Virus record (IMG/VR): IMGVR_UViG_3300008267_000018
Coordinates: 20,613 to 84,612 of that record
From: a virus
Direction: 5' to 3' (one strand)
Length of the DNA: 64,000 bases
The number at the start of each line of letters is the position of its first letter. Position 1 is the stretch's first letter. Positions 1 through 64,000 of the stretch are shown here, in pieces. A model generated the notes under the pieces. It saw nothing but the letters and a program-made list of their open reading frames with translations, searched no databases and had not been told where the DNA came from. The position numbers were made by a program, and so were the translations under genes.

Positions 1-58
1 GCGTGTTGATTTCCAGCTGCAGATTAAAGTCATCTACTGCGTGGTTGTGACAACTCAT
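1..58 (-). CDS. partial hypothetical protein, N-terminus only
   Basis: An ATG at position 58 opens a reading frame that runs off the left edge of the window; 19 codons are visible, beginning MSCHNHAVDDFNLQLEI. It follows the Gp157-like gene by 34 nt in the same direction, so it is probably the next gene of the same early operon. Too little is visible to assign a family. Confidence 0.45.
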   Translation of the reverse strand, partial: MSCHNHAVDDFNLQLEINT

Positions 59-92
59 CTTGATGTGAGCATCTTCCAAATCAGAAGGAGCT

Positions 93-794
93 TCAATCTT
101 TTGGTAGAAGGTCTCCGGGATATTCGGATGCATCCAGCTCCACCCTTGGCTCGGAGTAGATGCGGCTTGTGCGTACCGCGTATTCTTGAGTGACTTTGAC
201 TCCGCTTGGGAGGGACTGACCGGCTTCGTACGCATTGCGGATGGCATCGAGATTTGGGAGTACTTCGTGTTTAGTTTTGGGTTCAGTCCTTTCAGCAAGG
301 ACTTCCCCTGTCATTGAACGTACCACAACATGCTTGGTCGTGGTGGTTTCTTGCTCAATGCAATACAGCTGTCGTTCTTCTGAGTTCCAAAACTCTGGAT
401 CGGACGTGATCTCAACGGTGAGATCCCTCTTCTTGGTTAGCGTAAACTGATAGTTCCTGCCCTGAATCTTATTAGATTCTTGTGGCAGGGAACGCCTGAG
501 CCAACTGATCAAACCCTTGAGGGATCGCAGTTGGGATTCATGATGACGTTTGGCCTGGGCAATGAGTTCCCCTTCTTTCTTGATGCGCTCAAGAGCATCC
601 TCATGGGCCGCCATAGCGTAATAGATACGGTCGACCTTCTCTGAACGGAGAGAGGCACAGGCCTCCAGCTCAGCTTGCGCCAGTTCCTGGGACTCAGGAG
701 TGAGGAGAGGAAGACTACGTTCCAGGGCACCATAGTGCTCGTAGAGTTTGAGAATGTTTAGATCCTTGAGTTTAACCTGTGTGATTTGAGTCAT
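93..794 (-). CDS. Gp157-like helical/beta early phage protein
   Basis: 233 aa. The first ~110 residues are predicted to be a long charged helical region (KRHHESQLRSLKGLISWLRR near residues 83-102). They are followed by NKIQGRNYQFTLTKKRDLTV, the helix-then-beta layout of the siphovirus Gp157 family (PF05565). That family is common beside phage recombination/replication genes and its molecular role is unsettled. The start is ATG at 794. The leader contains CAACTC and no Shine-Dalgarno, as for most minus-strand genes here. The C-terminal 90 residues, with a TTTTKHVVVRSMTGE strand, extend beyond the usual family length. Assignment is by pattern only. Confidence 0.55.
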   Translation of the reverse strand: MTQITQVKLKDLNILKLYEHYGALERSLPLLTPESQELAQAELEACASLRSEKVDRIYYAMAAHEDALERIKKEGELIAQAKRHHESQLRSLKGLISWLRRSLPQESNKIQGRNYQFTLTKKRDLTVEITSDPEFWNSEERQLYCIEQETTTTKHVVVRSMTGEVLAERTEPKTKHEVLPNLDAIRNAYEAGQSLPSGVKVTQEYAVRTSRIYSEPRVELDASEYPGDLLPKD

Positions 795-809
795 GGCTGT
801 TCAATTGAA

Positions 810-995
810 TCAGAGTTGACTGTTTAGTTTTTGCATGCGTTTTGTATAACGCTTTGCTTCACGTTCACGCATGCGTCTGTATTCTCGTGTTGACATTTGA
901 ACTGGCTTGTAATTTCCAGCATCACCACCAATAGCTTTTGTTTGTTGTTCTAAAAAACGATCAAGGCTAACCCGAGGATCAAGATCAAAGGACAT
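810..995 (-). CDS. small hypothetical protein, very basic C-terminus
   Basis: 61 aa; the second half (REYRRMREREAKRYTKRMQK) is strongly basic and probably one helix, suggesting nucleic-acid contact. It lies 3 nt after the 37-aa membrane peptide gene (999-1112) and is probably translated with it. Family not recognised. Confidence 0.6.
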   Translation of the reverse strand: MSFDLDPRVSLDRFLEQQTKAIGGDAGNYKPVQMSTREYRRMREREAKRYTKRMQKLNSQL

Positions 996-998
996 TGC

Positions 999-1112
999 TT
1001 AATTAAAACAAGATTGAACTTTATTTAGTGCATAGGCCAGCAATGCTGCGGCTGCTGTCCAAAGAATATCTTTCATTACCGGAAGTACGGCAGCAAACAA
1101 GGATTCAAACAT
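999..1112 (-). CDS. 37-aa single-span membrane peptide
   Basis: ATG at 1112, TAA at 999-1001. The peptide is hydrophobic with one probable membrane span, roughly residues 5-30 (ILWTAAAALLAYAL), and a short charged tail. The leader carries ACACTCAACTC directly before ATG, the signature of early genes in this window. A covarying hairpin (1143-1160) lies 31 nt upstream, the same spacing as for eight other genes, which supports this start. The size would suit a small membrane toxin or host-modifying peptide, but nothing proves that. Confidence 0.6.
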   Translation of the reverse strand: MFESLFAAVLPVMKDILWTAAAALLAYALNKVQSCFN

Positions 1113-1142
1113 GAGTTGAGTGTATGGTTGGCGGTCAGTTTT

Positions 1143-1160
1143 ACGTCATGACCAGGACGT
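1143..1160 (-). promoter_or_regulatory. recurrent 5'-UTR hairpin, copy 1
   Basis: ACGTC/GACGT 5-bp stem with an 8-nt loop, followed in the mRNA by TAAAACTG. It lies 31 nt before the ATG of the 37-aa membrane peptide and just after the stop of the preceding gene. Confidence 0.6.
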
Positions 1161-1164
1161 TAGA

Positions 1165-1491
1165 TCACTCTGGTTTAGTCAGCAGTTCTTTGATAGCTTG
1201 GATTTCATCCATCAAGTCCTGGCGACTATATAACGTGAGTGAATCATAGGAACGCTCCACGATTTTTTCAGGGGCTTCAGTCTTCTGGATAATGCGAGCC
1301 TCATCATTGACATCGTACGTAACAGTCTCGTACATTCTCCAGATCACATCATGGGGCCAACCATTGAGGTCTACGTTTTCCTCAAGTGATGCACGAATGA
1401 GTGCATGCATTGTCTTGAAAAGAAACGTAGCCTTATCCTCAAAGATCTCAAGGTAACGATCTTCGTCAAGGCCGTAAGTGTCAATCGACAT
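1165..1491 (-). CDS. hypothetical protein, 108 aa, acidic
   Basis: Start chosen at ATG 1491 (MSIDTYGLDEDRYLEIFEDK), which overlaps the upstream stop by 11 nt. A TTG nine bases further upstream is less likely. The protein is mostly helical and acidic, with no recognised domain. It is part of a chain of overlapping small genes 1165-2743 that are probably cotranslated. Confidence 0.6.
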   Translation of the reverse strand: MSIDTYGLDEDRYLEIFEDKATFLFKTMHALIRASLEENVDLNGWPHDVIWRMYETVTYDVNDEARIIQKTEAPEKIVERSYDSLTLYSRQDLMDEIQAIKELLTKPE

Positions 1492-1672
1492 AGCAGTCAA
1501 GTGCGTTGGTTAATGCTTCAATGATAAAGGATTTTTGTCCTTTTTCACCAAGGTTTGTCCAGTATTCAAGATCTGGATCAGCATCATCCCACTCAATGCG
1601 GATGATGCAACCACCATCTTCTTCGTCAATCACAGTCACTTGCAACTTGTTTACCCAATTCGTGTTCAACAT
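1481..1672 (-). CDS. small acidic hypothetical protein, 63 aa
   Basis: Predicted beta-rich first half (KLQVTVIDEEDGGCIIRIEW) then a helix; pI clearly acidic. It overlaps the upstream gene by 47 nt in another frame and the downstream gene by 11 nt, a compact early-gene arrangement. Not recognised. Confidence 0.55.
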   Translation of the reverse strand: MLNTNWVNKLQVTVIDEEDGGCIIRIEWDDADPDLEYWTNLGEKGQKSFIIEALTNALDCYVD

Positions 1673-1811
1673 GAGCTTTTAATACCTCTTCGACATAGTC
1701 TTCTTGGTGCATCCTAAGTTCTGCGCCAAGTTTTACAAGACCCCAGTGGGTATCTTGATCTAGTTCAAGATCGTAACGGATTGTTGTTTTGGTGTGTAAG
1801 TTGTGCTTCAT
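1626..1811 (-). CDS. small hypothetical protein, 61 aa
   Basis: The sequence LELDQDTHWGLVKLGAELR followed by a second helix with EDYVEEVLKAHVEHEL resembles a ribbon-helix-helix type layout (short strand, two helices), but the match is weak. The start ATG at 1811 overlaps the stop of the 311-aa gene by 4 nt (ATGA), showing translational coupling. Could be a small regulator; otherwise unknown. Confidence 0.5.
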   Translation of the reverse strand: MKHNLHTKTTIRYDLELDQDTHWGLVKLGAELRMHQEDYVEEVLKAHVEHELGKQVASDCD

Positions 1812-2743
1812 TTCTTTTTGATTGCGGATTGCAGTTGTGACAATGCAGTACCAGGAAATGGTACATAGCCTGCCTCCATCATATTGAAAAACAAATCCCA
1901 GGCATGCCCTTGGTTGAATACCTCCGTTGGTTTGTACGTACGCCAGTGAGTCAATGGAGCCTGAGCACCAGACTTGGTATGCAGAAGTACAAACTTACCA
2001 TCACTGATGTGATCCTGAGGAGGTGCATACCACCATGCCACACACTTATCAGGTGTACCACTGGGCAATGCATTACGCACCTCAGTCCGCTTGCACAGCA
2101 GCTCACGGTATTTATGGAACCAAGTCAGGTGGATGCACCAGGGCTTGAATCCTTCGATCTCTTGTCGGAACAAATCCAAGTTGTTGAGCTGACGTTGAAA
2201 GGACCCGCATGAACAGAAAGGTTCAGGGACTTTGGACTCAGCTTGGTCCTCCACCAAGTCAGCGTCCATATCAATGGGCCGATTTGGAGCCCGCAACCCG
2301 TCCGGCGCAACCAAATGCCCCAGGTCCGTTTGGTCATTCTGGAGAAGAGCGATGACTTTATTGGGGTCAGATAAATGAATGAACTTGTCTGCCCAGTGTT
2401 GTTGGAGCTTGGCATTGGAAGTCAGGTGTCCGAGTGCGTGTGAGTAGTTCCAGCCCTTAAACATAACGTAAGCATTGTTATGCCATACACTAGGGCCACG
2501 GTAATTAGGACCAAGGTAAGAAAAGAAGTCTTTGAGTCGGTGAGTATACTGCTGGAACGCTGTCTTGATCAACGTCCGTTCATAAGCCTGCTCACTACCA
2601 TCACAACGCACCACAACACAATTGTCATCTCGCAGATAAATGCCAGAGATTTCGGTGTCATCAAAGTCTGCATACGCACGACGAATGTTGGACCGTGAAT
2701 AGATGAGGGCTTGAGCTGAGTTGAGTTCGGTTTGGAGTTGCAT
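1808..2743 (-). CDS. SWIM-type zinc-finger-like hypothetical protein
   Basis: 311 aa. Around residues 180-215 it reads PFCSCGSFQRQLNN...FKPWCIHL. This is CxC followed ~23 residues later by CxH, the ligand pattern of SWIM zinc fingers, which mediate nucleic-acid or protein contacts. The rest is aromatic-rich and not recognised. The leader before ATG 2743 contains CTAACTCAACTCAG and no Shine-Dalgarno. It heads the overlapping gene chain 1165-2743. Confidence 0.55.
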   Translation of the reverse strand: MQLQTELNSAQALIYSRSNIRRAYADFDDTEISGIYLRDDNCVVVRCDGSEQAYERTLIKTAFQQYTHRLKDFFSYLGPNYRGPSVWHNNAYVMFKGWNYSHALGHLTSNAKLQQHWADKFIHLSDPNKVIALLQNDQTDLGHLVAPDGLRAPNRPIDMDADLVEDQAESKVPEPFCSCGSFQRQLNNLDLFRQEIEGFKPWCIHLTWFHKYRELLCKRTEVRNALPSGTPDKCVAWWYAPPQDHISDGKFVLLHTKSGAQAPLTHWRTYKPTEVFNQGHAWDLFFNMMEAGYVPFPGTALSQLQSAIKKK

Positions 2744-2757
2744 GAGTCTGAGTTGAG

Positions 2758-2961
2758 TTAGATGAAGAGATCAGCGTCCTGGTCCCTGTCGTGAAGTGTA
2801 TCACGATACTTGGTCCGCTTGTAGGCCAAGCGCGCCATCCGATACGTTCCGTAAAGAACGCCAGCCCAGCATACAGGACTACCAATGGCCAAGGCAACCA
2901 CTCCTGCTATGGCAGCAGTTGCGGCACCATCTTTGATTGCAGCTTTTTCTTCAGGTTTCAT
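2758..2961 (-). CDS. small membrane protein, 67 aa
   Basis: A helical hydrophobic stretch (residues 11-38, ATAAIAGVVALAIGS then CWAGVLYG) forms one or two short membrane spans. It is followed by a basic then acidic tail. It is the first minus-strand gene left of the divergent region with the plus-strand gene at 3041. Unknown role. Confidence 0.55.
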   Translation of the reverse strand: MKPEEKAAIKDGAATAAIAGVVALAIGSPVCWAGVLYGTYRMARLAYKRTKYRDTLHDRDQDADLFI

Positions 2962-3001
2962 TTGTGATTGTTAATACATTTTGAAGTTTTGATCTAGGGT
3001 T

Positions 3002-3007
3002 TACTAT
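3002..3007 (+). promoter_or_regulatory. candidate -10 box TACTAT
   Basis: TACTAT lies 33 nt before the only plus-strand gene of the early block (3041). No convincing -35 is seen. Confidence 0.35.
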
Positions 3008-3040
3008 AGATGTAACCTATGGATGCCAACTGAATAAGCC

Positions 3041-3292
3041 ATGGAAGAAATCAAATACGTACCATTAACTAAATTTCAAATTGAACCAACGCTTGATGAT
3101 AAGTTTTGGCTAGAAAAAATCAAACGATCAATTGAAGATTGCAATTCAGTAAGTACCTTAAAAGAAATGGCGACCTTGCTTGCGCAGATCGCCACTCAAC
3201 GTCAAGGTGTGATTAGGGGATTAGTACAAGACATGTTTATTTTTAACGGCATTGCAATCAATCAAGATGACATTGCCAACCCTCCGACTTAG
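3041..3292 (+). CDS. isolated plus-strand hypothetical protein, 83 aa
   Basis: This is the only plus-strand gene in the first 23 kb. The protein (start MEEIKYVPLTKFQIEPTLDD) is mostly helical, with a regular LKEMATLLAQIATQRQGVIR segment, and has no recognised domain. It has its own candidate -10 box at 3002. Its last 35 nt are tail-to-tail with the HNH gene on the other strand, so both C-termini are encoded by the same DNA. Expression opposite to the early operon suggests separate timing. Confidence 0.6.
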   Translation: MEEIKYVPLTKFQIEPTLDDKFWLEKIKRSIEDCNSVSTLKEMATLLAQIATQRQGVIRGLVQDMFIFNGIAINQDDIANPPT

Positions 3293-3707
3293 CTTCTGCA
3301 ATTAAACGAAAAACGGTTCTTTTGTTGTAACCAACATGTTTTGCAATCACATGGACAGCAGTACCTTCTTGTTTCATTTTTAAAATTGTTTTTCTTGTTT
3401 CAAAAGTACATTTTTTTGGATGGGTTCCATGGCGCTTTTTATTGTTCATATCATTTAAATTATCTAATTGTGTTCCAAGTTTTAAATGAAGTGGATTGCA
3501 ACACAATCGTACATCGCATACATGCATAACAACTTTCCCTTTAGGAATAGGACCATAAAAATGCGAGTAAGTCCACCTATGGGCTAGTCTACTCACAGGG
3601 TTTGTAGGCATTTGGCCATAGCCTGCACCCATAGTAGAGCCAAGAAAAGGCCAGCATGAAGCTGGCCCGCCCTCAGAATCAATGAGACTGAGAAAATAAT
3701 AACTCAC
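3258..3707 (-). CDS. HNH homing endonuclease with C-terminal HTH
   Basis: 149 aa. Residues ~40-80 (LAHRWTYSHFYGPIPKGKVV, MHVCDVRLCCNPLHL) match the HNH_3 fold: an H before the core, a second H in the VMHVCD segment and N in CCNPLHL. The last ~40 residues (MKQEGTAVHVIAKHVGYNKR) form a helix-turn-helix for DNA binding. GTG start at 3707 overlaps the stop of the DUF5895-like gene. Unlike three other HNH genes here, no duplicated 3' end of the neighbour is visible downstream. Instead it meets the plus-strand gene 3041-3292. Confidence 0.8.
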   Translation of the reverse strand: MSYYFLSLIDSEGGPASCWPFLGSTMGAGYGQMPTNPVSRLAHRWTYSHFYGPIPKGKVVMHVCDVRLCCNPLHLKLGTQLDNLNDMNNKKRHGTHPKKCTFETRKTILKMKQEGTAVHVIAKHVGYNKRTVFRLIAEAKSEGWQCHLD

Positions 3708-4720
3708 AAGCTATTGTCCTCCCCAGTTAAAAGGTCACGAGAAGGTAATGCCTTGACTTCTACTTCATTCAATGTACGAGACACTGGAAGAACCTGCACG
3801 CCTTCTTTCATTCCATATGCTCCATTAAGTTTTTGAGCATCTTGTTTAGCATGGATGTTAATGTAATCACTGAACAGTTCCTGGAACTTCCAAGTAGATT
3901 CACGATCTTCATCAGGAATCGACATGCGATTCAAAGATTCGACCGCCTCTTCTTGGTTGCTGTAACCAGGAATGTCAAAAGATTCAATTGCACAGATCTC
4001 AACGTTGTTGGCTCCGCGCATCTCATTGGCAAGTACTGGAGCAAATACGGTAGTTGCATAGAACTTTTCATTAAAGCTCAGCGGTACTTCAGCATCCAGT
4101 GCTTTGCTCAAGCACTTGGACATTTCCTTTTCGTACAGCTTGACCTTGTCGCTAACGTCAGTACCATTCAATCCCTTTAGTGTAAGCACCATCGGAATCT
4201 TGTGGGCACGCTTGTTGTCCTGCGTAAGGATATACACCAGGTACTTTGTACGTACACTGTACTTACGCTTGTACATCTCACCTTTGCTGTTGGCAAGATC
4301 AGATGCAATCTTGTCAGCCTCAAACAATTCCTTGGTACTGGGATCATCAAACGTACCAATCGTCTGCCTCATCCCCGTGGTTTCCTCAACCATGAGGGGA
4401 GAACGTAGAAGGATTTGAATACGAGGCTCAACAAAATTGAGTCCTTCTTCCACTGAAGTGTTGGGAGCCATGCCGAAAGTTTGCTTGTAGTTCCAGATAA
4501 CTGAACCTTTAGCAAACTGATCTTCAGTGGCACTCCATCCGCAAGTGTCCAGATCTGAGTTCCGCACGAACCAACCTCTAGTCTTGGACTTGTTGAGGGG
4601 CTGGATAGTAACGAGGTTCTGGTACCCCGAAACAAATTCTTTGGATTGAAAAAGTTTGAAAGAATCGAGGCCACGTGTAGCAAGCGCAGAAGTTTTCTTC
4701 GTAGTCATGGAAGCAGTCAT
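3704..4720 (-). CDS. DUF5895-like protein next to SSB/DNA polymerase
   Basis: 338 aa (an alternative ATG at 4708 gives 334). It contains TRGWFVRNSDLDTCGW near residues 47-62 and a long mixed alpha/beta body. The overall look resembles DUF5895 proteins of cyanobacteria and their phages. I name that family with limited confidence. It lies in the replication cluster with SSB and Pol A, so a DNA-metabolism role is plausible but not shown. A recurrent hairpin sits 35 nt upstream of the start. Confidence 0.5.
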   Translation of the reverse strand: MTASMTTKKTSALATRGLDSFKLFQSKEFVSGYQNLVTIQPLNKSKTRGWFVRNSDLDTCGWSATEDQFAKGSVIWNYKQTFGMAPNTSVEEGLNFVEPRIQILLRSPLMVEETTGMRQTIGTFDDPSTKELFEADKIASDLANSKGEMYKRKYSVRTKYLVYILTQDNKRAHKIPMVLTLKGLNGTDVSDKVKLYEKEMSKCLSKALDAEVPLSFNEKFYATTVFAPVLANEMRGANNVEICAIESFDIPGYSNQEEAVESLNRMSIPDEDRESTWKFQELFSDYINIHAKQDAQKLNGAYGMKEGVQVLPVSRTLNEVEVKALPSRDLLTGEDNSL

Positions 4721-4754
4721 GATGTGTTCAGGGTTTGGGCGTGGACGCTTTTAA

Positions 4755-4769
4755 CGCCATCCCGAGGCG
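4755..4769 (-). promoter_or_regulatory. recurrent 5'-UTR hairpin, copy 2
   Basis: CGCC/GGCG stem with a 7-nt loop, followed by TTAAAAGC in the mRNA. The stem sequence differs completely from the other copies while pairing is kept. It lies 35 nt before ATG 4720. Confidence 0.6.
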
Positions 4770-4774
4770 GTGAT

Positions 4775-5014
4775 CTATGCTAGATCCTTGCAGGCATCTG
4801 CGTCATAAAGAGCGCGTGCTTTTGACAAAGCTTCACGTTCATCAATGGTTTCCTGGAACGCAGAGTAGATACTGTCTTCGTGGTAACCACAACCCTTCAT
4901 AAACATTACGAAGTGCTCAAGGATCTCATCAGTAGTAACACCATCGCTTTGGAATACGATGGTGTAATCTTCTTCTTCCAAAGTAAACTTCATCCGTTGA
5001 TCAGCTTTTGACAT
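4775..5014 (-). CDS. hypothetical acidic protein, 79 aa
   Basis: Start taken as ATG 5014 (MSKADQRMKFTLEEEDYTIV), overlapping the upstream stop by 14 nt; the longer frame would extend far into the neighbour. The pattern is one strand pair then helices. No family recognised. Confidence 0.55.
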   Translation of the reverse strand: MSKADQRMKFTLEEEDYTIVFQSDGVTTDEILEHFVMFMKGCGYHEDSIYSAFQETIDEREALSKARALYDADACKDLA

Positions 5015-5225
5015 TGGTTTTCTCATTGTTAGATTCAAGCTGAAGCTTGCGTGCTTCAGTAAAAATTTCTGCAATTAAATAAGAAGACCTGGCGAGTGTT
5101 GCAACTGTTTGCGCAAACTCTTCTCCGCTTTGTTCTTTGTCTTGGAAAAAAGTGTTTATGTTTTCCATGAAAAACTCATAAGCCATTGCATCAAGAAGGC
5201 TTAGGTTGGTAATTTCAAGTGACAT
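5001..5225 (-). CDS. hypothetical protein, 74 aa
   Basis: All-helical small protein (LSLLDAMAYEFFMENINTFF), located between SSB and the 79-aa gene and overlapping the latter by 14 nt. Probably cotranscribed with SSB. Function unknown. Confidence 0.55.
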   Translation of the reverse strand: MSLEITNLSLLDAMAYEFFMENINTFFQDKEQSGEEFAQTVATLARSSYLIAEIFTEARKLQLESNNEKTNVKS

Positions 5226-5230
5226 GGTAA

Positions 5231-6046
5231 TCAGAAAGGAACTTCTTCGAGGTTGGGAGCAGAACCGTATTGACCAGGGAGTTCAGGTAGGCCACCTCCC
5301 GATGCTTGGTTCCAAGGATCAGTTGATTCTTCTAATGTGCGACCACCCCAAAGAGTAGACACATTCTCCGGCGTGCTTACCGTAGTCTGTGATTTGATTT
5401 CCCTTGGCTGATCATTCACATTTCCTTTGGGTGCAAGGGTCATGTTTACCAATTGAATCTTGGTTTGAACACGCTTTTCATTTGTGGTTTGATCGGTCCA
5501 CGCATCAGTAACAAGCCGACCTTTAATGGTAAGACCCACGCCTTTACGCGTAAAGTTCACCAACAGTTCTGCGTTGTTCAACTTATCTTCATGCGAGTTG
5601 ATCGCATAAAAGTTAAAGAGATCAGCTTGGTTACGACCAGTGCTAACCGACAACGTTTGGTTGCAGATCATCAAGCCAGTTGATGTGGTCTTGAATGCAC
5701 GTGCATCTTCACGGTCAATGTCTTTAACACAGCGACCAGCAAGGATCACATCATTGATGATTGGAAACTCATCATTGACCTGGTGGATAATTCCACCATG
5801 AAGTGAATGTGTTTTGGATTCAAGATCATAACGAATCTTGGCGCCATAAATAAACACCAAAGATTTTTCTTTCAGCCTGGAGAAACGCTCAGCAGTTTTG
5901 CCATAGACATTGAGTTGAATTGGAGTTGGTGCTTTGTTTCCTACGGGAGGAAGCAGTACCATGCAACGCATGGCAGTAGAGGATGCGCTGATGTAAACCT
6001 CGCGTGGAGTTTCATTCAGCTGAGCACAAACGCAGACGTGATTCAT
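5231..6046 (-). CDS. ssb: single-stranded DNA-binding protein with two OB-like halves
   Basis: 271 aa. Residues 1-95 and ~100-200 each look like an OB fold of the SSB family (IQLNVYGKTAERF in the first, VILAGRCVKDIDR opening the second). After a Gly/Ser/Pro-rich linker it ends in LEEVPF, matching the acidic hydrophobic SSB tip (consensus DDDIPF) that recruits replication proteins. Bacterial SSB has one OB per chain (~170 aa), so this is a tandem version. Its position next to DNA polymerase and the family-typical tail make the role clear. A recurrent hairpin lies 34 nt before ATG 6046. Confidence 0.82.
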   Translation of the reverse strand: MNHVCVCAQLNETPREVYISASSTAMRCMVLLPPVGNKAPTPIQLNVYGKTAERFSRLKEKSLVFIYGAKIRYDLESKTHSLHGGIIHQVNDEFPIINDVILAGRCVKDIDREDARAFKTTSTGLMICNQTLSVSTGRNQADLFNFYAINSHEDKLNNAELLVNFTRKGVGLTIKGRLVTDAWTDQTTNEKRVQTKIQLVNMTLAPKGNVNDQPREIKSQTTVSTPENVSTLWGGRTLEESTDPWNQASGGGLPELPGQYGSAPNLEEVPF

Positions 6047-6079
6047 TAACTTGAGAAGTTAGGTGTTAAGGCAGTTTAA

Positions 6080-6095
6080 CGTCATACCTGGGACG
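6080..6095 (-). promoter_or_regulatory. recurrent 5'-UTR hairpin, copy 3
   Basis: CGTC/GACG stem, 8-nt loop, then TTAAACTGCC in the mRNA; 34 nt before the ssb start. Confidence 0.6.
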
Positions 6096-6109
6096 AATCA
6101 AACAAATAC

Positions 6110-7975
6110 TCAGTGAGTCTCAGCCCAACTGTACCCAATCCTAGAGTCGCCTTCAATCTTGCAACGAAAATTAAAGAAGTCTCCAGCAGCTGGGAAAGCA
6201 ATCATAGCCTGCTCCCTGATTTGATTTGTGTACACAGGATTACAAACAAGTTGAATCTCATCATGGACCATCAAGACTTGCTCCCAATCCTTGCCGTGCA
6301 CCAAGCCAAGGTTCTGTTCAATGTTGTTGTGAATGGTTACAACAACTTGCTTCATGATGATTGCACCAGCTGATTGCAATAAAACATTCAATCCTTTAAA
6401 CGCAGAACGGCAATGCAACGTACGTTTATCTAATCCATATAAATAGTTGCGTGTTGAAATGTTGTTTTCAATCTCACGCTTTAATCTTTTCAATGCTGGC
6501 ACGCCATCCATGAATGAATTGATTGCAGTACTTCCTAGTTTGCGCAGAACAAATTCATCTTTTTCATTCGGATCAATAATCGTACCAGCCTTGACTGATC
6601 CACATCCATACAACATTCCATACAGCAAACGCTTACTGATGTCCCTGGTCTCTACGCCAAATTGTTTTTGGTTGTAGATATGAATGTCACCAGTTGGATC
6701 TGTTACAAGTTCTGCATACTCACCGTTATCCCAAATTGCTAAGTACCCGGCAAGGCACCTAAGCTCCAAAGCTTTAGCATCGATCCCAATAAGATCCCAA
6801 CCATCAGGAGCATGGAATAGTGAACGGCATTCTTTTCCATAAGGTGAATAACCTGCTGGCACCTGGCCCATGTTTGGTGATCGGTGTGCACAACGACCCG
6901 TAATGCATCCGTTGGTAATCACGTCACCATGCATCCGTCCGTTCTCATTGTTGACAAGCTTGAGCCAAGCATTGTTACCATCAGCAATCTGACCAAGACG
7001 TTTCTTGATCAGCATGTATTCAGCTAATGGCTTCGCTTCTGCATACGGAAGTGCTCCGAGTATATCGTCATCAAGAGTTGGATTGCCTTTCTCAGTAGTT
7101 TTCTCTGGAACCCACCCGTATTTTTGTTGTAAGCGATCAACAATTTGCGCACGAGATCCAGGATTAAATTCTTCGTACGTGACTTTAATAAACGGCTCGC
7201 CCTTGACATACCCACGTTTAGTGTTGTTGACCTTTGGGACAAAGACCGTTTCATGTTTGATGGGCGGGAAGATTTGTTTCAGATGTTTAACAAGTTCCTC
7301 TTCCTTTGCTCGGAGATCATCCACCAAATCAATAGCAGCATCCACATCGAAAGGAATACCCGCTCTAATTTGTCGGTTAATCGCCAAGGCAAAGTCATGC
7401 TCAAGCTTGAGCGCAGCTTGCTGGTAGTTCTGCTTGACGGTATGCTCCCAAAGTTTCTTTGTGACTTGAACGTCCTGGACACAGTAGTCCAACATCTCCT
7501 GGGAATACTCTTTGAAATCTTTGAAGTCAATCTTGTGATCAGCGAGACGCCAACCCCAGGCTTTGAGCGAAGCTGAACCCCGCAAGTTCTTTGGAACCTG
7601 CGGATATTGTTCGATGTCAAGGTCATAGAGAAGTTCTTTGGGCCAGATGAGTCGTGTGCAGATGAGTGTGTCAATGACACGTGCGTTGTGTTTGAATTCG
7701 GGATACAGCTTTTCTAATACTGGTAGGTCATAGAAGATCACGTTGTGGCCAATGAGTACATCAGCGGTTGCCAGATGATCAAGAGCAGCAGCAATACGAT
7801 CAGGCCCATAAGTAAAAGTTTGTTGGGCTGTGATGTCATGAATGACAATGCAATGGGTCAGTGTGACCTTGTCATAAAGATTATTAGTCTCAATGTCAAA
7901 GATCAGCCAACGCTCATTTACGGAATCGGGCTTCATCTTGAATTGAGAGTTCTTCGCGAGAAAGGTCTTCGTCAT
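6110..7975 (-). CDS. polA: T7-type family A DNA polymerase with 3'-5' exonuclease
   Basis: 621 aa. Exonuclease domain, residues ~20-180: Exo I with D27 and E29 (LIFDIET), Exo II around IGHNVIFYD, Exo III Y164-D168. Polymerase domain: motif A with D399 in GIDAKALELR, motif B R444-K448-Y452-Y456 (RDISKRLLYGMLYG), and motif C H571-D572-E573. All catalytic acids are present. The O-helix carries Tyr at 452, as in T7 polymerase, rather than the Phe of E. coli Pol I. Starts at ATG 7975 or 7939; both overlap the upstream gene. This is the replicative polymerase; no primase-helicase is in the window. Confidence 0.97.
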   Translation of the reverse strand: MTKTFLAKNSQFKMKPDSVNERWLIFDIETNNLYDKVTLTHCIVIHDITAQQTFTYGPDRIAAALDHLATADVLIGHNVIFYDLPVLEKLYPEFKHNARVIDTLICTRLIWPKELLYDLDIEQYPQVPKNLRGSASLKAWGWRLADHKIDFKDFKEYSQEMLDYCVQDVQVTKKLWEHTVKQNYQQAALKLEHDFALAINRQIRAGIPFDVDAAIDLVDDLRAKEEELVKHLKQIFPPIKHETVFVPKVNNTKRGYVKGEPFIKVTYEEFNPGSRAQIVDRLQQKYGWVPEKTTEKGNPTLDDDILGALPYAEAKPLAEYMLIKKRLGQIADGNNAWLKLVNNENGRMHGDVITNGCITGRCAHRSPNMGQVPAGYSPYGKECRSLFHAPDGWDLIGIDAKALELRCLAGYLAIWDNGEYAELVTDPTGDIHIYNQKQFGVETRDISKRLLYGMLYGCGSVKAGTIIDPNEKDEFVLRKLGSTAINSFMDGVPALKRLKREIENNISTRNYLYGLDKRTLHCRSAFKGLNVLLQSAGAIIMKQVVVTIHNNIEQNLGLVHGKDWEQVLMVHDEIQLVCNPVYTNQIREQAMIAFPAAGDFFNFRCKIEGDSRIGYSWAETH

Positions 7976-8147
7976 TCTTGTTAATCCACGTCAAGACTTG
8001 CTGTGCACCCGCACGATACGGATGAGAGAAGATCTTGTTAAGAGCTACGTCAGAGTCTAACGGAATTAATTCAAATGAATTGGATTGGTTGCACGCAGTT
8101 ATTGCGTGAGGTAATCCATCTTTCCATGTAGCAATGACGTAGCTCAT
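7914..8147 (-). CDS. hypothetical protein upstream of DNA polymerase, 77 aa
   Basis: Begins MSYVIATWKDGLPHAITACN and has no recognised family. It overlaps the 5' end of the polymerase gene by up to 62 nt in a different frame, so the two are probably translationally coupled. Confidence 0.55.
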   Translation of the reverse strand: MSYVIATWKDGLPHAITACNQSNSFELIPLDSDVALNKIFSHPYRAGAQQVLTWINKNDEDLSREELSIQDEARFRK

Positions 8148-8203
8148 CGGAATAAAACAAGAACGGTCAGATGTTAACCGATCTATTTAATTATGCAAGT
8201 ATC

Positions 8204-8971
8204 TTAAGATTCTTTTTTGAATGTCTTGCCATAGCCAACGAAGCCACCATCCTTCTTGCGTTGTGTAACAGCTTGCATAGCCTCAGATCCAGCACGCTGG
8301 CTACCGTGCACCAAAAGTGCAAATGGTTTGTCACCAAGGCAATGGCTGTCGTCATGATCAATCTCAAGACCCAGCTCTGCCGCTTGCTCTTCCGTATATA
8401 CAACGTAAGCAACCCGCTGGAACACATCGCTGTACTTGGGGATCAAGTAGTCGAGTGTCCCACCGGAAGATGCAGTGAGATAGAAGTTGGATGGGATTTG
8501 ATCACGCAGGTTATACCACATACCAAGAGACTTGGTATAAGCATAGAACGTTTGCTTAGGTCGCTGGGCAGCAGCCATCAGCCAAGCACGCATGTAGTTC
8601 TCAGTCCAGAAGTCACCAGACTCATGGACACGTACCAGTTTTTTTGGTGCTTGTAATGTGAGCGATAGGTCGATCAGGTCACGAAGCAACATAGCCTGGT
8701 TCCCATTGGAGTGGATGACCTCACGAATGAGATCCCAGTTGTGCCATCGTGCCGCACGAACGTTGGGCCGCACCTCTGCCATGGCAGCAAAGCAACGGAA
8801 CTCATCTGCTTCTGTGCCCGTGTACTGGGGCAGATCGGTAATGAGTCCGGTGACACGGTCAGCAAATGTCTTACAGACACCAGCGTGTGGGCATGAGTGA
8901 CCAGCAGGCAGCGAGAAGATCAAACGATTCTTGAGCTTGCCGTTGCCGTTGGAGAATTTAAGGAGTTTCAT
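8204..8971 (-). CDS. GP88-family protein
   Basis: 255 aa from ATG 8971. Early residues LPAGHSCPHAGVCKTFADR carry two cysteines (CPHAGVC), followed by FRCFAAMAEVRPNVRAARWH, then VRVHESGDFW and FYAYTKSLGMW. This is the arrangement of the GP88 family (PF17338) found in mycobacteriophages and cyanophages. The cysteine cluster may bind a metal; the biochemical role is unknown. A longer frame opens at an AUG inside the upstream hairpin (9022) but adds only unconserved residues. A recurrent hairpin lies 46 nt upstream. Confidence 0.7.
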   Translation of the reverse strand: MKLLKFSNGNGKLKNRLIFSLPAGHSCPHAGVCKTFADRVTGLITDLPQYTGTEADEFRCFAAMAEVRPNVRAARWHNWDLIREVIHSNGNQAMLLRDLIDLSLTLQAPKKLVRVHESGDFWTENYMRAWLMAAAQRPKQTFYAYTKSLGMWYNLRDQIPSNFYLTASSGGTLDYLIPKYSDVFQRVAYVVYTEEQAAELGLEIDHDDSHCLGDKPFALLVHGSQRAGSEAMQAVTQRKKDGGFVGYGKTFKKES

Positions 8972-9016
8972 TGGTGTTGAATGTGATTGATTAGTAGAAC
9001 TGATGAATGAGTTTAG

Positions 9017-9031
9017 GGACATCTCAGGTCC
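9017..9031 (-). promoter_or_regulatory. recurrent 5'-UTR hairpin, copy 4
   Basis: GGAC/GTCC stem, 7-nt loop, then CTAAACTC in the mRNA; 46 nt before the GP88-family start. The AUG within the hairpin is in frame with the gene. Confidence 0.6.
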
Positions 9032-9083
9032 GTATCCCGTACAGGAATATTACCAGATCCCCTGCGCCGCAAGGGATTTGGTG

Positions 9084-9106
9084 CTACGATTCGGTCGTAG
9101 TTTTTT
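9084..9106 (+). terminator. plus-oriented intrinsic terminator inside the minus-strand block
   Basis: CTACGA/TCGTAG stem with TTCGG loop followed by six T on the plus strand. On the minus strand it has no T run, so it would stop plus-strand (antisense) transcripts. An ATCCC/GGGAT hairpin lies just before it. Confidence 0.5.
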
Positions 9107-9329
9107 AGGAGTCACTAGGCATTCCGTCGCCGGTGGACGGCGGGCAGGTCAGTACGCGAGAGTGCTCACCATCCACCACCTCAATCACACCAGACATCAA
9201 GTCATCTGGTACAAAGTTCAAGGCATTGCGGATGTAGAGCATTGAGTCCGTGTACTCACGTCCATCCAATCCACCTAAAGCAATAGCTTCCCAGTGTTCA
9301 ATAGCTAGTTCTTTAATTGAGTATTCCAT
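9105..9329 (-). CDS. hypothetical protein, 74 aa
   Basis: Residues 1-30 are helical (SIKELAIEHWEAIALGGLDG); the rest is mixed. The stop codon lies in the T run of the plus-oriented terminator. It is directly adjacent to the 83-aa gene (stop-start within 1 nt). Not recognised. Confidence 0.55.
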   Translation of the reverse strand: MEYSIKELAIEHWEAIALGGLDGREYTDSMLYIRNALNFVPDDLMSGVIEVVDGEHSRVLTCPPSTGDGMPSDS

Positions 9330-9581
9330 TTAAATACAAGAACTCTTTTCATCTTGTTCCAGTTCTTTTATTAAGTCTTCAACGACATGAGAGGGAATGC
9401 AGTGTGGTGTTTCCACCCAGTCCTCACCGTAATAAGTTGTCTCTTCGGAATTCATGAGTTGCTTCAAAGCTGCGGCAACAGCATAGCGATGCCAATACGC
9501 TCTATCTTGTTGATGACTATCCCAAAAAACCTGCATGATTTTTCTTGTCAATTTTTGAATAGCAGTAAATTTTTTGGTCAT
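9330..9581 (-). CDS. hypothetical protein, 83 aa
   Basis: A basic helical N-terminus (TAIQKLTRKIMQVFWDSHQQ) and acidic C-terminus. It overlaps thyX by 4 nt (ATGA) and is therefore probably coupled to it. Unknown function. Confidence 0.55.
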   Translation of the reverse strand: MTKKFTAIQKLTRKIMQVFWDSHQQDRAYWHRYAVAAALKQLMNSEETTYYGEDWVETPHCIPSHVVEDLIKELEQDEKSSCI

Positions 9582-10210
9582 TCGAATACAGCCTCGCCAA
9601 TGATGGGGAATTGTTCACAGAAGATCTCTTTGATCTCCTCTGCAATTTGCCGATGCTCGAGCTGAGTGCTTACATCACAACGCAGTTGTAGGTAATGGAT
9701 CCATGAACGGAGTGATCCATTCATGTACATCTTTGTCTTAGTTGCAATAGGAAGTACAGCACGTGCACATTCCTTGGCAACACCGCTGCTAACCATCTCG
9801 CGATACAGATGTTCTGCATCTTCAAACAAATGGCCAATGCGTCGATAGTATCCAGCAATTACATCAGGAGACAAATCGTCAATACTATTCTGACGATTCT
9901 TGATGTCCTGCCTACGCAGATGTGGGATAACAGATGAGCCCAGTTCACCTACGTCCGCATACCGCTGGCTAAATTCCTGGAAAGAGAATGAACGATGCCT
10001 TAGTATTTGCGCTGAGATACCACGAGTTGTTTCGATTTCAACACAAAGGTTAGCCATCTCGTATGGTGACCAGTGCTTGTGCTTAATCAGATAACGCAAC
10101 AGGCGTGGTGCTGTATCCATGTTGTCTTGATTTTTTGGAGCGCTTACGCGTGCCATCTTGACAATCATTTCTTCTGCGTTGGGCGTAGCCCAAACAAGCT
10201 TGACGTTCAT
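9578..10210 (-). CDS. thyX: flavin-dependent thymidylate synthase ThyX
   Basis: 210 aa from ATG 10210 (MNVKLVWATPNAEEM), the usual ThyX beginning; an upstream in-frame ATG at 10255 would overlap the previous gene. The signature RHRxxS is R71-H72-R73-S76, followed by QRY as usual. It converts dUMP to dTMP with methylene-THF, FAD and NADPH. Family length is ~210-250 aa. With dCTP deaminase (55270-55857) it would steer pyrimidines to dTTP during phage DNA synthesis. Confidence 0.95.
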   Translation of the reverse strand: MNVKLVWATPNAEEMIVKMARVSAPKNQDNMDTAPRLLRYLIKHKHWSPYEMANLCVEIETTRGISAQILRHRSFSFQEFSQRYADVGELGSSVIPHLRRQDIKNRQNSIDDLSPDVIAGYYRRIGHLFEDAEHLYREMVSSGVAKECARAVLPIATKTKMYMNGSLRSWIHYLQLRCDVSTQLEHRQIAEEIKEIFCEQFPIIGEAVFE

Positions 10211-10223
10211 ACCGGAGGCGGGG

Positions 10224-10472
10224 TTAGCGTTCCCAATCATAGTTGTAACGGACATCGTTTTCGCCTTTAACAGCTTGTTCGATTAACCAATTAGACACAT
10301 CATGAATTGTTTCGTTACGAAGCCTGCGATTGCAATCAACTTCAATGAGTTCAGTTGGAATACGCTCGGCAATCATACGCATAAACTTTGCATATTTTTC
10401 TCCTGGATTTGAATGCCAAGATTCATCAAGGTGTTTCATTTGAATCCATAAAGGAAGTGTGTTGTTTGCCAT
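10224..10472 (-). CDS. hypothetical protein, 82 aa
   Basis: Mixed helical protein with EDNxR-free charged C-terminus (GENDVRYNYDWER); ends 13 nt before the thyX start. The leader is purine-poor (AACATAACACC before ATG). Not recognised. Confidence 0.55.
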   Translation of the reverse strand: MANNTLPLWIQMKHLDESWHSNPGEKYAKFMRMIAERIPTELIEVDCNRRLRNETIHDVSNWLIEQAVKGENDVRYNYDWER

Positions 10473-10505
10473 GGTGTTATGTTGATAGCCTTTCTAATTC
10501 TGACA

Positions 10506-10757
10506 TTAGACATTGGGTTCATCTGGTAGTTCGTTGATTAATGCATAGTCACCAATGATTGCAAGCGCTGCTTTGTTGTAAGCACGTGCTGCGTCAATCT
10601 CATTTTCATAATTGCCAAGATAGTAGCGCTTCCCTTTGTAGGTCAACGTTGCTCGGTACATACCCTTGTTGCCTCGGCTTACACCACGGTATTTGCTGTA
10701 AGCAGTAGCAGGTCTTGGCCTGGATGCCTGAGAAAGATAGAAGTCTTTATCAGTCAT
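10506..10757 (-). CDS. AP2 DNA-binding domain protein
   Basis: 83 aa from ATG 10757 (MTDKDFYLSQASRPRPATAY), which has AGGAAA just before it; longer frames would run through the neighbouring gene. Residues ~26-75 form a complete AP2/ERF domain: SKYRGVSRGNKGMYRATLT, then YLGNYENEIDAARAYNKAAL. In phages this domain is typically attached to HNH homing endonucleases. Here it stands alone without any nuclease part, so it may be a remnant or a free DNA-binding protein. Confidence 0.75.
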   Translation of the reverse strand: MTDKDFYLSQASRPRPATAYSKYRGVSRGNKGMYRATLTYKGKRYYLGNYENEIDAARAYNKAALAIIGDYALINELPDEPNV

Positions 10758-10773
10758 TTTCCTGGTGAGATAG

Positions 10774-10950
10774 CTAACCATTGGCTTGCTCCAGTTCGTT
10801 GGCAAGTTTCCACAAGTAATCTTGAGATGCAGAATCATAAAGCTGATCCGCAGCAGCACGAAGGACGGCAGCGATGTCGTTATTCCTGTACCAAGTCTTG
10901 CGGCCAGCAGCATCCAACACCGCTTGAGCGGCAGGGGAAAGGTCAGTCAT
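10774..10950 (-). CDS. 'LSPAA' small repeat-family protein, copy 1
   Basis: 58 aa, beginning MTDLSPAAQAVLDAAG and ending KLANELEQANG, with AAVLRAAADQL in the middle. Three neighbours share this three-part pattern. Its ATG overlaps the previous stop by exactly 8 nt (ATGACTGA). Role unknown. Confidence 0.7.
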   Translation of the reverse strand: MTDLSPAAQAVLDAAGRKTWYRNNDIAAVLRAAADQLYDSASQDYLWKLANELEQANG

Positions 10951-11143
10951 TGATGCCCTCCAGTTCGTCGGCGATGGTGAGGATGTTTTTCTCAGTAATA
11001 CCAAAATACTTAAGTTCTTGTACCACAGCCCGCAGAACGGCGGCAGTACAGCGATAATCTTTGGCCATAGGGCCATCTAACCAGCCACAGTTATTCATGT
11101 AAGCATCCAGCACTGCATCAGCGGCTGGGGAAAGTTCAGTCAT
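10943..11143 (-). CDS. 'LSPAA' small repeat-family protein, copy 2
   Basis: 66 aa, MTELSPAADAVLDAYMNN...AAVLRAVVQELKYFG...TIADELEGIND. Paralogue of the neighbours, with the central part longer than copy 1. Both junctions are 8-nt overlaps, so the set is read by translational coupling. Confidence 0.7.
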   Translation of the reverse strand: MTELSPAADAVLDAYMNNCGWLDGPMAKDYRCTAAVLRAVVQELKYFGITEKNILTIADELEGIND

Positions 11144-11327
11144 TAATGTTCTCCAGTTCGTTGGCAATATCTAAAATGTCTTGCCGAATATCATCTGCTC
11201 CTTTAATACGTGATGCTAATGCATAGAGAGTAGCAATAACAATTTGACGGGAATACGAATCAGGTTCTACTTCCCATTCAGCAACAGCGTCAAAGATTGC
11301 TTGACTAGCAGGGGAAAGGTTAGTCAT
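11136..11327 (-). CDS. 'LSPAA' small repeat-family protein, copy 3
   Basis: 63 aa from ATG 11327 (MTNLSPASQAIFDAVAEWEV), ending DIANELENIND. The most diverged of the four copies in its first half, yet it keeps the same ends and junctions. Function not known. Confidence 0.7.
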   Translation of the reverse strand: MTNLSPASQAIFDAVAEWEVEPDSYSRQIVIATLYALASRIKGADDIRQDILDIANELENIND

Positions 11328-11664
11328 CAAGTTGCTCCAGTGCTAAACGAATGGTGTCCACCTCAGCTTCACTCCAAAAATCTTTTGGATATTTCAGCGT
11401 TTCTAGTGCCTGTTCCTTCAAGCTCGGCGGCTTGGGGCGCATTGCTTCTTTTAAGGATTCACCCATTGGAGTAATCCTTAGATGCGGTTCATTCAAGGTA
11501 TTGTAATCTAGCCACTCTGCATCTTTTGCAAGTTGTTGGTCTGCGCCCCACTGAGCAGCACGTGCAGCAATATGAAGCTCGTAAAGCCAATCACGTTCGT
11601 CATAACACTTTTCAGAAGCCCACTGCTCTATGAGCTCGCGAGGTGGGGTAATAGAGTTAGTCAT
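11320..11664 (-). CDS. 'ITPPPELV' family protein, copy 1
   Basis: 114 aa from ATG 11664: MTNSITPPRELIEQW at the start, AARAAQWGADQQL in the middle and PPSLKEQALETL...LALEQLDD at the end. Copies at 12106-12453 and 16727-17071 share all three blocks. Small proteins of this kind are known from marine Synechococcus and their phages; no function is established. Joined to both neighbours by 8-nt overlaps. Confidence 0.7.
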   Translation of the reverse strand: MTNSITPPRELIEQWASEKCYDERDWLYELHIAARAAQWGADQQLAKDAEWLDYNTLNEPHLRITPMGESLKEAMRPKPPSLKEQALETLKYPKDFWSEAEVDTIRLALEQLDD

Positions 11665-11707
11665 CGTTCGGCCTCCTGAACTCACCTACATACGATTCGT
11701 CAGTCAT
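11657..11707 (-). CDS. 16-codon linker mini-gene
   Basis: ATG 11707 to TAA 11657: MTDESYVGEFRRPNDD. It exactly fills the gap between two modular genes, and each end makes the same 8-nt overlap (ATGACTGA upstream, ATGACTAA downstream) as all other junctions in the array. It contains AGGAGG, a perfect Shine-Dalgarno for the next gene. This regularity is the evidence that it is a real module and not chance. Confidence 0.55.
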   Translation of the reverse strand: MTDESYVGEFRRPNDD

Positions 11708-12113
11708 TGGGCATAGCCTCCAGCTCGGCGGCGATGACGAGAAGTTGGGCGCGGATCTCGTCCATAGCGTCCCAACGCACAAAAGGTGTGCCGATTAGTG
11801 GAGGAGCAGTCTCTGGCACCACTTGATCCGCAGCAGCTTGCAGGGCGGCGGCAGCAATCCAGCGGGATTCGTTTAGGCAGTCATCTGCCCCCCAGGAGCT
11901 GGCACCGTTGGCGGCATCCAGCACAGCTTCAGCGGCGGGGGAGAGGTCAGTCATGGGCAGGCGATCGCTCACCGGGATGGGCTGCGGCCCCTCCGGCTCG
12001 GGCTGGTCCAGGGCGGCGCGGGCGCGTTCCAGCAAGGCGTGATGGACTTCATCCACCGCATAGGTATTGAACGCGGCGTGAAGCTCAGCGCACAGCTCTC
12101 GGTAGTCAGTCAT
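11700..12113 (-). CDS. fusion of a 'MTDYRELCAEL' module with an 'LSPAA' module
   Basis: 137 aa. Residues 1-53 (MTDYRELCAELHAAFNTYAV, then a Pro/Glu linker) are unlike the neighbours. From residue 54 the protein restarts as MTDLSPAAEAVLDAANGASS and ends LLVIAAELEAMPND, a full LSPAA unit. The internal Met suggests that two once-separate genes fused. The DNA is visibly GC-rich and holds the cyanobacterial HIP1 palindrome GCGATCGC at 11961-11968. Confidence 0.7.
   Translation of the reverse strand: MTDYRELCAELHAAFNTYAVDEVHHALLERARAALDQPEPEGPQPIPVSDRLPMTDLSPAAEAVLDAANGASSWGADDCLNESRWIAAAALQAAADQVVPETAPPLIGTPFVRWDAMDEIRAQLLVIAAELEAMPND
11961..11968. other. HIP1 palindrome GCGATCGC
   Basis: HIP1 is highly over-represented in many cyanobacterial genomes. 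I noticed no other exact copy in this window; this one falls in the GC-rich modular island, consistent with acquisition from a host chromosome. Confidence 0.8.
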
Positions 12114-12453
12114 GGAGTTGCTCTAGTGCGCGGCGGATGGTCTGGGCGGCGTTGTTGTTGATGTGCCCACCTTCCCAAGCGTTCTCAAGCATTTCAAGCG
12201 CCTGCTCCTTCAAGCTCGGCGGATTGGGGCGGCGGGCGGCGCGGATGTAGCGAGCAAAGTCATAAGCATCCTCACCAGCGTCAATTTCAACCAGCCTTAG
12301 GCACGCCTCCAGCTCCTGGTCGGCGCCCCATTGGGCGGCGTGGTGGGCAATAAACAACTCGTATGCCCAGTTCTCGTCGTTGCTTTGAACAGGGCTAGCA
12401 GCTGACCACTGCTGCACCAGCTCCGGCGGTGGGGTGATGGGGTGGTTAGTCAT
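12106..12453 (-). CDS. 'ITPPPELV' family protein, copy 2
   Basis: 115 aa, MTNHPITPPPELVQQW at the start, HHAAQWGADQELEACL, RAARRPNPPSLKEQALEML and ALEQLHD at the end. Paralogue of 11320-11664 and 16727-17071. Codons are GC-rich compared with the surrounding genes. It is the first gene of the overlapping module array, 2 nt after the stop of the gene at 12456. Confidence 0.7.
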   Translation of the reverse strand: MTNHPITPPPELVQQWSAASPVQSNDENWAYELFIAHHAAQWGADQELEACLRLVEIDAGEDAYDFARYIRAARRPNPPSLKEQALEMLENAWEGGHINNNAAQTIRRALEQLHD

Positions 12454-12455
12454 TG

Positions 12456-12758
12456 TTATTCTCCAAGTAATGCGCAGGTTTGATCCATGAGTTGAGGGAA
12501 TACTTCAATAGGACAAATGCGACATTGCGCATGTTCCGTTGGTGTCTTGAGATGATCCCATTGAATCATCAATACTTTCATGGTGCGTTTACCAGTTAAG
12601 AACTTGGTGCGCACTTCAACCACAGTGCCGTACCGCTGGCTGCGGTACTGAGCAATGCGTGCTTTAACTTCTTGACGCACAGCAATCAAGCCATGAGTCT
12701 TGGGACGTTCGGCAACTCGGTCACCGACTTTGTAAATGAACTGAGCTTTGGTTGACAT
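12456..12758 (-). CDS. small basic beta-rich protein (KOW/SH3-like?)
   Basis: 100 aa from ATG 12758 (MSTKAQFIYKVGDRVAERPK). It has strands typical of a small SH3-like barrel: KVGDRVAE near the start and YGTVVEVRTK in the middle. Cys82/Cys85 (CRIC) occur near the end. The start overlaps the preceding TAA by one base. Could contact nucleic acid; not recognised further. Confidence 0.5.
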   Translation of the reverse strand: MSTKAQFIYKVGDRVAERPKTHGLIAVRQEVKARIAQYRSQRYGTVVEVRTKFLTGKRTMKVLMIQWDHLKTPTEHAQCRICPIEVFPQLMDQTCALLGE

Positions 12759-13096
12759 TAGATGTGAGTCCAAACTTTGCGATTGACAATACGTGAGACA
12801 TGCCCACGATTGATGCCGTAGATAACAGAGATAGCAAAATTAGTTTTGCCCTCTTGTTTTAACTTGCGAATGTCCAAGATGTTTTGCTCAGTCAATACTG
12901 AGAATCCATTCTTAGATCCTTGCGTATCAGCAAGCTTACCGCCTTTCTTAGGACCACGCCTATAGTTTTCATACCGTTCAATGGTACGAAACTTATGGTC
13001 GCAATCCAAACAACGGATGTAGCGTTTGGTTAATGTTTCGTAATGATCAGTACACGTAACTCGTGTGTTAGTCGATTGACACTGATGGCACTTCAT
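12758..13096 (-). CDS. NrdR-type zinc ribbon fused to a helix-turn-helix
   Basis: 112 aa. Residues 1-42 read MKCHQCQSTNTRVT...IRCLDCDHKFRTIERYE. This is a CxxC...CxxC zinc ribbon closely like the N-terminus of the ribonucleotide reductase repressor NrdR, including the aromatic/basic tail of the ribbon. The ATP-cone that completes NrdR is absent. Residues ~66-112 (LTEQNILDIRKLKQEGKTNF, HVSRIVNRKVW) instead form the HTH seen at the ends of phage HNH nucleases. Likely a small DNA-binding regulator. Confidence 0.6.
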   Translation of the reverse strand: MKCHQCQSTNTRVTCTDHYETLTKRYIRCLDCDHKFRTIERYENYRRGPKKGGKLADTQGSKNGFSVLTEQNILDIRKLKQEGKTNFAISVIYGINRGHVSRIVNRKVWTHI

Positions 13097-13409
13097 TTGT
13101 TTTGTTGGGTTGAAGTTGATCTAGATTAAGAGCATCAAGCATGTCAACCGTTACATGCGGACTAACAAGCTTGAAGCAATCAACAATTAAATCATGTTTA
13201 CGTTCTAATGGTTTGTAATAATCAAACAAAATTTCTTCTGCTCGATCAAAGTTGTCATACTGTCCAGTCAATCGTTCAAGGACATCACTGGTCATGCAGT
13301 CAACAATTGCAGGCACAAGTGTTTCGCATACAGGACCCCATGCCCAGTCTGGGATGTGATCAACAATCTGATCAATGAGATCTAGATCAATAGGAGTTGA
13401 GCTTGTCAT
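13068..13409 (-). CDS. hypothetical protein, 113 aa
   Basis: Start set at ATG 13409 (MTSSTPIDLDLIDQIVDHIP); a longer frame would include the terminator hairpin at 13417-13438. Helical and acidic. Its 3' end overlaps the zinc-ribbon gene by 29 nt in another frame. Not recognised. Confidence 0.55.
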   Translation of the reverse strand: MTSSTPIDLDLIDQIVDHIPDWAWGPVCETLVPAIVDCMTSDVLERLTGQYDNFDRAEEILFDYYKPLERKHDLIVDCFKLVSPHVTVDMLDALNLDQLQPNKTNEVPSVSID

Positions 13410-13410
13410 A

Positions 13411-13440
13411 GAGAAAGACCCCCGCTTGCGCAGGGGTCCG
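13411..13440 (-). terminator. GC-rich hairpin terminator
   Basis: GACCCC/GGGGTC stem followed on the minus strand by TTTCTC, located just after the stop of 13458-13820. A moderately strong intrinsic terminator or attenuator. Confidence 0.5.
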
Positions 13441-13457
13441 AACATTCCGCAAGTAGT

Positions 13458-13820
13458 TTACGCTGGCTGGGCCTGCGTGTCCACCACCTGATCCAACATT
13501 CCATTTTCCTTAAGGCGATCAAGCATGCCGCACATGATGTTGGCATGAGCATGAGTCTGCTCCATGAATGCACGTGCACGCTCTGCTGACATGACATGGA
13601 TGCCACCATCAGGAGCTACGTACTTCCAGCTGCCATCAGGCTGTGGATCCCCCTGGAGCGCAAGCCGTTCAGAGTTGTGGACGTACTTGATCTCTAGGTT
13701 GTGATAGTCATGGAGACCGTCCTGAGCTGTCCAGGTAGCGCCAATGTTGTAGCGCTGGTCAGCATCTGAGTATGCGTGGAACTCAGGGATGATGTGCTTG
13801 AAGCAGGCAAAGATGTTCAT
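13458..13820 (-). CDS. hypothetical protein, 120 aa
   Basis: Start at ATG 13820 (MNIFACFKHIIPEFHAYSDA), preceded by CTACTCAACTCAAACACA and no Shine-Dalgarno. It contains GGIHVMSAERARAFMEQTHA in the second half. It lies directly downstream of the tRNA gene, so it is probably cotranscribed with it. Not recognised. Confidence 0.6.
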   Translation of the reverse strand: MNIFACFKHIIPEFHAYSDADQRYNIGATWTAQDGLHDYHNLEIKYVHNSERLALQGDPQPDGSWKYVAPDGGIHVMSAERARAFMEQTHAHANIMCGMLDRLKENGMLDQVVDTQAQPA

Positions 13821-13843
13821 TGTGTTTGAGTTGAGTAGATAGG

Positions 13844-13919
13844 TGGTACCCGAGGTGAGATTCGAACTCACGCTTGAGGACTTTTAAGGTCCTTGCCTCT
13901 TCCGCTGGGCTACTCGGGC
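13844..13919 (-). tRNA. tRNA with anticodon UAA (reads UUA, Leu), short variable loop
   Basis: A complete cloverleaf of 76 nt with encoded CCA. Acceptor GCCCGAG pairs with CTCGGGT (one G-U). The D arm is GCCC...AGGC with a 13-22 mismatch. The anticodon stem AGGAC/GTCCT carries loop CTTAAAA, so the anticodon is UAA. The variable loop has 5 nt; T stem GTGAG/CTCAC with loop TTCGAAT. Leu tRNAs are normally class II with a long variable arm; this one is class I. Its first ten bases are shared with the 3' end of the CDS at 13910-14176. Confidence 0.85.
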
Positions 13920-14176
13920 TCACTTGGACTTACATCAATAGATGTTGAATGCCAAGTGTGATCTTGTGGCAATACTTCCATACCGTACTGCCAGCTGTCA
14001 TAGTCATCCTCATTACGAGGATCTTGTTCATCAATCAATACATAGTCAGGTGTGCCATGAGTATGTATGTACTCACCAAGGTTGGCAAGTGCCATTGCTA
14101 GCAGCTGTTGTTCTTCAAGAGTAATGTCACGGTGTTCAAACTCTTGATCAGTGTGCTTGCTAAACGGTTCAGTCAT
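13910..14176 (-). CDS. hypothetical acidic protein ending inside the tRNA
   Basis: 88 aa. Helical core EEQQLLAMALANLGEYIH, otherwise acidic. The last codons (CCC GAG TAG) are the 5' strand of the tRNA acceptor stem, so processing of the tRNA would cut the mRNA just before the stop codon. Unknown function. Confidence 0.6.
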   Translation of the reverse strand: MTEPFSKHTDQEFEHRDITLEEQQLLAMALANLGEYIHTHGTPDYVLIDEQDPRNEDDYDSWQYGMEVLPQDHTWHSTSIDVSPSEPE

Positions 14177-14227
14177 GGATGAATGCCAGCCCTAGTATCG
14201 AGGCTAAGGCTGGCAAGCCTGTGCGGG

Positions 14228-15973
14228 CTACGCAGACTTTAGCTCATCATTGCGGGAATGCAACGCCTTGCCAAAGGCTTTTGTGTATGCATCCTTCTGC
14301 TCGTCTGTCAACCGTTGGTTTGACATGCCAACGATCTGACTGACGGTCATCATGCCCATGTCAACTTTAAGTTGAACAGTGAACTGAGGTTTGCCATCCA
14401 CCATACAGAGCACAATAAAATGCTTCTTCTTGCGTACACCATCAGCATAGTCTTTGGCATTGCCGACGCAATTGCGTACGGCTTGGCCCCATGCTGACAG
14501 TTGGTGTGTGTCATGAGGCTGGAAAAATGACCAACGCTCATCATTCACTTGTACCTTGACAGGTACAGGGAATAGATCTTGAGGTAAGCCAACGTTGGGA
14601 TGCTTGATCTTCCATGCTTCTGCTTGCACATGGTCATGGAACTCAGTGAGACGCCAACGCTTTGGTGCTGTAATAACAATGTTGTTACACAGTACATCAT
14701 CTAGCATAGACAGAGTATCATTCCAGTCACTGAAGTAGAACGTAACAACGCCTGTCTCAACAGGTGTGTAGTAGCTAAAACGATGCTGTTCACTTGCTGA
14801 AGTAAACTGCAAAGCATAGTGCTGCTTAAGCATGTTAAAGAAACTAGCTGGTTGCATATTGGTACGCAACCAAGTAACAGTTCTTTCAGGAAGGTAGCGA
14901 TCAAGTCGCACACCCAATAGTTCTGTCACATGTGTTTGATAGTAATCAATAGGGCAGTCCGGCCAGATTCTGTTGATATAGTCAATAGATTGAACCAGTT
15001 TCTCGATACGCTTCCAAGGCTGTGTTAGCTTACAAAACAGATTATTGTCTGGATCATTGAACATTGCAATAGCTTCATCACATTGTGATTGAATCCATTT
15101 ACGGAAGAATGGTTTACCAACAATGTGAATGATGCGACTAATAACACTGAAGTGTTGGCCATGAACTGAGTTGTTGCTTGGATATGTATCAGCCAATGTA
15201 TAAACAAGATCAGCAGATGGCACTAGATCAAGCATTGTTTGAACAGGATTATCAAACTGTTGCCAATACTTTGTGTAGCCTTTCAACTGAAGAATGTTGG
15301 TCCAGTTGTTAGTAGTGATACGATCAAAGAATCCACGTGAGTCATGCCATTTAGGAATGGTTGCAGATAACGTAGCTTCGAATGCATTAATGGTTTCTCT
15401 AATCCATTGGCCTTTGCCATATGAAATATAAAAACCGTTCCACCACTTTGTTGTTTGTCCGTTAACAATATCTTCCTTGGTTACGTTCTGACGTACGACA
15501 CAGAATTCACTGCGTCCGTACTTAACGTATTCAACGGTACGCTTACTGTTGTTATCAATAAGAGTATGAGGGATGGATTTAAGTACAGAATCTAGATTCT
15601 TGTATGCATATGCATAGCCATACACATAGTCATCTTCTTGTCCTTTAGGTGGCAGCCATGCTGCATACCACACCTTCTCGTAGTGATAGATGATGGTATG
15701 CGTAATGGTGCGTGCCGTAGGTGTAGCAACATCTACCACCTTGGTAAACCGATGATGACGTTGCTCTACGCCTCTGGAGTTGATGCTAGTTACTGCATCT
15801 TCTAAAGCTTCTGGTCTAATGACATCAGCAGGGATCAGATCAAACACAGCACCAAGTGGAAACTTGGGCTTAGCCTTGACAGCTTTAGGATTCTGCTCCC
15901 GTGCCAGTTGCTTAAGCTTGGGATCGTAGGCCAGTAGTTCTGTTTGGAGATTGGAAGGAAGACGGAATTCCAT
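14228..15973 (-). CDS. PcfJ-like protein
   Basis: 581 aa from ATG 15973 (MEFRLPSNLQTELLAYDPKL). The last ~120 residues match the PcfJ-like family of plasmids and phages: GQAVRNCVGNAKDYADGVRK, then IVLCMVDGKPQFTVQLK, then VSQIVGMSNQRLT. The N-terminal 430 residues are aromatic-rich and unassigned. PcfJ proteins occur beside mobile DNA functions, but their activity is unknown. A recurrent hairpin lies 39 nt upstream; its AUG is in frame and would add 15 residues. Confidence 0.6.
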   Translation of the reverse strand: MEFRLPSNLQTELLAYDPKLKQLAREQNPKAVKAKPKFPLGAVFDLIPADVIRPEALEDAVTSINSRGVEQRHHRFTKVVDVATPTARTITHTIIYHYEKVWYAAWLPPKGQEDDYVYGYAYAYKNLDSVLKSIPHTLIDNNSKRTVEYVKYGRSEFCVVRQNVTKEDIVNGQTTKWWNGFYISYGKGQWIRETINAFEATLSATIPKWHDSRGFFDRITTNNWTNILQLKGYTKYWQQFDNPVQTMLDLVPSADLVYTLADTYPSNNSVHGQHFSVISRIIHIVGKPFFRKWIQSQCDEAIAMFNDPDNNLFCKLTQPWKRIEKLVQSIDYINRIWPDCPIDYYQTHVTELLGVRLDRYLPERTVTWLRTNMQPASFFNMLKQHYALQFTSASEQHRFSYYTPVETGVVTFYFSDWNDTLSMLDDVLCNNIVITAPKRWRLTEFHDHVQAEAWKIKHPNVGLPQDLFPVPVKVQVNDERWSFFQPHDTHQLSAWGQAVRNCVGNAKDYADGVRKKKHFIVLCMVDGKPQFTVQLKVDMGMMTVSQIVGMSNQRLTDEQKDAYTKAFGKALHSRNDELKSA

Positions 15974-16011
15974 GGTGAGTTCGTAGTAAGTTCGTAGTAG
16001 TGGACAGTTTA

Positions 16012-16029
16012 ACGTCATGTCCAGGACGT
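16012..16029 (-). promoter_or_regulatory. recurrent 5'-UTR hairpin, copy 5
   Basis: ACGTC/GACGT stem, 8-nt loop, then TTAAACTGTCC; 39 nt before the PcfJ-like start. Confidence 0.6.
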
Positions 16030-16033
16030 AGGG

Positions 16034-16282
16034 TTAGTCGTTATCTATTGGAAGGAGTTCCCAGTCAGGGTCGAGCTTAGCAAGATAATCGCAGAAGCCA
16101 TCTTCGTCAAGAGGGATTTGTTCTCCCTCATCCAGTTCAAAGCTAGTTCTGCATAGTGCAGGAGCGTACTCCTCAGGGTCAAGGTAAGTTGACCGATAGA
16201 TGAGACGCATCTCGTCCACAATTGCTGTAACTGTGACTTCATATCCATTGATGGTTGTGTCTTCAATAGCAAGGACTTGCAT
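16034..16282 (-). CDS. hypothetical acidic protein, 82 aa
   Basis: A beta-rich beginning (MQVLAIEDTTINGYEVTVTA) and acidic C-terminus ending LPIDND. It follows the 66-aa gene by 3 nt and is probably coupled to it. Not recognised. Confidence 0.55.
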   Translation of the reverse strand: MQVLAIEDTTINGYEVTVTAIVDEMRLIYRSTYLDPEEYAPALCRTSFELDEGEQIPLDEDGFCDYLAKLDPDWELLPIDND

Positions 16283-16285
16283 GAG

Positions 16286-16486
16286 TTACACCTGTGTGAG
16301 TTGTTTGGCCTGGGCAAACTGACCTTCAGGCCCATACTTCTGGACAAGGTCAGGGAATGCATCAAGCAAACGCTGCCGATTCTTTGGATCAGCAAAGCGT
16401 AGTGCTTGTGCAATTGAGGATACAAATGATCCGCCATAGCTGTCCATGCGGGCAATCATGGCGTGTAGCTCAGTGCTGTTCATGAG
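16286..16486 (-). CDS. hypothetical protein, 66 aa
   Basis: Start at ATG 16486 (MNSTELHAMIARMDSYGGSF). It is preceded by CCAACTCAACC and, 30 nt upstream, the hairpin whose AUG (16522) is also in frame. Helical; the segment LRFADPKNRQRLLDAFPDLV is the most distinctive part. Family unknown. Confidence 0.55.
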   Translation of the reverse strand, partial: LMNSTELHAMIARMDSYGGSFVSSIAQALRFADPKNRQRLLDAFPDLVQKYGPEGQFAQAKQLTQV

Positions 16487-16515
16487 TTTAGGTTGAGTTG
16501 GAATGGATGAGTTTA

Positions 16516-16532
16516 AGGACATCCCAGGTCCT
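16516..16532 (-). promoter_or_regulatory. recurrent 5'-UTR hairpin, copy 6
   Basis: AGGAC/GTCCT stem, 7-nt loop, then TTAAACTC; 30 nt before ATG 16486. Confidence 0.6.
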
Positions 16533-16536
16533 TGGA

Positions 16537-16734
16537 TCAGAACAACTTGATGTTGCGTTTACTCAAGCCTGTGCCAGGCAATGAGATAGATCCACGTACA
16601 CCAGATTCTCTGGCGTTAAGTGTTACCTGGAATGGTCCAAGTTGAATCGACTTAGTAAACGATTTGATTCCATGTTCAGTGACATTGAATCCAGCAATTG
16701 TCTTGTCAAAGTTAATGGGTGACTTGTCAGTCAT
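16537..16734 (-). CDS. DUF4236-like protein
   Basis: 65 aa from ATG 16734. The C-terminal half (SIQLGPFQVTLNARESGVRG, then SISLPGTGLS) matches the beta-strand pattern of DUF4236: a LG-x-x-V-N segment, then SGVxGSxSxPGTG. Function of that family is unknown. Joined to the ITPPPELV copy 3 gene by the same 8-nt overlap as the 11-12 kb array. Confidence 0.6.
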   Translation of the reverse strand: MTDKSPINFDKTIAGFNVTEHGIKSFTKSIQLGPFQVTLNARESGVRGSISLPGTGLSKRNIKLF

Positions 16735-17071
16735 CGAGTTGCTCCAGTGCTTTACGAATGATGTCGTAAGTGACATCATCAATCTTGTCTCTGTTGTATA
16801 CATCGCCAAGTTCAATTAACGCTTGCTCCTTTAAGCTTGGCGGCCTGGGGCGGCGGGCGGCGCGGAGTGATGGGATGAGAGCGCAGTGAGTTACTAGGTT
16901 TTGGCAGCGCAGCCACTCACAACACGCCTCTAGCTCCTGATCGGCGCCCCAGCGGGCGGCTTGGGTGGCGATGAAATCTACAAGTCCATCATGTTTGACC
17001 TTGGCATCAATCCAAGAATCGTGCCACTGCTCCACCAGTTCCGGCGGTGGGGTAATTGGATGGTCAGTCAT
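16727..17071 (-). CDS. 'ITPPPELV' family protein, copy 3
   Basis: 114 aa: MTDHPITPPPELVEQW, AARWGADQELEACCEWL, RAARRPRPPSLKEQALIEL and KALEQLDD. Paralogue of copies 1 and 2. The central part is GC-rich relative to its neighbours. 8-nt overlaps at both ends show that it was inserted as the same kind of module about 4.3 kb from the main array. Confidence 0.7.
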   Translation of the reverse strand: MTDHPITPPPELVEQWHDSWIDAKVKHDGLVDFIATQAARWGADQELEACCEWLRCQNLVTHCALIPSLRAARRPRPPSLKEQALIELGDVYNRDKIDDVTYDIIRKALEQLDD

Positions 17072-17363
17072 CGTAGGAATCCTCGTGACAAAGAATGAAT
17101 TTTAATTCGAAATACTCCGAATCGCTATTGTCTTTGGAATGGTACTTGGCTTCGAATCCACCAGATCCAACACATGTTTCCTTGATGGATTCATTTAATA
17201 AATGACGTGCCCTTGCTTTAAGTCTTTGCAATGTTGGCAATGAGTATCCATTGCCTGCCGTTGTTTGCCATTGCCAGTCAAGTGCTGTCATGGCAATCAA
17301 TACTTTTTCAAAGTTGAATTTGTCAATGATCTCATCGATCATTTCCTTCTGATCAGGAGTCAT
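17064..17363 (-). CDS. hypothetical protein, 99 aa
   Basis: Helical first half (QKEMIDEIIDKFNFEKVLIA, LQRLKARARHLLNESI), then beta segments (EYFELKFILCHEDS). It overlaps the upstream gene by 4 nt and the downstream gene by 8 nt. Not recognised. Confidence 0.55.
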   Translation of the reverse strand: MTPDQKEMIDEIIDKFNFEKVLIAMTALDWQWQTTAGNGYSLPTLQRLKARARHLLNESIKETCVGSGGFEAKYHSKDNSDSEYFELKFILCHEDSYDD

Positions 17364-17563
17364 TTGAGGTTGTCAGGTAGTAGTGCTTGGGTGTCTTCAT
17401 CATCCATGTTTGTCATGATGAACTTTTGTCCATCGGGGGCAACAAAGCCCCCGATAAAACCAATGCCATGTTTATCTGCTGATTCTTTCATCTTGGCTAC
17501 AAGCTGCATAGCTTGGAGTCGTTGAAGATCAATAGAGTCTGGGATGCGCAGGCTGTCAGACAT
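17360..17563 (-). CDS. hypothetical protein, 67 aa
   Basis: Begins MSDSLRIPDSIDLQRLQAMQ, with GIGFIGGFVAPDGQKFIM in the middle. The leader shows CACACTCAACTCACCTCACG and a long hairpin (17591-17630). Not recognised. Confidence 0.55.
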   Translation of the reverse strand: MSDSLRIPDSIDLQRLQAMQLVAKMKESADKHGIGFIGGFVAPDGQKFIMTNMDDEDTQALLPDNLK

Positions 17564-17590
17564 TTGATTAGTACGTGAGGTGAGTTGAGT

Positions 17591-17630
17591 GTGGTCACGG
17601 CAAGTCTACCAGGGTAGTCAAGCCATGACC
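17591..17630 (-). promoter_or_regulatory. long 5'-UTR inverted repeat
   Basis: GGTCAcGGC/GCCaTGACC arms enclose a smaller inverted repeat (CTACC/GGTAG). It lies between the stop of 17669-18136 and the start at 17563, so it may be a 3' stem for one gene or a leader structure for the next. Confidence 0.45.
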
Positions 17631-17668
17631 AATGGTCTTAATGTTTCCTTAACCTTGCGGTAGGGCTG

Positions 17669-18136
17669 TTAGCTATGAAGTTCTTGGTGCTGACGCCATG
17701 CAGCTGTGTGCATTTCATCAGCAGTCAGTGGTGACTCACTGCCATAGCCAAGCTCTTCATCTGATGGTTCATAGTCAAGTTCATTGTCAAGCATGGGGAT
17801 AATCTCATCATCCAGCATGGCAAGCATGGAGGGTGTGAGATGTTGATCCATTTCGTGACGTTTGCTCTCACGTTGAGAGATAGCTTTCAGTTCTTCGAGA
17901 ATGTTGGCAAGCTTGTGGTACTCGTTAAGGTTGGTCTTGTGAGTAGTCATGGGTTGATTATTGGAAGATTGAGTAGTGATCTGGAACTTAATCAGTTCAG
18001 TTAGTCCAACAAGCCTGGTGATTACCAGGTCTTTGTTGTCATGAACTGTTGCATCATCTTTGAGTACTTCAGTTAATGCAAACAATGCATCATGGATGAA
18101 AGTGATGTCTACTTCTGTGAAGGAGTACTGTTTAGT
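17669..18136 (-). CDS. hypothetical protein, probably two small genes fused in frame
   Basis: 155 aa from ATG 18136 (MTKQYSFTEVDITFIHDALF). At codon 63 a second start, ATG ACT, occurs at 17950 and is preceded by the same CAACCC as the first ATG. The second part (MTTHKTNLNEYHKLANILEE) looks like an independent gene. Loss of a stop codon between two adjacent genes would explain this. Both parts are helical; neither is recognised. Confidence 0.5.
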   Translation of the reverse strand, partial: TKQYSFTEVDITFIHDALFALTEVLKDDATVHDNKDLVITRLVGLTELIKFQITTQSSNNQPMTTHKTNLNEYHKLANILEELKAISQRESKRHEMDQHLTPSMLAMLDDEIIPMLDNELDYEPSDEELGYGSESPLTADEMHTAAWRQHQELHS

Positions 18137-18228
18137 CATGGGTTGGTAAGTGAATGAATGGTGTGTAGTACAGAGGCATCTCTTATAGATTAAGGTGCAC
18201 CTCTGGTACTTCTGTCGGGGGGTCTGGG

Positions 18229-18259
18229 GGGTAGGCCAGTAGTTATCTGGCAATACCCT
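18229..18259. repeat. 31-bp perfect direct repeat, copy A
   Basis: Identical to 18500-18530 (starts GGGTAGGCCAGTAGTTATCT). The two copies flank the 68-aa gene at 18268-18474. Confidence 0.85.
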
Positions 18260-18267
18260 TGATGAGT

Positions 18268-18474
18268 TTAAAAACAGTTGTGAGGCGTACCTAGTTCTTT
18301 GATCAATCGCTCAAAGGAACAATTGACTCTTGTGCCGTTAACGACTGCATAGATGTTATCGCTGCCATAAGTTGTACGCAGTTCAGTTATCTTATCTTCT
18401 GGTATAGCTAGAAGATGAGGTCTGCCATCTGAAGTAACTTGAGTGGTTTTGAAAACAAAAATTCTTTGTGGCAT
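18268..18474 (-). CDS. hypothetical protein flanked by direct repeats, 68 aa
   Basis: Beginning MPQRIFVFKTTQVTSDGRPH, it is predicted to be a small alpha/beta protein with no recognised family. The gene lies between two perfect 31-bp direct repeats, so homologous recombination could delete it cleanly; it may itself be a recent cassette. Confidence 0.55.
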   Translation of the reverse strand: MPQRIFVFKTTQVTSDGRPHLLAIPEDKITELRTTYGSDNIYAVVNGTRVNCSFERLIKELGTPHNCF

Positions 18475-18499
18475 TGTGTTAATTACGTTGAGCTTAAAT

Positions 18500-18530
18500 G
18501 GGTAGGCCAGTAGTTATCTGGCAATACCCT
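18500..18530. repeat. 31-bp perfect direct repeat, copy B
   Basis: Partner of 18229-18259. A degenerate third relative with the same GGGGTCTGGGGG prefix and CTTATCT end lies near 20396-20430. Confidence 0.85.
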
Positions 18531-18540
18531 GGTACTTACT

Positions 18541-18588
18541 GTTCGCTATTCGCAAATAGCGAATGTCAGCATAACGTTAGTGTTATGT
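18541..18588. repeat. two adjacent inverted repeats
   Basis: TTCGCTATT/AATAGCGAA (9 bp) and CATAAC/GTTATG (6 bp) lie just downstream of the HNH/AP2 gene and upstream of the 68-aa gene. Likely an mRNA 3' stem or terminator-like structure without T run. Confidence 0.5.
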
Positions 18589-18596
18589 GCCGTAGG

Positions 18597-18629
18597 TTAG
18601 ATCAAGCCGAGAATCCTAAGCCAGGAGTT
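18597..18629 (-). pseudogene. orphan duplicate 3' end of the 19161-19520 gene
   Basis: Reads NSWLRILGLI-stop in frame, against DSWLSILGLI-stop at the true end of the 119-aa gene: 8 of 10 residues identical, but only 22 of 33 bases, with mostly synonymous changes. It lies directly beyond the HNH/AP2 gene and overlaps its last codons. Confidence 0.75.
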
Positions 18630-19158
18630 TACAACTGATTTCAGGCAATACATTTAATACTGAAAAATCTTTGTAAACATCTTTAACAAAGCAATTGTAT
18701 TCATAGGCTAAACGAGCAGGGCATATGTGATGAGCAAGATGTTTAGACTTACCGTTTAGAGTAACGGTAGACCTAAATAAACCTCTTGTCTTGTGCCATG
18801 AAACCCCCTTGTAACCCGTAGTGTTACTAGATCTAAGTTTCATGTTTGCTGCGTTTTGAGATCTACTTGATAAACGTAGATTTTCAATACAGTTATTAGA
18901 ACTATCTTGATCTATATGATCAACTTCATATTGACCAGGATCTGTACCTGTGGCCAGATAATAAACAATCCTGGCGCACTTATAGTTCTTTCCATTGATT
19001 TGAATTATAGATCGCTTGGATTTAAAATCATAGGCACCTGCCTGTTCACCAGGTTTGCATCGATTATTAAAGCTGTATTTAACAGCAAGACCAGTAGGAA
19101 AACTGGGGCAAAGTTCATAACGCTTTGCCACCAAATCGTAGTCAGGCATGTTGTGCAT
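18616..19158 (-). CDS. HNH homing endonuclease with AP2 domain
   Basis: 180 aa from ATG 19158 (ATG 19149 also possible; a start at 19188 would overlap the neighbour). HNH_3 core around residues 55-105: CARIVYYLATGTDPGQYEVD, then HIDQDSSNNCIENLRLSS, with the usual H-N-N pattern. AP2 domain ~115-160: TGYKGVSWHKTRGLFRSTVT. Homing endonucleases of this type cut an uninvaded allele and are copied in by repair. It sits at the 3' end of 19161-19520 and is followed by a duplicate of that gene's end (18597-18629). Confidence 0.85.
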   Translation of the reverse strand: MHNMPDYDLVAKRYELCPSFPTGLAVKYSFNNRCKPGEQAGAYDFKSKRSIIQINGKNYKCARIVYYLATGTDPGQYEVDHIDQDSSNNCIENLRLSSRSQNAANMKLRSSNTTGYKGVSWHKTRGLFRSTVTLNGKSKHLAHHICPARLAYEYNCFVKDVYKDFSVLNVLPEISCKLLA

Positions 19159-19160
19159 AA

Positions 19161-19520
19161 TTAAATCAATCCAAGAATTGATAACCAAGAATCTACGTGG
19201 TCTGGTTCGACTTCGTCACTGCAGGGAGTGAGGCAGGTGCTGTCGAACGTGTACTCCTCGATCTCTTCGTTGGTTGGGATGTCGTACCATCCTTCGAGAT
19301 CTTCCTTGTCCTGGGCTGAGTAGTTACCACCGGCTGGGATCCAGTAGCACCTGAGGATTCCACGCTTGGTTCTGTAGACATTACCAGTGCAGGCGATGGC
19401 GCCTTTGGGTGCGTCCTGAAAGTCTGTCTCTGCTTGGAACTGCTGGTTACCTTCGTCTTCGTCGAAGGCTTCGTAGCCGAGTGCGTCTGCGATGAGCAGT
19501 TGTTCAGGTTGAAGAGACAT
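19161..19520 (-). CDS. hypothetical acidic protein, target of HNH insertion
   Basis: 119 aa, MSLQPEQLLIADALGYEAFD at the start and HVDSWLSILGLI at the end. It contains GNVYRTKRGILRCYWIPAGG in the middle and is strongly acidic. Its last 11 codons are duplicated beyond the HNH gene, so its current 3' end probably came in with the endonuclease. The upstream 328 nt also carry the out-of-frame tail of the membrane protein 19193-19672. Confidence 0.6.
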   Translation of the reverse strand: MSLQPEQLLIADALGYEAFDEDEGNQQFQAETDFQDAPKGAIACTGNVYRTKRGILRCYWIPAGGNYSAQDKEDLEGWYDIPTNEEIEEYTFDSTCLTPCSDEVEPDHVDSWLSILGLI

Positions 19521-19672
19521 GAGATGAGATCTCCGATGAGTGTGATTGAGATTGAGATGAGTGTGATCAGGACAATGGCGATGTCGTCAACAATGTCGAC
19601 CTGCTGTTGATTAGCAGTTGATGTCGGCACAGTTGACGAGTTGTCCTTAGTACGTTGAGTTGATTTGGTCAT
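19193..19672 (-). CDS. membrane-anchored Ser/Thr-rich protein, overlapping frame
   Basis: 159 aa. Residues ~28-55 (DIAIVLITLISISITLIGDL) are a membrane span. The following ~105 residues are Ser/Thr/Pro/Lys-rich and are encoded out of frame over most of the 19161-19520 gene. The start (19672) is 2 nt after the stop of the 47-aa gene, so the N-terminus is credible. The low-complexity tail may simply be read-through of an overlapped frame. Whether the tail is selected is open. Confidence 0.4.
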   Translation of the reverse strand: MTKSTQRTKDNSSTVPTSTANQQQVDIVDDIAIVLITLISISITLIGDLISCLFNLNNCSSQTHSATKPSTKTKVTSSSKQRQTFRTHPKAPSPALVMSTEPSVESSGATGSQPVVTTQPRTRKISKDGTTSQPTKRSRSTRSTAPASLPAVTKSNQTT

Positions 19673-19674
19673 GG

Positions 19675-19818
19675 TTAATCACCGTGGTAAGTGGATGGGT
19701 AGTCAGTGGTATCCCAATCAGATTGATTGGATTCACGCATGGCTTGCTCCTGCTCATAGGCAATGTCTGCCATAGCATCAAGCAAGTCTGCGTTGTAGTT
19801 CTGATCAAGTTGAGTCAT
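19675..19818 (-). CDS. small acidic protein, 47 aa
   Basis: ATG 19818 to TAA 19675; starts MTQLDQNYNADLLDAMADIA and ends DYPSTYHGD. The leader has CATCTCAACTCAGACC before ATG and a recurrent hairpin 35 nt upstream, the same context as other early genes. Unknown role. Confidence 0.6.
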   Translation of the reverse strand: MTQLDQNYNADLLDAMADIAYEQEQAMRESNQSDWDTTDYPSTYHGD

Positions 19819-19852
19819 GGTCTGAGTTGAGATGGAACGGTGAGCAGTTTAA

Positions 19853-19868
19853 GGACATGCTCAGGTCC
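19853..19868 (-). promoter_or_regulatory. recurrent 5'-UTR hairpin, copy 7
   Basis: GGAC/GTCC stem, 8-nt loop CTGAGCAT, then TTAAACTGCTC; 35 nt before ATG 19818. Here the AUG in the hairpin is out of frame with the gene and opens a short reading frame across its start. Confidence 0.6.
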
Positions 19869-19886
19869 ATACGTAGTACTGATGTA

Positions 19887-20261
19887 CTACCTCATGAGTC
19901 TGTTCTTGAAGTTGGGGATATATACATTGTCTTGGCACGGTTCCTTATAGGACCTGTACGTGACAATTGCATAGATGGCCGCTGGTGTCATGTCGTATGC
20001 CCTGGCAATAAACCCAATTGATTCATTGTATTTAGCACGGGCACGAATGTCATTGACCTGGGCATCACTAAGGAAGCCACGGTAGCGTCCACGTTTGATT
20101 GGGTCTTCCTTGAGGGGAGGACGTTGCCTCACTCTACGGATGACCTTAGTCATTGATATGGGACTGCAGTTGACAATGCTAGCGATCAGATCGTAGCGAT
20201 AACCTTTGCAACGCAGATCCCAAATCTGGTCTTCTTTCAGGATAGAAATGCGTGATTTCAT
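19887..20261 (-). CDS. double helix-turn-helix DNA-binding protein
   Basis: 124 aa. Two similar HTH units: residues ~8-45 (LKEDQIWDLRCKGYRYDLIA) and ~64-102 (LSDAQVNDIRARAKYNESIG, then DMTPAAIYAIVTYRSYK). These resemble the HTH that follows HNH domains in phage homing nucleases, but no nuclease part exists. Likely a transcription regulator or a decayed homing gene. The leader contains CCAACAACTCAACTCAAATC. Confidence 0.6.
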   Translation of the reverse strand: MKSRISILKEDQIWDLRCKGYRYDLIASIVNCSPISMTKVIRRVRQRPPLKEDPIKRGRYRGFLSDAQVNDIRARAKYNESIGFIARAYDMTPAAIYAIVTYRSYKEPCQDNVYIPNFKNRLMR

Positions 20262-20295
20262 TGGATTTGAGTTGAGTTGTTGGTGAGTAGTTTAA

Positions 20296-20311
20296 GGACA
20301 TGCTCAGGTCC
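20296..20311 (-). promoter_or_regulatory. recurrent 5'-UTR hairpin, copy 8
   Basis: GGAC/GTCC stem and loop identical to copy 7; 35 nt before the double-HTH start at 20261. Confidence 0.6.
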
Positions 20312-20422
20312 ATCTAATACTTGGAATCTTAATAACCGTTGTTTATCAAAGATCTTAATAACTAAACAGCCATTACTTTGGTGCTGGCTGTTCGGGTGGG
20401 GGTCTGGGGGTAAACCTAGTGC

Positions 20423-20764
20423 TTATCTTATGTATAGGTATGAACCTGCATAATCACAGTTGTGTAGGCAGGTTTCAAATGATTGATCATCCAGTAGTTG
20501 GTACCGTGCATGTTCCGCTGGTGCTTTCCATGATGCAGGCTTATAGATAGTCCCTGTCTGTCTTGCGACAAATGCATGGACTGATCTGCCTTCATACCTG
20601 GTACCAGGACTAGAGACATGGATGATCTTGTAGTACTTAACCCCTCGCTTAACTTCGAAAGCTACGGGGCTACTGTGCTGTTTGTAGAACTTATCTTGGA
20701 GAGTCTCGCAGAGTTGTTGGATGCGATCCTCGATAAGCTTGGTGTTAGCGCTTAGTGTTGTCAT
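20423..20764 (-). CDS. conserved phage hypothetical protein
   Basis: 113 aa from ATG 20764. It contains FEVKRGVKYYKIIHVSSPGT, GRSVHAFVARQTGTIYKPAS and a YLY end. This VKxGxKYxKI...SVHAFV...G-x-x-YKPASWKAPA pattern recurs in unrelated tailed phages as an uncharacterised small protein. The start is supported by a CAACCCAACTCCTACTCAAC leader. It overlaps the membrane protein gene by 20 nt. Confidence 0.65.
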   Translation of the reverse strand: MTTLSANTKLIEDRIQQLCETLQDKFYKQHSSPVAFEVKRGVKYYKIIHVSSPGTRYEGRSVHAFVARQTGTIYKPASWKAPAEHARYQLLDDQSFETCLHNCDYAGSYLYIR

Positions 20765-20942
20765 GTTGTTGAGTAGGAGTTGGGTTGGTGATATCAATGC
20801 CGACTACAGCAGTTGCTGTGAAGCCAGCAATGATAAGTGATAGGGCTGCCACACAGATCTTACTAAGGCGAGTCTCATGAGACGCATAGTAAGAATCAAG
20901 GTGGACAAATTGCCCTGGTGCTAGACGAACGATGTGCTTCAT
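20745..20942 (-). CDS. small single-span membrane protein, 65 aa
   Basis: Hydrophilic N-terminus, then a span at residues ~28-50 (KICVAALSLIIAGFTATAVV) and a polar tail. The leader is purine-poor (CAGTCAACTGAAAACCA). Unknown role. Confidence 0.55.
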   Translation of the reverse strand: MKHIVRLAPGQFVHLDSYYASHETRLSKICVAALSLIIAGFTATAVVGIDITNPTPTQQHDNTKR

Positions 20943-20948
20943 TGGTTT

Positions 20949-21209
20949 TCAGTTGACTGCAAGGATGTACTTAACGCATACGTAGCTTGGCACTACGTAG
21001 TAGCTAGGAATCTCGTTGAGATAGTACCATTCACCCTTGTAGTCAAGAGATATGCAAGAGTTTTCGGTAACAAGCTGTAGTGCTTTGGCGCCTGTGGTGC
21101 ACCAAACCATGTATACATTCTTGTCAAACAGCAGATAGTAATCATGCTCTTTGATGTCAAACTCTTTGAGTGCAGATTGAATTTGAATGTGGTCAAGTGT
21201 GATTGGCAT
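20949..21209 (-). CDS. hypothetical protein, 86 aa
   Basis: Alternating strand/helix pattern: HDYYLLFDKNVYMVWCTTGA, then ISLDYKGEWYYLNEIP. Preceded by CACACTCAACCCAG and by a 31-nt repeat (21249-21279) shared with the leader at 21833. Not recognised. Confidence 0.55.
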   Translation of the reverse strand: MPITLDHIQIQSALKEFDIKEHDYYLLFDKNVYMVWCTTGAKALQLVTENSCISLDYKGEWYYLNEIPSYYVVPSYVCVKYILAVN

Positions 21210-21248
21210 AGAGATTCAACTGGGTTGAGTGTGTGCAGACGCTGAGGT

Positions 21249-21279
21249 CTGCAGTAAAGGCCCGAAGGCCCTTAGTGCA
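21249..21279. repeat. intergenic repeat pair, copy A
   Basis: CTGCAGTAAAGGCCCG...CCCTTAGTGCA, two mismatches to 21833-21863. It lies between the stop of 21284-21481 and the start at 21209, with an adjacent GCAGAC/GTCTGC inverted repeat. Confidence 0.7.
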
Positions 21280-21283
21280 AACG

Positions 21284-21481
21284 TCAAAGGTAACGCTTAT
21301 CCAGGCAATAGTATGCATCGCCTATAAAGCTACGCATGTATACCAGTTGATGCCCTGCTTTCGCTGGGCAATGTTTGACGTAATAATTGTTGAGTAACTT
21401 CTGTGCTCCTACGGATAAGAGCATACCTGCTCCTACGCCCATAACCATGGCCAGCACAGGTGTTGCGAGTGAGTCTTTCAT
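21284..21481 (-). CDS. small membrane protein, 65 aa
   Basis: An N-terminal span (PVLAMVMGVGAGMLLSVGAQ) resembling a signal anchor, then a polar domain with two cysteines (HCPAKAGHQL, YYCLDKRYL) that could form a disulphide outside the cytoplasm. The leader has CAGCTCAACTGAC. Confidence 0.55.
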   Translation of the reverse strand: MKDSLATPVLAMVMGVGAGMLLSVGAQKLLNNYYVKHCPAKAGHQLVYMRSFIGDAYYCLDKRYL

Positions 21482-21520
21482 GTCAGTTGAGCTGAGGTTG
21501 ATTGAGTGTGTTGAGAAGGA

Positions 21521-21793
21521 TCACATGCGTTGAAGCTTGCGCTCTAGTTCCATGTCAATGGAGTAATGATAGTAGTCTTCCATCTCCATGAGCATCTCCT
21601 TCATACTTGTTGGTACGCCACCGCCAAGTGTACGTACGTCACGGTCTAGCCACTCTTGCCATTCGGCATCGGTGTCTGGGTCAAATGTATTCCACAGCTT
21701 CTCAAAGTGAAGCTGGGTTGATTCGCCGCCATACCATGTGACGCGGTACTGTTGTTCGGCGGATGGTTTGTAGACCAGCTCAGGTGTTGTCAT
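21521..21793 (-). CDS. hypothetical protein, 90 aa
   Basis: QYRVTWYGGESTQLHFEKLW and a helical C-terminus (SMKEMLMEMEDYYHYSIDME). The leader is CGCTACTTCAACTCAACA directly before ATG. Not recognised. Confidence 0.55.
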   Translation of the reverse strand: MTTPELVYKPSAEQQYRVTWYGGESTQLHFEKLWNTFDPDTDAEWQEWLDRDVRTLGGGVPTSMKEMLMEMEDYYHYSIDMELERKLQRM

Positions 21794-21832
21794 TGTTGAG
21801 TTGAAGTAGCGTTGATGACAGGATGTTGAGTC

Positions 21833-21863
21833 CTGCAGTAAAGGCCCGTAGACCCTTAGTGCA
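21833..21863. repeat. intergenic repeat pair, copy B
   Basis: Partner of 21249-21279, in the equivalent place between the stop of 21868-22041 and the start at 21793. Confidence 0.7.
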
Positions 21864-21867
21864 GAAG

Positions 21868-22041
21868 TCAGAGTTCAGGTTTAGGAGTAATGACGAATGC
21901 CACATCGTTAGGCATCAGTAGTGCTGCTGCCCTGATGCGGTATTCATTCAGCTTGGTGCTGACATACTCCTTAGATTTGTCACTCTCCAGCATTGCTGCT
22001 GTCGAGATGAGTGCATTGGCTAGTCCTTTGCGGATACCCAT
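21868..22041 (-). CDS. small hypothetical protein, 57 aa
   Basis: Start at ATG 22041 (MGIRKGLANALISTAAMLES), favoured by the leader CTACACAACACAAC; an upstream ATG at 22074 lies in the 5' region. All helical. Not recognised. Confidence 0.5.
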   Translation of the reverse strand: MGIRKGLANALISTAAMLESDKSKEYVSTKLNEYRIRAAALLMPNDVAFVITPKPEL

Positions 22042-22116
22042 GTTGTGTTGTGTAGATGCCACTGAGTGTGGCAATTCCTGACCAGGGGATTTGATCCCCC
22101 GGCATCACGCTTGTGA

Positions 22117-22308
22117 TCAGGCAAGCCAATTCTGGTAGATCCAGATACGGCACTCATCGTAATCAAGGTTGACGTTGGGGTCTTTGCACATGGCAGAAGC
22201 CTGAGCCTCTACCCATGTGCAAACGTGGCAATCAACCATGACAGGCAGCTCGATGCCACATACTGTTGCAACGTAATCGCCCTGTTGATTAAGTGAGATA
22301 CAGTTCAT
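22117..22308 (-). CDS. hypothetical protein, 63 aa
   Basis: It has three cysteines (VCGIELPVMVDCHVCTWVEA) that could bind metal or form disulphides, and ends CRIWIYQNWLA. The leader CATCAACTCACCTCAACATC and a recurrent hairpin 41 nt upstream place it with the early genes. Confidence 0.55.
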   Translation of the reverse strand: MNCISLNQQGDYVATVCGIELPVMVDCHVCTWVEAQASAMCKDPNVNLDYDECRIWIYQNWLA

Positions 22309-22348
22309 GATGTTGAGGTGAGTTGATGTGGGTTTGATGCTACGTTTA

Positions 22349-22364
22349 ACGTCCAGCTTGACGT
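22349..22364 (-). promoter_or_regulatory. recurrent 5'-UTR hairpin, copy 9
   Basis: ACGTC/GACGT stem with a 6-nt loop, then TTAAACGT; 41 nt before ATG 22308. The only copy without AUG in the loop. Confidence 0.55.
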
Positions 22365-22521
22365 GTAATCCCGAGCTATTACATCGGAATTAACTAGTAT
22401 TATCAGGTAGCTATAGGATCACTGTCCTATTTGAACGCTGTGATAGCAAGGGGTTTGACCCTAAATAGCGCCCGAAATGTGTTGATTTGGTAACAAATAA
22501 CAGGTATTGAGGGCTATATGA

Positions 22522-22542
22522 ACCCCTGGTTGCCCAGGGGAA
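22522..22542 (-). terminator. hairpin after the 22562-22870 gene
   Basis: CCCCTGG/CCAGGGG stem 20 nt beyond the stop codon. It is followed on the minus strand by TTCATAT and so is a weak terminator. The remaining 22365-22521 stretch shows nothing clear. Confidence 0.45.
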
Positions 22543-22561
22543 TAGGTAACCGTCTACGAAG

Positions 22562-22870
22562 TCAGGCCTTCACCTTCGCGCGGAACACATACTTGTCCGC
22601 CTGCTTGGTGCAGTAGACAATATACGTGCGTGCTTCGTGATAACCTTCGCCGCAATAGGCTCCGTCTCGTTCTGCTTCCCAACATGCCTCGGCTTCTTCA
22701 AACCTCAGCCATGTTGATAGCGATACAATAACGTCTTGCGGCTTCACTCCATACCTACGGAGTTGCTGCTCTGTCATTGTTACACTCTTGCCATACCACA
22801 GGTGGCTGGCTACCATCTGGCAACGGTCGTCAAACTCGACAACCTTCTGCTCTTCCTTCGTCAGTTGCAT
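22562..22870 (-). CDS. hypothetical protein, 102 aa
   Basis: Starts MQLTKEEQKVVEFDDRCQMV; the second half has RFEEAEACWEAERDGAYCGE. Alpha/beta, with three cysteines. Leader CCAATCGCATCTAATCTA. Not recognised. Confidence 0.55.
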   Translation of the reverse strand: MQLTKEEQKVVEFDDRCQMVASHLWYGKSVTMTEQQLRRYGVKPQDVIVSLSTWLRFEEAEACWEAERDGAYCGEGYHEARTYIVYCTKQADKYVFRAKVKA

Positions 22871-23124
22871 TAGATTAGATGCGATTGGACTCTGCGTTGT
22901 ACGGATGCGCAGCCCCCGCTATTCCCCTCCTACATACCTAAACTTCTCAAGGGTATGCACCCTTTCTTTTTTTCTTTCCGGTATTTGTTTCGGAGGGGTT
23001 GTTGGAGAAGGCTCAGGAAAATCATTTACCTTTTTGGCCCTATAAGGGGCCATTTCGAAGTAAAAAAATTAAGTAATATTCAATCTTTGTGATGTTTTTA
23101 CCTAGTTAGCCCAAGTTTTTACAC
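22871..23124. other. non-coding stretch between early genes
   Basis: About 250 bp without a credible gene. It contains pyrimidine-rich runs (CCCTTTCTTTTTTTCTTTCC) and one hairpin, GGCCC/GGGCC at 23036-23052. It may hold the promoter for 22562-22870. Confidence 0.5.
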
Positions 23125-23150
23125 AAAAAAGCCGAGGTGTTATCCTCGGC
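23125..23150 (-). terminator. intrinsic terminator for 23176-23382
   Basis: GCCGAGG/CCTCGGC 7-bp stem, 6-nt loop, followed on the minus strand by six T. It lies 26 nt beyond the stop of the 68-aa gene. Confidence 0.85.
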
Positions 23151-23175
23151 GTATCAACTTATGTTTTCGTTATCT

Positions 23176-23382
23176 TTAGAAAGTATCCCTTGCGGCTTCT
23201 GCAGCACTTACAGCTTTAGCATATTGCTGCCAATCGGGCTTTTGACGGGCTAATTCACCCCTGGAACCCTGAATAAACGTACGTACTTCAATTGGATTAG
23301 CTCCTTCGCCAGCCATCTCTTCCGCTTTGGCCTTAATTGCCTTTAAAGCAACAATTCGTTGAGCCCTATCGTTTGCGTCCAT
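23176..23382 (-). CDS. hypothetical helical protein, 68 aa
   Basis: Rich in Ala/Lys/Glu (RIVALKAIKAKAEEMAGEGA). It is the last minus-strand gene before the strand switch and has its own strong terminator, so it is a single-gene transcript fired divergently from the late 993-aa gene. Not recognised. Confidence 0.6.
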   Translation of the reverse strand: MDANDRAQRIVALKAIKAKAEEMAGEGANPIEVRTFIQGSRGELARQKPDWQQYAKAVSAAEAARDTF

Positions 23383-23511
23383 TGTAAAAAATTAGTTTTT
23401 ACCCCAATTGGGCGTTAAACTTTTTTGATTCCCTTAGTCTATAACATCTACTTTCTGCATAACACCACGTAAAATACAAATATCAAGAATTTAGTAAGCA
23501 AATAGTTTCTA
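23383..23511. promoter_or_regulatory. divergent early/late control region
   Basis: 129 bp, AT-rich, between the minus-strand 68-aa gene and the first plus-strand virion gene. It must contain divergent promoters; candidate elements are TCTATAACA and TAAAATACAAAT on the plus strand. No single box can be fixed. Confidence 0.5.
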
Positions 23512-26493
23512 ATGGCGTTAGCACCGGCCGATTTTTACGCATACAGCCGTGCCACTGGGACTCCATACCCAGAAGATCCGCAGGAAAGGGCTGAAATGGC
23601 CCCTGCTGTAGCCGAATTCCGCCGTAATCAACTCAAAGCACCTCAACAGGAGTCAAATCTACTTGCCACCATTGGTGCCGCAGCCCTGGGCCTTGGTGCA
23701 TTAGCTGGTGGTGCGTATGGTGCCAGGCGTTTGTTCAAAGCTCCCCAAGGAGTGCGGGAAGCGGGGCGCAAAATCACTGATCTTCCCAGTGCCGAAGCTG
23801 TTTTACAGAGGGCTGCTGAGCCCTACAAACTCGCAGATACCACCCCACCTCCCTCTAAAACTGCAATTCCCCAAGCTACGGTTGATTTAACAACTATCCA
23901 GGAAACTCAAAAGCCTGCTGTTGTCAAACAACAGGTAGAAGCAAACGACACTGGAGCAGATCAACTGACTGGCCGTGTTGATCAACAGATGCAACGTGAT
24001 ACAGACTTTGTCAAATTTAGTCGTCAAGCAGATGTTGTTGCGGAACGCAATGCACGCTTGCGTACGGCTGCAGATCAAATCTGGGGATTTGAAGAAGAGC
24101 TTGAAGAAGCTGGTAAACGCTACCAAGCCTATCGCGCTGGTCAATCACAGTTCCGTCCGTCCGTTGCAGACTTAACTGGGTCGTTGAACATAAAGGGTAA
24201 GGATGTTGTATTTAGCAATCAACTTGAAAGAACACAGGCTGCCCTTGGCTTGACACCTAAAGCTGCTAATGCTCAGATCAGGGATCGCATTATGGCCATA
24301 GCATCTGCTTCTGAGGAAGAAGCTGCACGTTTAATGGATCCAAACGTACCAGTTTCTGAATTGCGTACATTAATGGGTACGACCAAACGACTCAACCCAA
24401 CAATGGAGGTACGCGGCCAGGGACAGATGGGTCCTACAGACTATGAAAACTTCCAAACCAAACGTCTTGCTGAACTTGCAGGCGAAGAAGTTGCCCAGAA
24501 ATTCCTGGAGGAACGTCTAGGTACTGGTGCGACATTGACCGGCATGCGTGAAGTGAATAATCCGGAATATACGGACATCATGTTTAATGAGTTTATTCCT
24601 CATTGGGATGAGCTTGCTGAACAAGGCGCTTTAAAGCCACGCAATACCACTGTCACTGCAGAAGACGTTGAGCGTTATGGGTTGCCTCCAGAACGGATGC
24701 ATTCCAATATGTCTTTCTTTGAACGCAAAAATCTGGAACAACAAATTGATCCTGATTATGACAAAGGCGGCACTGGGCTTTATCTAAGTGAGTTTGCAGA
24801 TGCCATTGGCTTATCCAAAATTCCCCAAACAATTATCGAGGGGCAACTTGGTAAACCTTTAACCGAAACACTTGGATCAAAAGAACAATCCAACAAAGGC
24901 ACTACTTTTATCCCTGGTCGAGTACAAGAAGCCGAGGGGAACGTAGAGGGCTCCTTGCGCCAATTACGTGAAATTGACGAAGCAATTCCTGTGCGTGCAA
25001 CCAGGGCAGGCGAAGAAAGTACCGGTGTATTTGCCACCAGTGATCCCGAGCGTCCTTTCCGTCTTGTTGGCGAAGGTCGCCGGGAACGCAACAAAATTAC
25101 CAGCGAAGATATTAATGCACAATCAACTCGCTTACGTGGTGGTTATGAAATGCCGGAAGCTACGCCCTTCTTCCAGACAGGCGGTAACGTCGAAGTAAAA
25201 CTTGACGACAAGGGTTTCATGACTCCTGTTGTAGTCAATGAAAGGGGCGGCAGAACTTTAATTACAAACTTAAATCAAGCAACAAACACACTCGGTGTCG
25301 CAGGTACGCACAAACCAGGCGAAGAAATTCTGCGCATTCAACCTTACATGATGCAGCGCACTGTAGAAGAAGGTGGGCAGCAATTGACTATCAAACAGCC
25401 CCTTTATGGAACTCTTCAGCAACGTACCGCTACAGGCCTAAAACCTGCCGCTGTAAGCAAAGCTGAAGTCCAAGGGATTGCCTCTGGCGCAGCTGAAAAA
25501 TGGAATGGATCCGTCAATAACCGTGTTGATTGGCTTGCGCAAAATGAACCAGGGTATCTAGAGGAGAAAGGGTACGTCTTAGCTCAACAGCAAATCCCTG
25601 GAACCCAACGCGTTAAAAATGTTGTTGTAGCGTCCCCCTTGAAGGCAGATCCAAATCTTGGCGAACCTTATCACTACACAGGTTTTATTGCAGAACAGGT
25701 GCATACCAACCTAAAACAAAAAGGACTTGACTTACCGGTATTGCAAGATCCTTCTGCTAAACATCAATTTATTACTGACGTTACAAATGTAACGACAGAG
25801 CGTGCGGTGTATGGCAAAAACAAAGCCAAAGAGTCTATCTTGATTCCTGGTCGCGTTGCTCAAAAAGGATTAAGTGGTATTGATCCAATGCAATTTGAAG
25901 ATGCAGGAGAGAGTGCAGGGGGTGTTGCTTTCTACACTCCTCGCGTTGATACCATCTCACAAAGAAAAACAGGTGATCAACCAGAGGCTCGAATTCTTCC
26001 TGCCGCTCTTGAATCTGGTGTTGGCCGAACTCAAGAAGAAGTACAAAACACGTTGATGATGCAAGCGGCTAATCGCAAAGAAATGCTGGAAGCAGCGCGT
26101 CTTACTCCTGGCGGCCGAATTAACCGTGAAGCCCTGGGCAGCGAGAGCGACATTCTCAATAAGTATGGCGTTTCTTCAGCTAAGTTAATGCAAGAAGCAA
26201 ATGCTCAAATGTCTCGTTCTCAGCAGTTTGTTAATCAATTACCTCAAGCGCAACGCGCTTTGGCTGAGCAACAACAAAATGCCGTTGCAGCGCAAGAAAC
26301 CGCAGATGCAGTAGCCCGGCATATTGGTAACTATATTTCTGCGGCTACTCAACGGATTGACGACCCCCTCTCCTGGAAAGGCGATGTTAAACTCAAAGGA
26401 GTAGGGCAAAACGCATTACGTCCTTATACCAAACCTTCAGAGGGAATGGTTCAGGCTTTAATTAATATGTCTCGTAGTCGAGGTCAATTATGA
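23512..26493 (+). CDS. large virion-type protein with glycine-zipper segment
   Basis: 993 aa. A Gly/Ala hydrophobic segment at residues ~49-72 (ATIGAAALGLGALAGGAYGA) could insert in membranes as a glycine zipper. The rest is a long charged, mostly helical region with Gln/Glu-rich stretches. No enzyme motif is seen. It opens the late region upstream of terminase. Length, composition and location suggest an internal virion or ejection protein, inferred only from context. Confidence 0.6.
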   Translation: MALAPADFYAYSRATGTPYPEDPQERAEMAPAVAEFRRNQLKAPQQESNLLATIGAAALGLGALAGGAYGARRLFKAPQGVREAGRKITDLPSAEAVLQRAAEPYKLADTTPPPSKTAIPQATVDLTTIQETQKPAVVKQQVEANDTGADQLTGRVDQQMQRDTDFVKFSRQADVVAERNARLRTAADQIWGFEEELEEAGKRYQAYRAGQSQFRPSVADLTGSLNIKGKDVVFSNQLERTQAALGLTPKAANAQIRDRIMAIASASEEEAARLMDPNVPVSELRTLMGTTKRLNPTMEVRGQGQMGPTDYENFQTKRLAELAGEEVAQKFLEERLGTGATLTGMREVNNPEYTDIMFNEFIPHWDELAEQGALKPRNTTVTAEDVERYGLPPERMHSNMSFFERKNLEQQIDPDYDKGGTGLYLSEFADAIGLSKIPQTIIEGQLGKPLTETLGSKEQSNKGTTFIPGRVQEAEGNVEGSLRQLREIDEAIPVRATRAGEESTGVFATSDPERPFRLVGEGRRERNKITSEDINAQSTRLRGGYEMPEATPFFQTGGNVEVKLDDKGFMTPVVVNERGGRTLITNLNQATNTLGVAGTHKPGEEILRIQPYMMQRTVEEGGQQLTIKQPLYGTLQQRTATGLKPAAVSKAEVQGIASGAAEKWNGSVNNRVDWLAQNEPGYLEEKGYVLAQQQIPGTQRVKNVVVASPLKADPNLGEPYHYTGFIAEQVHTNLKQKGLDLPVLQDPSAKHQFITDVTNVTTERAVYGKNKAKESILIPGRVAQKGLSGIDPMQFEDAGESAGGVAFYTPRVDTISQRKTGDQPEARILPAALESGVGRTQEEVQNTLMMQAANRKEMLEAARLTPGGRINREALGSESDILNKYGVSSAKLMQEANAQMSRSQQFVNQLPQAQRALAEQQQNAVAAQETADAVARHIGNYISAATQRIDDPLSWKGDVKLKGVGQNALRPYTKPSEGMVQALINMSRSRGQL

Positions 26494-26714
26494 CAAAAGA
26501 AAAAAAGAAAGATAAAAAGTGGATTCAAGGCGCTGATATCAAGGAAGGCGCCTTTACTGCCAAAGCTAAACGTAAAGGTATTACCTCTGCTCAGCTCCAA
26601 GAGAACGTATTATCTGATCCAGACAAGTACGATGACAAAACCGTCAAGCAAGCGCGGTTGCGTCAAACCTTGGTAGGATTACATAAGAAGAAAAAAGAAA
26701 AAACCGAAGATTGA
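26490..26714 (+). CDS. small very basic protein, 74 aa
   Basis: Lys-rich (MTKEKKKDKKWIQGADIKEG), helical; overlaps the 993-aa gene by 4 nt (ATGA) and the next gene by one base (TGATG). Likely DNA- or capsid-associated; function unknown. Confidence 0.6.
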   Translation: MTKEKKKDKKWIQGADIKEGAFTAKAKRKGITSAQLQENVLSDPDKYDDKTVKQARLRQTLVGLHKKKKEKTED

Positions 26715-27259
26715 TGGCTAGAGATTCACGCCTGGAACTAGATCGTTATATTGATTACGCTAAGGATCCGTTTACAAAAAAACGGCAGCTTAACTTTGAC
26801 GAGCTATTTCAATCCCCATCAAGCGAAGGCCAATATCCCTGGAACCCCTCTCGCTTTACACAAAGCGATTTACTGCGCAAAATGATGACGCGCAAACTTC
26901 AACTCAACCCTGGGCTGAACTTTGTTGGTAGTAGCGCAGAAGAGTACGAAGTCTTTGCCAATATCGGCAGGTTTAAACGTGTTGATGACTATGATTTCCA
27001 AAACGGCAGGGCATTAACACCTCAGCGTCCAGAAGACCAACCCGGCTTTAACGACCTTTGGATGAGCGTTTATCAACTCAGCCCTACCATTCCTGGAGAG
27101 AAGAAAGCAAAAAATCCAATGCCACGTGCTTCTAACCCAGATCCCAAAGGGCTGCTAATGCAAGCAGCAGAAAGCCGCGTAGATAATGAAGTCAGTGGAA
27201 ATACTTCTGTTGCAGAATTACTAAGTAAATCCAAAACACCCGGTGAAGAAAAAGCCTAG
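26714..27259 (+). CDS. hypothetical virion-cluster protein, 181 aa
   Basis: Start ATG 26714 (MARDSRLELDRYIDYAKDPF). It is mostly hydrophilic with a Pro-rich centre and no domain recognised. Its neighbours on both sides are translationally coupled or close-spaced virion-type genes. Confidence 0.55.
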   Translation: MARDSRLELDRYIDYAKDPFTKKRQLNFDELFQSPSSEGQYPWNPSRFTQSDLLRKMMTRKLQLNPGLNFVGSSAEEYEVFANIGRFKRVDDYDFQNGRALTPQRPEDQPGFNDLWMSVYQLSPTIPGEKKAKNPMPRASNPDPKGLLMQAAESRVDNEVSGNTSVAELLSKSKTPGEEKA

Positions 27260-27271
27260 AAATAGGTTGAG

Positions 27272-27277
27272 TACAAT
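27272..27277 (+). promoter_or_regulatory. candidate late -10 box TACAAT
   Basis: TACAATAAAG, 24 nt before the GTG start at 27301. Confidence 0.4.
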
Positions 27278-27300
27278 AAAGAAAAGAATTTAACAATACA

Positions 27301-27885
27301 GTGAGATTAGCCGGCGTTGCTAAAGGATTAACCAGGGCAGATCTCAAGTCTGTTGCTGGTAGCGTTGGTACCGGCAGTGCACTTGCTGGTGGTTTTGGTT
27401 TAATGGCAGGTGGGCCGGCCTTAGGTGCCGCATCTGCTGTAGCTGATTTTGCCTTAGCGTATCCCTTAACTCTGGCAGCAAGGGCTGCAAGGCCTGGTAA
27501 AACCCGCACCGTAATTAACGAAGCCGGAAAGCAAGTTACCGAACATGTACCTTCAAGGTTGGAGGGAGCGGCCAACTTAATTGGCTCTGTTGTTTCTCCG
27601 TTAGTTGCCGACGTAGCCATGGGTGGTGGTATGGCACGGCAAGTAGAACCTACGGCCACGTCACAAGATCAAACGATCATGCATCAAATGATGCAACGTG
27701 CCGCCGTAAATGATATGCAACTTCCGCAAGAAGTGGCGCCTTACACTCAGTTTCAAACCGCCGGCTTACCTAATCGCAATCAATTTCTCAATGACTACAT
27801 CTACCCACCCGTAGCGGGTACAGAAGTTGAGCTTCCTGATGTTGTGAAACGTGCATTACAACGCACTGGATTGGAGCTGGGCTAA
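27301..27885 (+). CDS. glycine-zipper virion-type membrane protein
   Basis: 194 aa, GTG start. Residues ~15-60 alternate Gly/Ala with hydrophobics (GSALAGGFGLMAGGPALGAA, then FALAYPLTLAARA). A second hydrophobic stretch at ~93-115 includes LIGSVVSPLVADVAMGGG. Likely embeds in a membrane during DNA delivery or assembly (inference). Stop and next start overlap as TAATG. Confidence 0.55.
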   Translation: MRLAGVAKGLTRADLKSVAGSVGTGSALAGGFGLMAGGPALGAASAVADFALAYPLTLAARAARPGKTRTVINEAGKQVTEHVPSRLEGAANLIGSVVSPLVADVAMGGGMARQVEPTATSQDQTIMHQMMQRAAVNDMQLPQEVAPYTQFQTAGLPNRNQFLNDYIYPPVAGTEVELPDVVKRALQRTGLELG

Positions 27886-28820
27886 TGGGCGCACTACAAG
27901 GCCTCCGCAATATTGGCAGTGATATTTCAACAGGTATTAAAACTGTTGAGCAACTGCAGAGGAAATTTGACAAAGATACATTGTCCGCAGTGCCAGGCGT
28001 TAATCGTCTAGCGAGCGCCCCTTCTTTTAATCAGGCACTTGCCGCAGAAGGTATTACTGCACGTCAAACGCCTGTCCAATTTGCTGGTGCTTATGCAGCA
28101 CGTGTTGCCACTGATCTAACCAATGACGGCACACGGATGCTGTTTTGGCGGTACAACCATCCCAATGCAATTGCCGATGCCATTGGTGGTGCAGCCATTG
28201 GTAAGAAAGCTGCACAAGAGATGGGTCCTCTTAAGACAGGTCTTATCAACCTCGCCGCCCTTGGCCCAGGTATTGCAGTTGCTGGCGCATATGATCTGAC
28301 CAATGTTGGTGAGATGTTTAGGCCAAAGGGTTTTGCTCAGACCTATTCACCAGAAGGTACGGATGATCGTCGTCAAACTGAACAACCTTTACAAGAGGGA
28401 TTTGAGCGCTTGTTCCTGGGACGTACTGGGCAACCACTTAAGTACGAGACTGCAAAACAAGAGATTCCAGACTTGACACCTGAACGTTATGGTAACTTCA
28501 TGCGTTCTTATTACCAAGATCGTGGTTTCCTTGGCATTGCCAAAGCAACTACCGAGAACTTGCAGGGTGATCCAGAACTTCGTATTCTGAACTATCCCAT
28601 TACAATTCCTTCCGCTCTTGGTGTTCTTGGTGGTGCTGGCGCCGCAGGCGTAGCTGCACGTTCTACACAAGGTCCTGGGCGCTTCCGTAAGTCAGCTGTT
28701 GCAGGTCTTGCCGGTTCTCTTGGTGGTATTCTTACCGGCAATGTTGTCAACGAAGTCATTGCCGCTGGTAATCGCCCAAGGCTGCCTACAACTACTGAAT
28801 ACGAAAGTATGCAGTACTGA
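27885..28820 (+). CDS. glycine-zipper virion-type protein, 311 aa
   Basis: Gly/Ala-rich segments at ~95-150 (AIADAIGGAAIGKKAAQEMG, then LAALGPGIAVAGAYDL). There is a strong one near the C-terminus (ALGVLGGAGAAGVAARS, then AVAGLAGSLGGILTGN). The segment between is soluble-looking. Same class as its neighbours; candidate ejection or internal virion protein. Confidence 0.55.
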   Translation: MGALQGLRNIGSDISTGIKTVEQLQRKFDKDTLSAVPGVNRLASAPSFNQALAAEGITARQTPVQFAGAYAARVATDLTNDGTRMLFWRYNHPNAIADAIGGAAIGKKAAQEMGPLKTGLINLAALGPGIAVAGAYDLTNVGEMFRPKGFAQTYSPEGTDDRRQTEQPLQEGFERLFLGRTGQPLKYETAKQEIPDLTPERYGNFMRSYYQDRGFLGIAKATTENLQGDPELRILNYPITIPSALGVLGGAGAAGVAARSTQGPGRFRKSAVAGLAGSLGGILTGNVVNEVIAAGNRPRLPTTTEYESMQY

Positions 28821-28826
28821 TAGAAT
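28821..28826 (+). promoter_or_regulatory. candidate late -10 box TAGAAT
   Basis: 27 nt before ATG 28853; a second AT-rich box (TATAAG) follows at 28833. Confidence 0.35.
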
Positions 28827-28852
28827 CTATTTTATAAGAAACATTTTTAATA

Positions 28853-29704
28853 ATGGCCGTATATTCAGACCCCTGGTCGTCGCCTGTACAGGCTCCTTAT
28901 AGTACGTTAAATTACAATATTGGGACTACGCCTACCCCTCAATCTTTTGCGGCACAGGCGCGTGAACAAATTAAAGAAAAAATGCAGAGCGGCAGGCAAG
29001 CTGTTCAAGGAGCTGTTCAACAAGGTGGTGAACTTCTTCAAGGGCTGGCTAATCGTCCCGGCCTTGGGCGTGCAGCATTCCTTGGTGGAATGGTTCCAGG
29101 TGCAATGACCGCTGCATCGGAAGCTGCTTCAGGGCGTGCGCTAGGTGCAGGCGTAGCTCTTGGTGCAGGAGCACTTACTGCAGGATTAGGCACCGCTCTA
29201 TTGAAAGCTCCTAACCCACTTGCAAAACTTGCCGGTGGTGCATTGATGCTTGGCGGCACGGTCATTCCTGGCATGGCTGCTACTGGTGCAGAAGCTGTTC
29301 GCCAAGAAGTAACTGGTCGTCCAACAGAAGGTAAAGAAGGTGACTTCCAAACTGAAGTTGCCCGCCGTCGTCAACTTGCAGGTGTAGACCTTGAGTTAGG
29401 TCGCAACGAATTAGGAATGCGCACTGATAACATCGTTGACCTTACTCAACGTTTAAATGCTGTAGATATTGAACAACAAAAAGCTCAATATCCCATTCTT
29501 GCCAAGATGAAGAACGATGAGCTAACTCGTTCTCAAGCAATGCTCAACTCCCAGAACAATGCTTACATGCAGCAGATGGTTCTTGGGACGGCCAGCAACC
29601 TTGTCCTGGATGCTCAGCGGGAGCGTGGCGCACTTGCACGTCAATACATCGCTTCTAGCCCCTACAACGTCGTACTAGCGGCTCCTAACGTTTCGATTGG
29701 TTGA
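28853..29704 (+). CDS. glycine-zipper virion-type protein, 283 aa
   Basis: The longest Gly/Ala membrane-like stretch of the window: residues ~65-155, with ALGAGVALGAGALTAGLG and LAGGALMLGGTVIPGMAA. It is flanked by a charged N-terminus and a helical Gln/Glu-rich C-terminus (MKNDELTRSQAMLNSQNN). Resembles membrane-inserting ejection proteins in composition only. Confidence 0.55.
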   Translation: MAVYSDPWSSPVQAPYSTLNYNIGTTPTPQSFAAQAREQIKEKMQSGRQAVQGAVQQGGELLQGLANRPGLGRAAFLGGMVPGAMTAASEAASGRALGAGVALGAGALTAGLGTALLKAPNPLAKLAGGALMLGGTVIPGMAATGAEAVRQEVTGRPTEGKEGDFQTEVARRRQLAGVDLELGRNELGMRTDNIVDLTQRLNAVDIEQQKAQYPILAKMKNDELTRSQAMLNSQNNAYMQQMVLGTASNLVLDAQRERGALARQYIASSPYNVVLAAPNVSIG

Positions 29705-29706
29705 TC

Positions 29707-30171
29707 ATGGCATACTCCTTTGATCCCAAAGCACCTTTCTTAGGTGGTATTGCAGGACTTAATTCCCCTGGCTCTAGTGGCACACCTGATTCTGCTTTTG
29801 GTGGAATGTTAAATGTAGCTCCGTTAACTCCTGGTTTTACTGGTGCTCAAGCGGGAGCTAGCTTACCAGAAGGCGTGGATCCTAATCTGGGTTTCTTGAT
29901 GAATTGGCAACAACAACAACAAGAACAAACAAGGAGAGAAAGTAAGCAAGATTTGGCAGAGATAATGGCACAACGAGAAAAAGAATTTGAAAAAGCAGCA
30001 ACATACAAAACGCTTTCTCAAATTCCAAATACAATTGCGTCCATTGGTCAAGGTCTTGCTGCAACTTTGTATAACCCAGCAAGTGTTGAGATTGCGTCCA
30101 GAACTCCTGGATTACTAGCTGGCGTTTATGGACAAGCCATTGGTAGTGCCCGTCAAAAATATATCAGCTAG
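29707..30171 (+). CDS. hypothetical virion-cluster protein, 154 aa
   Basis: Start ATG 29707 (MAYSFDPKAPFLGGIAGLNS), two bases after the preceding stop. Gly/Pro-rich N-terminus, then a Gln/Glu-rich coiled-coil (NWQQQQQEQTRRESKQDLAE). Not recognised. Confidence 0.55.
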   Translation: MAYSFDPKAPFLGGIAGLNSPGSSGTPDSAFGGMLNVAPLTPGFTGAQAGASLPEGVDPNLGFLMNWQQQQQEQTRRESKQDLAEIMAQREKEFEKAATYKTLSQIPNTIASIGQGLAATLYNPASVEIASRTPGLLAGVYGQAIGSARQKYIS

Positions 30172-30172
30172 G

Positions 30173-30178
30173 TATAAT
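30173..30178 (+). promoter_or_regulatory. candidate late -10 box TATAAT
   Basis: Perfect TATAAT, followed by AAAGC; upstream of the gene at 30274. Confidence 0.4.
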
Positions 30179-30273
30179 AAAGCTAATGACGTATTCATTG
30201 CCGCCAACATTAACACAAAGGCCGTTTGATACCGCGTCTTCTTTTTCTACCAATCACCAAGCCAGCAGGTGCC

Positions 30274-30654
30274 ATGGATCCCGGAACAGCTACTTTAATT
30301 GGAGGTGGTATCTCCGCTCTTGGCAGCGGGGCAAGTGCTATTGGCGGTAAAAATGCAGGGAACCAAGCACGGGCTGCTGCTCGTGAGCAAGCTGCAGCAG
30401 TACAAGCCGCAGGACGTGAAGTTCCTCTTGTAAATTTTGGTCTTGATGTAGCCGGTAAAAAATTCGATACTTTATTTGGTGGTCCAGCGGACCGTTTTAA
30501 TCTTGCTCAAGATACTGCACTGCAAGGAGCCTTAGCAACTGATCCAGGCTCTTATGGCTCCATCGAAGCACGTAGACAACAACTGCTTCGAAATCAAGAG
30601 TTATTTGGTGCACGCACCCCTGGTTATGGAGCCGCCTTTAGCAGGTTTGTGTAA
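30274..30654 (+). CDS. Gly/Ala-rich virion-type protein, 126 aa
   Basis: Start at ATG 30274 (MDPGTATLIGGGISALGSGA); the longer TTG frame adds an unlikely N-terminus. The first 30 residues form a glycine zipper (GGGISALGSGASAIGGKNAG), followed by an Ala-rich helix (QARAAAREQAAAVQAAGREV). Same type as neighbours. Confidence 0.55.
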   Translation: MDPGTATLIGGGISALGSGASAIGGKNAGNQARAAAREQAAAVQAAGREVPLVNFGLDVAGKKFDTLFGGPADRFNLAQDTALQGALATDPGSYGSIEARRQQLLRNQELFGARTPGYGAAFSRFV

Positions 30655-30656
30655 AC

Positions 30657-30662
30657 TAAAAT
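30657..30662 (+). promoter_or_regulatory. candidate late -10 box TAAAAT
   Basis: CTAAAATAAG, 21 nt before ATG 30684. Confidence 0.4.
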
Positions 30663-30683
30663 AAGTTCAACGCAGTAAGTAAA

Positions 30684-31349
30684 ATGCCAAAAAATAAAGA
30701 AAATAGCGATATCTATAGCGGCATTTTTGGCGCAGATAAATCTTCTATGCCAAGTCCGACTGGCGAACAATTTGAGAATTTAACAAATGCATTAAGAGCA
30801 TCTTCAGCTGGCTTAGGCGGCGGTGGGAGTGGTTCAATGCTCGGCGTGCGGGAGGCCCAAAAAAGTCTTGGTGATCTCTCAAGGGTTTATCGTAAGTTTG
30901 GTAAAAACATAGGAGATTTTGAATCATATTTAAGTAGTGCAGTTCAGCGGGGAACACTAGCTCCTGAATTAGCCGAACAATCTTATTTAAACGCTGCAAT
31001 GTTTTCTAATGCCAAGAAACCATTAGAAGGAGCAGAAAGGCTTGGGACAATGGAGCAAGGTTTTGTTGATCCCAAAAAATATGAAAGGTATCAACCTTTT
31101 ATGCAGCTAAATGCTCAACAACTTTTGGGGCGTAATTTGAGTGCCAACGAAATGAATGCATATACAGAAGCTTTCCGTGGAATGGGAATCTACAAACCTG
31201 CAGATGTTTCTGCTGCTTTTGGTAATATGCTTATGACTACTCCGGAAGCCAGGAGTCGTGAAGTCGTAGTAGATAAAGACTTGTTTAAAGACAAAACAAA
31301 AACTACAGACGAGCTTCTTGCCATGAAACAATCGTTCTTAAATTCTTAA
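30684..31349 (+). CDS. hypothetical virion-cluster protein, 221 aa
   Basis: Helical, with a short Gly-rich loop (SAGLGGGGSGSMLGV) near residue 45. Nothing enzymatic. AT-rich codons compared with the capsid gene. Unknown structural role inferred from location. Confidence 0.55.
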   Translation: MPKNKENSDIYSGIFGADKSSMPSPTGEQFENLTNALRASSAGLGGGGSGSMLGVREAQKSLGDLSRVYRKFGKNIGDFESYLSSAVQRGTLAPELAEQSYLNAAMFSNAKKPLEGAERLGTMEQGFVDPKKYERYQPFMQLNAQQLLGRNLSANEMNAYTEAFRGMGIYKPADVSAAFGNMLMTTPEARSREVVVDKDLFKDKTKTTDELLAMKQSFLNS

Positions 31350-31351
31350 TT

Positions 31352-31357
31352 TATAAT
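31352..31357 (+). promoter_or_regulatory. candidate late -10 box TATAAT
   Basis: TTATAATATAA, 16 nt before ATG 31374. Confidence 0.4.
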
Positions 31358-31373
31358 ATAAAAAAAGATAGTC

Positions 31374-32084
31374 ATGCCGCAATCTAGACAGGAAAAAGAA
31401 AGGGCTCAAAAACTTCTCGAAAGTTTTGGTGCCAATATCAGTAAAAACGAATTAAAACGATTTGAAGATAAAGGATTTTCTGTCAATAAAGCTCAGAATT
31501 ATGCCCAAAATCAAGGAGGTGTGCGTCTCGGTGATAATGCGCGTGACTATGTTAAGGCCGGGGGAGCGTCTAGTGCACAAACAACAGTGACACCTGACCC
31601 TGATCTTGATCCAATTGTAACTAACGATTTTGTTGATTTTCAGGGACGCACAATGTCCCGCGATCAATTTAATGTTGAATCTGAAGCATATATTAGAAAT
31701 TTGCAAGGCGGTATTGATAAAGAGCTGGAAATTTTACGAGGTTCAAGTAATGAAAATATTGCAGGGATTCAAGCTGGGGCTCAAACATTTGGTTACGCTG
31801 CAGATGAACGGGCACGCAAATATGTAGCAGATCGTGCAGGAATAACTGCAGAAAACGTTGAAAATATCCGCGCTAAAAACAATCTTGATCTTCAATCAAT
31901 TGTTAATGCCGGTTTAAAAGATGTTGCAAATATTCAAGGAGAAACTTCACGAGATGTAGAAAAAACTCGTGGTGAGTTTGGCTTGAAACAGGAAGAAACT
32001 CGTCAAGCGGGTGGGCGCGATATTGCACGTATTGCAGGAAGGGCTGGTATCTACCAAGGTTTAATGGGAGCTTTTAATTTCTAA
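31374..32084 (+). CDS. coiled-coil virion-cluster protein, 236 aa
   Basis: Hydrophilic N-terminus, then from ~115 a long charged helix with degenerate repeats of an 11-12 residue pattern (NENIAGIQAGAQTFGYAADE, TAENVENIRAKNNLDLQSIV). This looks like a rod or coiled-coil. Unknown function. Confidence 0.55.
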   Translation: MPQSRQEKERAQKLLESFGANISKNELKRFEDKGFSVNKAQNYAQNQGGVRLGDNARDYVKAGGASSAQTTVTPDPDLDPIVTNDFVDFQGRTMSRDQFNVESEAYIRNLQGGIDKELEILRGSSNENIAGIQAGAQTFGYAADERARKYVADRAGITAENVENIRAKNNLDLQSIVNAGLKDVANIQGETSRDVEKTRGEFGLKQEETRQAGGRDIARIAGRAGIYQGLMGAFNF

Positions 32085-32111
32085 TTGTTATAATTAAAAA
32101 ATAGCTTTTGC

Positions 32112-32117
32112 TATACT
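32112..32117 (+). promoter_or_regulatory. candidate late -10 box TATACT
   Basis: TTTGCTATACTTT, an extended -10 (TGxTATACT), 22 nt before ATG 32140; a TATAAT also occurs at 32089. Confidence 0.45.
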
Positions 32118-32139
32118 TTAAGAAACACTGTAGGTAAAC

Positions 32140-32394
32140 ATGGCCTATTCCGATACTATTGCTGGTATCAATGCCGCCCTTGCACGCGGCGAAATTGATG
32201 CCGCAACTGCAACCGCTCTCAAGAAGCAAGCTGCCGAAGGTGAGTATGGTACTAAATCTTTTGACATCGGTGAATTCGAAGGCCTCCTGGGCCGCCTGGA
32301 AGGTTCCAAGATGCGTCAGAAGCGCCAAGAGAGTGTTGAGGGCCGCCGTGGCACCATGACACAAGGTCTTGCTAGCATGATGAGCAACTTCTGA
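32140..32394 (+). CDS. small helical protein, 84 aa
   Basis: MAYSDTIAGINAALARGEID, then an Ala-rich helix and a basic segment (LEGSKMRQKRQESVEGRRGT). Probably virion-associated. It shares its MAYS- start with the 29707 protein but no further similarity. Confidence 0.55.
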   Translation: MAYSDTIAGINAALARGEIDAATATALKKQAAEGEYGTKSFDIGEFEGLLGRLEGSKMRQKRQESVEGRRGTMTQGLASMMSNF

Positions 32395-32396
32395 TA

Positions 32397-32567
32397 ATGC
32401 AAACTTCTGCCGATCCCAAGGCTCAGCCTACCGAGGGTGCAGATTTAAATCTGTACAAAAAGGCGGCAGAAGTTGCTTATCAATTTGCCAAGAAACGTTC
32501 TGAAAAAGAACCTGAAACAACCGAAGATACTTTCGGCGCAAACGATACAAAAGAACCAAGGCAGTAG
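32397..32567 (+). CDS. small hydrophilic protein, 56 aa
   Basis: ATG 32397 (three bases after the preceding stop) to TAG 32565-32567. MQTSADPKAQPTEGADLNLY then a charged KKAAEVAYQFAKKRSEKE helix. Tight packing between two other late genes supports it. Unknown role. Confidence 0.6.
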   Translation: MQTSADPKAQPTEGADLNLYKKAAEVAYQFAKKRSEKEPETTEDTFGANDTKEPRQ

Positions 32568-32572
32568 CTTAA

Positions 32573-32854
32573 ATGAACAGTTTTATTAACACTGGTTCGG
32601 ATTACGCCGATGATCCGTATTCTCTTCTATTTGATGAAGAGAAAGCCAAGAAAGCTGCTGCTGCTGCTAAGATCTTCCAAGATGTCTCCGTTGGTTCTTC
32701 CAAGGAGAAAATGAAGGAACAAGGAGCACAAGAACGTGAAACCATCACGCGAGGAGCAACAGAGCAGCGTCAGTCCGCTGAACAAGCCCAGGAGTTCGGC
32801 GAGAGGGACGAAGCACGCGATTACTCCCAGGCCCAGCGAGCTTATCGATATTGA
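32573..32854 (+). CDS. hypothetical protein, 93 aa, overlapped by the next gene
   Basis: MNSFINTGSDYADDPYSLLF, then Ala/Glu/Gln-rich helices. Its last 40 codons are read in a second frame if the next gene starts at 32736. The stop TGA overlaps ATT at 32850, a possible unusual start for that gene. Confidence 0.55.
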   Translation: MNSFINTGSDYADDPYSLLFDEEKAKKAAAAAKIFQDVSVGSSKEKMKEQGAQERETITRGATEQRQSAEQAQEFGERDEARDYSQAQRAYRY

Positions 32855-33341
32855 GGTTTTTAAAACCTGGATCGATAATCTGGACAGTGCATCCGAAGAG
32901 GCTTACCTTTCTTTCTGCAAGGATAACAATTCTGTTATTGAATGCTTCCTCTATGCCAGATTCCTTGGCTATGAAGGGAGCATTGTTGCGTGTGACCTAT
33001 GGGTAAACAGCGAGTTTGAAAAGCCTGATCATAGAAAAGTTCTTCTCAATGAAATTGAGGAGATGCAGGAAGATATTCGAAAGTTACGACAAGCTGTTGA
33101 GGATGATATCGTCAAGCGAGATGCGGGTGTCGCCAGGATCGCCAGCATGCAAAAAGAGCTTCGTGGAACTATTGCTCAATTAGATCTCTTCACCTCTTCT
33201 AGGGATCGCAAGGGCTTACTGATGGCTGGCGCTGATCGCGCTATTCGTGAGTTAGTATTTATCTTCAAAGATGATCCTATTGAAATCCCCTTGCACGAAG
33301 CATCGATGAGCGTATGGGCTCGCATGCAACTCGAAGAGTAG
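32736..33341 (+). CDS. candidate terminase small subunit
   Basis: 201 aa if ATG 32736 is used; 163 aa if translation starts at ATT 32850 next to the upstream stop. The region IEVFKTWIDNLDSASEEAYL, followed by FLYARFLGYEGSIVACDLWV, looks like an N-terminal helical DNA-binding unit. A long coiled-coil follows (NEIEEMQEDIRKLRQAVEDD), then a C-terminal beta/helix part: the usual TerS layout. It lies two genes before TerL. The call rests on layout and position, not on sequence match. Confidence 0.4.
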   Translation: MKPSREEQQSSVSPLNKPRSSARGTKHAITPRPSELIDIEVFKTWIDNLDSASEEAYLSFCKDNNSVIECFLYARFLGYEGSIVACDLWVNSEFEKPDHRKVLLNEIEEMQEDIRKLRQAVEDDIVKRDAGVARIASMQKELRGTIAQLDLFTSSRDRKGLLMAGADRAIRELVFIFKDDPIEIPLHEASMSVWARMQLEE

Positions 33342-33347
33342 TACTCT

Positions 33348-33353
33348 TAAAAT
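33348..33353 (+). promoter_or_regulatory. candidate late -10 box TAAAAT
   Basis: CTTAAAATAAAC, 18 nt before ATG 33372. Confidence 0.4.
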
Positions 33354-33371
33354 AAACAAAAGACCAAAACA

Positions 33372-33671
33372 ATGTCTGCTTCTACAGATATCCCTGATCT
33401 TGCTGGGCGTATGCCAAGCATCGTTCGCAACCTTCAACGGGAACGCATGGGTCTTGGCCCTACCCAGAACGTTGCTGGCGCTAGTGATATCGCTAGTACA
33501 GCTAAAGCAATGTTTGGTACTACCCCACCAGATACCGAGGTAAATGGCAAACAAAATGCCCCCGCAGCTCCTGGCACACTTCAAGAAGACCGAAGCGAAG
33601 AAGGAGGACGGCTCGCAGATGAACGACAAGGAAAAACACAAGGCCGCCTTGGAAAAAGCACGCAAGTTTAA
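33372..33671 (+). CDS. hypothetical protein, 99 aa, with overlapped tail
   Basis: MSASTDIPDLAGRMPSIVRN; helical first half. The last 42 residues are encoded in DNA that also encodes the N-terminus of the 49-aa basic protein in another frame. Unknown function. Confidence 0.5.
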   Translation: MSASTDIPDLAGRMPSIVRNLQRERMGLGPTQNVAGASDIASTAKAMFGTTPPDTEVNGKQNAPAAPGTLQEDRSEEGGRLADERQGKTQGRLGKSTQV

Positions 33672-33693
33672 AGAGTCACGTTCTAAGAAATAA
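33544..33693 (+). CDS. small basic protein, 49 aa, out-of-frame overlap
   Basis: ATG 33544 to TAA 33691-33693: MANKMPPQLLAHFKKTEAKK ... KFKESRSKK. It is Lys-rich and helical, with the well-formed composition of small cyanophage proteins. It shares 128 nt with the preceding gene in another frame. Only 29 nt separate it from TerL. Confidence 0.55.
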   Translation: MANKMPPQLLAHFKKTEAKKEDGSQMNDKEKHKAALEKARKFKESRSKK

Positions 33694-33695
33694 GT

Positions 33696-33701
33696 TAGTA
33701 T
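33696..33701 (+). promoter_or_regulatory. candidate late -10 box TAGTAT
   Basis: GTTAGTATTAAC, 21 nt before the TerL GTG; the same GTTAGTATTAA string precedes the portal gene. Confidence 0.45.
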
Positions 33702-33722
33702 TAACTTAATTGCAAACATAGA

Positions 33723-35249
33723 GTGCCTTCTTATCTTCACCTTGCTTACAGGCGCAACGCACGTGCTGCCTCCAAGAACTACAAAGTAAGGGAAAATAAG
33801 AACGAGGATTCACTCCAACGTGCAAGGGATGACTTCGGTTATTTCTGTGAGTATGTAGCCGATAAACCTCCAGCGGAACACCACAAAGAGTGGCACCGTA
33901 AGTTCGTAACAGATCAAGATAGTTCCTGTCTAATTAAAATTGCTGGGCCTAACGTTGACCTACTTGCTCCTCGTGGTTCAGCGAAAAGCACTGTACTTGG
34001 CTTGTTAACTGCCTGGGCAATTGGCATCCATACGACAGCTAAGTTACCTCTGCAGATTCTTTACCTTTCTTATACCGTTGATATTGCACGCTCTAAGTCT
34101 GCAACAATCAAACGAATCATTGAAAGCAAACGATATCAAGAAGTCTTTCCAACAGTACGTCTTCTTAAGAACGTAACCAGTAATGAGTATTGGTCTATTG
34201 ACCATAAGTTTGCCGGCATCGACGTAACCGGTGACGAACAATTTACGCTTTGTGCGGCAGGCTTAAAAGGTTCAGTGACCTCCAAGCGTTCGCACTTGGT
34301 AATGATTGATGACGCCATCAAATCAGCCGCTGATATTGCAAACCCTGACATCAGAAAAATGATGCAGGACAACTGGAACGCGGTGATCGCACCAACGATG
34401 TTTGAAGGAGCACGTGCCATCTGCCTTGGTACCCGCTTCAGGCATGATGACATTCACTCCACTACGTTCAACGAACAAAACAATTGGCAGCAGATTATTC
34501 TGTCAGCAATTTACAATGACCCTAAGACCGGTGAAGAGATGTCTTACTGGCCAGAGATGTGGTCATTGGACTATTTAAAAGAAAAGAAACGACAAGCGCC
34601 TATTGCTTTTTCGTTCCAGTACATGAATCAAATTATCAGGCAAAACGAACTTTCGTTGGCACCTGAATTGATTGTCAAAGCTGAAATCTCCACAGAGTTC
34701 GATGCCCTTGGTATTGGCGTTGACTTGTCTGCTGGCATCAAGGAAAAGAACGATTACACAGTCATGGTCCTTGGTGGTCGCATTGGCGACCGCATTCATA
34801 TTATCGATTACCGACGTATTCGAGTAATGGGTAATTTGGAAAAACTAGATGCAATGAAGGAGCTTCTCAATGATTGGTCTATTCTTGGTCGTGATGACAG
34901 TGGCAATTATTTCCCTACTTATTCAACTTGCGATATATGGTCCGAAGCTGTTCAATACCAAGCATCGCTAGAAGCAGACTTTAAGCGTGTTTGTTTAAGT
35001 AACGAAGGATTGTATAACTTGATCTGGCACCCCGTCAAAGGATTCCGCGCAGATAAGCTGGCGCGTTTCCGTGGAATTATCGGCATGTTTGAAGATCGTA
35101 AGATTATTTTCAATCGCTACCGTAACTTCACTGCGATGTTTGAAGAACTAACCAACTTTGGTGTCAGTAGTCACGATGACTGTGTTGATGCACTTGTCTG
35201 GTTGGTAACAGGCCTGGCAAGGAAGGGACAATTGCAGCTTGATTACTGA
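33723..35249 (+). CDS. terL: terminase large subunit
   Basis: 508 aa, GTG start. The ATPase Walker A is A82-PRGSAKST-90 and Walker B is LVMIDDA with D196-D197. The C-terminal RNase H-like nuclease has D334 (GIGVDLSAG) and D485/D486/D489 (SHDDCVDALVW). This is the motor that pumps DNA into the prohead through the portal and cuts it. Length and motifs are full, so it should be active. It fits terminases of the TIGR01630 type (C-terminal nuclease close to the end). Confidence 0.95.
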   Translation: MPSYLHLAYRRNARAASKNYKVRENKNEDSLQRARDDFGYFCEYVADKPPAEHHKEWHRKFVTDQDSSCLIKIAGPNVDLLAPRGSAKSTVLGLLTAWAIGIHTTAKLPLQILYLSYTVDIARSKSATIKRIIESKRYQEVFPTVRLLKNVTSNEYWSIDHKFAGIDVTGDEQFTLCAAGLKGSVTSKRSHLVMIDDAIKSAADIANPDIRKMMQDNWNAVIAPTMFEGARAICLGTRFRHDDIHSTTFNEQNNWQQIILSAIYNDPKTGEEMSYWPEMWSLDYLKEKKRQAPIAFSFQYMNQIIRQNELSLAPELIVKAEISTEFDALGIGVDLSAGIKEKNDYTVMVLGGRIGDRIHIIDYRRIRVMGNLEKLDAMKELLNDWSILGRDDSGNYFPTYSTCDIWSEAVQYQASLEADFKRVCLSNEGLYNLIWHPVKGFRADKLARFRGIIGMFEDRKIIFNRYRNFTAMFEELTNFGVSSHDDCVDALVWLVTGLARKGQLQLDY

Positions 35250-35253
35250 TCCT

Positions 35254-35259
35254 AAAATA
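35254..35259 (+). promoter_or_regulatory. candidate late -10 box TAAAAT
   Basis: CCTAAAATAAATAAAT, 28 nt before GTG 35288. Confidence 0.4.
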
Positions 35260-35287
35260 AATAAATAAAATAATTTTTTTTATTTCA

Positions 35288-35581
35288 GTGGGACCAGAAT
35301 ATCTTGCACTTGGTTTAACCACAGTTATTTCTGCTGTCACAGGCGGTAGCTGGGCAGTAAATAAATTATTAGATAGACAGCAAGAGCGATTAAAAAGCGC
35401 TTATGATTATATCAATTCTCAAAAACGAAGGATTGATATTTTGGAAGATCAAATCAATCGCATGCCACTGGAGTATGTATTGAAGGTTGACTTCCTCAGG
35501 GAAATAAAAGAAATGCATGATAACTTTAAGCAGATCAACAATAAGCTTGATAAGCTAATGGAAAAGCTTTTGGAAAAATGA
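35288..35581 (+). CDS. N-terminally anchored coiled-coil protein, 97 aa
   Basis: GTG start. Residues 5-24 (YLALGLTTVISAVTGGSWAV) are a membrane anchor, followed by a coiled-coil to the end (RIDILEDQINRM, then FKQINNKLDKLMEKLLEK). This N-in, C-out layout occurs in inner-membrane spanin-like or holin-accessory proteins, but the location beside terL does not settle its role. Overlaps the next gene by 4 nt. Confidence 0.55.
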   Translation: MGPEYLALGLTTVISAVTGGSWAVNKLLDRQQERLKSAYDYINSQKRRIDILEDQINRMPLEYVLKVDFLREIKEMHDNFKQINNKLDKLMEKLLEK

Positions 35582-35760
35582 GTTACATCTTGGAGATCCA
35601 GGAGGACGAAAACGGAGATCAATACATTACGCTACCCGATGAGGTGGTTGACGAGCTTGGCTGGCAAGAGGGGGATATTCTTAACTGGGACGTAAAAGGT
35701 AATGGTATTATTCTTAACAAAGTCAATGATTGCTCTGGTTACGAAGTAATAGAAGAGTAA
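35578..35760 (+). CDS. AbrB/MazE/SpoVT-type small DNA-binding protein
   Basis: 60 aa. The sequence ITLPDEVVDELGWQEGDILN matches the swapped-hairpin AbrB fold: a strand, then LP-x-E/A-hh-x-x-LGW-x-x-GD. Proteins of this kind bind DNA as dimers and act as regulators or antitoxins. No toxin gene lies next to it. Coupled to the upstream gene by ATGA overlap. Confidence 0.75.
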   Translation: MSYILEIQEDENGDQYITLPDEVVDELGWQEGDILNWDVKGNGIILNKVNDCSGYEVIEE

Positions 35761-35763
35761 AAT
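35758..35763 (+). promoter_or_regulatory. candidate late -10 box TAAAAT
   Basis: GTAAAATAGAA, 20 nt before ATG 35784. Confidence 0.35.
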
Positions 35764-35783
35764 AGAAACAAAGAGAGGCTTAG

Positions 35784-36245
35784 ATGTATTACGCAGGTGA
35801 AAGCAATGTCCCTGGTGCGCCAGGTAACTTAATGGCTCGCGGAATTCCTGTTGGTCAGGACCCACGCCTTCCCATGTCCCAAGCAGATTTTCAGCATCAC
35901 ATGGGACTGGAAAAATTAAACCGTATTCTGGGTCCCATTGAGGAACAACGCGGGCTTCAGCGTTTTCAGGAAGTCATGCGTCAAAACATGCAAGGAGCAT
36001 CTATACCTGGAACGGGGGGAACTCCAATGGGTAACGCTGGCCTTTTCATGGGCGCTCAGCTTGGGCAAGCGATACCACAAGGACCCAATACTCCATTACC
36101 TGCTCCAGGCTGGAACCCTGGAATGATTAAGCCCCCTGGCGACCCTTCTTTCCGACCCAGTCCTCAGTGGGAAAAACCAGGTCCTACTCCCGGCTCAACA
36201 ATGCCTTGGCAAGCCGCTGGATTCCAGAACAAAACAATTTCTTGA
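35784..36245 (+). CDS. Pro/Gly-rich hypothetical protein, 153 aa
   Basis: Low-complexity Pro/Gly/Met C-terminal half (GPNTPLPAPGWNPGMIKPPG); short helical middle (HHMGLEKLNRILGPIEEQRG). It lies between TerL and portal genes and so is possibly a head protein. Not recognised. Confidence 0.5.
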   Translation: MYYAGESNVPGAPGNLMARGIPVGQDPRLPMSQADFQHHMGLEKLNRILGPIEEQRGLQRFQEVMRQNMQGASIPGTGGTPMGNAGLFMGAQLGQAIPQGPNTPLPAPGWNPGMIKPPGDPSFRPSPQWEKPGPTPGSTMPWQAAGFQNKTIS

Positions 36246-36253
36246 TTTATTGT

Positions 36254-36259
36254 TAGTAT
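36254..36259 (+). promoter_or_regulatory. candidate late -10 box TAGTAT
   Basis: GTTAGTATTAAT, 21 nt before the portal GTG; AGAGGAGCAA Shine-Dalgarno follows. Confidence 0.45.
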
Positions 36260-36280
36260 TAATCAAACAGAGGAGCAATA

Positions 36281-38599
36281 GTGGCTGACGCTGTAAGTCG
36301 ACTTAAGGAAATGGTTAATTCCTATCTTGAGAAAGATGGGAGTGTTGGCGTCGACACGGGCATCATTGCTTCTCACATTGCTCAGATGAAACTTTTTGGC
36401 ATTCGCCAAGGAGTTGAATTCTTCCCGTCTCAAGACAACTTTGGTGCACAGCGCAAAGACTTTCTCGACCGTGTACTGAAGTACAACAAGATGGATATCC
36501 GCCTGGATTCCATTTGGGAATACTTCTTGTGTGACGGGAAGGGTCTTTTTTATATCCGTCCTACTAAGGTAAGCTATCGCCTTTACTACTTCCGTGCTCA
36601 CGAATACCGTTCTTATTACAACGTAGACGGTGAGCTGGATGAGGTGGTGATCATCTACAGTTACAAAGTCCGCAAGGGCTTTGGTTTAAACGACAATATC
36701 AACATCAAGAGCATCACTGGTGGTGCAGTAACAGGCGACCAAGGTGCCAAGCGTTACATTAGGCTTTCTATTAAAGCTGATGAAATTGAAGAAACTCACT
36801 CCGAAGGTGAAATGTCATTTGACATGCCTTCCTATGCAGTGCCAGGGAAAACTAAAACGTTTAAAAATACGTTAGGCTTTATCCCTTGCGTTGAAATCTT
36901 CAACAACCCCAAAGGCTTCTCTACCGAAGGGGTCGGAGATTTTGATTCGATGGCCAACCATATCGTCATTCATGATGAAATGGTTCGCACGATGCGCAAG
37001 AACGTGCAGTTCTTTGGTAACCCAACACTTCTCTCATCACGTCCCAAAACGGACCTGATGGAAGCTGGGGGTGACACCACTATTCAGCGCCCCTCCATTG
37101 CTGCAAACTCTGGTTTCAATAGTCCCAGTGCATTAAGCCGGTCGACGTTTAAGTCTGATCCCATCAGTCGTGGAGTTGACGGTACTATCCGCGTGCCACG
37201 CGTCATTGCTAACCTGGAACCAAACGACCGTGTTGGCTACATTGTTCCAGATGCCATCACTGGTGACCAAAACGCATTTGCACGGCAGTACCGAGAAGAG
37301 ATTCGCACCGCACTTGGTGGCGTTGATGAACTTTCAATTTCTGCTGGCGTAACAGCAACGGAATACAAGTCGCTGTTTGGACGTGTTTCCGCAACTTCCA
37401 AGAAAAAAGCAAATGCCATCTATACGCATGGCATCTGCCGTTGCCTTGAATTGATTGTTTACCAAGAAGAGCAACTATTCAAGAACACCCTGGCACAAGC
37501 AGCCGGACTTGAGAAACCTGTTGCACCTTCTAAGGGCTCATCCGAAGAAGAAGTTGCCGCATATGAAGAGGCGCTTAAGCAACATAACGATAAAGTTAAA
37601 CAGTTAATGATGGCTTGTGTTCAGGCCCAGCAGATTCCACCTGGAGTCATGGGCTTGATTCCTGACGGGGATGTCACAATGCTTTGGCGTTGGCTAGGTC
37701 CTGTGTACGAAGACTCGACACAAGATATCCTCAACAACTCCATTGTGGTGCGTAACCTGCAAGAATTAGGTGTTGATAGCATTGAAGCACTGAAATACCT
37801 CTTCCCGTCTAAGACGGATGAGGAACGGGCCGAGATGTTATCTGGGTTCCCGTTCAGGATGGTTAACGAATTGCAGAGTGCTTACTCTCAGTTTGCCAAG
37901 CTAGTGGGGGGAATGATGCAGACGCCCCACCCGCAATCACCGGATCTTCCGATGGCTGCGGATCCAAGATTGGATTTAACCCCGTATCTGTATCGAACGC
38001 TAGAAGCTTTACAAAAGGAGATGAGTTATGCAGGACGCTACCGTCCAATCGATCCCACAGATGAGCCCCGCACAGCCGTCAGTAGCCCCGAGCAGCTACG
38101 TGACAGCAGCAGCTCCGGCACCCAGCAGCTACCAAGCGGCTCCGGTGGCGTACCAAGTGGGGACCGCTTACCCCCAAGCGATTCCTCAAGCGAATATCAG
38201 CTACCAATCCGCCCCTACTCAGTACGCCCCCCAATCCCAACCGGCGGAAGCTCCTCAGGGGAATCCATGGGAATCGGCGTTCAACAAGGTGGTGAACCTG
38301 CTGAGCGCACCAGTTCAATCCCCGTTCCAGGGTCAACAATCAGCTCCGACGACCTATACCCCGGCCAATTACGGACAGCCCAGCAGCCCAGCTACCTGGA
38401 ACTCGGCAGCCCCGACCTCATTAACCAACCCGGCCTCATTGCCCAGCTCTTCCCAAACTTCCTCGAGTCCCTCCTTGGCGGACGTAGCGGATTACCTGGG
38501 TCTGAGCCAGGAAAGCCGAGTGGTGATCGACGCGTACGGGGTGGAAGCTCCGGCTCTGCTAAACCAGTACGCCCTTCAACTCGAAGGAATGCTCGATAG
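36281..38599 (+). CDS. portal protein with out-of-frame-overlapped C-terminal tail
   Basis: 772 aa, GTG start with GAGGAG. Residues ~1-580 show a portal layout: LGFIPCVEIFNNPKGF, then FDSMANHIVIHDEMVRTMRK and VQFFGNPTLLSSRP in the wing/stem region. It forms the dodecameric ring at the packaging vertex. From ~residue 583 the sequence turns into Ser/Gly/Pro/Arg-rich low complexity (SSSSGTQQLPSGSGGVPSGD). This tail is exactly the stretch overlapped by the 38028-38990 gene in another frame. Typical podoviral portals are 500-600 aa, so the tail is an extra. Confidence 0.8.
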   Translation: MADAVSRLKEMVNSYLEKDGSVGVDTGIIASHIAQMKLFGIRQGVEFFPSQDNFGAQRKDFLDRVLKYNKMDIRLDSIWEYFLCDGKGLFYIRPTKVSYRLYYFRAHEYRSYYNVDGELDEVVIIYSYKVRKGFGLNDNINIKSITGGAVTGDQGAKRYIRLSIKADEIEETHSEGEMSFDMPSYAVPGKTKTFKNTLGFIPCVEIFNNPKGFSTEGVGDFDSMANHIVIHDEMVRTMRKNVQFFGNPTLLSSRPKTDLMEAGGDTTIQRPSIAANSGFNSPSALSRSTFKSDPISRGVDGTIRVPRVIANLEPNDRVGYIVPDAITGDQNAFARQYREEIRTALGGVDELSISAGVTATEYKSLFGRVSATSKKKANAIYTHGICRCLELIVYQEEQLFKNTLAQAAGLEKPVAPSKGSSEEEVAAYEEALKQHNDKVKQLMMACVQAQQIPPGVMGLIPDGDVTMLWRWLGPVYEDSTQDILNNSIVVRNLQELGVDSIEALKYLFPSKTDEERAEMLSGFPFRMVNELQSAYSQFAKLVGGMMQTPHPQSPDLPMAADPRLDLTPYLYRTLEALQKEMSYAGRYRPIDPTDEPRTAVSSPEQLRDSSSSGTQQLPSGSGGVPSGDRLPPSDSSSEYQLPIRPYSVRPPIPTGGSSSGESMGIGVQQGGEPAERTSSIPVPGSTISSDDLYPGQLRTAQQPSYLELGSPDLINQPGLIAQLFPNFLESLLGGRSGLPGSEPGKPSGDRRVRGGSSGSAKPVRPSTRRNAR

Positions 38600-38990
38600 T
38601 GCCGTAGCCTGGGGCCAACGTGCACAAAATCTGATTGGTGGTTATGCCGATTTTGCGGTTGCTGAGCATACCGAGAATCTGGCTTATAACGAAATCCTGA
38701 CCAACCCTGATGTTCTTAGCGATTACACGCTGAAGTTCTTTGGTCCTGAAGGTCCGTACCCCGTGTACGAAAATGAAGCTCAACTGGAAACCCGTGGTTA
38801 TCCCACCGCTCCGGTTCAAGCTAACTACGGTGAGTTCCCTGCTCCTCCTGCTGCTTCTGCTCCTCAGCAACCTGAAAACTTCTGGGGCAGCTTTAAGCAA
38901 CAAATGGAAACTAGCCCTGAAAACGCTTGGCGTCTTCTGAACTATGCCCAGCCCAACGTGGTTGCAAACAAACTGTTTGTGATGGAGTGA
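38028..38990 (+). CDS. scaffold-like capsid assembly protein, overlaps portal gene
   Basis: 320 aa, ATG 38028 with a strong AAAGGAG 8 nt upstream, inside the portal gene. Residues 1-150 are Pro/Gln/Ala/Ser-rich (MSPAQPSVAPSSYVTAAAPA). From ~151 it becomes ordered: LADVADYLGLSQESRVVIDA, then helical LLNQYALQLEGMLDSAVAWG. Disordered then helical, lying between portal and capsid genes, it fits a scaffolding protein, inferred from position. 572 nt are shared with the portal frame. Confidence 0.6.
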   Translation: MQDATVQSIPQMSPAQPSVAPSSYVTAAAPAPSSYQAAPVAYQVGTAYPQAIPQANISYQSAPTQYAPQSQPAEAPQGNPWESAFNKVVNLLSAPVQSPFQGQQSAPTTYTPANYGQPSSPATWNSAAPTSLTNPASLPSSSQTSSSPSLADVADYLGLSQESRVVIDAYGVEAPALLNQYALQLEGMLDSAVAWGQRAQNLIGGYADFAVAEHTENLAYNEILTNPDVLSDYTLKFFGPEGPYPVYENEAQLETRGYPTAPVQANYGEFPAPPAASAPQQPENFWGSFKQQMETSPENAWRLLNYAQPNVVANKLFVME

Positions 38991-38994
38991 GGCA

Positions 38995-39621
38995 ATGAAT
39001 ATTGCCGGTAAGTTCTCTCCGATGTTATCCAGGGCTAAGCAAGAGCTTACTACTGGCGCATTGAGTCCGGCAAAAACTGCTGCCATGGCACCATTGGCCT
39101 ACGGGCTGATTGGTGCTGGCGGTTCAGTTGCCGGTAATTTATCTGACGAAGAAAACGAAGGTGCAGGTCGCATTCTTACCGAAGCTGCATTAGCAGGCTT
39201 GGGTGGCGCAGCTGCAGGTCGAGCCATTGGTCAGATTGGCAAAGAAAACATTGCTCTTCAAAGAGGCATTGGTAATCTAGAGCGCGAAGCAACGCCTTAT
39301 ATTTCACGTGCGTTATATGCTGCAGAAGCAGGTGCGCGTGACACGGCAAAAGCTGCAAATCAAAAAGCTATTCCCATGCTGGAGCGTCTTGGTAAACAGC
39401 AGCAACTCCTTAACTTGAGTCGCGCTGAACAAGGTGCCACAATGGCAGCTGCTCCTATCGCGGCTGGTATTGGTGGCTTGGTTGGCGGTGGCGTTTCTAA
39501 CGTTGCCGGCTTAATGCTCCCTGGGTTCCAACAGCAACAACAGTACGTGGATCCTGAGCAATACGGCTCAAGTAACACGATGGGTGCACGTGCATCCACG
39601 ACCACAGCCCAGTACATGTAA
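38995..39621 (+). CDS. Gly/Ala-rich glycine-zipper protein, 208 aa
   Basis: Two Gly/Ala hydrophobic segments: residues ~28-50 (AAMAPLAYGLIGAGGSVAGN) and ~140-170 (AAAPIAAGIGGLVGGGVSN). The centre is a charged helix. It belongs to the same composition class as the 27-30 kb proteins yet lies next to the capsid gene. Role unknown. Confidence 0.55.
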   Translation: MNIAGKFSPMLSRAKQELTTGALSPAKTAAMAPLAYGLIGAGGSVAGNLSDEENEGAGRILTEAALAGLGGAAAGRAIGQIGKENIALQRGIGNLEREATPYISRALYAAEAGARDTAKAANQKAIPMLERLGKQQQLLNLSRAEQGATMAAAPIAAGIGGLVGGGVSNVAGLMLPGFQQQQQYVDPEQYGSSNTMGARASTTTAQYM

Positions 39622-39722
39622 TTAACTAAATTACGGGCTGCTAAAATTTGTGTTAGATAAGACATATAAATGTCTGAATCTTTCACCCGATAAATTCCTG
39701 CGACACTGGAGGATAAAGTAAA

Positions 39723-40892
39723 GTGTTCATTGATAACGACTTTCCAAAGATTTTGGGCGCCGAACTCTATCGGCCCCATCCTGCTTACATTGCCGAAATG
39801 GCAGTGGAGCCTGTGGTTGTCCACGACTTCACTCGTCAGCCCGGTCAAACTGTTCAGTTAGACCGCTACAAGTTCTGGGGTACCCCTGGTACTAAGGATA
39901 GCCGTGAGCGTATTGCCGACCAAACCATCGGTACCGCTAACAGCCGTAACATCACCAAGGAAAAAGTCCTGGTGGTGCTTAAGGAATACACCGGTCCTGC
40001 GGACCCCGGCGATCCGACCCAGCCTTCGACCTTCAAGATTGCTCGTGAGACCCTGATCACTGCTCAGCGCCTTCTGCTGGATAGTGGCAACCTCAACATG
40101 TTCCACCAGTCCATCGGTAGCCTGACGCTGCTTGATGACTATCGTCGTTGGCGCGACCGCGTCTTCATTGACGAACTTGCCAAAGCTGAAGCCAATGGTG
40201 CCGCTTCCTCTACCCAGGGTGGTTACTACTTCCCCGGCGGCAAAGTTAAGGACGCCTCTGGTCGTGTATCCTACACCCAAGCTCAGTACGAAGCCCAAGT
40301 GCAGCAGTTCCAGGTGCGTACCGACCTGCTGACCGTTGTTAAGGATCTGCGTAAGCGCAACGTGCCGACCTTCGCTGATGGTCTGTATCGTTGTATTTGC
40401 GATCCCACTTTCATGATGCACCTGCGTCGTGACCCCGACTTCCGTGAGATCGCTCGTTACTCTGGTAACCCCGGCCAAGGCATGTACATGGGCAACCCCA
40501 TGCTGCCTAACAACGCCAGCTTCTTCCAGGGTCCCCAAGCTGGTCAAGGTTACTTCCTGGCTGGCGAACCTGTCATGCCGACCGGCGTGCAGTTTGAAGG
40601 CGTCAAGTTCTTCGAGTCGACCAACTTCCCGACCAAGAGCATCACTGCCGACCTCAATATCGGTGGTAGCTCTAACTACACTTCTTACGAAGTTGCTCAG
40701 GGTTACTTCTTCGGTCCTCAAGCTATTGGCGTTGGCATCGGCGGCCCTAATGCCCAGGTGCTTATCAACAATAACGACGACTTCAGCCGTTTTATCATCT
40801 TAATTTGGCAGCTGTATGCTGGCTTCGAGATTCTGAACAAGGACTTCGTGACCACCGCCTTCAGCTTCCTGCAAGACGACGGCACCATCTGA
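39723..40892 (+). CDS. major capsid protein (probable)
   Basis: 389 aa, GTG start with CTGGAGGATAAAG. Alpha/beta sequence with VHDFTRQPGQTVQLDRYKFW near the N-terminus and a long helix-containing domain. Its location after the scaffold gene, its size, and codons strikingly richer in G/C at third positions than flanking genes (high expression) support a major capsid protein. The HK97 fold cannot be verified by eye. Upstream 39642-39670 holds TAAAAT and TATAAAT boxes. Confidence 0.75.
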   Translation: MFIDNDFPKILGAELYRPHPAYIAEMAVEPVVVHDFTRQPGQTVQLDRYKFWGTPGTKDSRERIADQTIGTANSRNITKEKVLVVLKEYTGPADPGDPTQPSTFKIARETLITAQRLLLDSGNLNMFHQSIGSLTLLDDYRRWRDRVFIDELAKAEANGAASSTQGGYYFPGGKVKDASGRVSYTQAQYEAQVQQFQVRTDLLTVVKDLRKRNVPTFADGLYRCICDPTFMMHLRRDPDFREIARYSGNPGQGMYMGNPMLPNNASFFQGPQAGQGYFLAGEPVMPTGVQFEGVKFFESTNFPTKSITADLNIGGSSNYTSYEVAQGYFFGPQAIGVGIGGPNAQVLINNNDDFSRFIILIWQLYAGFEILNKDFVTTAFSFLQDDGTI

Positions 40893-40923
40893 TAACAATA
40901 AATAAATTATCTAGGAGAAATAA

Positions 40924-41721
40924 ATGACCTATTTGTCTTCCAAAAAAATCTACCCAGGCAACTGGGCAGAGCCTCTGAACGGTTGGTATAAGAATATCGA
41001 CAACAGCCAGGATGGAACCAATGATGGTTCCAAGGGCGGCCCCACTTCGGTGCTGGCTACCCCTGGCTATCGTTATTTCCAACAGCGTGGTTACGTGGCT
41101 GTTACCGCCACCTCTGGCACTCCTGTTGCTACGGGTAACGTGATCATTCCTTCGCCTTACCGCCAGGATGACACCCGTACCGACATCACCGGCATGGTGA
41201 TCTCTGGTACCACCGCCCAGCCTGCTTTTGTGTATCGCACTGCCGTCTCCGTTGCCTCTGGCTGGGGCGATGGCCGCGTGGCTTCCGGTGTGTATGCCGC
41301 CACCGGTAACGTGATCTCCTTCGGTCGTGACTCCAGTGGCCCCACCGCCGCTTCTGGCGTTGGTGAAGGTGTGATCCAAGCCAACCTGACTTCCAGCACC
41401 TCTGGTGACGCAGCTACCAAGATTTACTTCGCTGGTGGCAGCCAAGCTTTTGGTACCGCTCCGTTCATCACTGCTACTGGCGGTGCTGGCGTTTCCGGCG
41501 GTGTGTGCTACTACGCTGCTACCACTGGCACCACTCTGAAAGTGTTTGCTAAAGGTGCTGCTAACGACACCTCTACTTCTGGTGGTTTCTACATCTCGAC
41601 CGCTGATGCTGCTGCTGGCCGCACCGGTTACCTGGTTGTGGAAGTTTGCTACATCCAGCCCGATGATGCCCCCGGTTACGAGGACATCGATGGTTACCTG
41701 ACTGGCCGCACTGTTAGCTGA
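40924..41721 (+). CDS. probable head decoration or capsid-associated protein
   Basis: 265 aa with TAGGAGAAATAA before ATG. It is beta-rich, dominated by Gly/Ala/Thr/Ser (YVAVTATSGTPVATGNVIIP). It shares the high-GC3 codon use of the capsid gene, so it is probably made in similar amounts. A hairpin terminator follows directly. Likely decorates the capsid; not recognised. Confidence 0.6.
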   Translation: MTYLSSKKIYPGNWAEPLNGWYKNIDNSQDGTNDGSKGGPTSVLATPGYRYFQQRGYVAVTATSGTPVATGNVIIPSPYRQDDTRTDITGMVISGTTAQPAFVYRTAVSVASGWGDGRVASGVYAATGNVISFGRDSSGPTAASGVGEGVIQANLTSSTSGDAATKIYFAGGSQAFGTAPFITATGGAGVSGGVCYYAATTGTTLKVFAKGAANDTSTSGGFYISTADAAAGRTGYLVVEVCYIQPDDAPGYEDIDGYLTGRTVS

Positions 41722-41733
41722 TTAGGTTAATAT

Positions 41734-41759
41734 AAGACCAGAGAGAAAATCTGGTCTTT
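41734..41759 (+). terminator. terminator after the capsid pair
   Basis: AAGACCAGA/TCTGGTCTT 9-bp stem, 7-nt loop, short T run; the next gene's ATG (41760) begins at once after it. Confidence 0.65.
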
Positions 41760-42173
41760 ATGATTCTTCATCAGCATAAAAAAACAGGCGCTCGCGTCAA
41801 GATCGTAAGCGAATGGGATAATGGCGATTGGTTCATGGTCGAAGATCAGGACGGTCGCCTTTACACTGCTTACAAAACTGAACTTATCCCTGATGAGCAA
41901 GCTACCAAAAAGGTGACTGCTCTTCAAGTAAAAGATAAGGCGGCACAGGAAGAGCCACGTACTTTTCCTCCGGACACTCGCTTGAACATCAACTCAGCCA
42001 CCGCCCAAATGATCGCAGATCATATCAAGGGCATTGGACTGAAGACTGCCCGAGAGATCAAAGATCTACAGATGTCCTTATCGGGTGAGAGATTTAACAG
42101 CCTTGAGCAGTTGAAACAAATCAAAAGAGTTGACTGGAGTGCGGTCTTGGCAGCCGATTTAATAAGGGTCTGA
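41760..42173 (+). CDS. helix-hairpin-helix protein, target of HNH insertion
   Basis: 137 aa. Residues 1-45 form a small beta domain (ARVKIVSEWDNGDWFMVEDQ). Residues ~72-130 match a ComEA-like HhH unit: LNINSATAQMIADHIKGIGL, then TAREIKDLQ and FNSLEQLKQIKRVDW, which binds DNA backbone. Possibly a head-completion or connector protein. It ends AVLAADLIRV-stop; the same ten residues recur as AVLAADLVRV-stop at 42692-42724 beyond the HNH gene. Confidence 0.7.
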   Translation: MILHQHKKTGARVKIVSEWDNGDWFMVEDQDGRLYTAYKTELIPDEQATKKVTALQVKDKAAQEEPRTFPPDTRLNINSATAQMIADHIKGIGLKTAREIKDLQMSLSGERFNSLEQLKQIKRVDWSAVLAADLIRV

Positions 42174-42187
42174 TTTAAACGCATAAC

Positions 42188-42646
42188 TCAACCAAGAGGG
42201 GTAACACCCCTCTTTTTCATTATGGCGTTGAATTTTTCTTTATTTCTTGTTTTTATGTGATGGCATGTGCCACAGAGAACCTGGCATTTTTTTATTTCTT
42301 TTTCAAGTCTTTTTTTGCTAAACGTACCCCCTCGTCCAATGTTAAATTTTTTATCGTAAAGATGATCAAAATCTAGTCCCTCAGGGTGTTCGTTATACCC
42401 ACAGCATGCGCAACCTTCTGTTATTTTTAAATTGTTCATCCAGTTTCTGTTTTCAGAAGACAAACGTTGAGATCTTTTTTTGTCATAGGCTTTTTTCTTT
42501 TCTTGTTGGTCGGGACTCATCCATACCTCTAAAAAAGTTCCGTCTTGTTTAATTTTTTTAAAGTTGTAACCAATAAAAATAAAGCCGTCTTCCCTGCAGT
42601 CGCCGTGTTTAAAAAATGCCCCAGTTTTTGGATTAATTCTTTTCAT
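42188..42646 (-). CDS. HNH homing endonuclease, antisense to late genes
   Basis: 152 aa. Core at ~75-140: two CxxC pairs (GCACCGYNEHPEGLDFDHLY ... VLCGTCHHIKT) that hold a structural zinc around the HNH site (D-H in FDHLY, H-H in CHH). It is AT-rich compared with neighbours and lies on the opposite strand inside the late operon. Its last codons form one arm of a plus-strand terminator. Inserted behind 41760-42173, with a duplicate of that gene's 3' end on its far side. Confidence 0.85.
   Translation of the reverse strand: MKRINPKTGAFFKHGDCREDGFIFIGYNFKKIKQDGTFLEVWMSPDQQEKKKAYDKKRSQRLSSENRNWMNNLKITEGCACCGYNEHPEGLDFDHLYDKKFNIGRGGTFSKKRLEKEIKKCQVLCGTCHHIKTRNKEKFNAIMKKRGVTPLG
42195..42217 (+). 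terminator. intrinsic terminator behind the HhH gene
   Basis: AGAGGGGT/ACCCCTCT 8-bp stem, 3-nt loop, five T. It overlaps the 3' end of the antisense HNH gene and was probably brought with it. Confidence 0.8.
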
Positions 42647-42691
42647 TTTTAAGATAGCAAAATAAAACTATAACACCTGAAACGTTTTATT

Positions 42692-42724
42692 GCCGTACTT
42701 GCTGCCGACTTAGTCCGCGTTTAA
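42692..42724 (+). pseudogene. orphan duplicate 3' end of the HhH gene
   Basis: AVLAADLVRV-stop, against AVLAADLIRV-stop at 42141-42173: 9 of 10 residues identical but only 21 of 33 bases, most differences at third codon positions or in synonymous Leu/Arg codons. It is followed by the original terminator, so it looks like the end of the gene before HNH insertion. Confidence 0.8.
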
Positions 42725-42739
42725 CTTGTCTCCTACTGG

Positions 42740-42763
42740 CCCCTGGGAAACCAGGGGTTTTTT
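42740..42763 (+). terminator. intrinsic terminator
   Basis: CCCCTGG/CCAGGGG stem with GAAA loop and six T. Originally the terminator of the HhH gene. Confidence 0.85.
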
Positions 42764-42790
42764 AGTCTTAAAATTAAAAATAAAAGAATA

Positions 42791-43465
42791 ATGGCAGGAA
42801 TTGCATTCTTAGGAAATATTGGCAGTACCGGAACCTCCACTGGTCCGCATGGTCACGTCTATGTAAAGGACCTTGGCACTGGAAAACATATTGATCCGAG
42901 CACTATTCGTAGTGCTTTAACTGGGTTGCGTATTGGCGAGCAAAAAATTCCTGCAATTATCAAAAACAAAGAAGGTCAATTAGTTTTAAACCCGGCTTCC
43001 AACGTAGCCGTCACATCTAAATTTGGTCCTCGCACTGCGCCAACTGCTGGAGCATCTTCTTTCCACCAAGGTGAAGATTGGGCTCTTCCTCAGGGAACTC
43101 CTGTTTATATGGAAGGTGCGGGTAAGTTTACCCCCCTTGCCAATCAAGGTGGTTACGGAAACCTGGCAACATTTAAAACAGGAGATAACAAATACGAAGT
43201 AGGTATCGGACACATGGCAAGCCTTGGCAAGGCTGCAGAATTCGCAAGCAATCAAACGCCAACTGCTAACGCACAAAACACTGGATCCAATATGGATTCT
43301 TTTGTGCAAGCCATGATGTACGGAGCATCCCTGGCACAACCCAAGCAAAAGACTTTGCAGCAGTCTATGTTTGAACAGATGGCAGCTTCTGCTATGGCGC
43401 CCAGGCGCAGTTTGGCACAAGAAATGCTAGAGCAATACATCAGCTCAAATCCTTACCAAGGTTAA
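42791..43465 (+). CDS. circularly permuted M23-type peptidase
   Basis: 224 aa. Normal M23 (LytM) peptidases have the order FGxR - HxxxD - YGN - HL - GSTGxSTGPHxH - DP. Here the end block comes first: GNIGSTGTSTGPHGHVYV with H20 and H22, then IDPSTI. Only afterwards come VTSKFGPR (74-81), H92/D96 (HQGEDW), GYGN (121-124) and H141. All zinc and catalytic residues are present in permuted order. The tail is Gln/Met-rich. It probably cuts peptidoglycan cross-links at infection or lysis. Confidence 0.75.
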   Translation: MAGIAFLGNIGSTGTSTGPHGHVYVKDLGTGKHIDPSTIRSALTGLRIGEQKIPAIIKNKEGQLVLNPASNVAVTSKFGPRTAPTAGASSFHQGEDWALPQGTPVYMEGAGKFTPLANQGGYGNLATFKTGDNKYEVGIGHMASLGKAAEFASNQTPTANAQNTGSNMDSFVQAMMYGASLAQPKQKTLQQSMFEQMAASAMAPRRSLAQEMLEQYISSNPYQG

Positions 43466-43487
43466 GTTTCAAGGGATTCTTTGCATT

Positions 43488-43493
43488 TATAAT
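43488..43493 (+). promoter_or_regulatory. candidate late -10 box TATAAT
   Basis: TTTATAATTG, 21 nt before the TTG start at 43515. Confidence 0.4.
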
Positions 43494-43514
43494 TGAAAGA
43501 TACGCAAGTTAGAA

Positions 43515-43976
43515 GTGCAATTATCTGACTTTGACAAAAGTAGGGTCAGGTATCACCTGGGCTATTTCACGGTTTCTGTTCCGGCGGGCGATTACGCACG
43601 TCTGGAAGAAGCCCTGAATACCATCCCAGATTCGTACTTCTACGATAAAATTGCTATTCAAATTGGTCGTTGTGATACTGCCGAGAAAAAGACTGAGGTA
43701 GCCACTTCACCTTCTACTCGACTCGAAAGTATTGCTGGTGACGTTGATCGTACTATTCGGTCAAGTAATGCCAAGGAAGCATTAAAAGTTTGGGACGAGA
43801 TCTATCTCTACGAAACAAACCGTTTGGCTGGCATTCTTTACGTACCTAACTACAAGGATCCGTTCCAGGCTCGTTATCGTTACGAACGCTCTGGTGCTGA
43901 GTTTATCCAGGCATTACCTGGACCCGCCGATGTCTCGGTTGGCACTCGCATATATCTTCACGAGCTATGGCGATGA
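43515..43976 (+). CDS. hypothetical virion protein, target of HNH insertion
   Basis: 153 aa, TTG start. Alpha/beta: LGYFTVSVPAGDYARLEEAL, then a helix and a tyrosine-rich C-terminus (YKDPFQARYRYERSGAEFIQ). It ends VGTRIYLHELWR-stop; VGSRIYLHEVWR-stop recurs at 44554-44592 beyond the HNH gene. Possibly a head-tail connector by location; family not recognised. Confidence 0.6.
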   Translation: MQLSDFDKSRVRYHLGYFTVSVPAGDYARLEEALNTIPDSYFYDKIAIQIGRCDTAEKKTEVATSPSTRLESIAGDVDRTIRSSNAKEALKVWDEIYLYETNRLAGILYVPNYKDPFQARYRYERSGAEFIQALPGPADVSVGTRIYLHELWR

Positions 43977-44016
43977 TTTAATCCGTGTATGCTAGGATAT
44001 TGATACACGGATTAAA
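43977..44016 (+). promoter_or_regulatory. 14-bp perfect inverted repeat enclosing a -10 box
   Basis: Arms TTTAATCCGTGTAT (43977-43990) and its complement (44003-44016) surround GCTAGGATATTG, which contains TAGGAT (43993-43998). It begins right after a stop codon and ends four bases before the HNH ATG. Confidence 0.75.
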
Positions 44017-44019
44017 CAG

Positions 44020-44535
44020 ATGGTGGCCCCTTGTCCCTTGCCGGCGATTGAAGAGTTAAAAGAATATTATGAATATATACCAGAAACAGGTGAGTTGTTT
44101 TTAATTAAATCACGTTGCAAGGCTGATAAGCAAAAAATCGGTAAACCAATCGGTTCTCTTGGCGGTCCGGTAAGACGCAAAACGTGGACGATAAAACATA
44201 AAGGGAAAAGCTATTACATTAGTCGAGTTGCCTGGGTATTGATGACCGGTATAGATCCAGGTCTTTTGCTGGTTGAGCATAAAAACAGAAATGCCCAAGA
44301 CAATCGCTGGGAAAATTTAAGGTTGGCTAGTGAGGCGGAAAACAACTACAACAAAATTTTTGTTGGGTATAGCCAAAGGAAAGATAACGAGCTGTACCGT
44401 GTTCGTGTTACTTTGGAAGGTAAACGTATCACCGTAGGCAACTTTAAGACCGAGGAAGAAGCAAAGAAGGCTGCCCTAGATGCGCAAAGACTTTTCTATA
44501 AAGAATTTGCGTGTCTTGATTTAGAATCAAATTAA
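44020..44535 (+). CDS. HNH homing endonuclease with AP2-like C-terminus
   Basis: 171 aa. HNH_3 core ~50-110: YYISRVAWVLMTGIDPGLLL, then VEHKNRNAQDNRWENLRLAS, keeping H and two N. AP2-like DNA-binding part ~120-165: NELYRVRVTLEGKRITVGNF, then EEEAKKAALDAQRLF. Inserted behind 43515-43976 and followed by a duplicate of that gene's 3' end. Its start is controlled by a large inverted repeat. Confidence 0.85.
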   Translation: MVAPCPLPAIEELKEYYEYIPETGELFLIKSRCKADKQKIGKPIGSLGGPVRRKTWTIKHKGKSYYISRVAWVLMTGIDPGLLLVEHKNRNAQDNRWENLRLASEAENNYNKIFVGYSQRKDNELYRVRVTLEGKRITVGNFKTEEEAKKAALDAQRLFYKEFACLDLESN

Positions 44536-44553
44536 TAAATAAAGTAGCCCGCT

Positions 44554-44592
44554 GTCGGTTCACGCATCTATCTACATGAGGTTTGGAGGTAA
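44554..44592 (+). pseudogene. orphan duplicate 3' end of the 43515 gene
   Basis: VGSRIYLHEVWR-stop against VGTRIYLHELWR-stop at 43938-43976: 10 of 12 residues identical, 27 of 39 bases. Its last codons TGG AGG TAA contain the Shine-Dalgarno of the next gene (ATG 44595), which explains why this fragment is kept. Confidence 0.8.
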
Positions 44593-44594
44593 TT

Positions 44595-45659
44595 ATGCCT
44601 AGTTTTGCAGGCGGAAAAGAACTAGCTGGTTTAAAGGGACTGCTTGGTCGCGCTGGGTATGGCGCAGGAGTTTTTACGGCCCCTTCTTGGATGCCGGCAA
44701 TTTTTAACCAAGGTCAGTCATCTTCTGCGACTAGTGCTGCAGTAAATAGAGCTGCACAAACAATGCCCGGTTTGAAACCGAATCCACAAACTGATATCGG
44801 TAGGCGATTGGGTAATGAACTGCTTTATGCAGGCGGCCAGATCATGCAAGGACGCCGTCCTTATACTGCTCCTGCACAGCAAGCACAGCAGACTGGCATG
44901 TATGGACGGTATGCAAGACCCTCTGCACAAAGTTCTACACCTGGAGTAAGTGCAGGTCCAAGTTCTTCTCCTGCTGCTGAGCGTGCCTACCAACAAGAAG
45001 TATCACGCGTTGCTCAGCTCACGGCACAAGACCCTGAGCTTCAGCGTTATGAACGCGCTCGCGCTGGTGCAAAGACCCAAGAAGATATGAATGCTGCCCG
45101 TGATATTGGTATGCAAATCTGGGCACAAAGGCATGGTGGTCTTGCCGCCAACGTGAAGCCTGGTCAGTCGGGTTACGACGCAATTCAAGGCACCATTAAC
45201 GCAGGTGCCATGGGCCAACCGACTGAGATGGGTGCATTTGCTGGTGCTCAGCCTTCTAGTTTGCTTTTCAACCCCTCTAATCCGCTTGCAACTGCACCTC
45301 CGACTGGTCCAGTTGATTACACAACGGTGGCGCCTTCCGCATTTACAGGAGCGACTGGTCTTGGTACTGAGTCCAGCTATTTTGGTGGTGCAGCCAACCA
45401 ACAACAAGCTAAGATGTTTACCCGGTTCCAAGATGCAGCCCCTGGTGGAACGCCCCTGCAGACCGGCATGAACGCCCTGCTTGCCCCTGGTAGCATCCCT
45501 GCTCCCATGGCCTCCTACCAGGGCGCCCAGGGCCTTTCTCCTGTTGGCACCAGCTTGACTCCTGACGCAAATGCGTATGCTTCAAGCCTGGCATCAGACA
45601 AGGCCCAGGCACAAGCCGAAGAATTCAAGAAGAAACTGTTAAGCGCACAAGCTAAATAA
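44595..45659 (+). CDS. hypothetical virion protein, 354 aa
   Basis: Start ATG 44595 (MPSFAGGKELAGLKGLLGRA), 3 bases after TGGAGGTAA. Low-complexity Ala/Gln/Pro/Ser-rich throughout (SPAAERAYQQEVSRVAQLTA is the most ordered part). Probably a structural or internal virion protein; not recognised. Confidence 0.55.
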   Translation: MPSFAGGKELAGLKGLLGRAGYGAGVFTAPSWMPAIFNQGQSSSATSAAVNRAAQTMPGLKPNPQTDIGRRLGNELLYAGGQIMQGRRPYTAPAQQAQQTGMYGRYARPSAQSSTPGVSAGPSSSPAAERAYQQEVSRVAQLTAQDPELQRYERARAGAKTQEDMNAARDIGMQIWAQRHGGLAANVKPGQSGYDAIQGTINAGAMGQPTEMGAFAGAQPSSLLFNPSNPLATAPPTGPVDYTTVAPSAFTGATGLGTESSYFGGAANQQQAKMFTRFQDAAPGGTPLQTGMNALLAPGSIPAPMASYQGAQGLSPVGTSLTPDANAYASSLASDKAQAQAEEFKKKLLSAQAK

Positions 45660-45744
45660 CCATCTGGCATTGCACAGCATGTAAGCCCAGCCAACTGGAC
45701 GCAGATCTTTGATCTATGGGGGCCAGTGTAGTTGCTTTAAACCA

Positions 45745-45861
45745 ATGATTCTCTGTCCTAAGTTTGTTAAACGTACTTTGACCTATTTAGCTACGGCCCT
45801 TGCGCTGCAAACTGTATTTATTCCTGGTCTCAAAGCAAGTTCAAATTGGGTAGGAGAATAA
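45745..45861 (+). CDS. 38-aa peptide with signal/membrane segment
   Basis: ATG 45745 to TAA 45859-45861: basic start MILCPKFVKR, hydrophobic TLTYLATALALQTVFIPGL, short polar end. Looks like a signal peptide or single-span peptide. It ends 10 nt before the lytic transglycosylase gene and its end carries GTAGGAGAATAAG, the Shine-Dalgarno of that gene. A lysis-helper role is possible but unproven. The 45660-45744 stretch shows nothing clear. Confidence 0.45.
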   Translation: MILCPKFVKRTLTYLATALALQTVFIPGLKASSNWVGE

Positions 45862-45871
45862 GGTAAATACC

Positions 45872-46567
45872 ATGAGTACTGGACGCATTGGAACACTAAA
45901 ACCAGAAGACCGCGCTGCTGTATTTCAATCAGCACAACGTCTTGGCTTGAACCCTTATGAGTTTGGTGCGCTTATTCACCAAGAGTCTGGATTCAGGCCT
46001 AATGTTTACGGTGGTGCCGGTGGAAACTATTACGGCTTAATCCAATTTGGCGGTCCAGAACGTGCAAAATACCTAGACAAAAATAAACTAGGTAACTACA
46101 CAATCGCAGAACAGCTGCCCGCCGTAGAAAAATTCCTTACTGACCGTGGATATAAGCCTGGTCAGATGGGAATTGATCGTGCATATGCAACGATTTTGGG
46201 TGGGAATCCAAACGTAAATCTTAATGCCAAGGATTCGTTTGGTACTTCTGTTGCCAGTTCCTTGCCAAAATTTAAACAAGGTGGTTCTCTTTACAAGGCT
46301 GCTCAAGCAACCTTGGGAGATCCATTGACTCAGCAACCTTCTACTCCTGCCCCCACTGCAGCTGCCCCTGCTAAAAGTTCTATTGATCCCCAGGCTTTAC
46401 TTGGTATGTTCATGGGACAAATGCTGGCAGGCGGTAATCAAAACATGAATCAAAAGTTGCTGTCGCTAATGTCTCCACCTCAAAGTCAAATGAACAAAAA
46501 TCTATTTGATGCTGAGTACTACACTCCGGTAAGTCGGTTCCTGACAGAATTAACTGGCCGACAGTAA
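45872..46567 (+). CDS. lytic transglycosylase-like virion protein
   Basis: 231 aa. Residues ~10-120 form an SLT-type lysozyme fold: FGALIHQESGFRPNVYGG with catalytic Glu38, then GGNYYGLIQFGG, the usual E-S-GF...YGLxQ pattern. Cuts glycan strands locally, as virion entry enzymes do. The C-terminal 100 residues are Pro/Ala/Gln-rich and Met-rich, without fold. Shine-Dalgarno TAGGAG upstream. Confidence 0.75.
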   Translation: MSTGRIGTLKPEDRAAVFQSAQRLGLNPYEFGALIHQESGFRPNVYGGAGGNYYGLIQFGGPERAKYLDKNKLGNYTIAEQLPAVEKFLTDRGYKPGQMGIDRAYATILGGNPNVNLNAKDSFGTSVASSLPKFKQGGSLYKAAQATLGDPLTQQPSTPAPTAAAPAKSSIDPQALLGMFMGQMLAGGNQNMNQKLLSLMSPPQSQMNKNLFDAEYYTPVSRFLTELTGRQ

Positions 46568-46573
46568 TATTGC

Positions 46574-46579
46574 TAAAAT
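46574..46579 (+). promoter_or_regulatory. candidate late -10 box TAAAAT
   Basis: GCTAAAATAAGTG, 26 nt before the TTG start 46606 (which has CTAGGAGAAAAC). Confidence 0.45.
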
Positions 46580-46605
46580 AAGTGTAATAGCCTAGGAGAA
46601 AACAA

Positions 46606-47382
46606 TTGGCCTCTACTAGTACAAACAAGCAACCCTTGTTGGTTGACCGTCCTTTATTTGATTCTGTACGCGTAACTACGCAGACAGTTGGCAGTCAGGC
46701 CGGTAATACTATTTTTGTTCAAGGAGGCCAATCTCCTTCGATCCTGGTCGACATGGATGCGACCTTTGGCGAAGACAATAACAATGGTGGTGTTATTGAT
46801 TCTGTTACGATTGTCAGAAACGATAAATATCGTGACCCTGATTACACAATTAGCAGTGGTACGTCTGGCACTGTGATTGCACTAACCAGTGGTCAACAAG
46901 TCTTTATTCAAAACACGGGTGTTCTTGGTACGGCTGCCATGAGTGGCTTTGGTTACTATACGTACACCGGTGCCGCCACTTTGACTGGTGTCAACACTAG
47001 CTTAATTTTTTCTGGTGGTACAGCTAGTGGTTTTAGCTATAACGGTGCTGCATATAATCAACCTGCCGTAACTTTTGTTTTCTACCATACGCGTAATACT
47101 ACTACTCCTATTCCGGCTTCGGGTGACTACCGTGTACTGTTCACCAAGACAGTCCCTGCTAGCAGCGGGCAGGTTGATTGCTCTGATGTGATGCCTGTTC
47201 TTGCCGCACCTGTTGTACAAGCTGGTAACACAACTGGCCTCGGCCCCACAGCACCTCTTCGCAACAAAGGAGTTTACCTGGAGCGTGGTGACCGTATTTA
47301 CGTCGGTGTGTTTGCTGAAGGACCTAACGTATCCGGCTACACTCCCGGTGCTCACATTTACGCACAAGGCGGTTTCTTCTAA
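46606..47382 (+). CDS. beta-rich virion protein, 258 aa
   Basis: TTG start. Composed of Gly/Thr/Ser-rich strands (GNTIFVQGGQSPSILVDMDA; SGTSGTVIALTSGQQVFI), typical of a tail or decoration jelly-roll-like protein. No family recognised. Separated from the next gene by 2 nt. Confidence 0.6.
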   Translation: MASTSTNKQPLLVDRPLFDSVRVTTQTVGSQAGNTIFVQGGQSPSILVDMDATFGEDNNNGGVIDSVTIVRNDKYRDPDYTISSGTSGTVIALTSGQQVFIQNTGVLGTAAMSGFGYYTYTGAATLTGVNTSLIFSGGTASGFSYNGAAYNQPAVTFVFYHTRNTTTPIPASGDYRVLFTKTVPASSGQVDCSDVMPVLAAPVVQAGNTTGLGPTAPLRNKGVYLERGDRIYVGVFAEGPNVSGYTPGAHIYAQGGFF

Positions 47383-47384
47383 GA

Positions 47385-48914
47385 ATGGCTAAAAAGAGTG
47401 GAAGCTCTTTTGGTAACTTCAGCCAGGGGCCTATCTTTTTACCTTCAGGGGTAAAAGCAATTAAAACAGAGTTCTCTAAAGGCTCGGTCCCTGACTCAAT
47501 CTATGCTGCCAACAGAGAATCTGCCTGGTCCAGGTGGCGCCGTGGTTACGAGTTAGCCACGGCAGTTTTTTATGACAATGATTACACATATCCTTTTCAA
47601 TATCAAATTCCAGTTCCATCGGGTACTCCAAGCTCTGTAACAAATCCGGCACCCATAGTCTCAGGTACTTTTGTTGGATTTCCAACAAAGAACAAAGAGC
47701 TTGGCATGCATTGGGCCGGCTGGCGCTATGCAGGCTCAATGCGTAGTGATAAACTTTCTGATCCAAGTAGTGGCCAAAAATTATTTATTGAATCAATTAC
47801 AGAAGATGCAAATAATTGGTACGTAAAACTTGCTGGCAATTGGAGCCCTTCCAACCCACTGCCTCCTCCTTTTTATGTGGCAGTTCCAGGCGTACCTGGT
47901 GGATTGACTCCTTTGAATAGTGAGGTATTAGAAGATCGTGTTATTGATGTTGGTGGTGAAATCATTGACAAAGAAACAATTAACCCCAATACGCAAAAAC
48001 GTTACGGCTACTCACAAGCTGTGTTAATCAATACCAATCCCTTCACTGGTATTTTGACGTTAAGAAAAACGGGCTCAGTTCAAATTACTCCTGACCAAGA
48101 GTATTTAACGCCTTCACCCGTTTCATTTACAGTAGGCAGGTACTTGATAACAGGTGCTAGGTTTTGTTGCTCGTGCCAAGACTTTACCAGACGTGATTAC
48201 TCGTTTATGCGTGATTTAACCAAAGGTAACAAACGCATTTACCCTCGTTCAAATGTTGCATCTATTAAGCCTGGTCGATATGAAGTAATGACCCTTAGTG
48301 GAGTTGTCGATAACAGTGCTATGACAACAGCTAAGTTAAACAGGCAGTTAACCGTGTATGCACCATCCGGATACTCCTTACCTTTTAATGTGGCAACTAC
48401 CTCTTTGACACCTGATCCAATCCGTGACAATCCAGGTGTCTACCGTGAATTCGGTGCAACCTATTTAAGAAGTACGGCAGATCCAGCTATCCCTGGCTCA
48501 AAAGCAGAAGGGATGCCTAGCTACAATGATTATAGTGCTGAACAAGGACAGATTACTTCGTTAACTGATAACTGGACACCATTGCTAGATGAGTTGCGTT
48601 ATTGCAAACATATTTATGCACTTCGATTTAAAGATAAAACTTTTCCGCCAGAACCATCTGATTTTCCTGTTCAACAAGGAAGCATGGTCAATTGGGAGCA
48701 GCATCTTATAGATCAAACAGCAAGTGATCAGAAATCTGCTTTGTCTTTTGTTATGACAACAAAAGCGTTAGGAAATATGGACGTACCTCCTTATAATTGT
48801 CAATCACCAATGATGATGCCAATGATGCAAAAACTTTTTAACATACCAACAAATTTTGTTGTTATGCAAGGTTTTACAATGTTTGATAAAAATGGTGAAC
48901 CATACAAACCATAA
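47385..48914 (+). CDS. large tail/virion structural protein, 509 aa
   Basis: Mixed beta protein with many aromatic and Pro residues; YLITGARFCCSCQDFTRRDY near residue 265 is a distinctive cysteine cluster. It ends before a bidirectional terminator. Position after the beta-rich protein suggests a tail component. No known family seen. Confidence 0.6.
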   Translation: MAKKSGSSFGNFSQGPIFLPSGVKAIKTEFSKGSVPDSIYAANRESAWSRWRRGYELATAVFYDNDYTYPFQYQIPVPSGTPSSVTNPAPIVSGTFVGFPTKNKELGMHWAGWRYAGSMRSDKLSDPSSGQKLFIESITEDANNWYVKLAGNWSPSNPLPPPFYVAVPGVPGGLTPLNSEVLEDRVIDVGGEIIDKETINPNTQKRYGYSQAVLINTNPFTGILTLRKTGSVQITPDQEYLTPSPVSFTVGRYLITGARFCCSCQDFTRRDYSFMRDLTKGNKRIYPRSNVASIKPGRYEVMTLSGVVDNSAMTTAKLNRQLTVYAPSGYSLPFNVATTSLTPDPIRDNPGVYREFGATYLRSTADPAIPGSKAEGMPSYNDYSAEQGQITSLTDNWTPLLDELRYCKHIYALRFKDKTFPPEPSDFPVQQGSMVNWEQHLIDQTASDQKSALSFVMTTKALGNMDVPPYNCQSPMMMPMMQKLFNIPTNFVVMQGFTMFDKNGEPYKP

Positions 48915-48938
48915 AAAAGCCCCACCGAAGCGGGGTTT
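48913..48938. terminator. bidirectional terminator with UUCG loop
   Basis: On the minus strand CCCCGC-TTCG-GTGGGGC followed by six T (strong, for 48950-49168). On the plus strand CCCC/GGGG followed by TTTAT (for 47385-48914). Confidence 0.85.
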
Positions 48939-48949
48939 ATGTTATTTGA

Positions 48950-49168
48950 TCAAGCTTTAACCGGAAGCTTATCTTGTTTGTTGAGGTGCTTGCGTACTGC
49001 CTCTACGTTCCAGCGATAGCTATCCCGCGAGCGTGTCTCAGGAAAGGCTGCAAAGTGCGGTCCAAGCTTCAGGGTACCATTATCGCGGTACCTGAAGAGA
49101 GTCTTCTTGTCAAGGCCTAGAAGTTCTTCTACGCGTTGAGCAGAAACCCATCCCTGGTGAGTTGCCAT
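48950..49168 (-). CDS. MerR/excisionase-like HTH regulator
   Basis: 72 aa. WVSAQRVEELLGLDKKTLFR, then YRDNGTLKLGPH, is the helix-turn-helix with wing of excisionase/MerR-type proteins. It is the only minus-strand regulator inside the structural region, with its own terminator and two inverted repeats upstream. It could control lateral transcription or adjacent late genes. Confidence 0.7.
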   Translation of the reverse strand: MATHQGWVSAQRVEELLGLDKKTLFRYRDNGTLKLGPHFAAFPETRSRDSYRWNVEAVRKHLNKQDKLPVKA

Positions 49169-49170
49169 GG

Positions 49171-49193
49171 TGCAAGCAAAACATTTACTTGCA
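49171..49193 (-). promoter_or_regulatory. operator-like palindrome upstream of the HTH gene
   Basis: TGCAAG/CTTGCA arms around an 11-bp AT-rich spacer, 3 bp from the ATG (49168); suitable for binding by the HTH protein itself. Confidence 0.5.
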
Positions 49194-49199
49194 TACCTT

Positions 49200-49229
49200 A
49201 ACTGGTGTCAAGCCCATGTCAACCAGTTT
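49200..49229. promoter_or_regulatory. second inverted repeat upstream of the HTH gene
   Basis: AACTGGT/ACCAGTT arms separated by 13-15 bases, between the divergent HTH gene and the HNH gene at 49304; the following AT-rich run probably includes promoters. Confidence 0.45.
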
Positions 49230-49276
49230 AATAAAAATTTTATCTTTTTATTTTTGGCTTAACAGATAGGTGAAAT

Positions 49277-49282
49277 TAAAAT
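49277..49282 (+). promoter_or_regulatory. candidate late -10 box TAAAAT
   Basis: ATTAAAATAAGA, 21 nt before ATG 49304. Confidence 0.4.
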
Positions 49283-49303
49283 AAGATAACGGCAATCAAA
49301 TAC

Positions 49304-49672
49304 ATGTTTTGCAACGAGCACGAGCCCCTTGCTTTGCTAGTTGAATTAACACCAAAACTTGCTAAAAAACGTTTTCGAGATGAAATTTATAAATCCTGGA
49401 GCCACTGCTGTGGTTACTGTGGAGATCCGGCAACAAGCTTAGATCATATAGTACCCAGATTTAAATCAGGATCTTCTAATCGTCACAATCTCTTACCTGC
49501 TTGCAGGCGGTGCAATACTAACAAGGCCAGTGAAAAAATGCAAGAATGGTATTTAAAGCAGTCTTTTTTTGATGCCTTAAAACTTGAAAAAATTACAAAC
49601 TGGATGCAACAAGATACACTAGAATTACTACCCTGGAAGCCCAGGCTTGACGATAAAAATTTTGCTGCGTAA
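49304..49672 (+). CDS. HNH endonuclease (McrA-like core)
   Basis: 122 aa. Core CCGYCGDPATSLDHIVPR, then GSSNRHNLLPACRRCNTNKA: two CxxC pairs with D-H, N and N in the usual HNH order, so likely active. Unlike the 42, 44 and 18 kb HNH genes, no duplicate gene end is visible nearby. It may be a homing gene or a packaging-associated nuclease. Confidence 0.8.
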   Translation: MFCNEHEPLALLVELTPKLAKKRFRDEIYKSWSHCCGYCGDPATSLDHIVPRFKSGSSNRHNLLPACRRCNTNKASEKMQEWYLKQSFFDALKLEKITNWMQQDTLELLPWKPRLDDKNFAA

Positions 49673-49675
49673 CTA

Positions 49676-52645
49676 ATGGCATCTTACAACACAAGCACAA
49701 AAACCTGGACGCCTTTTTCTTACCCTACAAACCAAAAAACGGATTACACTGCCGAAGCTTTTGCATCTCAGTACCCAGGTAAAACAGCAGCTGATTTTGC
49801 GTCTACCTATCCGGCAAACAGGCCAACCGACTTAGCAACCACGCAAAAATTCTTTGTCAAGTTCAAAGACAATGGTAAGGTAGATGAAATAAAAATCCAA
49901 AACACGAGTCCTGGTAATAACTGGGAAAGATATGATCTAAAGGCGGGTAAAGAAATAGGTGATTATAATTTTCAGTTTCCAAATGGTGATAATGACAATC
50001 GCAAGCAAGCATTAAGAGACGCAAGAAATCAATTAGATACTAATAAAGCTACAAACAACAGCAATGCTTCGGAAAATACTCAAGATATTACAAGGCGCAC
50101 AACTGCAGCAGCTACGCACAATGAGACGCAAGTTGCAAATCGCAGCAATGCAGCGGCACAGTTAAATTCTCAAAATCAATTAACAAAAAATAAAAATACA
50201 GCTATTAATAGTTTTAGTTCTTCGCTTATCTCATTAGCGTCTACCACTCAAGGTGGAGACTACTTAAACAAACTAAGAGCTTTGGACGATAGCATTTTGC
50301 AAAGCGCCGGCTTGACTAACGCAGAAATTTCAACCGTATTTAATTCGGCAAAAAACGCCTTTGATACTTTTTATTTGAAAGAAAAAGTGACTCCCTGGGA
50401 CGCGGCTTCTCAAGGTGTTCAACCTCCTACTGGTGGGTTTAATGCGTCTTATTATCAACAAAATTATCCAGACGCATTAAAAGAATGGAATGCTGCGCAA
50501 GAAACAAATGTTAACGGACGTATTTTTAAAAATTTAGATATCACTGCTCGTTACAGTCAAAATACTTATCTTTTGCAGCATTACACCAACGTAGGCAGGC
50601 ACGCTGGCTATAGAGGAAATGCAGCCCTGGAAGCTGAGCAATCAACCAATTATTTAGAAACACTTACGGACTATGAAAAACAAGTCTATAGAGACAAGGT
50701 TTTAGGCATTACAAAGATTGGTGGCAAAGATGTCATTCAACTTGCTACTCCTGAATACGACTCCGAGGGAAAGCTAATTAACCAGGCAGAGGTAAATACT
50801 TTATTAGAGCAAAATATTGCCAATGTACTAACTTCCGAGTCTAGTCGTCAAGAAAAACAATTGCAATTGCTTGCGCAGGATGTTTTGCAGCAGTCTATTG
50901 GTGAATTAAAAAAAGCAAAAGAAAAAGAATCAAATTTAATGCTCGTAAAGAATCTTCCTGCGTACAGCGAGATAATGAATATTAACACTACATTGGCAAA
51001 CTCAATTCTAGGGGACTCTTCTTTTGGTGGTATGTTAGGTTTTGTAGATCCAAAGAATACTTTTAAAACAAATCTTCAGAAAGATATTGAGGGACTTACA
51101 GGCGTTTCGTCTAACGCAACTGTTTATAACTGGCAAAAATGGTTTGACGAAACCCTGCTTAAGCGTTATGAAACCTTTCAAATGCAGCTCAATGCGCGAT
51201 CCCCTGAAGAGATTGCACGTTATCAAGAGCAAGCAAAAAATGACAAATTAACTTATGACGAAGCGCTAAAGACTAATCCAAATGCAGAAAAGCCTTTATT
51301 TTTAAAAAAAGCAGAAGAGTACAAAGTAGACATCAATAATGCAAATCAATTCAAAGAGCTGTTGTTAAAAGTTGATCAAGATTCTCAGAAAGAGTTTTTG
51401 ACTAGTTTTATTAATGGTTACATTAAGCCTCGCTTTGATCAATCAAAGTCTATGGATGAATTTGTCAGTTACTTAGATGTTAAAGAAGAAGAGCAAAATA
51501 TCTTTCAGTCTCAATCTGTTATTAATAAATTAAAGCAAGTTGCAGAACTGCGAAGCAATGCAATGCTTAGTTTTTACAAAACAGCTGAAGCCGCAAGGAG
51601 AAGTTTTGATTCTGATTTTTATCTGGATCCAATTACTAAAGCAACCAAAGATTTAACCACGGATCAACGCCTTGCTTATGCAAATCAAAAGACAATTGTT
51701 AATGCAGATTTTGAAGCAGCCAAGAATGGCGCAAGTTCCAACGGAGTAGATTGGGCAACCGAAGCTTACCGTTACGGTTATGAAGGTACTTACAAGACTG
51801 ATCCCAAAGTTTTTGCGAGGCTTCATTATCAAGTACTTGGTTCAACTGGACAGCTTAAAGACGCACAAGGAAACCCAATTGTCCTGGATCCAGCTGAAAA
51901 CATCTTGGGGTATAACGAATTGCAAAAAAAAATTACAGAAACAACAGAAGAGCTTGTCCTTAGGAAAGACTTGTATGGTGATACTGCTTTTATGAAGTTT
52001 GTAACACCAGAAGAATTTGCGGATTCTATTTTGTCTTCTGTTAGCCCAGAAAAAAACAAAGAAGAATGGGAAAAAATACTTAAACAGATTGGGCTCGAAG
52101 GGAGTGATGCTACGGTTGAAAATGTAAAGCAATATTTAATTGATTCGTTTAGGACTGAAGAAGCTAAAAATATCAGGGAAAGTATTAAATATTTAAACGA
52201 ACAAAAAGAAAACTTGAATCAAGAGAAACTTGGTGTTAGTTACATTGAAAGAGAGAAAGACAAAAAAGATATCAGTCCAGAGGCCGAGACTCAACTGTAT
52301 CAAATTTTTAAATCCGCTGGCTTTGAGGGAAGTGAAGACGATTTTTATACAAACTTTATGCCGGACGTTGATAGGGAAGAGCAGCGAACTCTAAGCAAGG
52401 CTTTGTCCAAAGAAGGACTAACCACCGAAGCCCTGGATCTTTCTGATCCCTTCAGTGCATTTTCCAACATCTCAAATTTCTTTGACCAAGCAGAACCGAC
52501 CACGACAACAGCAAAAACAAACGAGCCTGCAAAATCTTCTTATTTTAATATATTTGGAGGAGACGAAGAAGAGCTACCGACCAAGTCAAAGACAGCTCAA
52601 TCTATTCTCGGTGAATTTACATCCATGTTTAAAGGTTTTAGCTAA
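49676..52645 (+). CDS. large helical virion protein, 989 aa
   Basis: Begins with short repeats (AFASQYPGKTAADFASTYPA). The body is long, charged and helical (QKEFLTSFINGYIKPRFDQS), Asn/Lys/Glu-rich, without hydrophobic spans or enzyme motifs. Length and composition suit an internal virion, tape-measure-like or tail tubular protein; none can be chosen. It shares its stop with the next start (TAATG). Confidence 0.6.
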   Translation: MASYNTSTKTWTPFSYPTNQKTDYTAEAFASQYPGKTAADFASTYPANRPTDLATTQKFFVKFKDNGKVDEIKIQNTSPGNNWERYDLKAGKEIGDYNFQFPNGDNDNRKQALRDARNQLDTNKATNNSNASENTQDITRRTTAAATHNETQVANRSNAAAQLNSQNQLTKNKNTAINSFSSSLISLASTTQGGDYLNKLRALDDSILQSAGLTNAEISTVFNSAKNAFDTFYLKEKVTPWDAASQGVQPPTGGFNASYYQQNYPDALKEWNAAQETNVNGRIFKNLDITARYSQNTYLLQHYTNVGRHAGYRGNAALEAEQSTNYLETLTDYEKQVYRDKVLGITKIGGKDVIQLATPEYDSEGKLINQAEVNTLLEQNIANVLTSESSRQEKQLQLLAQDVLQQSIGELKKAKEKESNLMLVKNLPAYSEIMNINTTLANSILGDSSFGGMLGFVDPKNTFKTNLQKDIEGLTGVSSNATVYNWQKWFDETLLKRYETFQMQLNARSPEEIARYQEQAKNDKLTYDEALKTNPNAEKPLFLKKAEEYKVDINNANQFKELLLKVDQDSQKEFLTSFINGYIKPRFDQSKSMDEFVSYLDVKEEEQNIFQSQSVINKLKQVAELRSNAMLSFYKTAEAARRSFDSDFYLDPITKATKDLTTDQRLAYANQKTIVNADFEAAKNGASSNGVDWATEAYRYGYEGTYKTDPKVFARLHYQVLGSTGQLKDAQGNPIVLDPAENILGYNELQKKITETTEELVLRKDLYGDTAFMKFVTPEEFADSILSSVSPEKNKEEWEKILKQIGLEGSDATVENVKQYLIDSFRTEEAKNIRESIKYLNEQKENLNQEKLGVSYIEREKDKKDISPEAETQLYQIFKSAGFEGSEDDFYTNFMPDVDREEQRTLSKALSKEGLTTEALDLSDPFSAFSNISNFFDQAEPTTTTAKTNEPAKSSYFNIFGGDEEELPTKSKTAQSILGEFTSMFKGFS

Positions 52646-52944
52646 TGTCTGATAAAGCACGCAAAGCAGCTTCTGCAGCCAAGCTTCACAAAGATTCAAT
52701 GGAATGTAACAAACCAAGGAAGACGCCAGGACATCCAACCAAGAGCCATGTTGTGAAAGCCTGCGAGGGAGGGGAGGAAAAAATTGTGCGTTTTGGCCAG
52801 CAAGGCGTAGAGGGTGCCGGTAAAAACCCAAAAACAGAAAAGGACAAGGCACGTAGAAACTCTTATTATGCTCGACATAACGCACAAGACTCAAGCCCTG
52901 ACAAGATGTCCGCACGTTACTGGAGCCATAAAGTGAAGTGGTAG
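52645..52944 (+). CDS. DUF5872-like conserved cyanophage protein
   Basis: 99 aa, basic. The core CNKPRKTPGHPTKSHVVKAC, followed by EGGEEKIVRFGQQGV and ending MSARYWSHKVKW, is a pattern seen across cyanophages and other tailed phages (I believe DUF5872). Function unknown. Two cysteines frame the core. Confidence 0.65.
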   Translation: MSDKARKAASAAKLHKDSMECNKPRKTPGHPTKSHVVKACEGGEEKIVRFGQQGVEGAGKNPKTEKDKARRNSYYARHNAQDSSPDKMSARYWSHKVKW

Positions 52945-52993
52945 ACAGTTTGCAAGAATTCGGCTAAATTAACCACGCCCCATCCAGCTCACG

Positions 52994-53119
52994 ATGGCAA
53001 AACCCAAGTCAACCTCATTAGTTAAAATTGAATCCCGCCCAAAGCTGACGAGGCAAGGTGATGGCAAGCATTCCAAAGCTAACCATGGTCGCAAGTTAAG
53101 CAGGGGGCAGGGCAAGTAA
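52994..53119 (+). CDS. small very basic protein, 41 aa
   Basis: ATG 52994 to TAA 53117-53119: MAKPKSTSLVKIESRPKLTR ... HGRKLSRGQGK. Lys/Arg/Ser-rich, disordered, likely DNA-binding or virion-internal. A similar tiny protein is common in marine cyanophages to my knowledge. Confidence 0.55.
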   Translation: MAKPKSTSLVKIESRPKLTRQGDGKHSKANHGRKLSRGQGK

Positions 53120-53133
53120 TCTAAATTATTGTG

Positions 53134-53139
53134 TATGAT
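53134..53139 (+). promoter_or_regulatory. candidate late -10 box TATGAT
   Basis: Predicted start point falls about 53145-53147, inside the 5' arm of the hairpin that covers the lysozyme ribosome-binding site. Confidence 0.45.
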
Positions 53140-53140
53140 T

Positions 53141-53162
53141 GGGAGTAACAGTAGTTGCTCCC
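53141..53162 (+). promoter_or_regulatory. hairpin sequestering the endolysin Shine-Dalgarno
   Basis: GGGAGTAAC/GTTGCTCCC, 9 pairs including one G-U, with a 4-nt AGTA loop, ending exactly at the ATG (53163). The GGGAG in the first arm would be the Shine-Dalgarno. T4 lysozyme gene e is controlled by a comparable hairpin. Confidence 0.7.
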
Positions 53163-53822
53163 ATGTCAGATTTCAGTGAAGCAGTACGCCTCATTTGTAA
53201 ACATGAGGGGTTTAATGAAAAGGCCTACGCAGATCCCGTAACTGAAGCTGAGCCTTACACCATCGGTTTTGGTACACAGTTTTACCCAGATGGAGAGCCG
53301 GTAAAACGTGGACAGCGCTGCACAAAACACAAAGCCATGGAGTATCTTTACCATGAGCTTGCAGTTCTTGATCAAAATTTAGAAAAGTTAAATCTTGGCT
53401 TAGATACTCACATGCGACAAGCGTTGCTGTCGTTTATCCATTCGGTTGGTTGGGAGTCTTTCCTCTACAGTGCGATCCCAGATCTTGTTGAAATTGAAGA
53501 CTGGCCTGGAACTGTAAAAGAAATGAATCAGTGGATTTATGACTATTACCACAATGTTGTCGGAGGCATGGTAGAACGCCGTCGTGAAGAAGTTGAATTG
53601 TTTCTTAAAGATGTAAAGACTGTTCCACGCGAAACGACTGACCTTTTGCTGGCCGCTTTTCGTTCCTATACAGCTGCTCCTCATGAAGTAAAAGCAATAA
53701 GGAAGCTAGAAGAAAACACAAGCCCTTATGACCTGGCTCAGTTTGCTAATAATTTCAAACTTAGTCAAAACCCCTGGAGTGACGCCACCCACGAAGAGAT
53801 AGACGCTATCTTTAATGTGTAG
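53163..53822 (+). CDS. T4-type lysozyme endolysin (GH24)
   Basis: 219 aa from ATG 53163 (MSDFSEAVRLICKHEGFNEK). Catalytic E15 (HEGF), D24 (YADP) and T33 (YTIGFGT) follow the E-8-D-n-T pattern, with a slightly longer last spacing than T4. The fold continues through ALLSFIHSVGWESFL. C-terminal ~70 residues are extra. It hydrolyses peptidoglycan for host lysis; no holin is identified beside it. Confidence 0.85.
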   Translation: MSDFSEAVRLICKHEGFNEKAYADPVTEAEPYTIGFGTQFYPDGEPVKRGQRCTKHKAMEYLYHELAVLDQNLEKLNLGLDTHMRQALLSFIHSVGWESFLYSAIPDLVEIEDWPGTVKEMNQWIYDYYHNVVGGMVERRREEVELFLKDVKTVPRETTDLLLAAFRSYTAAPHEVKAIRKLEENTSPYDLAQFANNFKLSQNPWSDATHEEIDAIFNV

Positions 53823-53825
53823 ACT

Positions 53826-53831
53826 TAGAAT
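53826..53831 (+). promoter_or_regulatory. candidate -10 box TAGAAT
   Basis: CTTAGAATACTT, 15 nt before the nblA start. Confidence 0.4.
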
Positions 53832-53846
53832 ACTTTTATTGACCCA

Positions 53847-54155
53847 ATGAAGGAATCAATGGAACGTTCGGTAGAACCACAGCATTTTGAACTTCCATTG
53901 GAACTTCAATTTGCCATGCGTAAGGCCGAATTGCAGGCCGAAGAGATGACCTGGGATGAGTTGTATTCAGCTCTTTTAAACCTCTACCATCAACGACTGA
54001 TGGAATGGCAAGCAGTCAAGGAAATCTTGGCGGATGAAAATATCGATATTGACTTTGGCCATCCAACGGATATTGAGCTAGCACAACTCGCCGCCGCCTG
54101 CATTGCAGACGACGACGAAGATGATGATGAAGACGATTACCTTCAGCCTTTCTGA
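53847..54155 (+). CDS. nblA: NblA-like phycobilisome degradation adaptor
   Basis: 102 aa. Residues ~16-61 (LPLELQFAMRKAELQAEEMT, then LYSALLNLYHQRLMEWQAVK) follow the NblA pattern L-E-x-QF-x-x-R-x-x-E-x-Q...E-x-M...L-x-x-LY-x-Q. Cyanobacterial NblA (~60 aa) links phycobiliproteins to the Clp protease. NblA genes are known in some cyanophages, where they recycle light-harvesting protein into amino acids. This copy has a longer C-terminus ending in an acidic run (ADDDEDDDEDDY). Tail-to-tail overlap with the DUF3310 gene. Confidence 0.7.
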   Translation: MKESMERSVEPQHFELPLELQFAMRKAELQAEEMTWDELYSALLNLYHQRLMEWQAVKEILADENIDIDFGHPTDIELAQLAAACIADDDEDDDEDDYLQPF

Positions 54156-54748
54156 GCTGATTCGTCAAGTTCGATAAGGCGGTTTAGATACCACTGAGCT
54201 TTTTTCAGTGACTCTACACCGCCTTTTTGGCGTTCACGCCACTGGTACTTTACGCAATTCCCCTTAAGGTAACCACGGTATTCTTCTGGAGTGAGCTGAG
54301 CCTCAATTGCTTCGATGCACTCGATTGCACCAGAAGCGTAATGAGGGGGATGATTTACCAAGTCAATGGGTGCGTCCATATCCACAGCGATAATAGTGTT
54401 TTCACCAGGGAAGTTTGAGTTCCTGTCTTTAGTCAGGAACTCAGCACTAGCAAAAGCTTCGACGCCTTTTGCCCATGGCACAGGACAAACCCCATCCTTG
54501 CAACCCGTATCCTCTTCTACTGGAGCGAAGAAATCTTTCCAGTCCTTCAGCGCATCAGTCCCTTGCGGCGCAGGGATAGATTTTTTTCCTTGTCCGGTAC
54601 TGCTTCCAATTCCAATACCAGTGCCTTGGGTTTTGGAGATGAGCTTGGGTACTGGGAGAGAGCTTCCTCCATTGAGGGAATCAGTCCCGTCGTTCCGGGC
54701 CGTCCACCCTCGATTGCCAGATTTGTCCTCGGCCTGTCGTCCTGACAT
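54143..54748 (-). CDS. DUF3310 (SaV-like) protein with long N-terminus
   Basis: 201 aa. Residues ~130-195 (VNHPPHYASGAIECIEAIEA, NCVKYQWRERQKGGVESLKK, YLNRLIEL) match DUF3310, common in phage early regions, possibly nucleotide-related. The first ~100 residues are Gly/Ser-rich and overlap the upstream gene by 202 nt in another frame. They include GCKDGVCPVPWAKG. The true start could be internal; the next ATG is at ~residue 124. Confidence 0.7.
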   Translation of the reverse strand: MSGRQAEDKSGNRGWTARNDGTDSLNGGSSLPVPKLISKTQGTGIGIGSSTGQGKKSIPAPQGTDALKDWKDFFAPVEEDTGCKDGVCPVPWAKGVEAFASAEFLTKDRNSNFPGENTIIAVDMDAPIDLVNHPPHYASGAIECIEAIEAQLTPEEYRGYLKGNCVKYQWRERQKGGVESLKKAQWYLNRLIELDESAQKG

Positions 54749-54903
54749 GCAACTAATCCTCGGTTGTACTGATCATATAATGGCACATCATTTTCATCAT
54801 TGGCGAGAGGCGCACCAAACGTTTCAAGAGATAAACAGCGACACATCACTTCGTCGTAAACGTTTTGATCCCAGAACGGATCGGAGTCCATGTATTGATG
54901 CAT
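54547..54903 (-). CDS. hypothetical protein, 118 aa
   Basis: Start taken at ATG 54903 (MHQYMDSDPFWDQNVYDEVM), because a longer frame to 55023 would run over the divergent promoter and plus-strand gene. The first half is acidic, the second half low-complexity and overlapped by the DUF3310 frame. Not recognised. Confidence 0.45.
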   Translation of the reverse strand: MHQYMDSDPFWDQNVYDEVMCRCLSLETFGAPLANDENDVPLYDQYNRGLVACQDDRPRTNLAIEGGRPGTTGLIPSMEEALSQYPSSSPKPKALVLELEAVPDKEKNLSLRRKGLMR

Positions 54904-54930
54904 GATATAAAACCTTTGTGTTGGCTCTAG

Positions 54931-54936
54931 TACAAT
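54931..54936 (+). promoter_or_regulatory. candidate -10 box TACAAT in a divergent spacer
   Basis: 31 nt before ATG 54968; the same spacer must also start the minus-strand block 54143-54903. Confidence 0.4.
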
Positions 54937-54967
54937 ATTATCACGGACATTGTGGGTTAAATATTCA

Positions 54968-55273
54968 ATGCAGCGACGTGGGGTAACTACAGGTAGCTCT
55001 GGTGCTGAGCTTAGTGATCTCAATCCTGAGCACAGTTACGACATCGATATTCGGCGCCTGGATCCAGAAGAGCGTCAAGTGGCTGAACGTTCAAATGCAG
55101 CACAACCTGGGATTGCAAAATATTTTCGTGCCGCTAAAGCTGCCGGTAAGTTTCAACAGTCAAGTCAAATAAATGAACCCACCTCAGCCTATCAAGGAGA
55201 CAGGATTGGCCGAGGTGGGAGTACTAATTATGCCGATAAACCTACCGAGCAATTCGGCAAGTACTTTGGTTAA
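54968..55273 (+). CDS. hypothetical protein, 101 aa
   Basis: Start ATG 54968 (MQRRGVTTGSSGAELSDLNP). Contains a charged helix (IRRLDPEERQVAERSNAAQP) and a Gly-rich end. Tail-to-tail 4-nt overlap with dcd. Not recognised. Confidence 0.5.
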   Translation: MQRRGVTTGSSGAELSDLNPEHSYDIDIRRLDPEERQVAERSNAAQPGIAKYFRAAKAAGKFQQSSQINEPTSAYQGDRIGRGGSTNYADKPTEQFGKYFG

Positions 55274-55857
55274 ACCTGGCTATACACAACTTCGTAGGGC
55301 TGGTTTTGGTACTTACCCTTGCGATCTTGATAGCTTGTTCTGCAAGGTTCCCCACGATAAAACAGAAGTTGCGTAATACCTTCGTTAGCATAAATACGAT
55401 TAAACAAGCCAGTGCAGTTACTAATTTCAAGAGTGAGGTGGCCCTCCCAAGCTGCTTCTGCAGGCGTAATATTTACCAATATACCTGATCGGGCATACGT
55501 AGATTTGCCGACTGCCACAACAGTTACATCACGGGGAAGTTTAATGTGTTCCATGGCAACGCCCAGGCAGTAACCGTAGGGAGGCAAAAGAAAGTACTCG
55601 CCTTTCTCATCTTCTAGTAACTCGGCTGGTTTCAGAATATTTTCATCAAATGCTTTGGGATCGCAGTCGCCTGCCTGGATCTTACCAAAGATCAAACACT
55701 GCTTGGGAGAAAGGCGAATATCGTACCCATAAGAACTGAGACCATAGCTTAAAAGCTTGCGGCCATCTTCTTTACTGACCAGGCGATCAACAAAGGGTGA
55801 AATCATCTGATGCTTTTCAGCAAGCTCTTTGATTTCCCAGTCAGCAAGGACGCTCAT
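55270..55857 (-). CDS. dcd: dCTP deaminase
   Basis: 195 aa from ATG 55857 (MSVLADWEIKELAEKHQMIS). Signature pieces: SYGLSSYGYDIRLSPKQCLI near the N-terminus, VVAVGKSTYARSGILVNITP in the middle and AWEGHLTLEISNCTG with the catalytic Glu. It deaminates dCTP to dUTP, which after dUTPase feeds ThyX. Length matches Dcd/DUT family. Acts in phage nucleotide supply together with thyX at 10 kb. Confidence 0.93.
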   Translation of the reverse strand: MSVLADWEIKELAEKHQMISPFVDRLVSKEDGRKLLSYGLSSYGYDIRLSPKQCLIFGKIQAGDCDPKAFDENILKPAELLEDEKGEYFLLPPYGYCLGVAMEHIKLPRDVTVVAVGKSTYARSGILVNITPAEAAWEGHLTLEISNCTGLFNRIYANEGITQLLFYRGEPCRTSYQDRKGKYQNQPYEVVYSQV

Positions 55858-55890
55858 AATGGTCAGCAATCGTCTTTCAGTATATCGAAC

Positions 55891-56478
55891 CTAGGCAAGT
55901 ACTCGGCCTTTTTCGCTGTAAATGTCAATAAATTTTTGAGTGGCCGCAGCGGAATTATTCATTGGTTGCAGATACACCAGAAAGGAAGTGCACGTTTTAT
56001 GAACTGTCACACCAGTGCTTGAATTACGAAACAGTCTTGGTGGTGTTTTTAAAATGCACATAGGAAAATCAAAGATCCGCTGGTCGTAACGAATCATTTC
56101 TAAGCAATTTGTAAAGTACAGCCCCTGTTCAATATTTCCGTTTAGCCAGTTACCGTACAGCTTTTTGAACCAGAGGGCATGAGAGGAGATCAAGGTAGGA
56201 GACGTAGCTCTTGTTTTTTTCCACCTGTCATTTTTTTTATCCCAGAAGTAGGTGCCGCTTGGTGGAAACAAATAAACTTTGCCAAACCAGTCTTGGCAAT
56301 TGATCGCGTCATCCTGTGGTGTGTAATACTTGTCGGCATTGACATACTCATTTGCCACCTTGGAACTGGCAACATCTAAATCAATGTTCCCAAGTAGTGC
56401 ATGGGCAGCTTGCACCAAGTCTTTGTTGGTGATAAGCTCAATGTCTTCAACGCTTTTTCTAATGTCTGGAATTGACAT
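55891..56478 (-). CDS. phage N6-adenine methylase-like protein with altered catalytic motif
   Basis: 195 aa. NKDLVQAAHALLGNIDLDVA, then NADKYYTPQDDAINCQDWFG, corresponds to the phage Dam-like family (PF05869) with its T-P/DLD..A...YYT-x-x-DA...W-x-G frame. In that family NPPY follows W-x-G-x-V; here the motif reads LFPPSG, so the Asn/Tyr of (D/N)PPY are missing. It is probably inactive or uses another chemistry. Confidence 0.6.
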   Translation of the reverse strand: MSIPDIRKSVEDIELITNKDLVQAAHALLGNIDLDVASSKVANEYVNADKYYTPQDDAINCQDWFGKVYLFPPSGTYFWDKKNDRWKKTRATSPTLISSHALWFKKLYGNWLNGNIEQGLYFTNCLEMIRYDQRIFDFPMCILKTPPRLFRNSSTGVTVHKTCTSFLVYLQPMNNSAAATQKFIDIYSEKGRVLA

Positions 56479-56864
56479 CAGTCCTCTGCAACTTTGTTGT
56501 AATCCACTTCAAAATACCGAATGCCATCATGGTCATTGATGACGTAACCAGCTTTTTCTGTTGGATCAATCTTTTGTGCAGCTTCAAGAATGCGTCGGAA
56601 GCTCTCGGCTAAATCACCATTATTGCCTCGTTCGCACTCTTCTTGTGCGCTATGGATTTCTTTGAGTGTCCAAAAGAACATAGAACGTTCTTCGTTGTCA
56701 GGTTGAAAGACCATCACACCTGGGCCTTCGTGATCCCAGAATTGAGAATATTGTTGGCCCATATCACCAAGGATTAAACGCACTGTTGCATTTAGCATGC
56801 GTGCCTTGGTTTGATCCATGTCAGGACCAATGGTTGCCGCAATTAGTTTTTCACGCCTGCCCAT
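56478..56864 (-). CDS. hypothetical protein, 128 aa
   Basis: GPDMDQTKARMLNATVRLIL, then QQYSQFWDHEGPGVMVFQPD; alpha/beta with a helical acidic C-terminus. One-base overlap with the methylase-like gene, 14-nt overlap with the upstream gene. Not recognised. Confidence 0.55.
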   Translation of the reverse strand: MGRREKLIAATIGPDMDQTKARMLNATVRLILGDMGQQYSQFWDHEGPGVMVFQPDNEERSMFFWTLKEIHSAQEECERGNNGDLAESFRRILEAAQKIDPTEKAGYVINDHDGIRYFEVDYNKVAED

Positions 56865-57321
56865 GATTTAACAAATGCTGTCGGTTTAAGGAATCAAGAA
56901 GCTTTGGTAGTGGCTGGTAGATGACAACAAGCTTGCCAAGGTTGCCACGTTTTTTAACAAGCTTACCCCTTTCGTCTCTTAGTTTATCAAATTCACCCGA
57001 CCGAATTAGGTATTCGGCTACGCAACGTAAACGACGCTTAAGGGGTAATTCAGCTAACGGAAATTTACCACAGATTGTGTCCGGTTTCATGTCTTTGAAT
57101 GCCAATCGCAAGCGATTTGCTAATGTCATATTGGAATTGGCGTCTTCCTCTTCATAGTTCCTGATGATTTCCAGGTAACGCCTGAGGCATTTATCATCAA
57201 ACGACCCATTGGGCGGCAAGAAGTCACTGACTTGTAGTGCGACAGAGGAAGGAAGCAACTCCTCATGGTTTTTGATAGTGACAACATCAATATCAACTCC
57301 TTCTAGACGATGTGTTCTCAA
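56851..57321 (-). CDS. hypothetical protein, 156 aa
   Basis: Helical, basic C-terminus with a Lys/Gly run (DERGKLVKKRGNLGKLVVIY). Begins MRTHRLEGVDIDVVTIKNHE. ATGA overlap with the HTH gene upstream. Not recognised. Confidence 0.55.
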   Translation of the reverse strand: MRTHRLEGVDIDVVTIKNHEELLPSSVALQVSDFLPPNGSFDDKCLRRYLEIIRNYEEEDANSNMTLANRLRLAFKDMKPDTICGKFPLAELPLKRRLRCVAEYLIRSGEFDKLRDERGKLVKKRGNLGKLVVIYQPLPKLLDSLNRQHLLNHGQA

Positions 57322-57728
57322 GGTAACGGCCCCCGGTCAACAAGGGTATACATATCAGTTCTCCTAAAATCAAGCTGAGTAATTTCTTTATTTTTAGCAA
57401 AAGAAGCCACAAGTTGATTCCAGGGAATTCGGATGACCGCTTTTTTTGCTGGATCCGGAGTTACGTTGACATAATGAATACCTTCCGTCCAACCTTTATC
57501 AGGGTTTTTCTTGCCTGAAGAAATCCAATTCCTGATTGTTTGGTCAGAAATTCCAAGGCGTTGAGCGCATTCTTCTGTCGATATATACTCATCGGTGAAT
57601 GCTTCTGGATTAACAATGTCAGTTTCTCCGTTGGCGTAACGAGCATGCCACATGGAGGCAAGAATATTCCGTATGCCTTTTAGTTCTTTCGCAATATCTT
57701 CCAAGCCTTTTCTAAGTCCATGATTCAT
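57318..57728 (-). CDS. excisionase-like HTH protein
   Basis: 136 aa. N-terminal helix; residues ~50-110 read EYISTEECAQRLGISDQTIR, NWISSGKKNPDKGWTEGIHY and IPWNQLVASF, a MerR-type HTH with wing, as in excisionases and helix-turn-helix_17 proteins. It heads the minus-strand block 54143-57728, so it may regulate it. Confidence 0.65.
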   Translation of the reverse strand: MNHGLRKGLEDIAKELKGIRNILASMWHARYANGETDIVNPEAFTDEYISTEECAQRLGISDQTIRNWISSGKKNPDKGWTEGIHYVNVTPDPAKKAVIRIPWNQLVASFAKNKEITQLDFRRTDMYTLVDRGPLP

Positions 57729-57783
57729 TGGCGTACCTCTTTTGTTTATATGCTAAGGTGTGGGGAAGCGTTCTGCATAGTAA

Positions 57784-58137
57784 ATGGAAGATCAAATTCC
57801 TTCTAGCATTCCTCCCCAAAACCAAGCTCAACTCAATGAGCTACCGCCTGACTTCCTGGAACAACTAAAGGCACGTGCCAGGGAAGAGGCCGTACGTCAA
57901 ACAGTCTTGAAGCAACAAATGGCGCAGGTTGAATCACAGGTATCTAGACAGTCAGTCCCTGCTCCCCCCGTTGAAGTTGCGACTCCTCAGCCGAGCGTTG
58001 TTTACATTCGGCGTAATTTAACCGTTGCCGAATTGATTGTTGTGTTTGCTATTGCCTGTGGACTTGTAACAGGCATTCAAGCAATTTGGAATACTGGCTC
58101 CAGGTTTTTACCAAGCATTGAAATCCGCGTAAAATAA
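57784..58137 (+). CDS. tail-anchored membrane protein, 117 aa
   Basis: Pro/Gln/Glu-rich N-terminal 75 residues with a coiled-coil (FLEQLKARAREEAVRQTVLK), then a span at ~83-103 (AELIVVFAIACGLVTGIQAI). A holin is possible but a single late span near the C-terminus is equally found in other phage proteins. Confidence 0.5.
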   Translation: MEDQIPSSIPPQNQAQLNELPPDFLEQLKARAREEAVRQTVLKQQMAQVESQVSRQSVPAPPVEVATPQPSVVYIRRNLTVAELIVVFAIACGLVTGIQAIWNTGSRFLPSIEIRVK

Positions 58138-58154
58138 ATTAAACACAGGTCAAC

Positions 58155-58160
58155 TATAAT
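58155..58160 (+). promoter_or_regulatory. candidate late -10 box TATAAT
   Basis: CAACTATAATTT, 29 nt before the tail-fibre GTG. Confidence 0.45.
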
Positions 58161-58189
58161 TTATTTTATAGGATTTTGTGGCTTGGTAG

Positions 58190-60781
58190 GTGGCTAATAG
58201 GCGCGTAACAGAACTGCCAGCTATTTCGTTTGTTGAGATCAGCGACAACGATCTCTTGATGGTCGTTGATGTTGCCGAAGTTGACCCCGGTCTAAAAAAT
58301 AAGAAGTTTACATTTGCCAACACCAAAGACTACCTCAATCAGTACTACCTGCAATTGGCTGGTGGCACTATTGCAGGTTCTTTGGTTGTTAGCAACAGTT
58401 TAACTGTTAGTGGTGTTTTTAATCCGCAAAATATTCAAGTCAGCGGCGTAGGTACTTTTGCAAATATTGTTGTTACAGGTAATGCAGAAGTACAGACTAC
58501 GTTAAGCGGAAATACTATTACAGGCACTTCGCTGCTTGGCGTTAATGTTAATGCCGTTAACTTTTATGGTATTACAGGATCTATTGGTGAACTTAGTGTT
58601 GGAACAGGTAATTTTGTTCGTATTAGCGGCGTAACAATAACTGGTTCTACTGGTCGATTTCAAACTCTAACCGGTCAGTCTATAAGTGGTGCAACCGGTA
58701 TTTTTTCCAGTATTACGGGCACTAACATTACTGGGGTAAATGGTGTATTTACCACTCAGCTTTCAGGTGCAGTTGTCACTGGAGATACCATAAGAGCATC
58801 TAGTATCACAGGTGTTTTAGGTGTATTCACTTCAAGTGTTTCTGGTGCGACTGTAACGGGAAATACAGTTCTTGGTAGTAATATCACGGGTGTATCCGGT
58901 GTCTTTACAACTCAAATTTCTGGTGGAGTTGTTACCGGAAACACCGGCTTGTTTGCAAATCTTACTGGTATTTCTGGAACATTTACCAGTCGTGTTTCTG
59001 GTACTACGGTTACAGGAGCTAGTGGTTCATTTGGACGTGTCAATGGAGTTACGGGTGTTTTTACATCTGTTTTATCTGGCGATACAATTACCGGAAATTC
59101 AGGTTTCTTTGGATCAATTACAGGAGTAACTGGAGATTTTGATTTTGGTGCATTTTACACACTTGCTGCTCTTACAGGATATGTTTTTAATTTAGAAAGC
59201 GATTCCGGTAATTTTCTTTATGTTGTTTCGGGTGCTACCATCACCGGTCAGACCGGTTTATTTACAACAGTAACTGCCGCAACTGGTATCTTTACGGATA
59301 CTCTTGCAATTCCAACAATCACAACGACCGGTGATATTGACGCCAGTGGTAGTTTAACTATCTTTGGAAGTGGTGTTTTTGGTTCCGGTTTAACTGTTAG
59401 TGGAATAATCTCTGGCCAAACAGTCACTGGCTCTACGGGTAATTTTAATGTTATCAACGCTAATCAAATCTATGGTGCAACGTTTATTTCTGGTACAACC
59501 GTAACAGGAGCATCGGGTTCTTTTTCTAGAGTAACAGCCATTAGTGGCGTTTTTACTAACAACTTAAGTGGCACAACAATTACCGGCAATACTATAGACG
59601 CAACGACCGGTAATTTTGTTACTGGTATTTTTAATGTTATTTCTGGTGCAAACATAACTGGTAACATTGGACGCTTTACAACAGTTACTGGTATATCTGG
59701 AGTCTTTACTTCTCAGCTTTCAGGAACTCTTATTACTGGTGTCACTGGATCTTTTGCAAACGTTAATGCAGTAAGTGGCACATTTACAGATCGCGTCTCT
59801 GGCGCTATCATCACGGGAGACGCAGGTCGTTTTAGTAATATCACTGGCGTCTCTGGCGTCTTTACCTCTAGCATTTCAGGCGCAACCGTCACTGGCGCGG
59901 CAGGTAATTTTGGCACTGTCACAGGTGTTTCTGGCGTCTTTACGGCCCAGGTTTCGGGTGCAACGGTTACCGGAAATGTAGGTATTTTCACCCGAATCAC
60001 GGGTATTAGTGGTGCCTTTACAGCTCAGCTTTCTGGACAGAACGTCTTTGGTGAAAACGCTACCTTTAACTACATTACCGGTAGCACCAGGGTTGAAGGC
60101 GGAACCGTATCTGGTGTTACGGTAACTGGTAATACAGGTCTCTTTGGTAACCTGACAGCTGCTACTGGCAACTTCACATCTAGAGTCTCCGGTGCTTACA
60201 TAACAGGTGCAACGATTGAAGCAGTAACTGTTAATGCAATTACAGGTAACTTTACGGTCGCAAACTTTACGCAAACAACAACGGGCAATATTCAGGCCAG
60301 TGGTAGTGGCATTTTTGGCAGTGGTGTTTTTACAAGTGGAATTGTTTCAGGTGGTATTTATTACGCTAGTGGCGGTGTTGTTGTTATCTCTGGCCCAGGT
60401 GACGTTCGCCCATATGGTTTATACAGTTTTCCAAATAGTCTGGGTATTTCTGGCTACATCCTTTCTACAAATGCAAATGGAACCACCAGCTGGCTTCCTG
60501 CGCCAGGCAAAGAAGAGAATGTTGTTGTTGTATCAGGAAACGTAACAACTAGCGGGAATACGTACTACGTCTTGATTAGCGGTGCATCCTTAACGCTGCC
60601 TGGAACTCCCGTTAGCGGTAATTATGTGGGCATTATCAACAGGAGCAGCACAACAACTGGATTAATTTTAAGGAACGGAAGTAATATAATGGGTGTAGCA
60701 GATGATTTACAGATCGACGATTTAAACGCTCGTTTTAGGTTGATCTACGCAGATTCTTCACAAGGTTGGGTGATTGACTAA
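58190..60781 (+). CDS. repeat-rich tail fibre protein 1
   Basis: 863 aa, GTG start. Residues 1-55 (RRVTELPAISFVEISDNDLL) form the attachment-type N-terminus found in cyanophage fibres. Residues ~65-720 consist of a 26-residue repeat (pattern TGVSGVFTSQVSGATVTGNT and variants), predicted to form a beta-helix or beta-prism trimer. The C-terminal ~110 residues (GYILSTNANGTTSWLPAPGK) are a knob-like end. Recognises or reaches the host surface. Confidence 0.75.
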   Translation: MANRRVTELPAISFVEISDNDLLMVVDVAEVDPGLKNKKFTFANTKDYLNQYYLQLAGGTIAGSLVVSNSLTVSGVFNPQNIQVSGVGTFANIVVTGNAEVQTTLSGNTITGTSLLGVNVNAVNFYGITGSIGELSVGTGNFVRISGVTITGSTGRFQTLTGQSISGATGIFSSITGTNITGVNGVFTTQLSGAVVTGDTIRASSITGVLGVFTSSVSGATVTGNTVLGSNITGVSGVFTTQISGGVVTGNTGLFANLTGISGTFTSRVSGTTVTGASGSFGRVNGVTGVFTSVLSGDTITGNSGFFGSITGVTGDFDFGAFYTLAALTGYVFNLESDSGNFLYVVSGATITGQTGLFTTVTAATGIFTDTLAIPTITTTGDIDASGSLTIFGSGVFGSGLTVSGIISGQTVTGSTGNFNVINANQIYGATFISGTTVTGASGSFSRVTAISGVFTNNLSGTTITGNTIDATTGNFVTGIFNVISGANITGNIGRFTTVTGISGVFTSQLSGTLITGVTGSFANVNAVSGTFTDRVSGAIITGDAGRFSNITGVSGVFTSSISGATVTGAAGNFGTVTGVSGVFTAQVSGATVTGNVGIFTRITGISGAFTAQLSGQNVFGENATFNYITGSTRVEGGTVSGVTVTGNTGLFGNLTAATGNFTSRVSGAYITGATIEAVTVNAITGNFTVANFTQTTTGNIQASGSGIFGSGVFTSGIVSGGIYYASGGVVVISGPGDVRPYGLYSFPNSLGISGYILSTNANGTTSWLPAPGKEENVVVVSGNVTTSGNTYYVLISGASLTLPGTPVSGNYVGIINRSSTTTGLILRNGSNIMGVADDLQIDDLNARFRLIYADSSQGWVID

Positions 60782-62769
60782 TGGCCATTAAATATAGCTC
60801 TTACGATTCCAGTAGCGGTAATATTTTTTCACTGGTTACAATCACTGGCCAGAGCGGTGTCTTCACGTCTCAGGTTTCTGGCGCTACCATCACAGGTAAT
60901 GCGGGTCAATTTACCACTATCACTGGTGGTACTGCACAATTCACCAACATCACGGGTGTTTCTGGTACGTTTACAAGCCGGATCTCTGGCGCCACGGTAA
61001 CTGGCACGTCTGGTCAATTCACGACTCTTACTGCAACTACTGGCGTTTTTACAACTAGTATTTCTGGAGCCACTATTTCTGGCGACCTTGGCTTGTTTGG
61101 TACCATTAGTGGCAGCCAAGGCTTTTTTAGCTCTAGTCTTTCTGTTCCCAGTGGCACTGCTAGTAGCCCATCTATTAGTTTTAACGAGGACTCAAACACC
61201 GGCATCTATTCACCAGGCGCAGACCAAGTAGCCATCAGCACTAATGGCACTGGGCGTCTCTCCGTAGATGCAAACGGCAATGTCGCCGTCGACACTAATA
61301 CGCTCTATGTTGATGCCGTCAATAACAGAGTAGCGATTGGCACTACGAGCCCTGGGGGGACGCTTGACATTAAAGCTGCAGCATCAACTGCACCGCTTAT
61401 TGTCCAAGGACCCTCCAGCGAGTTTGCCCGAATCGACTCCAGCGGCAGGCTCTTAGTTGGTACGTCTAGTGCGTCTGGGGCGGCAATTCTCCAGGTGCAA
61501 ACACCAACTACATTATCTACAACGTCAGACGATGGCGTTGTTTTTAGCAATGCCTCCACAAAAACTTACCCAACCACATCCAACTTTACGGTAACTGCAG
61601 GGTTTGATCAAAATATAGAGCTTGGCACTGCTCAAACAGTAGATACAGTGACGCCCGGTGGATTTAACTTTGTTTTTGGGCAACGACACACATTTACCAA
61701 ATCTGCCGGCAATACTCAAGACATTGTGAGGCTTTTGTTTTCCGGTTTTAGCCAGACTTTTAACTGGGCAGATGCTAATACATGCCAACAATATATAGGA
61801 TTTTCAGATACTTTTAACTATCAAGGTATTGATGCCAATAGCCGCACGTCTGGCGCCCTGTTTGCCACTACCTTGAACCTTCTCCCTCCGAATGGTGGTA
61901 CGCAAACTATTGCGAACACACAGGGAACAGGCGCCACAGCACTGAGCACGACCGCTTCATCTGCCACCATTAACATAGCTACTGGTTTAGGTGTCACACC
62001 TAACCTTAACTTTCGGGCGAACACGTCTGGAACACTCACAGCAAACATAACAAGCTACACTTTCCTTGGTACTAACACTAGTTGGGGTGCAGTCGCCTCA
62101 GGTACTGCTACTATTAATGCAACCATCACAAACCTTTATGGTTTGCGCCTCATTGCTCCATCTTCTTCTACTGGTTTAACAGTTACAAACAACTGGGGTA
62201 TCCGCCAAGAGTGGAGTAGCGCCAAAAACTGGTTTGCTGGTGCATCCAACCAGTTCCCTAATATCACCACAACAGCTTCGGGTGCCAACGCTTTCCTAGA
62301 CAGTGCTGATTCCAACAGGCTGTACAGGTCTACTTCTTCCATTGTCTACAAGAGAGATGTCGAGAACCTAGACCACGCACTTGCAGATAACATTCACCAG
62401 TTCCGCCCTGTCTGGTACAGGTCAAACTGTGCAGCCGACTGTCAGGACTGGTCGTGGTTTGGTTTAATTGCAGAAGAAGTTGCCGCAATCGAGCCACGCC
62501 TTGTCCATTACGGCTACCAGGAAGACGCCTATGAACTGGTCGATGTTACCGAGACAGTTGAGCTGCAACCTGACGACCCTCGCCGTGAGTCGGGAGAAGA
62601 AACAGAGGAAGTCACCAAGCAAGAGCGCCGTCTTAAAGATGACGCCCAGCAAGTTCCAAACGGTGTGGCTTACGACCGCCTGACAGTCCTTCTGCTTGAT
62701 GTTGTGCAGCGCCAGGAGGATCGGATTAAGGATCTTGAAGCTAGGTTATCTGCTCTTGAGACTGCGTAG
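60781..62769 (+). CDS. tail fibre/spike protein 2 with S74 chaperone
   Basis: 662 aa. Residues 1-115 carry the same 26-residue repeats as fibre 1. The middle is beta-rich (ISFNEDSNTGIYSPGADQVA). The C-terminal ~120 residues (SSIVYKRDVENLDHALADNI, FGLIAEEVAAIEPRL, then AYDRLTVLLLDVVQRQEDRI) are an intramolecular chaperone of endosialidase type, peptidase S74, which trimerises and then cleaves itself off. Starts on the TAATG overlap with fibre 1. Confidence 0.85.
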   Translation: MAIKYSSYDSSSGNIFSLVTITGQSGVFTSQVSGATITGNAGQFTTITGGTAQFTNITGVSGTFTSRISGATVTGTSGQFTTLTATTGVFTTSISGATISGDLGLFGTISGSQGFFSSSLSVPSGTASSPSISFNEDSNTGIYSPGADQVAISTNGTGRLSVDANGNVAVDTNTLYVDAVNNRVAIGTTSPGGTLDIKAAASTAPLIVQGPSSEFARIDSSGRLLVGTSSASGAAILQVQTPTTLSTTSDDGVVFSNASTKTYPTTSNFTVTAGFDQNIELGTAQTVDTVTPGGFNFVFGQRHTFTKSAGNTQDIVRLLFSGFSQTFNWADANTCQQYIGFSDTFNYQGIDANSRTSGALFATTLNLLPPNGGTQTIANTQGTGATALSTTASSATINIATGLGVTPNLNFRANTSGTLTANITSYTFLGTNTSWGAVASGTATINATITNLYGLRLIAPSSSTGLTVTNNWGIRQEWSSAKNWFAGASNQFPNITTTASGANAFLDSADSNRLYRSTSSIVYKRDVENLDHALADNIHQFRPVWYRSNCAADCQDWSWFGLIAEEVAAIEPRLVHYGYQEDAYELVDVTETVELQPDDPRRESGEETEEVTKQERRLKDDAQQVPNGVAYDRLTVLLLDVVQRQEDRIKDLEARLSALETA

Positions 62770-62783
62770 TCCCCTTCTCCTCT

Positions 62784-62846
62784 ATGCCTGAATCTTCGAT
62801 CACGCCACCGTCGGAACTTGTTGAGAAATGGCTGGCATACCTGTAA
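62784..62846 (+). pseudogene. 20-codon fragment resembling ITPPPELV proteins
   Basis: ATG 62784 to TAA 62844-62846: MPESSITPPSELVEKWLAYL. It matches the N-terminus of the family at 11, 12 and 16.7 kb (ITPPPELVxxW) but stops at once. On the plus strand, directly beyond the tail fibre. Could be a fragment or a true mini-gene. Confidence 0.5.
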
Positions 62847-62938
62847 CACAAGCCGCGCAGTGGGCAGGCAATACAAGCGAAGTGATCTGGAAACACTATG
62901 CCGGAAGTACAAAAGATTATGAAATGCCAGTTTTATAA
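62828..62938 (+). pseudogene. tyrosine-recombinase C-terminal fragment
   Basis: ATG 62828 to TAA 62936-62938, 36 codons: MAGIPVTQAAQWAGNTSEVI ... KHYAGSTKDYEMPVL. It resembles the last segment of phage/cyanobacterial integrases, G-(I/V)-x-(L/V)...W-(A/L)-G-(N/H)-x-x-x-V-x-x-(H/R)Y, where Tyr of HYAG is the nucleophile. A stop directly upstream shows that it is separated from any catalytic domain. Confidence 0.5.
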
Positions 62939-62965
62939 TTAGATTTTTGTTTATGTAAATAAGGC

Positions 62966-62971
62966 TAGAAT
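62966..62971 (+). promoter_or_regulatory. candidate late -10 box TAGAAT
   Basis: GGCTAGAATAAG, 17 nt before ATG 62989. Confidence 0.4.
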
Positions 62972-62988
62972 AAGAAAAAACATCTGTC

Positions 62989-63312
62989 ATGGCTAACACT
63001 ATTTGGGACATTGCTCAGCTTGAGCGTCATCTGCCTGATGGGGAAACCTGTCCTGACGGTGCTATTTACACCGTGCATTGGACAGCTTCCCTAGAGGAAA
63101 ATGGTGAGGCTGCCGGTGCGTATGGCAGTGTTGGCCTTGGTGATCCAGACCCAGATAATTTCACTCCCTTTAGTGAGCTGACAAAAGAAGAAGTCATTAA
63201 CTGGACACTTTCGGCTATTGGTATTGATCAAGTTGTTTCTATTGAAGAAGCACTTCACAATCAAATCCAGCAAAAACTAAATCCAACATCCGCAGCCGGT
63301 GTCCCTTGGTGA
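62989..63312 (+). CDS. small tail-associated protein (DUF7936-like)
   Basis: 107 aa: MANTIWDIAQLERHLPDGET, then YTVHWTASLEENGEAAGAYG, LTKEEVINWTLSAIG and an end LNPTSAAGVPW. This beginning and the N-P-x-x-x-x-G-(L/V)-PW end are typical of a small protein next to cyanophage tail fibres. Beta-sandwich first, helical second. Probably structural or fibre-assembly; exact role not known. Confidence 0.65.
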   Translation: MANTIWDIAQLERHLPDGETCPDGAIYTVHWTASLEENGEAAGAYGSVGLGDPDPDNFTPFSELTKEEVINWTLSAIGIDQVVSIEEALHNQIQQKLNPTSAAGVPW

Positions 63313-63318
63313 TAGTAT
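63313..63318 (+). promoter_or_regulatory. candidate late -10 box TAGTAT
   Basis: GATAGTATTTG, 21 nt before ATG 63340. Confidence 0.4.
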
Positions 63319-63339
63319 TTGTAAAGTCACCTGTTTAAA

Positions 63340-63516
63340 ATGACCTGCAAAAAGTCTGAACTTATCTCTGCCATCAATTCATTTGGTTCTGCACGTGCTA
63401 CCGGCGATGGTAATCTCATTGCTTTTGCTGGTAATTTGATTGGCCAACTTATTGAAACCCTTGAGTTTGGCTCAGAAGAACCTGTTGAAACGGCAGAGAC
63501 TGAAGTCGTTGAGTGA
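63340..63516 (+). CDS. small helical protein, 58 aa
   Basis: ATG 63340 to TGA 63514-63516: MTCKKSELISAINSFGSARA, then FAGNLIGQLIETLEFGS and an acidic end. Independent -10 box upstream. Not recognised. Confidence 0.55.
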   Translation: MTCKKSELISAINSFGSARATGDGNLIAFAGNLIGQLIETLEFGSEEPVETAETEVVE

Positions 63517-63558
63517 TTTGGTACACCTGATCTAGAGTTAATAAAAAGCTCTAGGTCG

Positions 63559-64000
63559 ATGTCCATTAAACTTGTCGAGGCGGCACGTTACTTCAAAGAG
63601 CAGCCGCACCAAATTGAAGCCTGGAATTGGCTCCAGACTCAGATTCCGTCTGAGACTCTGGAGTCTTTTGCTGTTAAATATCGCACTGCACCAACCCCAG
63701 CAGAAGCTTATCCCAACACCTGGGAAGGCGTCATGAAAGCAGGGAAAGATGCCGGAGCAAAATACCCGGAATGCGTTGCTGCTCAATGGGCACTTGAATC
63801 AAATTGGGGTAAAGACACTTCTGGTACCCATAATTACTACGGACTCAAGGGGTCTGGTACGACGGTCAATACTCAGGAATTTATTAACGGTCAATGGGTG
63901 ACAATCAAAGCTGGTTTTATTGATTTTCCAGATCTTTACACCTGCACCTGCTACTTAGTTGATCGTTGGTACAAAGACTACGGCACATATAAAGGTGTCA
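63559..64000 (+). CDS. GH73 glucosaminidase-like protein, 3'-truncated by window
   Basis: 147 codons visible. From residue ~45: TPAEAYPNTWEGVMKAGKDA, VAAQWALESNWGKDTSGTHN, then YYGLKGSG. This is the AxQxALESxWGxS...NxFGIKG pattern of GH73 endo-N-acetylglucosaminidases, with catalytic Glu in ALESNWG. It would cut peptidoglycan glycans, as a tail-borne or lysis enzyme. The C-terminus lies outside the window. Confidence 0.75.
   Translation, partial: MSIKLVEAARYFKEQPHQIEAWNWLQTQIPSETLESFAVKYRTAPTPAEAYPNTWEGVMKAGKDAGAKYPECVAAQWALESNWGKDTSGTHNYYGLKGSGTTVNTQEFINGQWVTIKAGFIDFPDLYTCTCYLVDRWYKDYGTYKGV

What the first reader, a model, noticed from the sequence alone, without database searches (positions are those of the whole stretch)
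41760..42763. HNH gene inserted at a gene's 3' end leaves a recoded duplicate of that end (case 1)
The HhH gene ends AVLAADLIRV-stop. Beyond the antisense HNH gene the same end reappears as AVLAADLVRV-stop (42692-42724): 9/10 residues but only 21/33 bases match. The old terminator (42740-42763) follows the orphan end, while the live gene has a new one (42195-42217). The pattern suggests that the endonuclease arrived with its own protein-preserving but recoded 3' end. That would keep the target gene functional and immune to cutting. Two more HNH genes in this window show the same layout (separate entries).
Basis: partly seen in the sequence, partly recalled or inferred. Interest (0 to 1): 0.85.

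Follow-up and report, generated by a model that had tools for sequence, protein, structure and literature searches.

The report
Phage homing gene replaces gene ends
In a group of freshwater cyanobacterial viruses, a selfish DNA-cutting gene jumps into the end of another gene while carrying a working but differently spelled copy of that end, so the invaded gene keeps its protein sequence, apparently in a form the cutter should no longer recognise; this strategy was known from fungi, and I found no description of it in bacteriophages.

Summary
Relatives without the HNH gene carry the orphan end and its terminator as their normal 3' end. In near-isogenic relatives of the case-1 locus (gene body >=98% identical, left flank 97-98%), native-empty, HNH-occupied and HNH-less chimeric-end alleles all occur. 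The window and locus L005 share the insert at 551/552 bases and the orphan end plus terminator at 100/100, inside flanks that are only 93% and 89% identical. This indicates recent horizontal transfer of exactly [recoded end + terminator + HNH + orphan end + old terminator]. The recoded end follows the HNH gene, not the gene it completes: in case 2 all 18 HNH-bearing loci have it, against 14 of 102 HNH-free loci. Both other layouts in the window hold up, and other loci show a mirror image with a recoded 5' end. No intron is detected. The closest known systems are yeast WHO elements and fungal mitochondrial mobile ORFs with C-terminal duplications. I found no phage description in the literature I could search. 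DNA cleavage, and immunity of the recoded end, are inferred and untested. 'Recoding' needs no special process: the carried end resembles alleles of distant relatives.

The parts
41760..42173 (+). Target gene, case 1: 137-aa helix-hairpin-helix-like protein; now a hybrid of native body and element-supplied 3' end
   Evidence: (HHH_3 E 1.2e-5, just under the cut-off)
42138..42173 (+). Element-supplied (recoded) 3' end; left boundary of the insert is right after GTTGACTGG (42137)
42193..42217 (+). New terminator brought by the element
   Evidence: hairpin -13.8 kcal/mol then T run; present in L003, L005 and L087-L091
42188..42646 (-). HNH endonuclease gene, 152 aa
   Evidence: relatives 65-100% identical
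42647..42691 (-). Conserved right border of the element upstream of the HNH start (TAAAACTATARCACCTGAAACGTTTTATTG on +), possibly its promoter
   Evidence: conserved in three element lineages (window, L087, L093)
42692..42724 (+). Orphan (displaced native) 3' end
   Evidence: native end of HNH-free alleles
42738..42763 (+). Original terminator of the target gene
43515..43976 (+). Target gene, case 2 (153 aa), with element-supplied end from about 43931
43977..44016 (+). Hairpin between the hybrid gene's stop and the HNH start
   Evidence: stem positions change together among relatives, e.g. CTTGA/TCAAG against TTTAA/TTAAA
44020..44535 (+). HNH endonuclease, case 2 (171 aa)
   Evidence: HNH_3 E 1.2e-11; PHROG 99 E 6e-45
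44551..44592 (+). Orphan 3' end, case 2
19161..19520 (-). Target gene, case 3 (119 aa); last 36 bases (19161-19196) are the element-supplied end
18616..19158 (-). HNH endonuclease, case 3 (180 aa); its stop codon lies inside the orphan end
   Evidence: HNH_3 E 1.6e-12
18597..18632 (-). Orphan 3' end, case 3
   Evidence: same sequence is the native end of L285

Best explanation
This is a homing element without intron or intein. Its unit is a divergent but protein-preserving 3' end of the target gene, a terminator, an HNH endonuclease gene, and the displaced native end that serves as a homology arm. During co-infection the HNH protein cuts HNH-free alleles near the end of the target gene (inferred). 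Repair copies the element in. The recipient's gene body is joined to the element's 3' end, which restores the protein, and the recipient's own end is pushed to the far side of the HNH gene (the sequence outcome is shown). The hybrid allele should no longer be cut because its bases around the site differ (inferred). Later recombination between the two copies of the end deletes the HNH gene and leaves an HNH-free allele that keeps the recoded core (chimeric alleles observed; order of events inferred). Three separately targeted HNH genes do this in this one phage, and a fourth does it at a 5' end in relatives.
For: (1) Empty alleles match the orphan: L006/L007; near-isogenic pairs L125 vs L134, flanks 97.6% and 97.2% with the insert between, and L142 vs L090, gene body 99.3%; case 3 L285. 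(2) Recent transfer: window vs L005 insert 551/552 and orphan plus terminator 100/100, flanks 93.0% and 89.2% (chance about 1e-19 at 7% divergence). L005's gene body is closest (98%) to the HNH-free locus L281. (3) The end follows the HNH gene: 18/18 HNH+ vs 14/102 HNH- in case 2 (Fisher 4e-13). With bodies >=90% identical, native ends are on average 90% identical to each other but only 60% identical to HNH-linked ends; in case 1, 86% vs 63%. (4) HNH-bearing loci are not one clade on the gene-body tree: case 1 dlnL 209, 8 changes; case 2 dlnL 418, 12 changes. (5) HNH-less chimeric ends L124/L126, L128, L133 have three different breakpoints. (6) HNH genes are under strong purifying selection, e.g. 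dN 0.06 vs dS 1.9. (7) In case 2 pairs about 4 native bases, in case 1 about 6 and in the 5' mirror case about 7, are missing between the two arms, fitting a cut at the insertion point. (8) No intron family matches.
Against: No cleavage or cross was tested. 'Changes' on a tree do not separate gain from loss, and part of the pattern could be ordinary homologous recombination of the region without cutting. Some chimeric alleles could come from recombination between phages instead of deletion within one, and in case 2 the VSVGT end in HNH-free phages could partly be an older natural variant. The predicted HNH structure was of moderate quality and gave no significant fold match, although the best-ranked one is an HNH nicking enzyme (E 0.37).
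Confidence: 0.85

Rival explanations
1. Passive transfer: an HNH gene that sits after the same gene in a distant phage was carried in by ordinary homologous recombination together with the donor's own gene end; no endonuclease-driven homing and no role in immunity.
For: The live end is within the range of ends found in distant relatives: best native match of 79% for the window's case-1 end (excluding the truncated HNH+ contig L129), against 69% on average between natives with 80-90% identical bodies.
Against: Plain recombination would replace the recipient's end, not leave it orphaned beyond the HNH gene. Exact, repeated boundaries, 99.8% identical inserts inside 89-93% flanks, several HNH families with the same layout, a 5' mirror form, and purifying selection on the HNH genes all point to active homing.
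Confidence: 0.1
2. The end was duplicated on insertion as an identical copy, and the live copy then mutated to escape cutting.
For: Would also leave two ends that differ mainly at the DNA level.
Against: The live ends in unrelated backgrounds resemble each other, not their own orphan (window and L087; window and L286). Near-isogenic loci with 97-99% identical bodies already show the full difference.
Confidence: 0.03
3. The insert is a group I or II intron with an HNH gene; splicing joins the gene body to the orphan end.
For: An in-frame join of VDW to AVLAADLVRV is possible on paper.
Against: No intron family match. The gene already ends with its own stop and terminator. The HNH gene is antisense in case 1 and sense in cases 2 and 3. 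The 5' mirror cases restore the start codon end.
Confidence: 0.02

Closest known systems
WHO elements of Torulaspora and Lachancea yeasts (Coughlan et al. 2020, PMC7282813)
   Same: Endonuclease gene next to a hybrid target gene whose 3' end was supplied by the element; displaced native 3' fragment beyond the endonuclease gene; conflicting trees for the two parts of the gene; allele-specific cutting shown there.
   Different: Yeast nuclear gene FBA1 with about 400-base fragments and HO/intein-type endonucleases with zinc fingers. Here: phage, HNH enzymes of several families, ends of about 30-50 bases (about 90 in the 5' form), several target genes, and HNH-free chimeric alleles. Cutting not shown here.
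Fungal mitochondrial mobile ORFs with C-terminal duplication (Beaudet et al. 2013, PMC3630166; Allomyces atp6 case cited there)
   Same: Inserted C-terminus nearly unchanged in protein but 64-81% identical in DNA to the native one; native end left beyond the endonuclease ORF; foreign origin of the inserted end.
   Different: Mitochondrial genes and other endonuclease types such as LAGLIDADG; some in phase with the gene; few loci, no near-isogenic allele series.
T4-type free-standing homing endonucleases, Seg and Mob (review PMC2988022)
   Same: Phage HNH or GIY-YIG genes without intron, spread by double-strand break repair with co-conversion of flanking DNA.
   Different: There the cut site usually lies away from the endonuclease gene's insertion site. 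The passages I read describe no carried replacement end or orphan end, and 'duplicat' does not occur in the text.
Phi-PA3 gp210 intron HNH endonuclease (PMC11620839)
   Same: HNH enzyme specific for a phage gene; a target gene with 17 silent changes escaped it, which supports the idea that synonymous differences protect.
   Different: Sits in a group I intron; the protective version was made in the laboratory.

Membership tests
WHO-type (gene-end-replacing) homing element | Endonuclease gene lies directly beyond a target gene whose terminal part is supplied by the element | tested here: met
WHO-type (gene-end-replacing) homing element | Displaced native end retained on the far side of the endonuclease gene | tested here: met
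   (lost in some loci: L093, L286)
WHO-type (gene-end-replacing) homing element | Body and end of the target gene have conflicting histories | tested here: met
WHO-type (gene-end-replacing) homing element | Endonuclease cuts the native allele and not the hybrid allele | not testable with these tools
   needs purified protein
WHO-type (gene-end-replacing) homing element | HO/intein-type endonuclease fused to zinc fingers (membership by descent) | tested here: not met
   HNH families, so it works like a WHO element but is not a relative
Group I/II intron-encoded homing endonuclease | Self-splicing intron around the endonuclease gene | tested here: not met
Free-standing phage homing endonuclease (Seg/Mob type) | Stand-alone nuclease gene outside intron or intein, with patchy presence among close relatives | tested here: met
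Free-standing phage homing endonuclease (Seg/Mob type) | Preferential inheritance in mixed infection | not testable with these tools
   only the sequence footprint of a recent transfer
HNH endonuclease | HNH motif with DH, N and H residues and flanking CxxC pairs | tested here: met
   (case 1); cases 2 and 3 match Pfam HNH_3, a type without the CxxC pairs

The most novel reading that the evidence does not exclude
Phages carry a general class of splicing-free homing elements, built from different HNH families, that protect their insertion by replacing either end (3' or 5') of the target gene with a synonymous-divergent version, and whose full cycle (sensitive-empty, occupied, HNH-less with retained resistant core) can be read in natural populations.
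Probability: 0.65. Interest if true: 0.8.

Novelty: new variant of a known kind. Interest (0 to 1): 0.72.

Why it matters
A phage endonuclease gene outside an intron or intein must avoid ruining the gene it enters and avoid cutting its new host. Here both problems appear to be solved by one device, a carried gene end that is the same in protein and different in DNA. It shows that a strategy described in yeast nuclei and fungal mitochondria also arose in bacterial viruses with a different nuclease fold. It explains odd gene-end fragments and hybrid genes in phage genomes, and it makes the homing cycle testable because near-isogenic alleles of all three states exist. It is also a natural parallel of engineered 'home-and-rescue' gene drives, which use a recoded rescue copy.

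Tried and rejected
Chance repeat: rejected by the null and by the empty alleles. Misassembly: rejected, the layout recurs in independent contigs. Intron: no Rfam match. In-place escape mutation after an identical duplication: rejected. A first pattern-based detection of the case-2 HNH missed several carriers and was replaced by tblastn. The mean for case 1 included a truncated HNH+ contig (L129) counted as native; corrected. Fourteen HNH loci of isolated phages, mostly of enterobacteria (L307-L320), showed no end duplication, so this is not how all phage HNH genes sit. Predicted structure of the case-1 HNH (pLDDT 75) gave no significant fold match. One head-duplication scan timed out and was rewritten.

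Full report
What is there. The window is part of an 84.6-kb virus record; its best annotated relative is Synechococcus phage S-EIV1 (73% over half of the query). The 137-aa gene 41760-42173 ends AVLAADLIRV. After an antisense HNH gene (42188-42646; PHROG 3106, E 7e-24) the end AVLAADLVRV-stop reappears at 42692-42724 with 21/33 identical bases, followed by a terminator. The same layout surrounds HNH genes at 44020-44535 and, on the minus strand, 18616-19158. In a scan of gene tails against downstream sequence, 3 of 106 window ORFs scored 42 or more, about 0.25 expected by chance, and all three are these HNH sites.

The orphan is the native end. Of the 80 nearest relatives of the target gene, only L002-L005 carry this HNH gene directly after it; in the others where the next gene could be located it starts 12-92 bases downstream. 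HNH-free alleles L006/L007 read GACTGGGATTCCGTACTTGCTGCCGACCTAGTCCGCGTTTAA followed by the same terminator, so they match the orphan and not the live end. In case 2 the HNH-free alleles L005-L007, and in case 3 the HNH-free allele L285, match the orphans in the same way.

Near-isogenic allele series. Around the divergent relative L087, loci with 365-372 of 372 identical body bases fall into three states. Occupied: L125, L127, L130, L131. Native-empty: L134-L141. HNH-less with chimeric ends: L124/L126, L128 and L133, in which the recoded start of the end runs into the native rest at three different points. L125 (occupied) and L134 (empty) are 97.6% and 97.2% identical on the two sides. In case 2, L142 (occupied) and L090 (empty) have 99.3% identical bodies, and the orphan of L142 equals the native end. 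About 4 native bases in case 2, 6 in case 1 and 7 in the 5' mirror case are missing between the two arms; this is where I place the cut (inference).

Transfer. The window and L005 differ at 7% of left-flank and 11% of right-flank positions, yet share 551/552 bases of the insert and 100/100 of orphan end plus old terminator. L005's gene body is 98% identical to the HNH-free locus L281. This is the footprint expected of a recent homing event, with the tract starting at the insertion point on the left and ending within about 60 bases beyond position 42738 on the right. The right-hand tract includes the orphan end, as the WHO model predicts for a homology arm.

Linkage of end and nuclease. In case 2 all 18 distinct HNH-bearing loci have the DVSVGT-type end, against 14 of 102 HNH-free loci (Fisher 4e-13); of these 14, most end in the native HEVWR half, as expected of deletion chimeras. 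With bodies at least 90% identical, native ends are on average 90% identical to each other, whereas HNH-linked and native ends are 60% identical; in case 1 the values are 86% and 63%. In case 3 the three HNH-bearing lineages all have HVDSWLS, and none of the HNH-free ends does. HNH-bearing loci are not one clade on trees of the gene bodies. The HNH genes are under purifying selection.

Mirror form. In L003, L008 and L306 a related HNH gene (47-50% identical to the case-1 HNH in the alignment for L003 and L306) sits at the 5' end of the 153-aa gene. The native first 29-30 codons remain as an orphan upstream, and the working gene starts with a recoded copy, 66-67 of 87-90 bases identical with one amino-acid difference. 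A second subfamily of the case-2 HNH (L092, L124, L139) uses an insertion point about 20 bases further upstream in the same 3' end.

How it most likely works. Shown: structure, native state, linkage, recent transfer, chimeric HNH-less alleles. Inferred: that the HNH proteins cut native ends, that the recoded end resists, and the order empty, occupied, deleted. Indirect support for resistance: the chimeric HNH-less alleles keep the recoded core, and another phage HNH enzyme is blocked by silent changes in its target (PMC11620839). 'Recoding' does not need a special process, since the carried end is no more different than ends of distant relatives.

Comparison. The layout and the proposed steps are those of yeast WHO elements (PMC7282813) and resemble fungal mitochondrial mobile ORFs with C-terminal duplications (PMC3630166). 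By descent it belongs to neither; the nucleases are phage HNH proteins. In the phage literature I searched I found no description of gene-end replacement; the library lacks most subscription journals, so priority is not certain. Fourteen HNH loci of isolated phages showed no such duplication, so the habit is not universal.

Noticed in passing
L003:4754-5826, L008:4266-5340, L306 (minus strand) 269-1342: Mirror-image form: an HNH gene inserted at the 5' end of the 153-aa gene, with a recoded new 5' end and the native 5' end left as an orphan.
   Followed up: yes
window 43977-44016: A 14-bp hairpin between the hybrid gene's stop codon and the case-2 HNH start is conserved among relatives with paired changes; it may hold back translation of the HNH gene, as reported for some T4 endonuclease genes (from memory).
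   Followed up: partly
L092, L124, L139, L170 downstream of the 153-aa gene: A second HNH subfamily uses the same gene end but inserts about 20 bases further upstream, and its carried end is less faithful in protein (YLNLHWR against YLHEVWR).
   Followed up: partly
L146, L204: HNH-free loci that keep nearly the whole element-type end, probably after loss of the HNH gene.
   Followed up: partly
L093 (minus strand), L286: Element present but the orphan coding end is lost; the element's right border ACGTTTTATTG is kept in L093.
   Followed up: partly
window 18597-18632 (-): The stop codon of the case-3 HNH gene lies inside the orphan end, so the HNH reading frame runs into the displaced gene end.
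   Followed up: no
downstream of the 153-aa gene, loci L203-L282: The gene that follows the 153-aa gene differs in many relatives, a hypervariable locus next to a conserved virion-region gene.
   Followed up: no
window 57700-63000: Many internal direct repeats (SGVFTSQVSGATITG-like) in two long ORFs, probably tail-fibre proteins.
   Followed up: no
window 11320-12453 (-) and 16727-17071 (-): Small paralogous genes of one family (ITPPPELVQQW start, RALEQLDD end).
   Followed up: no
window 13847-13919 (-): A tRNA gene.
   Followed up: no

What the first reader, a model, noticed from the sequence alone, without database searches (positions are those of the whole stretch)
43515..44595. Second HNH insertion with duplicated 3' end that still supplies the next Shine-Dalgarno (case 2)
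43515-43976 ends VGTRIYLHELWR-stop; after the HNH/AP2 gene, VGSRIYLHEVWR-stop reappears at 44554-44592 (10/12 residues, 27/39 bases). The orphan's last codons TGG AGG TAA form the Shine-Dalgarno for ATG 44595. So the original 3' end had to stay with the downstream gene while the invaded gene got a new one. This explains why such duplicates persist.
Basis: partly seen in the sequence, partly recalled or inferred. Interest (0 to 1): 0.85.

Follow-up and report, generated by a model that had tools for sequence, protein, structure and literature searches.

The report
Homing nuclease carrying replacement gene end
In this freshwater cyanophage a selfish DNA-cutting gene has landed inside the end of another gene and brought a differently spelled copy of that end with it, so the host gene stays complete while its original end stays behind as the likely ribosome-binding site of the next gene; the layout resembles laboratory 'home-and-rescue' gene drives.

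Summary
The gene at 43515-43976 ends VGTRIYLHELWR, and a second copy of that end (10/12 residues, 27/39 bases) lies after the HNH gene, directly before ATG 44595.

About 95 distinct empty-site junctions settle the direction. Nearly all end like the downstream 'orphan', with a Shine-Dalgarno in the last codons; the upstream end is new. In a near-isogenic pair (L095 occupied, L196 empty), 2.9 kb upstream is 98% identical and 309 bases downstream, orphan included, are 100% identical. The gene's end is replaced and the insert (about 0.6 kb) is extra.

The new end travels with the nuclease. Across 13 occupied sites, HNH distances follow tail distances (r=0.75, p=0.0002) but not the orphan or the host gene. 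Synonymous constraint stays with the orphan and is released in the tail.

Two more HNH genes in this window have the same layout in other genes, and one relative shows the mirror image at a 5' end.

Best reading: a homing element carrying a synonymously divergent replacement gene end, like fungal-mitochondrial mobile ORFs and engineered home-and-rescue drives. Cleavage, target immunity and SD necessity are inferred. I found no earlier phage description, but that search was limited. New variant of a known kind.

The parts
43515..43976 (+). Invaded gene (phrog_29158, unknown function, 153 aa), very conserved among S-EIV1-like cyanophages
   Evidence: more than 590 relatives in viral contigs; protein 88-97% identical across 17 diverse members
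43932..43976 (+). New, element-borne 3' end of the gene (VSVGTRIYLHELWR-stop), synonymously divergent from the native end; the left boundary is approximate
   Evidence: identity to empty relatives drops to 55-73% here even when the rest of the gene is over 90% identical; tail distances follow HNH distances, Mantel r=0.75
43977..44016 (+). 40-bp palindrome (14-bp stem) just before the HNH start, with an extended -10-like TGCTAGGAT in its loop; possible promoter within a translation-blocking hairpin
   Evidence: present in related elements, 86.5% of stem cells paired, covariation weak; promoter reading is by eye
44020..44535 (+). HNH_3 endonuclease gene with a weak AP2-like C-terminus (phrog_99 family), the presumed homing endonuclease
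   Evidence: closest solved sequence is I-HmuI 1u3e, weak E 0.05
44551..44592 (+). Orphan: displaced native 3' end of the invaded gene (AVGSRIYLHEVWR-stop)
   Evidence: matches the 3' ends of empty-site relatives; same state at 13 occupied sites
44585..44590 (+). GGAGGT Shine-Dalgarno inside the orphan's last codons
   Evidence: sequence; most of 95 distinct empty junctions show a GGAGG/GAGG/GGAGA/AGGT-type SD before the next start
44595..45659 (+). Downstream gene using the orphan's SD; same start as the S-EIV1 ortholog; a different gene occupies this position in many relatives
42144..42173 (+). Case 1: new divergent 3' end of gene 41760-42173
   Evidence: 18/30 identical to empty relative L019, while the preceding 380 bases are 349/380
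42188..42646 (-). Case 1: HNH gene of another family (phrog_3106 type), opposite orientation
   Evidence: same layout in L001, L002, L007, L016, L057, L061, L078
42695..42724 (+). Case 1: orphan native 3' end, followed by the native terminator-like hairpin
   Evidence: 108/110 identical to empty relative L019, including what follows
19161..19190 (-). Case 3: new divergent 3' end of gene 19161-19520
   Evidence: 21/30 identical to empty relative L139, while the orphan and following bases are 86/90 identical
18616..19158 (-). Case 3: HNH_3 endonuclease gene (phrog_99 family)
18597..18626 (-). Case 3: orphan native 3' end; the HNH stop codon lies inside it

Best explanation
This is a free-standing HNH homing element of about 0.6 kb that inserts inside the last codons of a conserved phage gene and carries its own divergent copy of the part it cuts off. 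The copy fuses in frame, so the invaded protein stays complete. The native end is pushed downstream as an orphan and goes on supplying the Shine-Dalgarno for the next gene. Steps shown by sequence: the orphan is native; the tail is foreign to the host gene and is inherited with the nuclease; the sites are patchily occupied in a way that needs repeated gain or loss; the layout recurs at three genes here, plus a 5' mirror image in a relative. Steps inferred: the HNH protein cuts the native junction; the tail's different codons make the occupied allele uncuttable and hinder its loss by recombination; repair of the cut copies tail plus HNH together; the orphan is kept at this site because the next gene needs its SD.
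For: Empty relatives end like the orphan. Near-isogenic pair L095/L196: 98.2% over 2.9 kb upstream, 100% over 309 bases downstream including the orphan, with about 0.6 kb inserted and the tail replaced. L089 vs empty L016: 7 of 140 upstream codons differ but 8 of 11 tail codons (p=1.7e-7). Tail identity of occupied vs empty genes is about 0.66 whatever the background similarity; empty-empty pairs over 90% alike never fall below 0.76. Mantel: HNH vs tail r=0.75, p=0.0002; HNH vs orphan 0.11; HNH vs host gene 0.04. Host-gene tree: at least 5 state changes forced by well-supported branches. In L184 and L095 the tail is of a different protein type from the orphan (YLNTNWR vs YLHTVWR; YLHDIWR vs YLNLAWR). 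Constraint stays with the orphan: His, Glu and Val codons have zero synonymous diversity in 12 orphans and 0-0.08 in 52 empty genes, while the corresponding tail codons have 0.44-0.76. Recurrence: cases 1 and 3. 5' mirror in L007: orphan 83/84 native; the new 5' end has 19 of 28 codons changed with 1 amino-acid change and a GGAGG-ATG of its own.
Against: No cleavage, homing or translation was measured. Synonymous change in the tails (77 of 104 codons) is only slightly above what random codon choice gives (67.7), so selection for recoding is not demonstrated. L003 has a tail-like end without HNH or TGGAGG. Orphans may persist simply because insertions are recent. The 13 elements share ancestry and are not independent.
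Confidence: 0.82

Rival explanations
1. The tail is not carried as a rescue part. It is ordinary flanking DNA of a distant donor phage, co-converted along with an intergenic HNH gene, so the 'recoding' is only donor-recipient divergence.
For: Co-conversion of flanks is usual in homing (PMC2988022); tail divergence is close to synonymous saturation expected by chance; horizontal transfer of a foreign end is proposed for fungal mitochondrial cases (PMC3630166).
Against: A pure exchange would replace the native end, not leave both copies in tandem; the tail and HNH stay linked across many hosts; in the closest pairs the divergent stretch is confined to the end of the gene.
Confidence: 0.3
2. The orphan is kept by nothing more than recent insertion; its Shine-Dalgarno role is incidental.
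For: Most orphans still encode an intact end; the case-3 orphan in the window has no adjacent start codon.
Against: At the finding's site all 13 full-length occupied loci keep an orphan with the initiation region in register, including ones whose coding part has decayed (L095, L205), while case-3 relatives L140 and L153 have lost the orphan.
Confidence: 0.3
3. The insert is a self-splicing intron or an intein, and the downstream copy is the second exon or extein.
For: HNH genes are common in introns; the orphan is still in a readable frame in most loci.
Against: No group I or II intron found in the whole window at gathering scores, nor in 43900-44650 up to E=1; the upstream copy already has its own end and stop codon; the HNH gene is separate, and in case 1 it lies on the opposite strand.
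Confidence: 0.02
4. Segmental duplication of the gene end followed by HNH insertion between the copies.
For: Two copies flank the HNH gene.
Against: The copies are not sisters: in L095 and L184 the tail and orphan are of different protein types; tail distances follow the HNH, not the orphan; no empty relative with a tandem duplicated end was noticed among the junctions listed.
Confidence: 0.04

Closest known systems
Mobile ORFs of fungal mitochondria (Allomyces macrogynus atp6; Glomus sp. atp6, atp9, cox2, nad3; PMC3630166)
   Same: Endonuclease ORF inserted at a gene's 3' end with a foreign in-frame C-terminus; the displaced native C-terminus lies downstream and is closest to uninvaded relatives; DNA divergence is mostly synonymous.
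   Different: Those are mitochondrial, with a LAGLIDADG ORF reported for Glomus atp6. Here the elements are phage HNH genes of at least two families, in both orientations, also at a 5' end, and the displaced end keeps the next gene's Shine-Dalgarno.
Engineered home-and-rescue (HomeR) gene drives (PMC7968924)
   Same: Nuclease cassette inserted in the 3' coding end of a target gene with a re-coded copy of the last residues, giving rescue and resistance to cutting.
   Different: HomeR is CRISPR-based and designed; here it is natural, with 10-15 residues replaced, and immunity of the tail to cutting is inferred.
Free-standing T4-type homing endonucleases (segB, mobE; PMC2988022)
   Same: Intron-less nuclease genes next to phage genes, some with a hairpin and internal promoter controlling translation.
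   Different: [quoted passage not shown] no replacement gene end is described in the passages read.
I-HmuI and phrog_99 HNH_3 endonucleases
   Same: Protein family of the HNH gene; weak sequence match to I-HmuI.
   Different: I-HmuI is intron-encoded (from memory). Eight enterobacterial and Pseudomonas phage loci with related HNH genes showed no duplicated gene ends in my scan.
Integrating elements that regenerate a gene's 3' end (for example e14 in icd; from memory)
   Same: The insert supplies an alternative gene end and displaces the native one.
   Different: Those use an integrase; the only long ORF in the 574-base insert is the HNH gene.

Membership tests
HNH homing endonuclease (Pfam HNH_3, phrog_99) | HNH_3 domain above curated cut-off | tested here: met
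   44.5 bits vs cut-off 24.8; phrog_99 E 6e-45
HNH homing endonuclease (Pfam HNH_3, phrog_99) | AP2 DNA-binding domain (AP2-HNH subclass) | tested here: inconclusive
   17.4 bits, below the 33.3 cut-off
HNH homing endonuclease (Pfam HNH_3, phrog_99) | Occupied and empty alleles at one exact site, patchy across the host tree | tested here: met
HNH homing endonuclease (Pfam HNH_3, phrog_99) | Sequence-specific cleavage of the empty allele and transfer by repair | not testable with these tools
   needs protein and phage crosses
Fungal mitochondrial mobile ORF with gene-end replacement | Foreign in-frame C-terminus + endonuclease ORF + displaced native C-terminus | tested here: met
Fungal mitochondrial mobile ORF with gene-end replacement | Fungal mitochondrial location | tested here: not met
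   S-EIV1-like cyanophage locus; it works like one but is not filed as a member
Group I intron with homing endonuclease | Intron RNA structure around the HNH gene | tested here: not met
   no Rfam match; complete gene end and stop before the HNH gene
Integrase-type element regenerating a gene end | Integrase gene in the element | tested here: not met
   insert of 554-574 bases whose longest ORF is the HNH gene
Home-and-rescue gene drive (as a working principle) | Replacement end restores the protein | tested here: met
   in-frame native-like ends at all 13 sites; that the protein works is not tested
Home-and-rescue gene drive (as a working principle) | Recoding is selected and blocks cutting | tested here: inconclusive
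   77 codons changed vs 67.7 expected from codon usage; cutting not testable

The most novel reading that the evidence does not exclude
A natural home-and-rescue drive: the tail is under selection to differ from the native end at the DNA level while keeping the protein, because this protects the occupied allele from its own nuclease and from loss by recombination. It is a general strategy by which several unrelated phage HNH elements colonise gene ends, 5' or 3', adding whatever expression signal the insertion severs. Empty alleles with a tail-like VSVGT stretch joined to a native end would then be footprints of past occupation.
Probability: 0.45. Interest if true: 0.78.

Novelty: new variant of a known kind. 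Interest (0 to 1): 0.62.

Why it matters
It would show that intron-less phage nucleases can live inside coding sequence without splicing, by carrying a replacement for what they destroy. It gives near-isogenic occupied/empty pairs for testing a natural analogue of engineered home-and-rescue drives, including how such drives are lost. It also separates, in one natural experiment, the two roles of a gene's last codons: coding goes with the new tail, ribosome binding stays with the orphan.

Tried and rejected
Intron or intein: no RNA family match and wrong layout. Tandem duplication: tail and orphan are not sisters. Strong selection for recoding: only a weak excess over codon-usage expectation. 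RNA-structure claim for the palindrome: paired but covariation not above shuffles, so kept as a suggestion. Same architecture in eight enterobacterial and Pseudomonas phage loci with related HNH genes: not found. A hit at 12106-12453 in the window scan is a tandem paralogue family, not an insertion. Structure of the invaded protein: model too poor to use (pLDDT 36), so its function stays unknown. Literature searches for this layout in phages returned nothing, but the library is partial and those queries were narrow. The first DNA search of the region failed on length and was replaced by protein searches.

Full report
OBSERVATION. The gene at 43515-43976 ends VSVGTRIYLHELWR-TGA. The HNH gene is 44020-44535. 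After it, AVGSRIYLHEVWR-TAA is readable at 44551-44592, and the next gene starts at ATG 44595 with GGAGGT at 44585-44590. The two ends share 27/39 bases and 10/12 residues. A scan of all ORF ends in the window against the 2.5 kb downstream put this pair first by a wide margin (score 60; then 41, 38, 37, 29). The 41 and 37 turned out to be two more cases of the same kind; the 38 is a paralogue family.

WHICH COPY IS NATIVE. The window is from an S-EIV1-like freshwater cyanophage (84.6 kb record; S-EIV1 is the only named relative in the phage collection). The invaded gene has more than 590 relatives in viral contigs. I compared about 95 distinct junctions counted as empty (one of them, L234, looks like an occupied site of the L243 type). 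Nearly all end like the orphan, and about 85 have a GGAGG/GAGG/GGAGA/AGGT-type Shine-Dalgarno before the next start, either in ...TGGAGGTAANNATG or in the overlapping form ...TGGCGNTAATG. So the orphan is the native end. The cleanest proof is the pair L095 (occupied) and L196 (empty): 98.2% identical over 2.9 kb upstream and 100% over 309 bases downstream, orphan included. The gene itself is identical for its first 240 bases and diverges towards its end, where YLNLAWR has become YLHDIWR. L089 against L016 gives the same picture: 7 of 140 upstream codons differ but 8 of 11 tail codons (Fisher p 1.7e-7). Across all pairs, the tails of occupied genes are about 66% identical to empty ends whatever the similarity of the rest of the gene. 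Empty-empty pairs over 90% alike never fall below 76%, and the main outlier among empty genes is L003.

THE TAIL BELONGS TO THE ELEMENT. For 13 occupied loci I compared distance matrices. HNH protein distance follows tail distance (Mantel r=0.75, p=0.0002) but not orphan distance (r=0.11) nor the host gene upstream (r=0.04). The host-gene tree needs at least 5 changes between occupied and empty on well-supported branches. In L184 and L095 the tail is of another protein type than the orphan. Tail and HNH therefore move as one unit of 554-574 inserted bases plus the tail.

WHAT STAYS WITH THE ORPHAN. In 52 empty genes the codons for His-Glu-Val near the end show synonymous diversity of 0, 0.08 and 0, against a gene-wide seven-codon-window median of 0.43. 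In 12 orphans they are 0, 0, 0. In the tails, which encode the same part of the protein, the corresponding codons are 0.44, 0.53 and 0.76. Synonymous constraint thus goes with position before the next start codon, not with coding, as expected for a translation-initiation region. Two orphans have decayed as coding sequence but not as initiation region. L095 has lost its first residues while the last 30 or so bases match L196 exactly. L205 has lost the tryptophan codon but keeps GAGGTAATTATG. It sits among native-ended relatives and its next gene starts within the tail, which I read as loss of the element.

GENERALITY. Three of the four HNH genes noticed in the window have this layout. Case 1: gene 41760-42173, an HNH gene of another family on the opposite strand, and orphan 42695-42724. 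That orphan with its following sequence is 108/110 identical to empty relative L019, while the new 30-base end is 18/30. Case 3: gene 19161-19520 (-), HNH 18616-19158 (-), orphan 18597-18626. Orphan plus following bases are 86/90 identical to empty relative L139, the new end 21/30. In occupied relatives L140 and L153 of case 3 the orphan is gone, so orphans are not always kept. The mirror image occurs in L007: an HNH gene inserted near codon 29 of the same host gene leaves a 5' orphan (83/84 native). The complete gene downstream has 19 of its first 28 codons changed with one amino-acid change, plus its own GGAGG and ATG. Eight loci from enterobacterial and Pseudomonas phages with related HNH genes showed no such duplicates.

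CONTROL OF THE NUCLEASE (inference). A 40-bp palindrome at 43977-44016 lies just before the HNH start and recurs in related elements. Its loop holds an extended -10-like TGCTAGGAT. A transcript from there would lack the left arm, whereas read-through transcripts would form the hairpin. This resembles T4 segB and mobE (PMC2988022). Covariation does not exceed shuffles, so this is only a suggestion.

MECHANISM. Shown: native orphan, foreign linked tail, repeated gain or loss, recurrence. Inferred: the HNH protein cuts the native junction; repair from an occupied genome copies tail and HNH; the tail's codons no longer fit the nuclease and give little homology for recombinational loss. The amount of recoding (77 of 104 comparable codons) is only a little above random codon choice (67.7). 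Selection for recoding is therefore possible but unproven, and a divergent donor end is the main rival.

COMPARISON. Fungal mitochondrial mobile ORFs do the same thing: foreign in-frame C-terminus, endonuclease ORF, displaced native C-terminus nearest to uninvaded relatives, mostly synonymous differences (PMC3630166). Engineered HomeR drives use the same design on purpose, with a re-coded stretch of 22 or 27 residues at the 3' end of an essential gene (PMC7968924). What appears new is the natural use of this by phage HNH genes of at least two families, at both gene ends, with the displaced end still positioned as the next gene's ribosome-binding site. My literature search was narrow and the library partial.

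LIMITS. All sequence evidence is from metagenomic contigs and one isolate. The elements share ancestry, so p-values are indicative. The function of the invaded protein is unknown and its structure prediction failed.

Noticed in passing
window 41760-42724: Case 1: an HNH gene of another family on the opposite strand sits between a new divergent gene end and the displaced native end with its terminator-like hairpin.
   Followed up: yes
window 18597-19520 (-): Case 3: a third HNH gene with the same layout; the HNH stop codon lies within the orphan. Related loci L140 and L153 are occupied but lack the orphan.
   Followed up: yes
L007 4392-5090: Mirror image: HNH inserted near the 5' end of the same host gene, with a recoded N-terminus, its own SD and ATG, and a 5' orphan.
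   Followed up: yes
L003 5400-5560: Tail-like gene end without HNH or TGGAGG; the next gene's ATG lies inside the tail. Probably an element loss.
   Followed up: partly
junction after 43976 homologs in L001-L080 and L167-L245: The gene downstream of this conserved junction differs greatly between close relatives, as if the conserved 3' end with its SD were a docking site for exchanging downstream genes.
   Followed up: no
L016, L017, L004, L180 and others: Empty alleles whose VSVGT stretch looks like the element tail but whose last codons are native; possible footprints of lost elements or resistant alleles.
   Followed up: partly
window 43977-44016: Palindrome with an extended -10-like loop directly before the HNH start codon; the HNH gene has no obvious Shine-Dalgarno.
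   Followed up: partly
window 49304-49672: A fourth HNH gene in the window without a detectable duplicated gene end.
   Followed up: no
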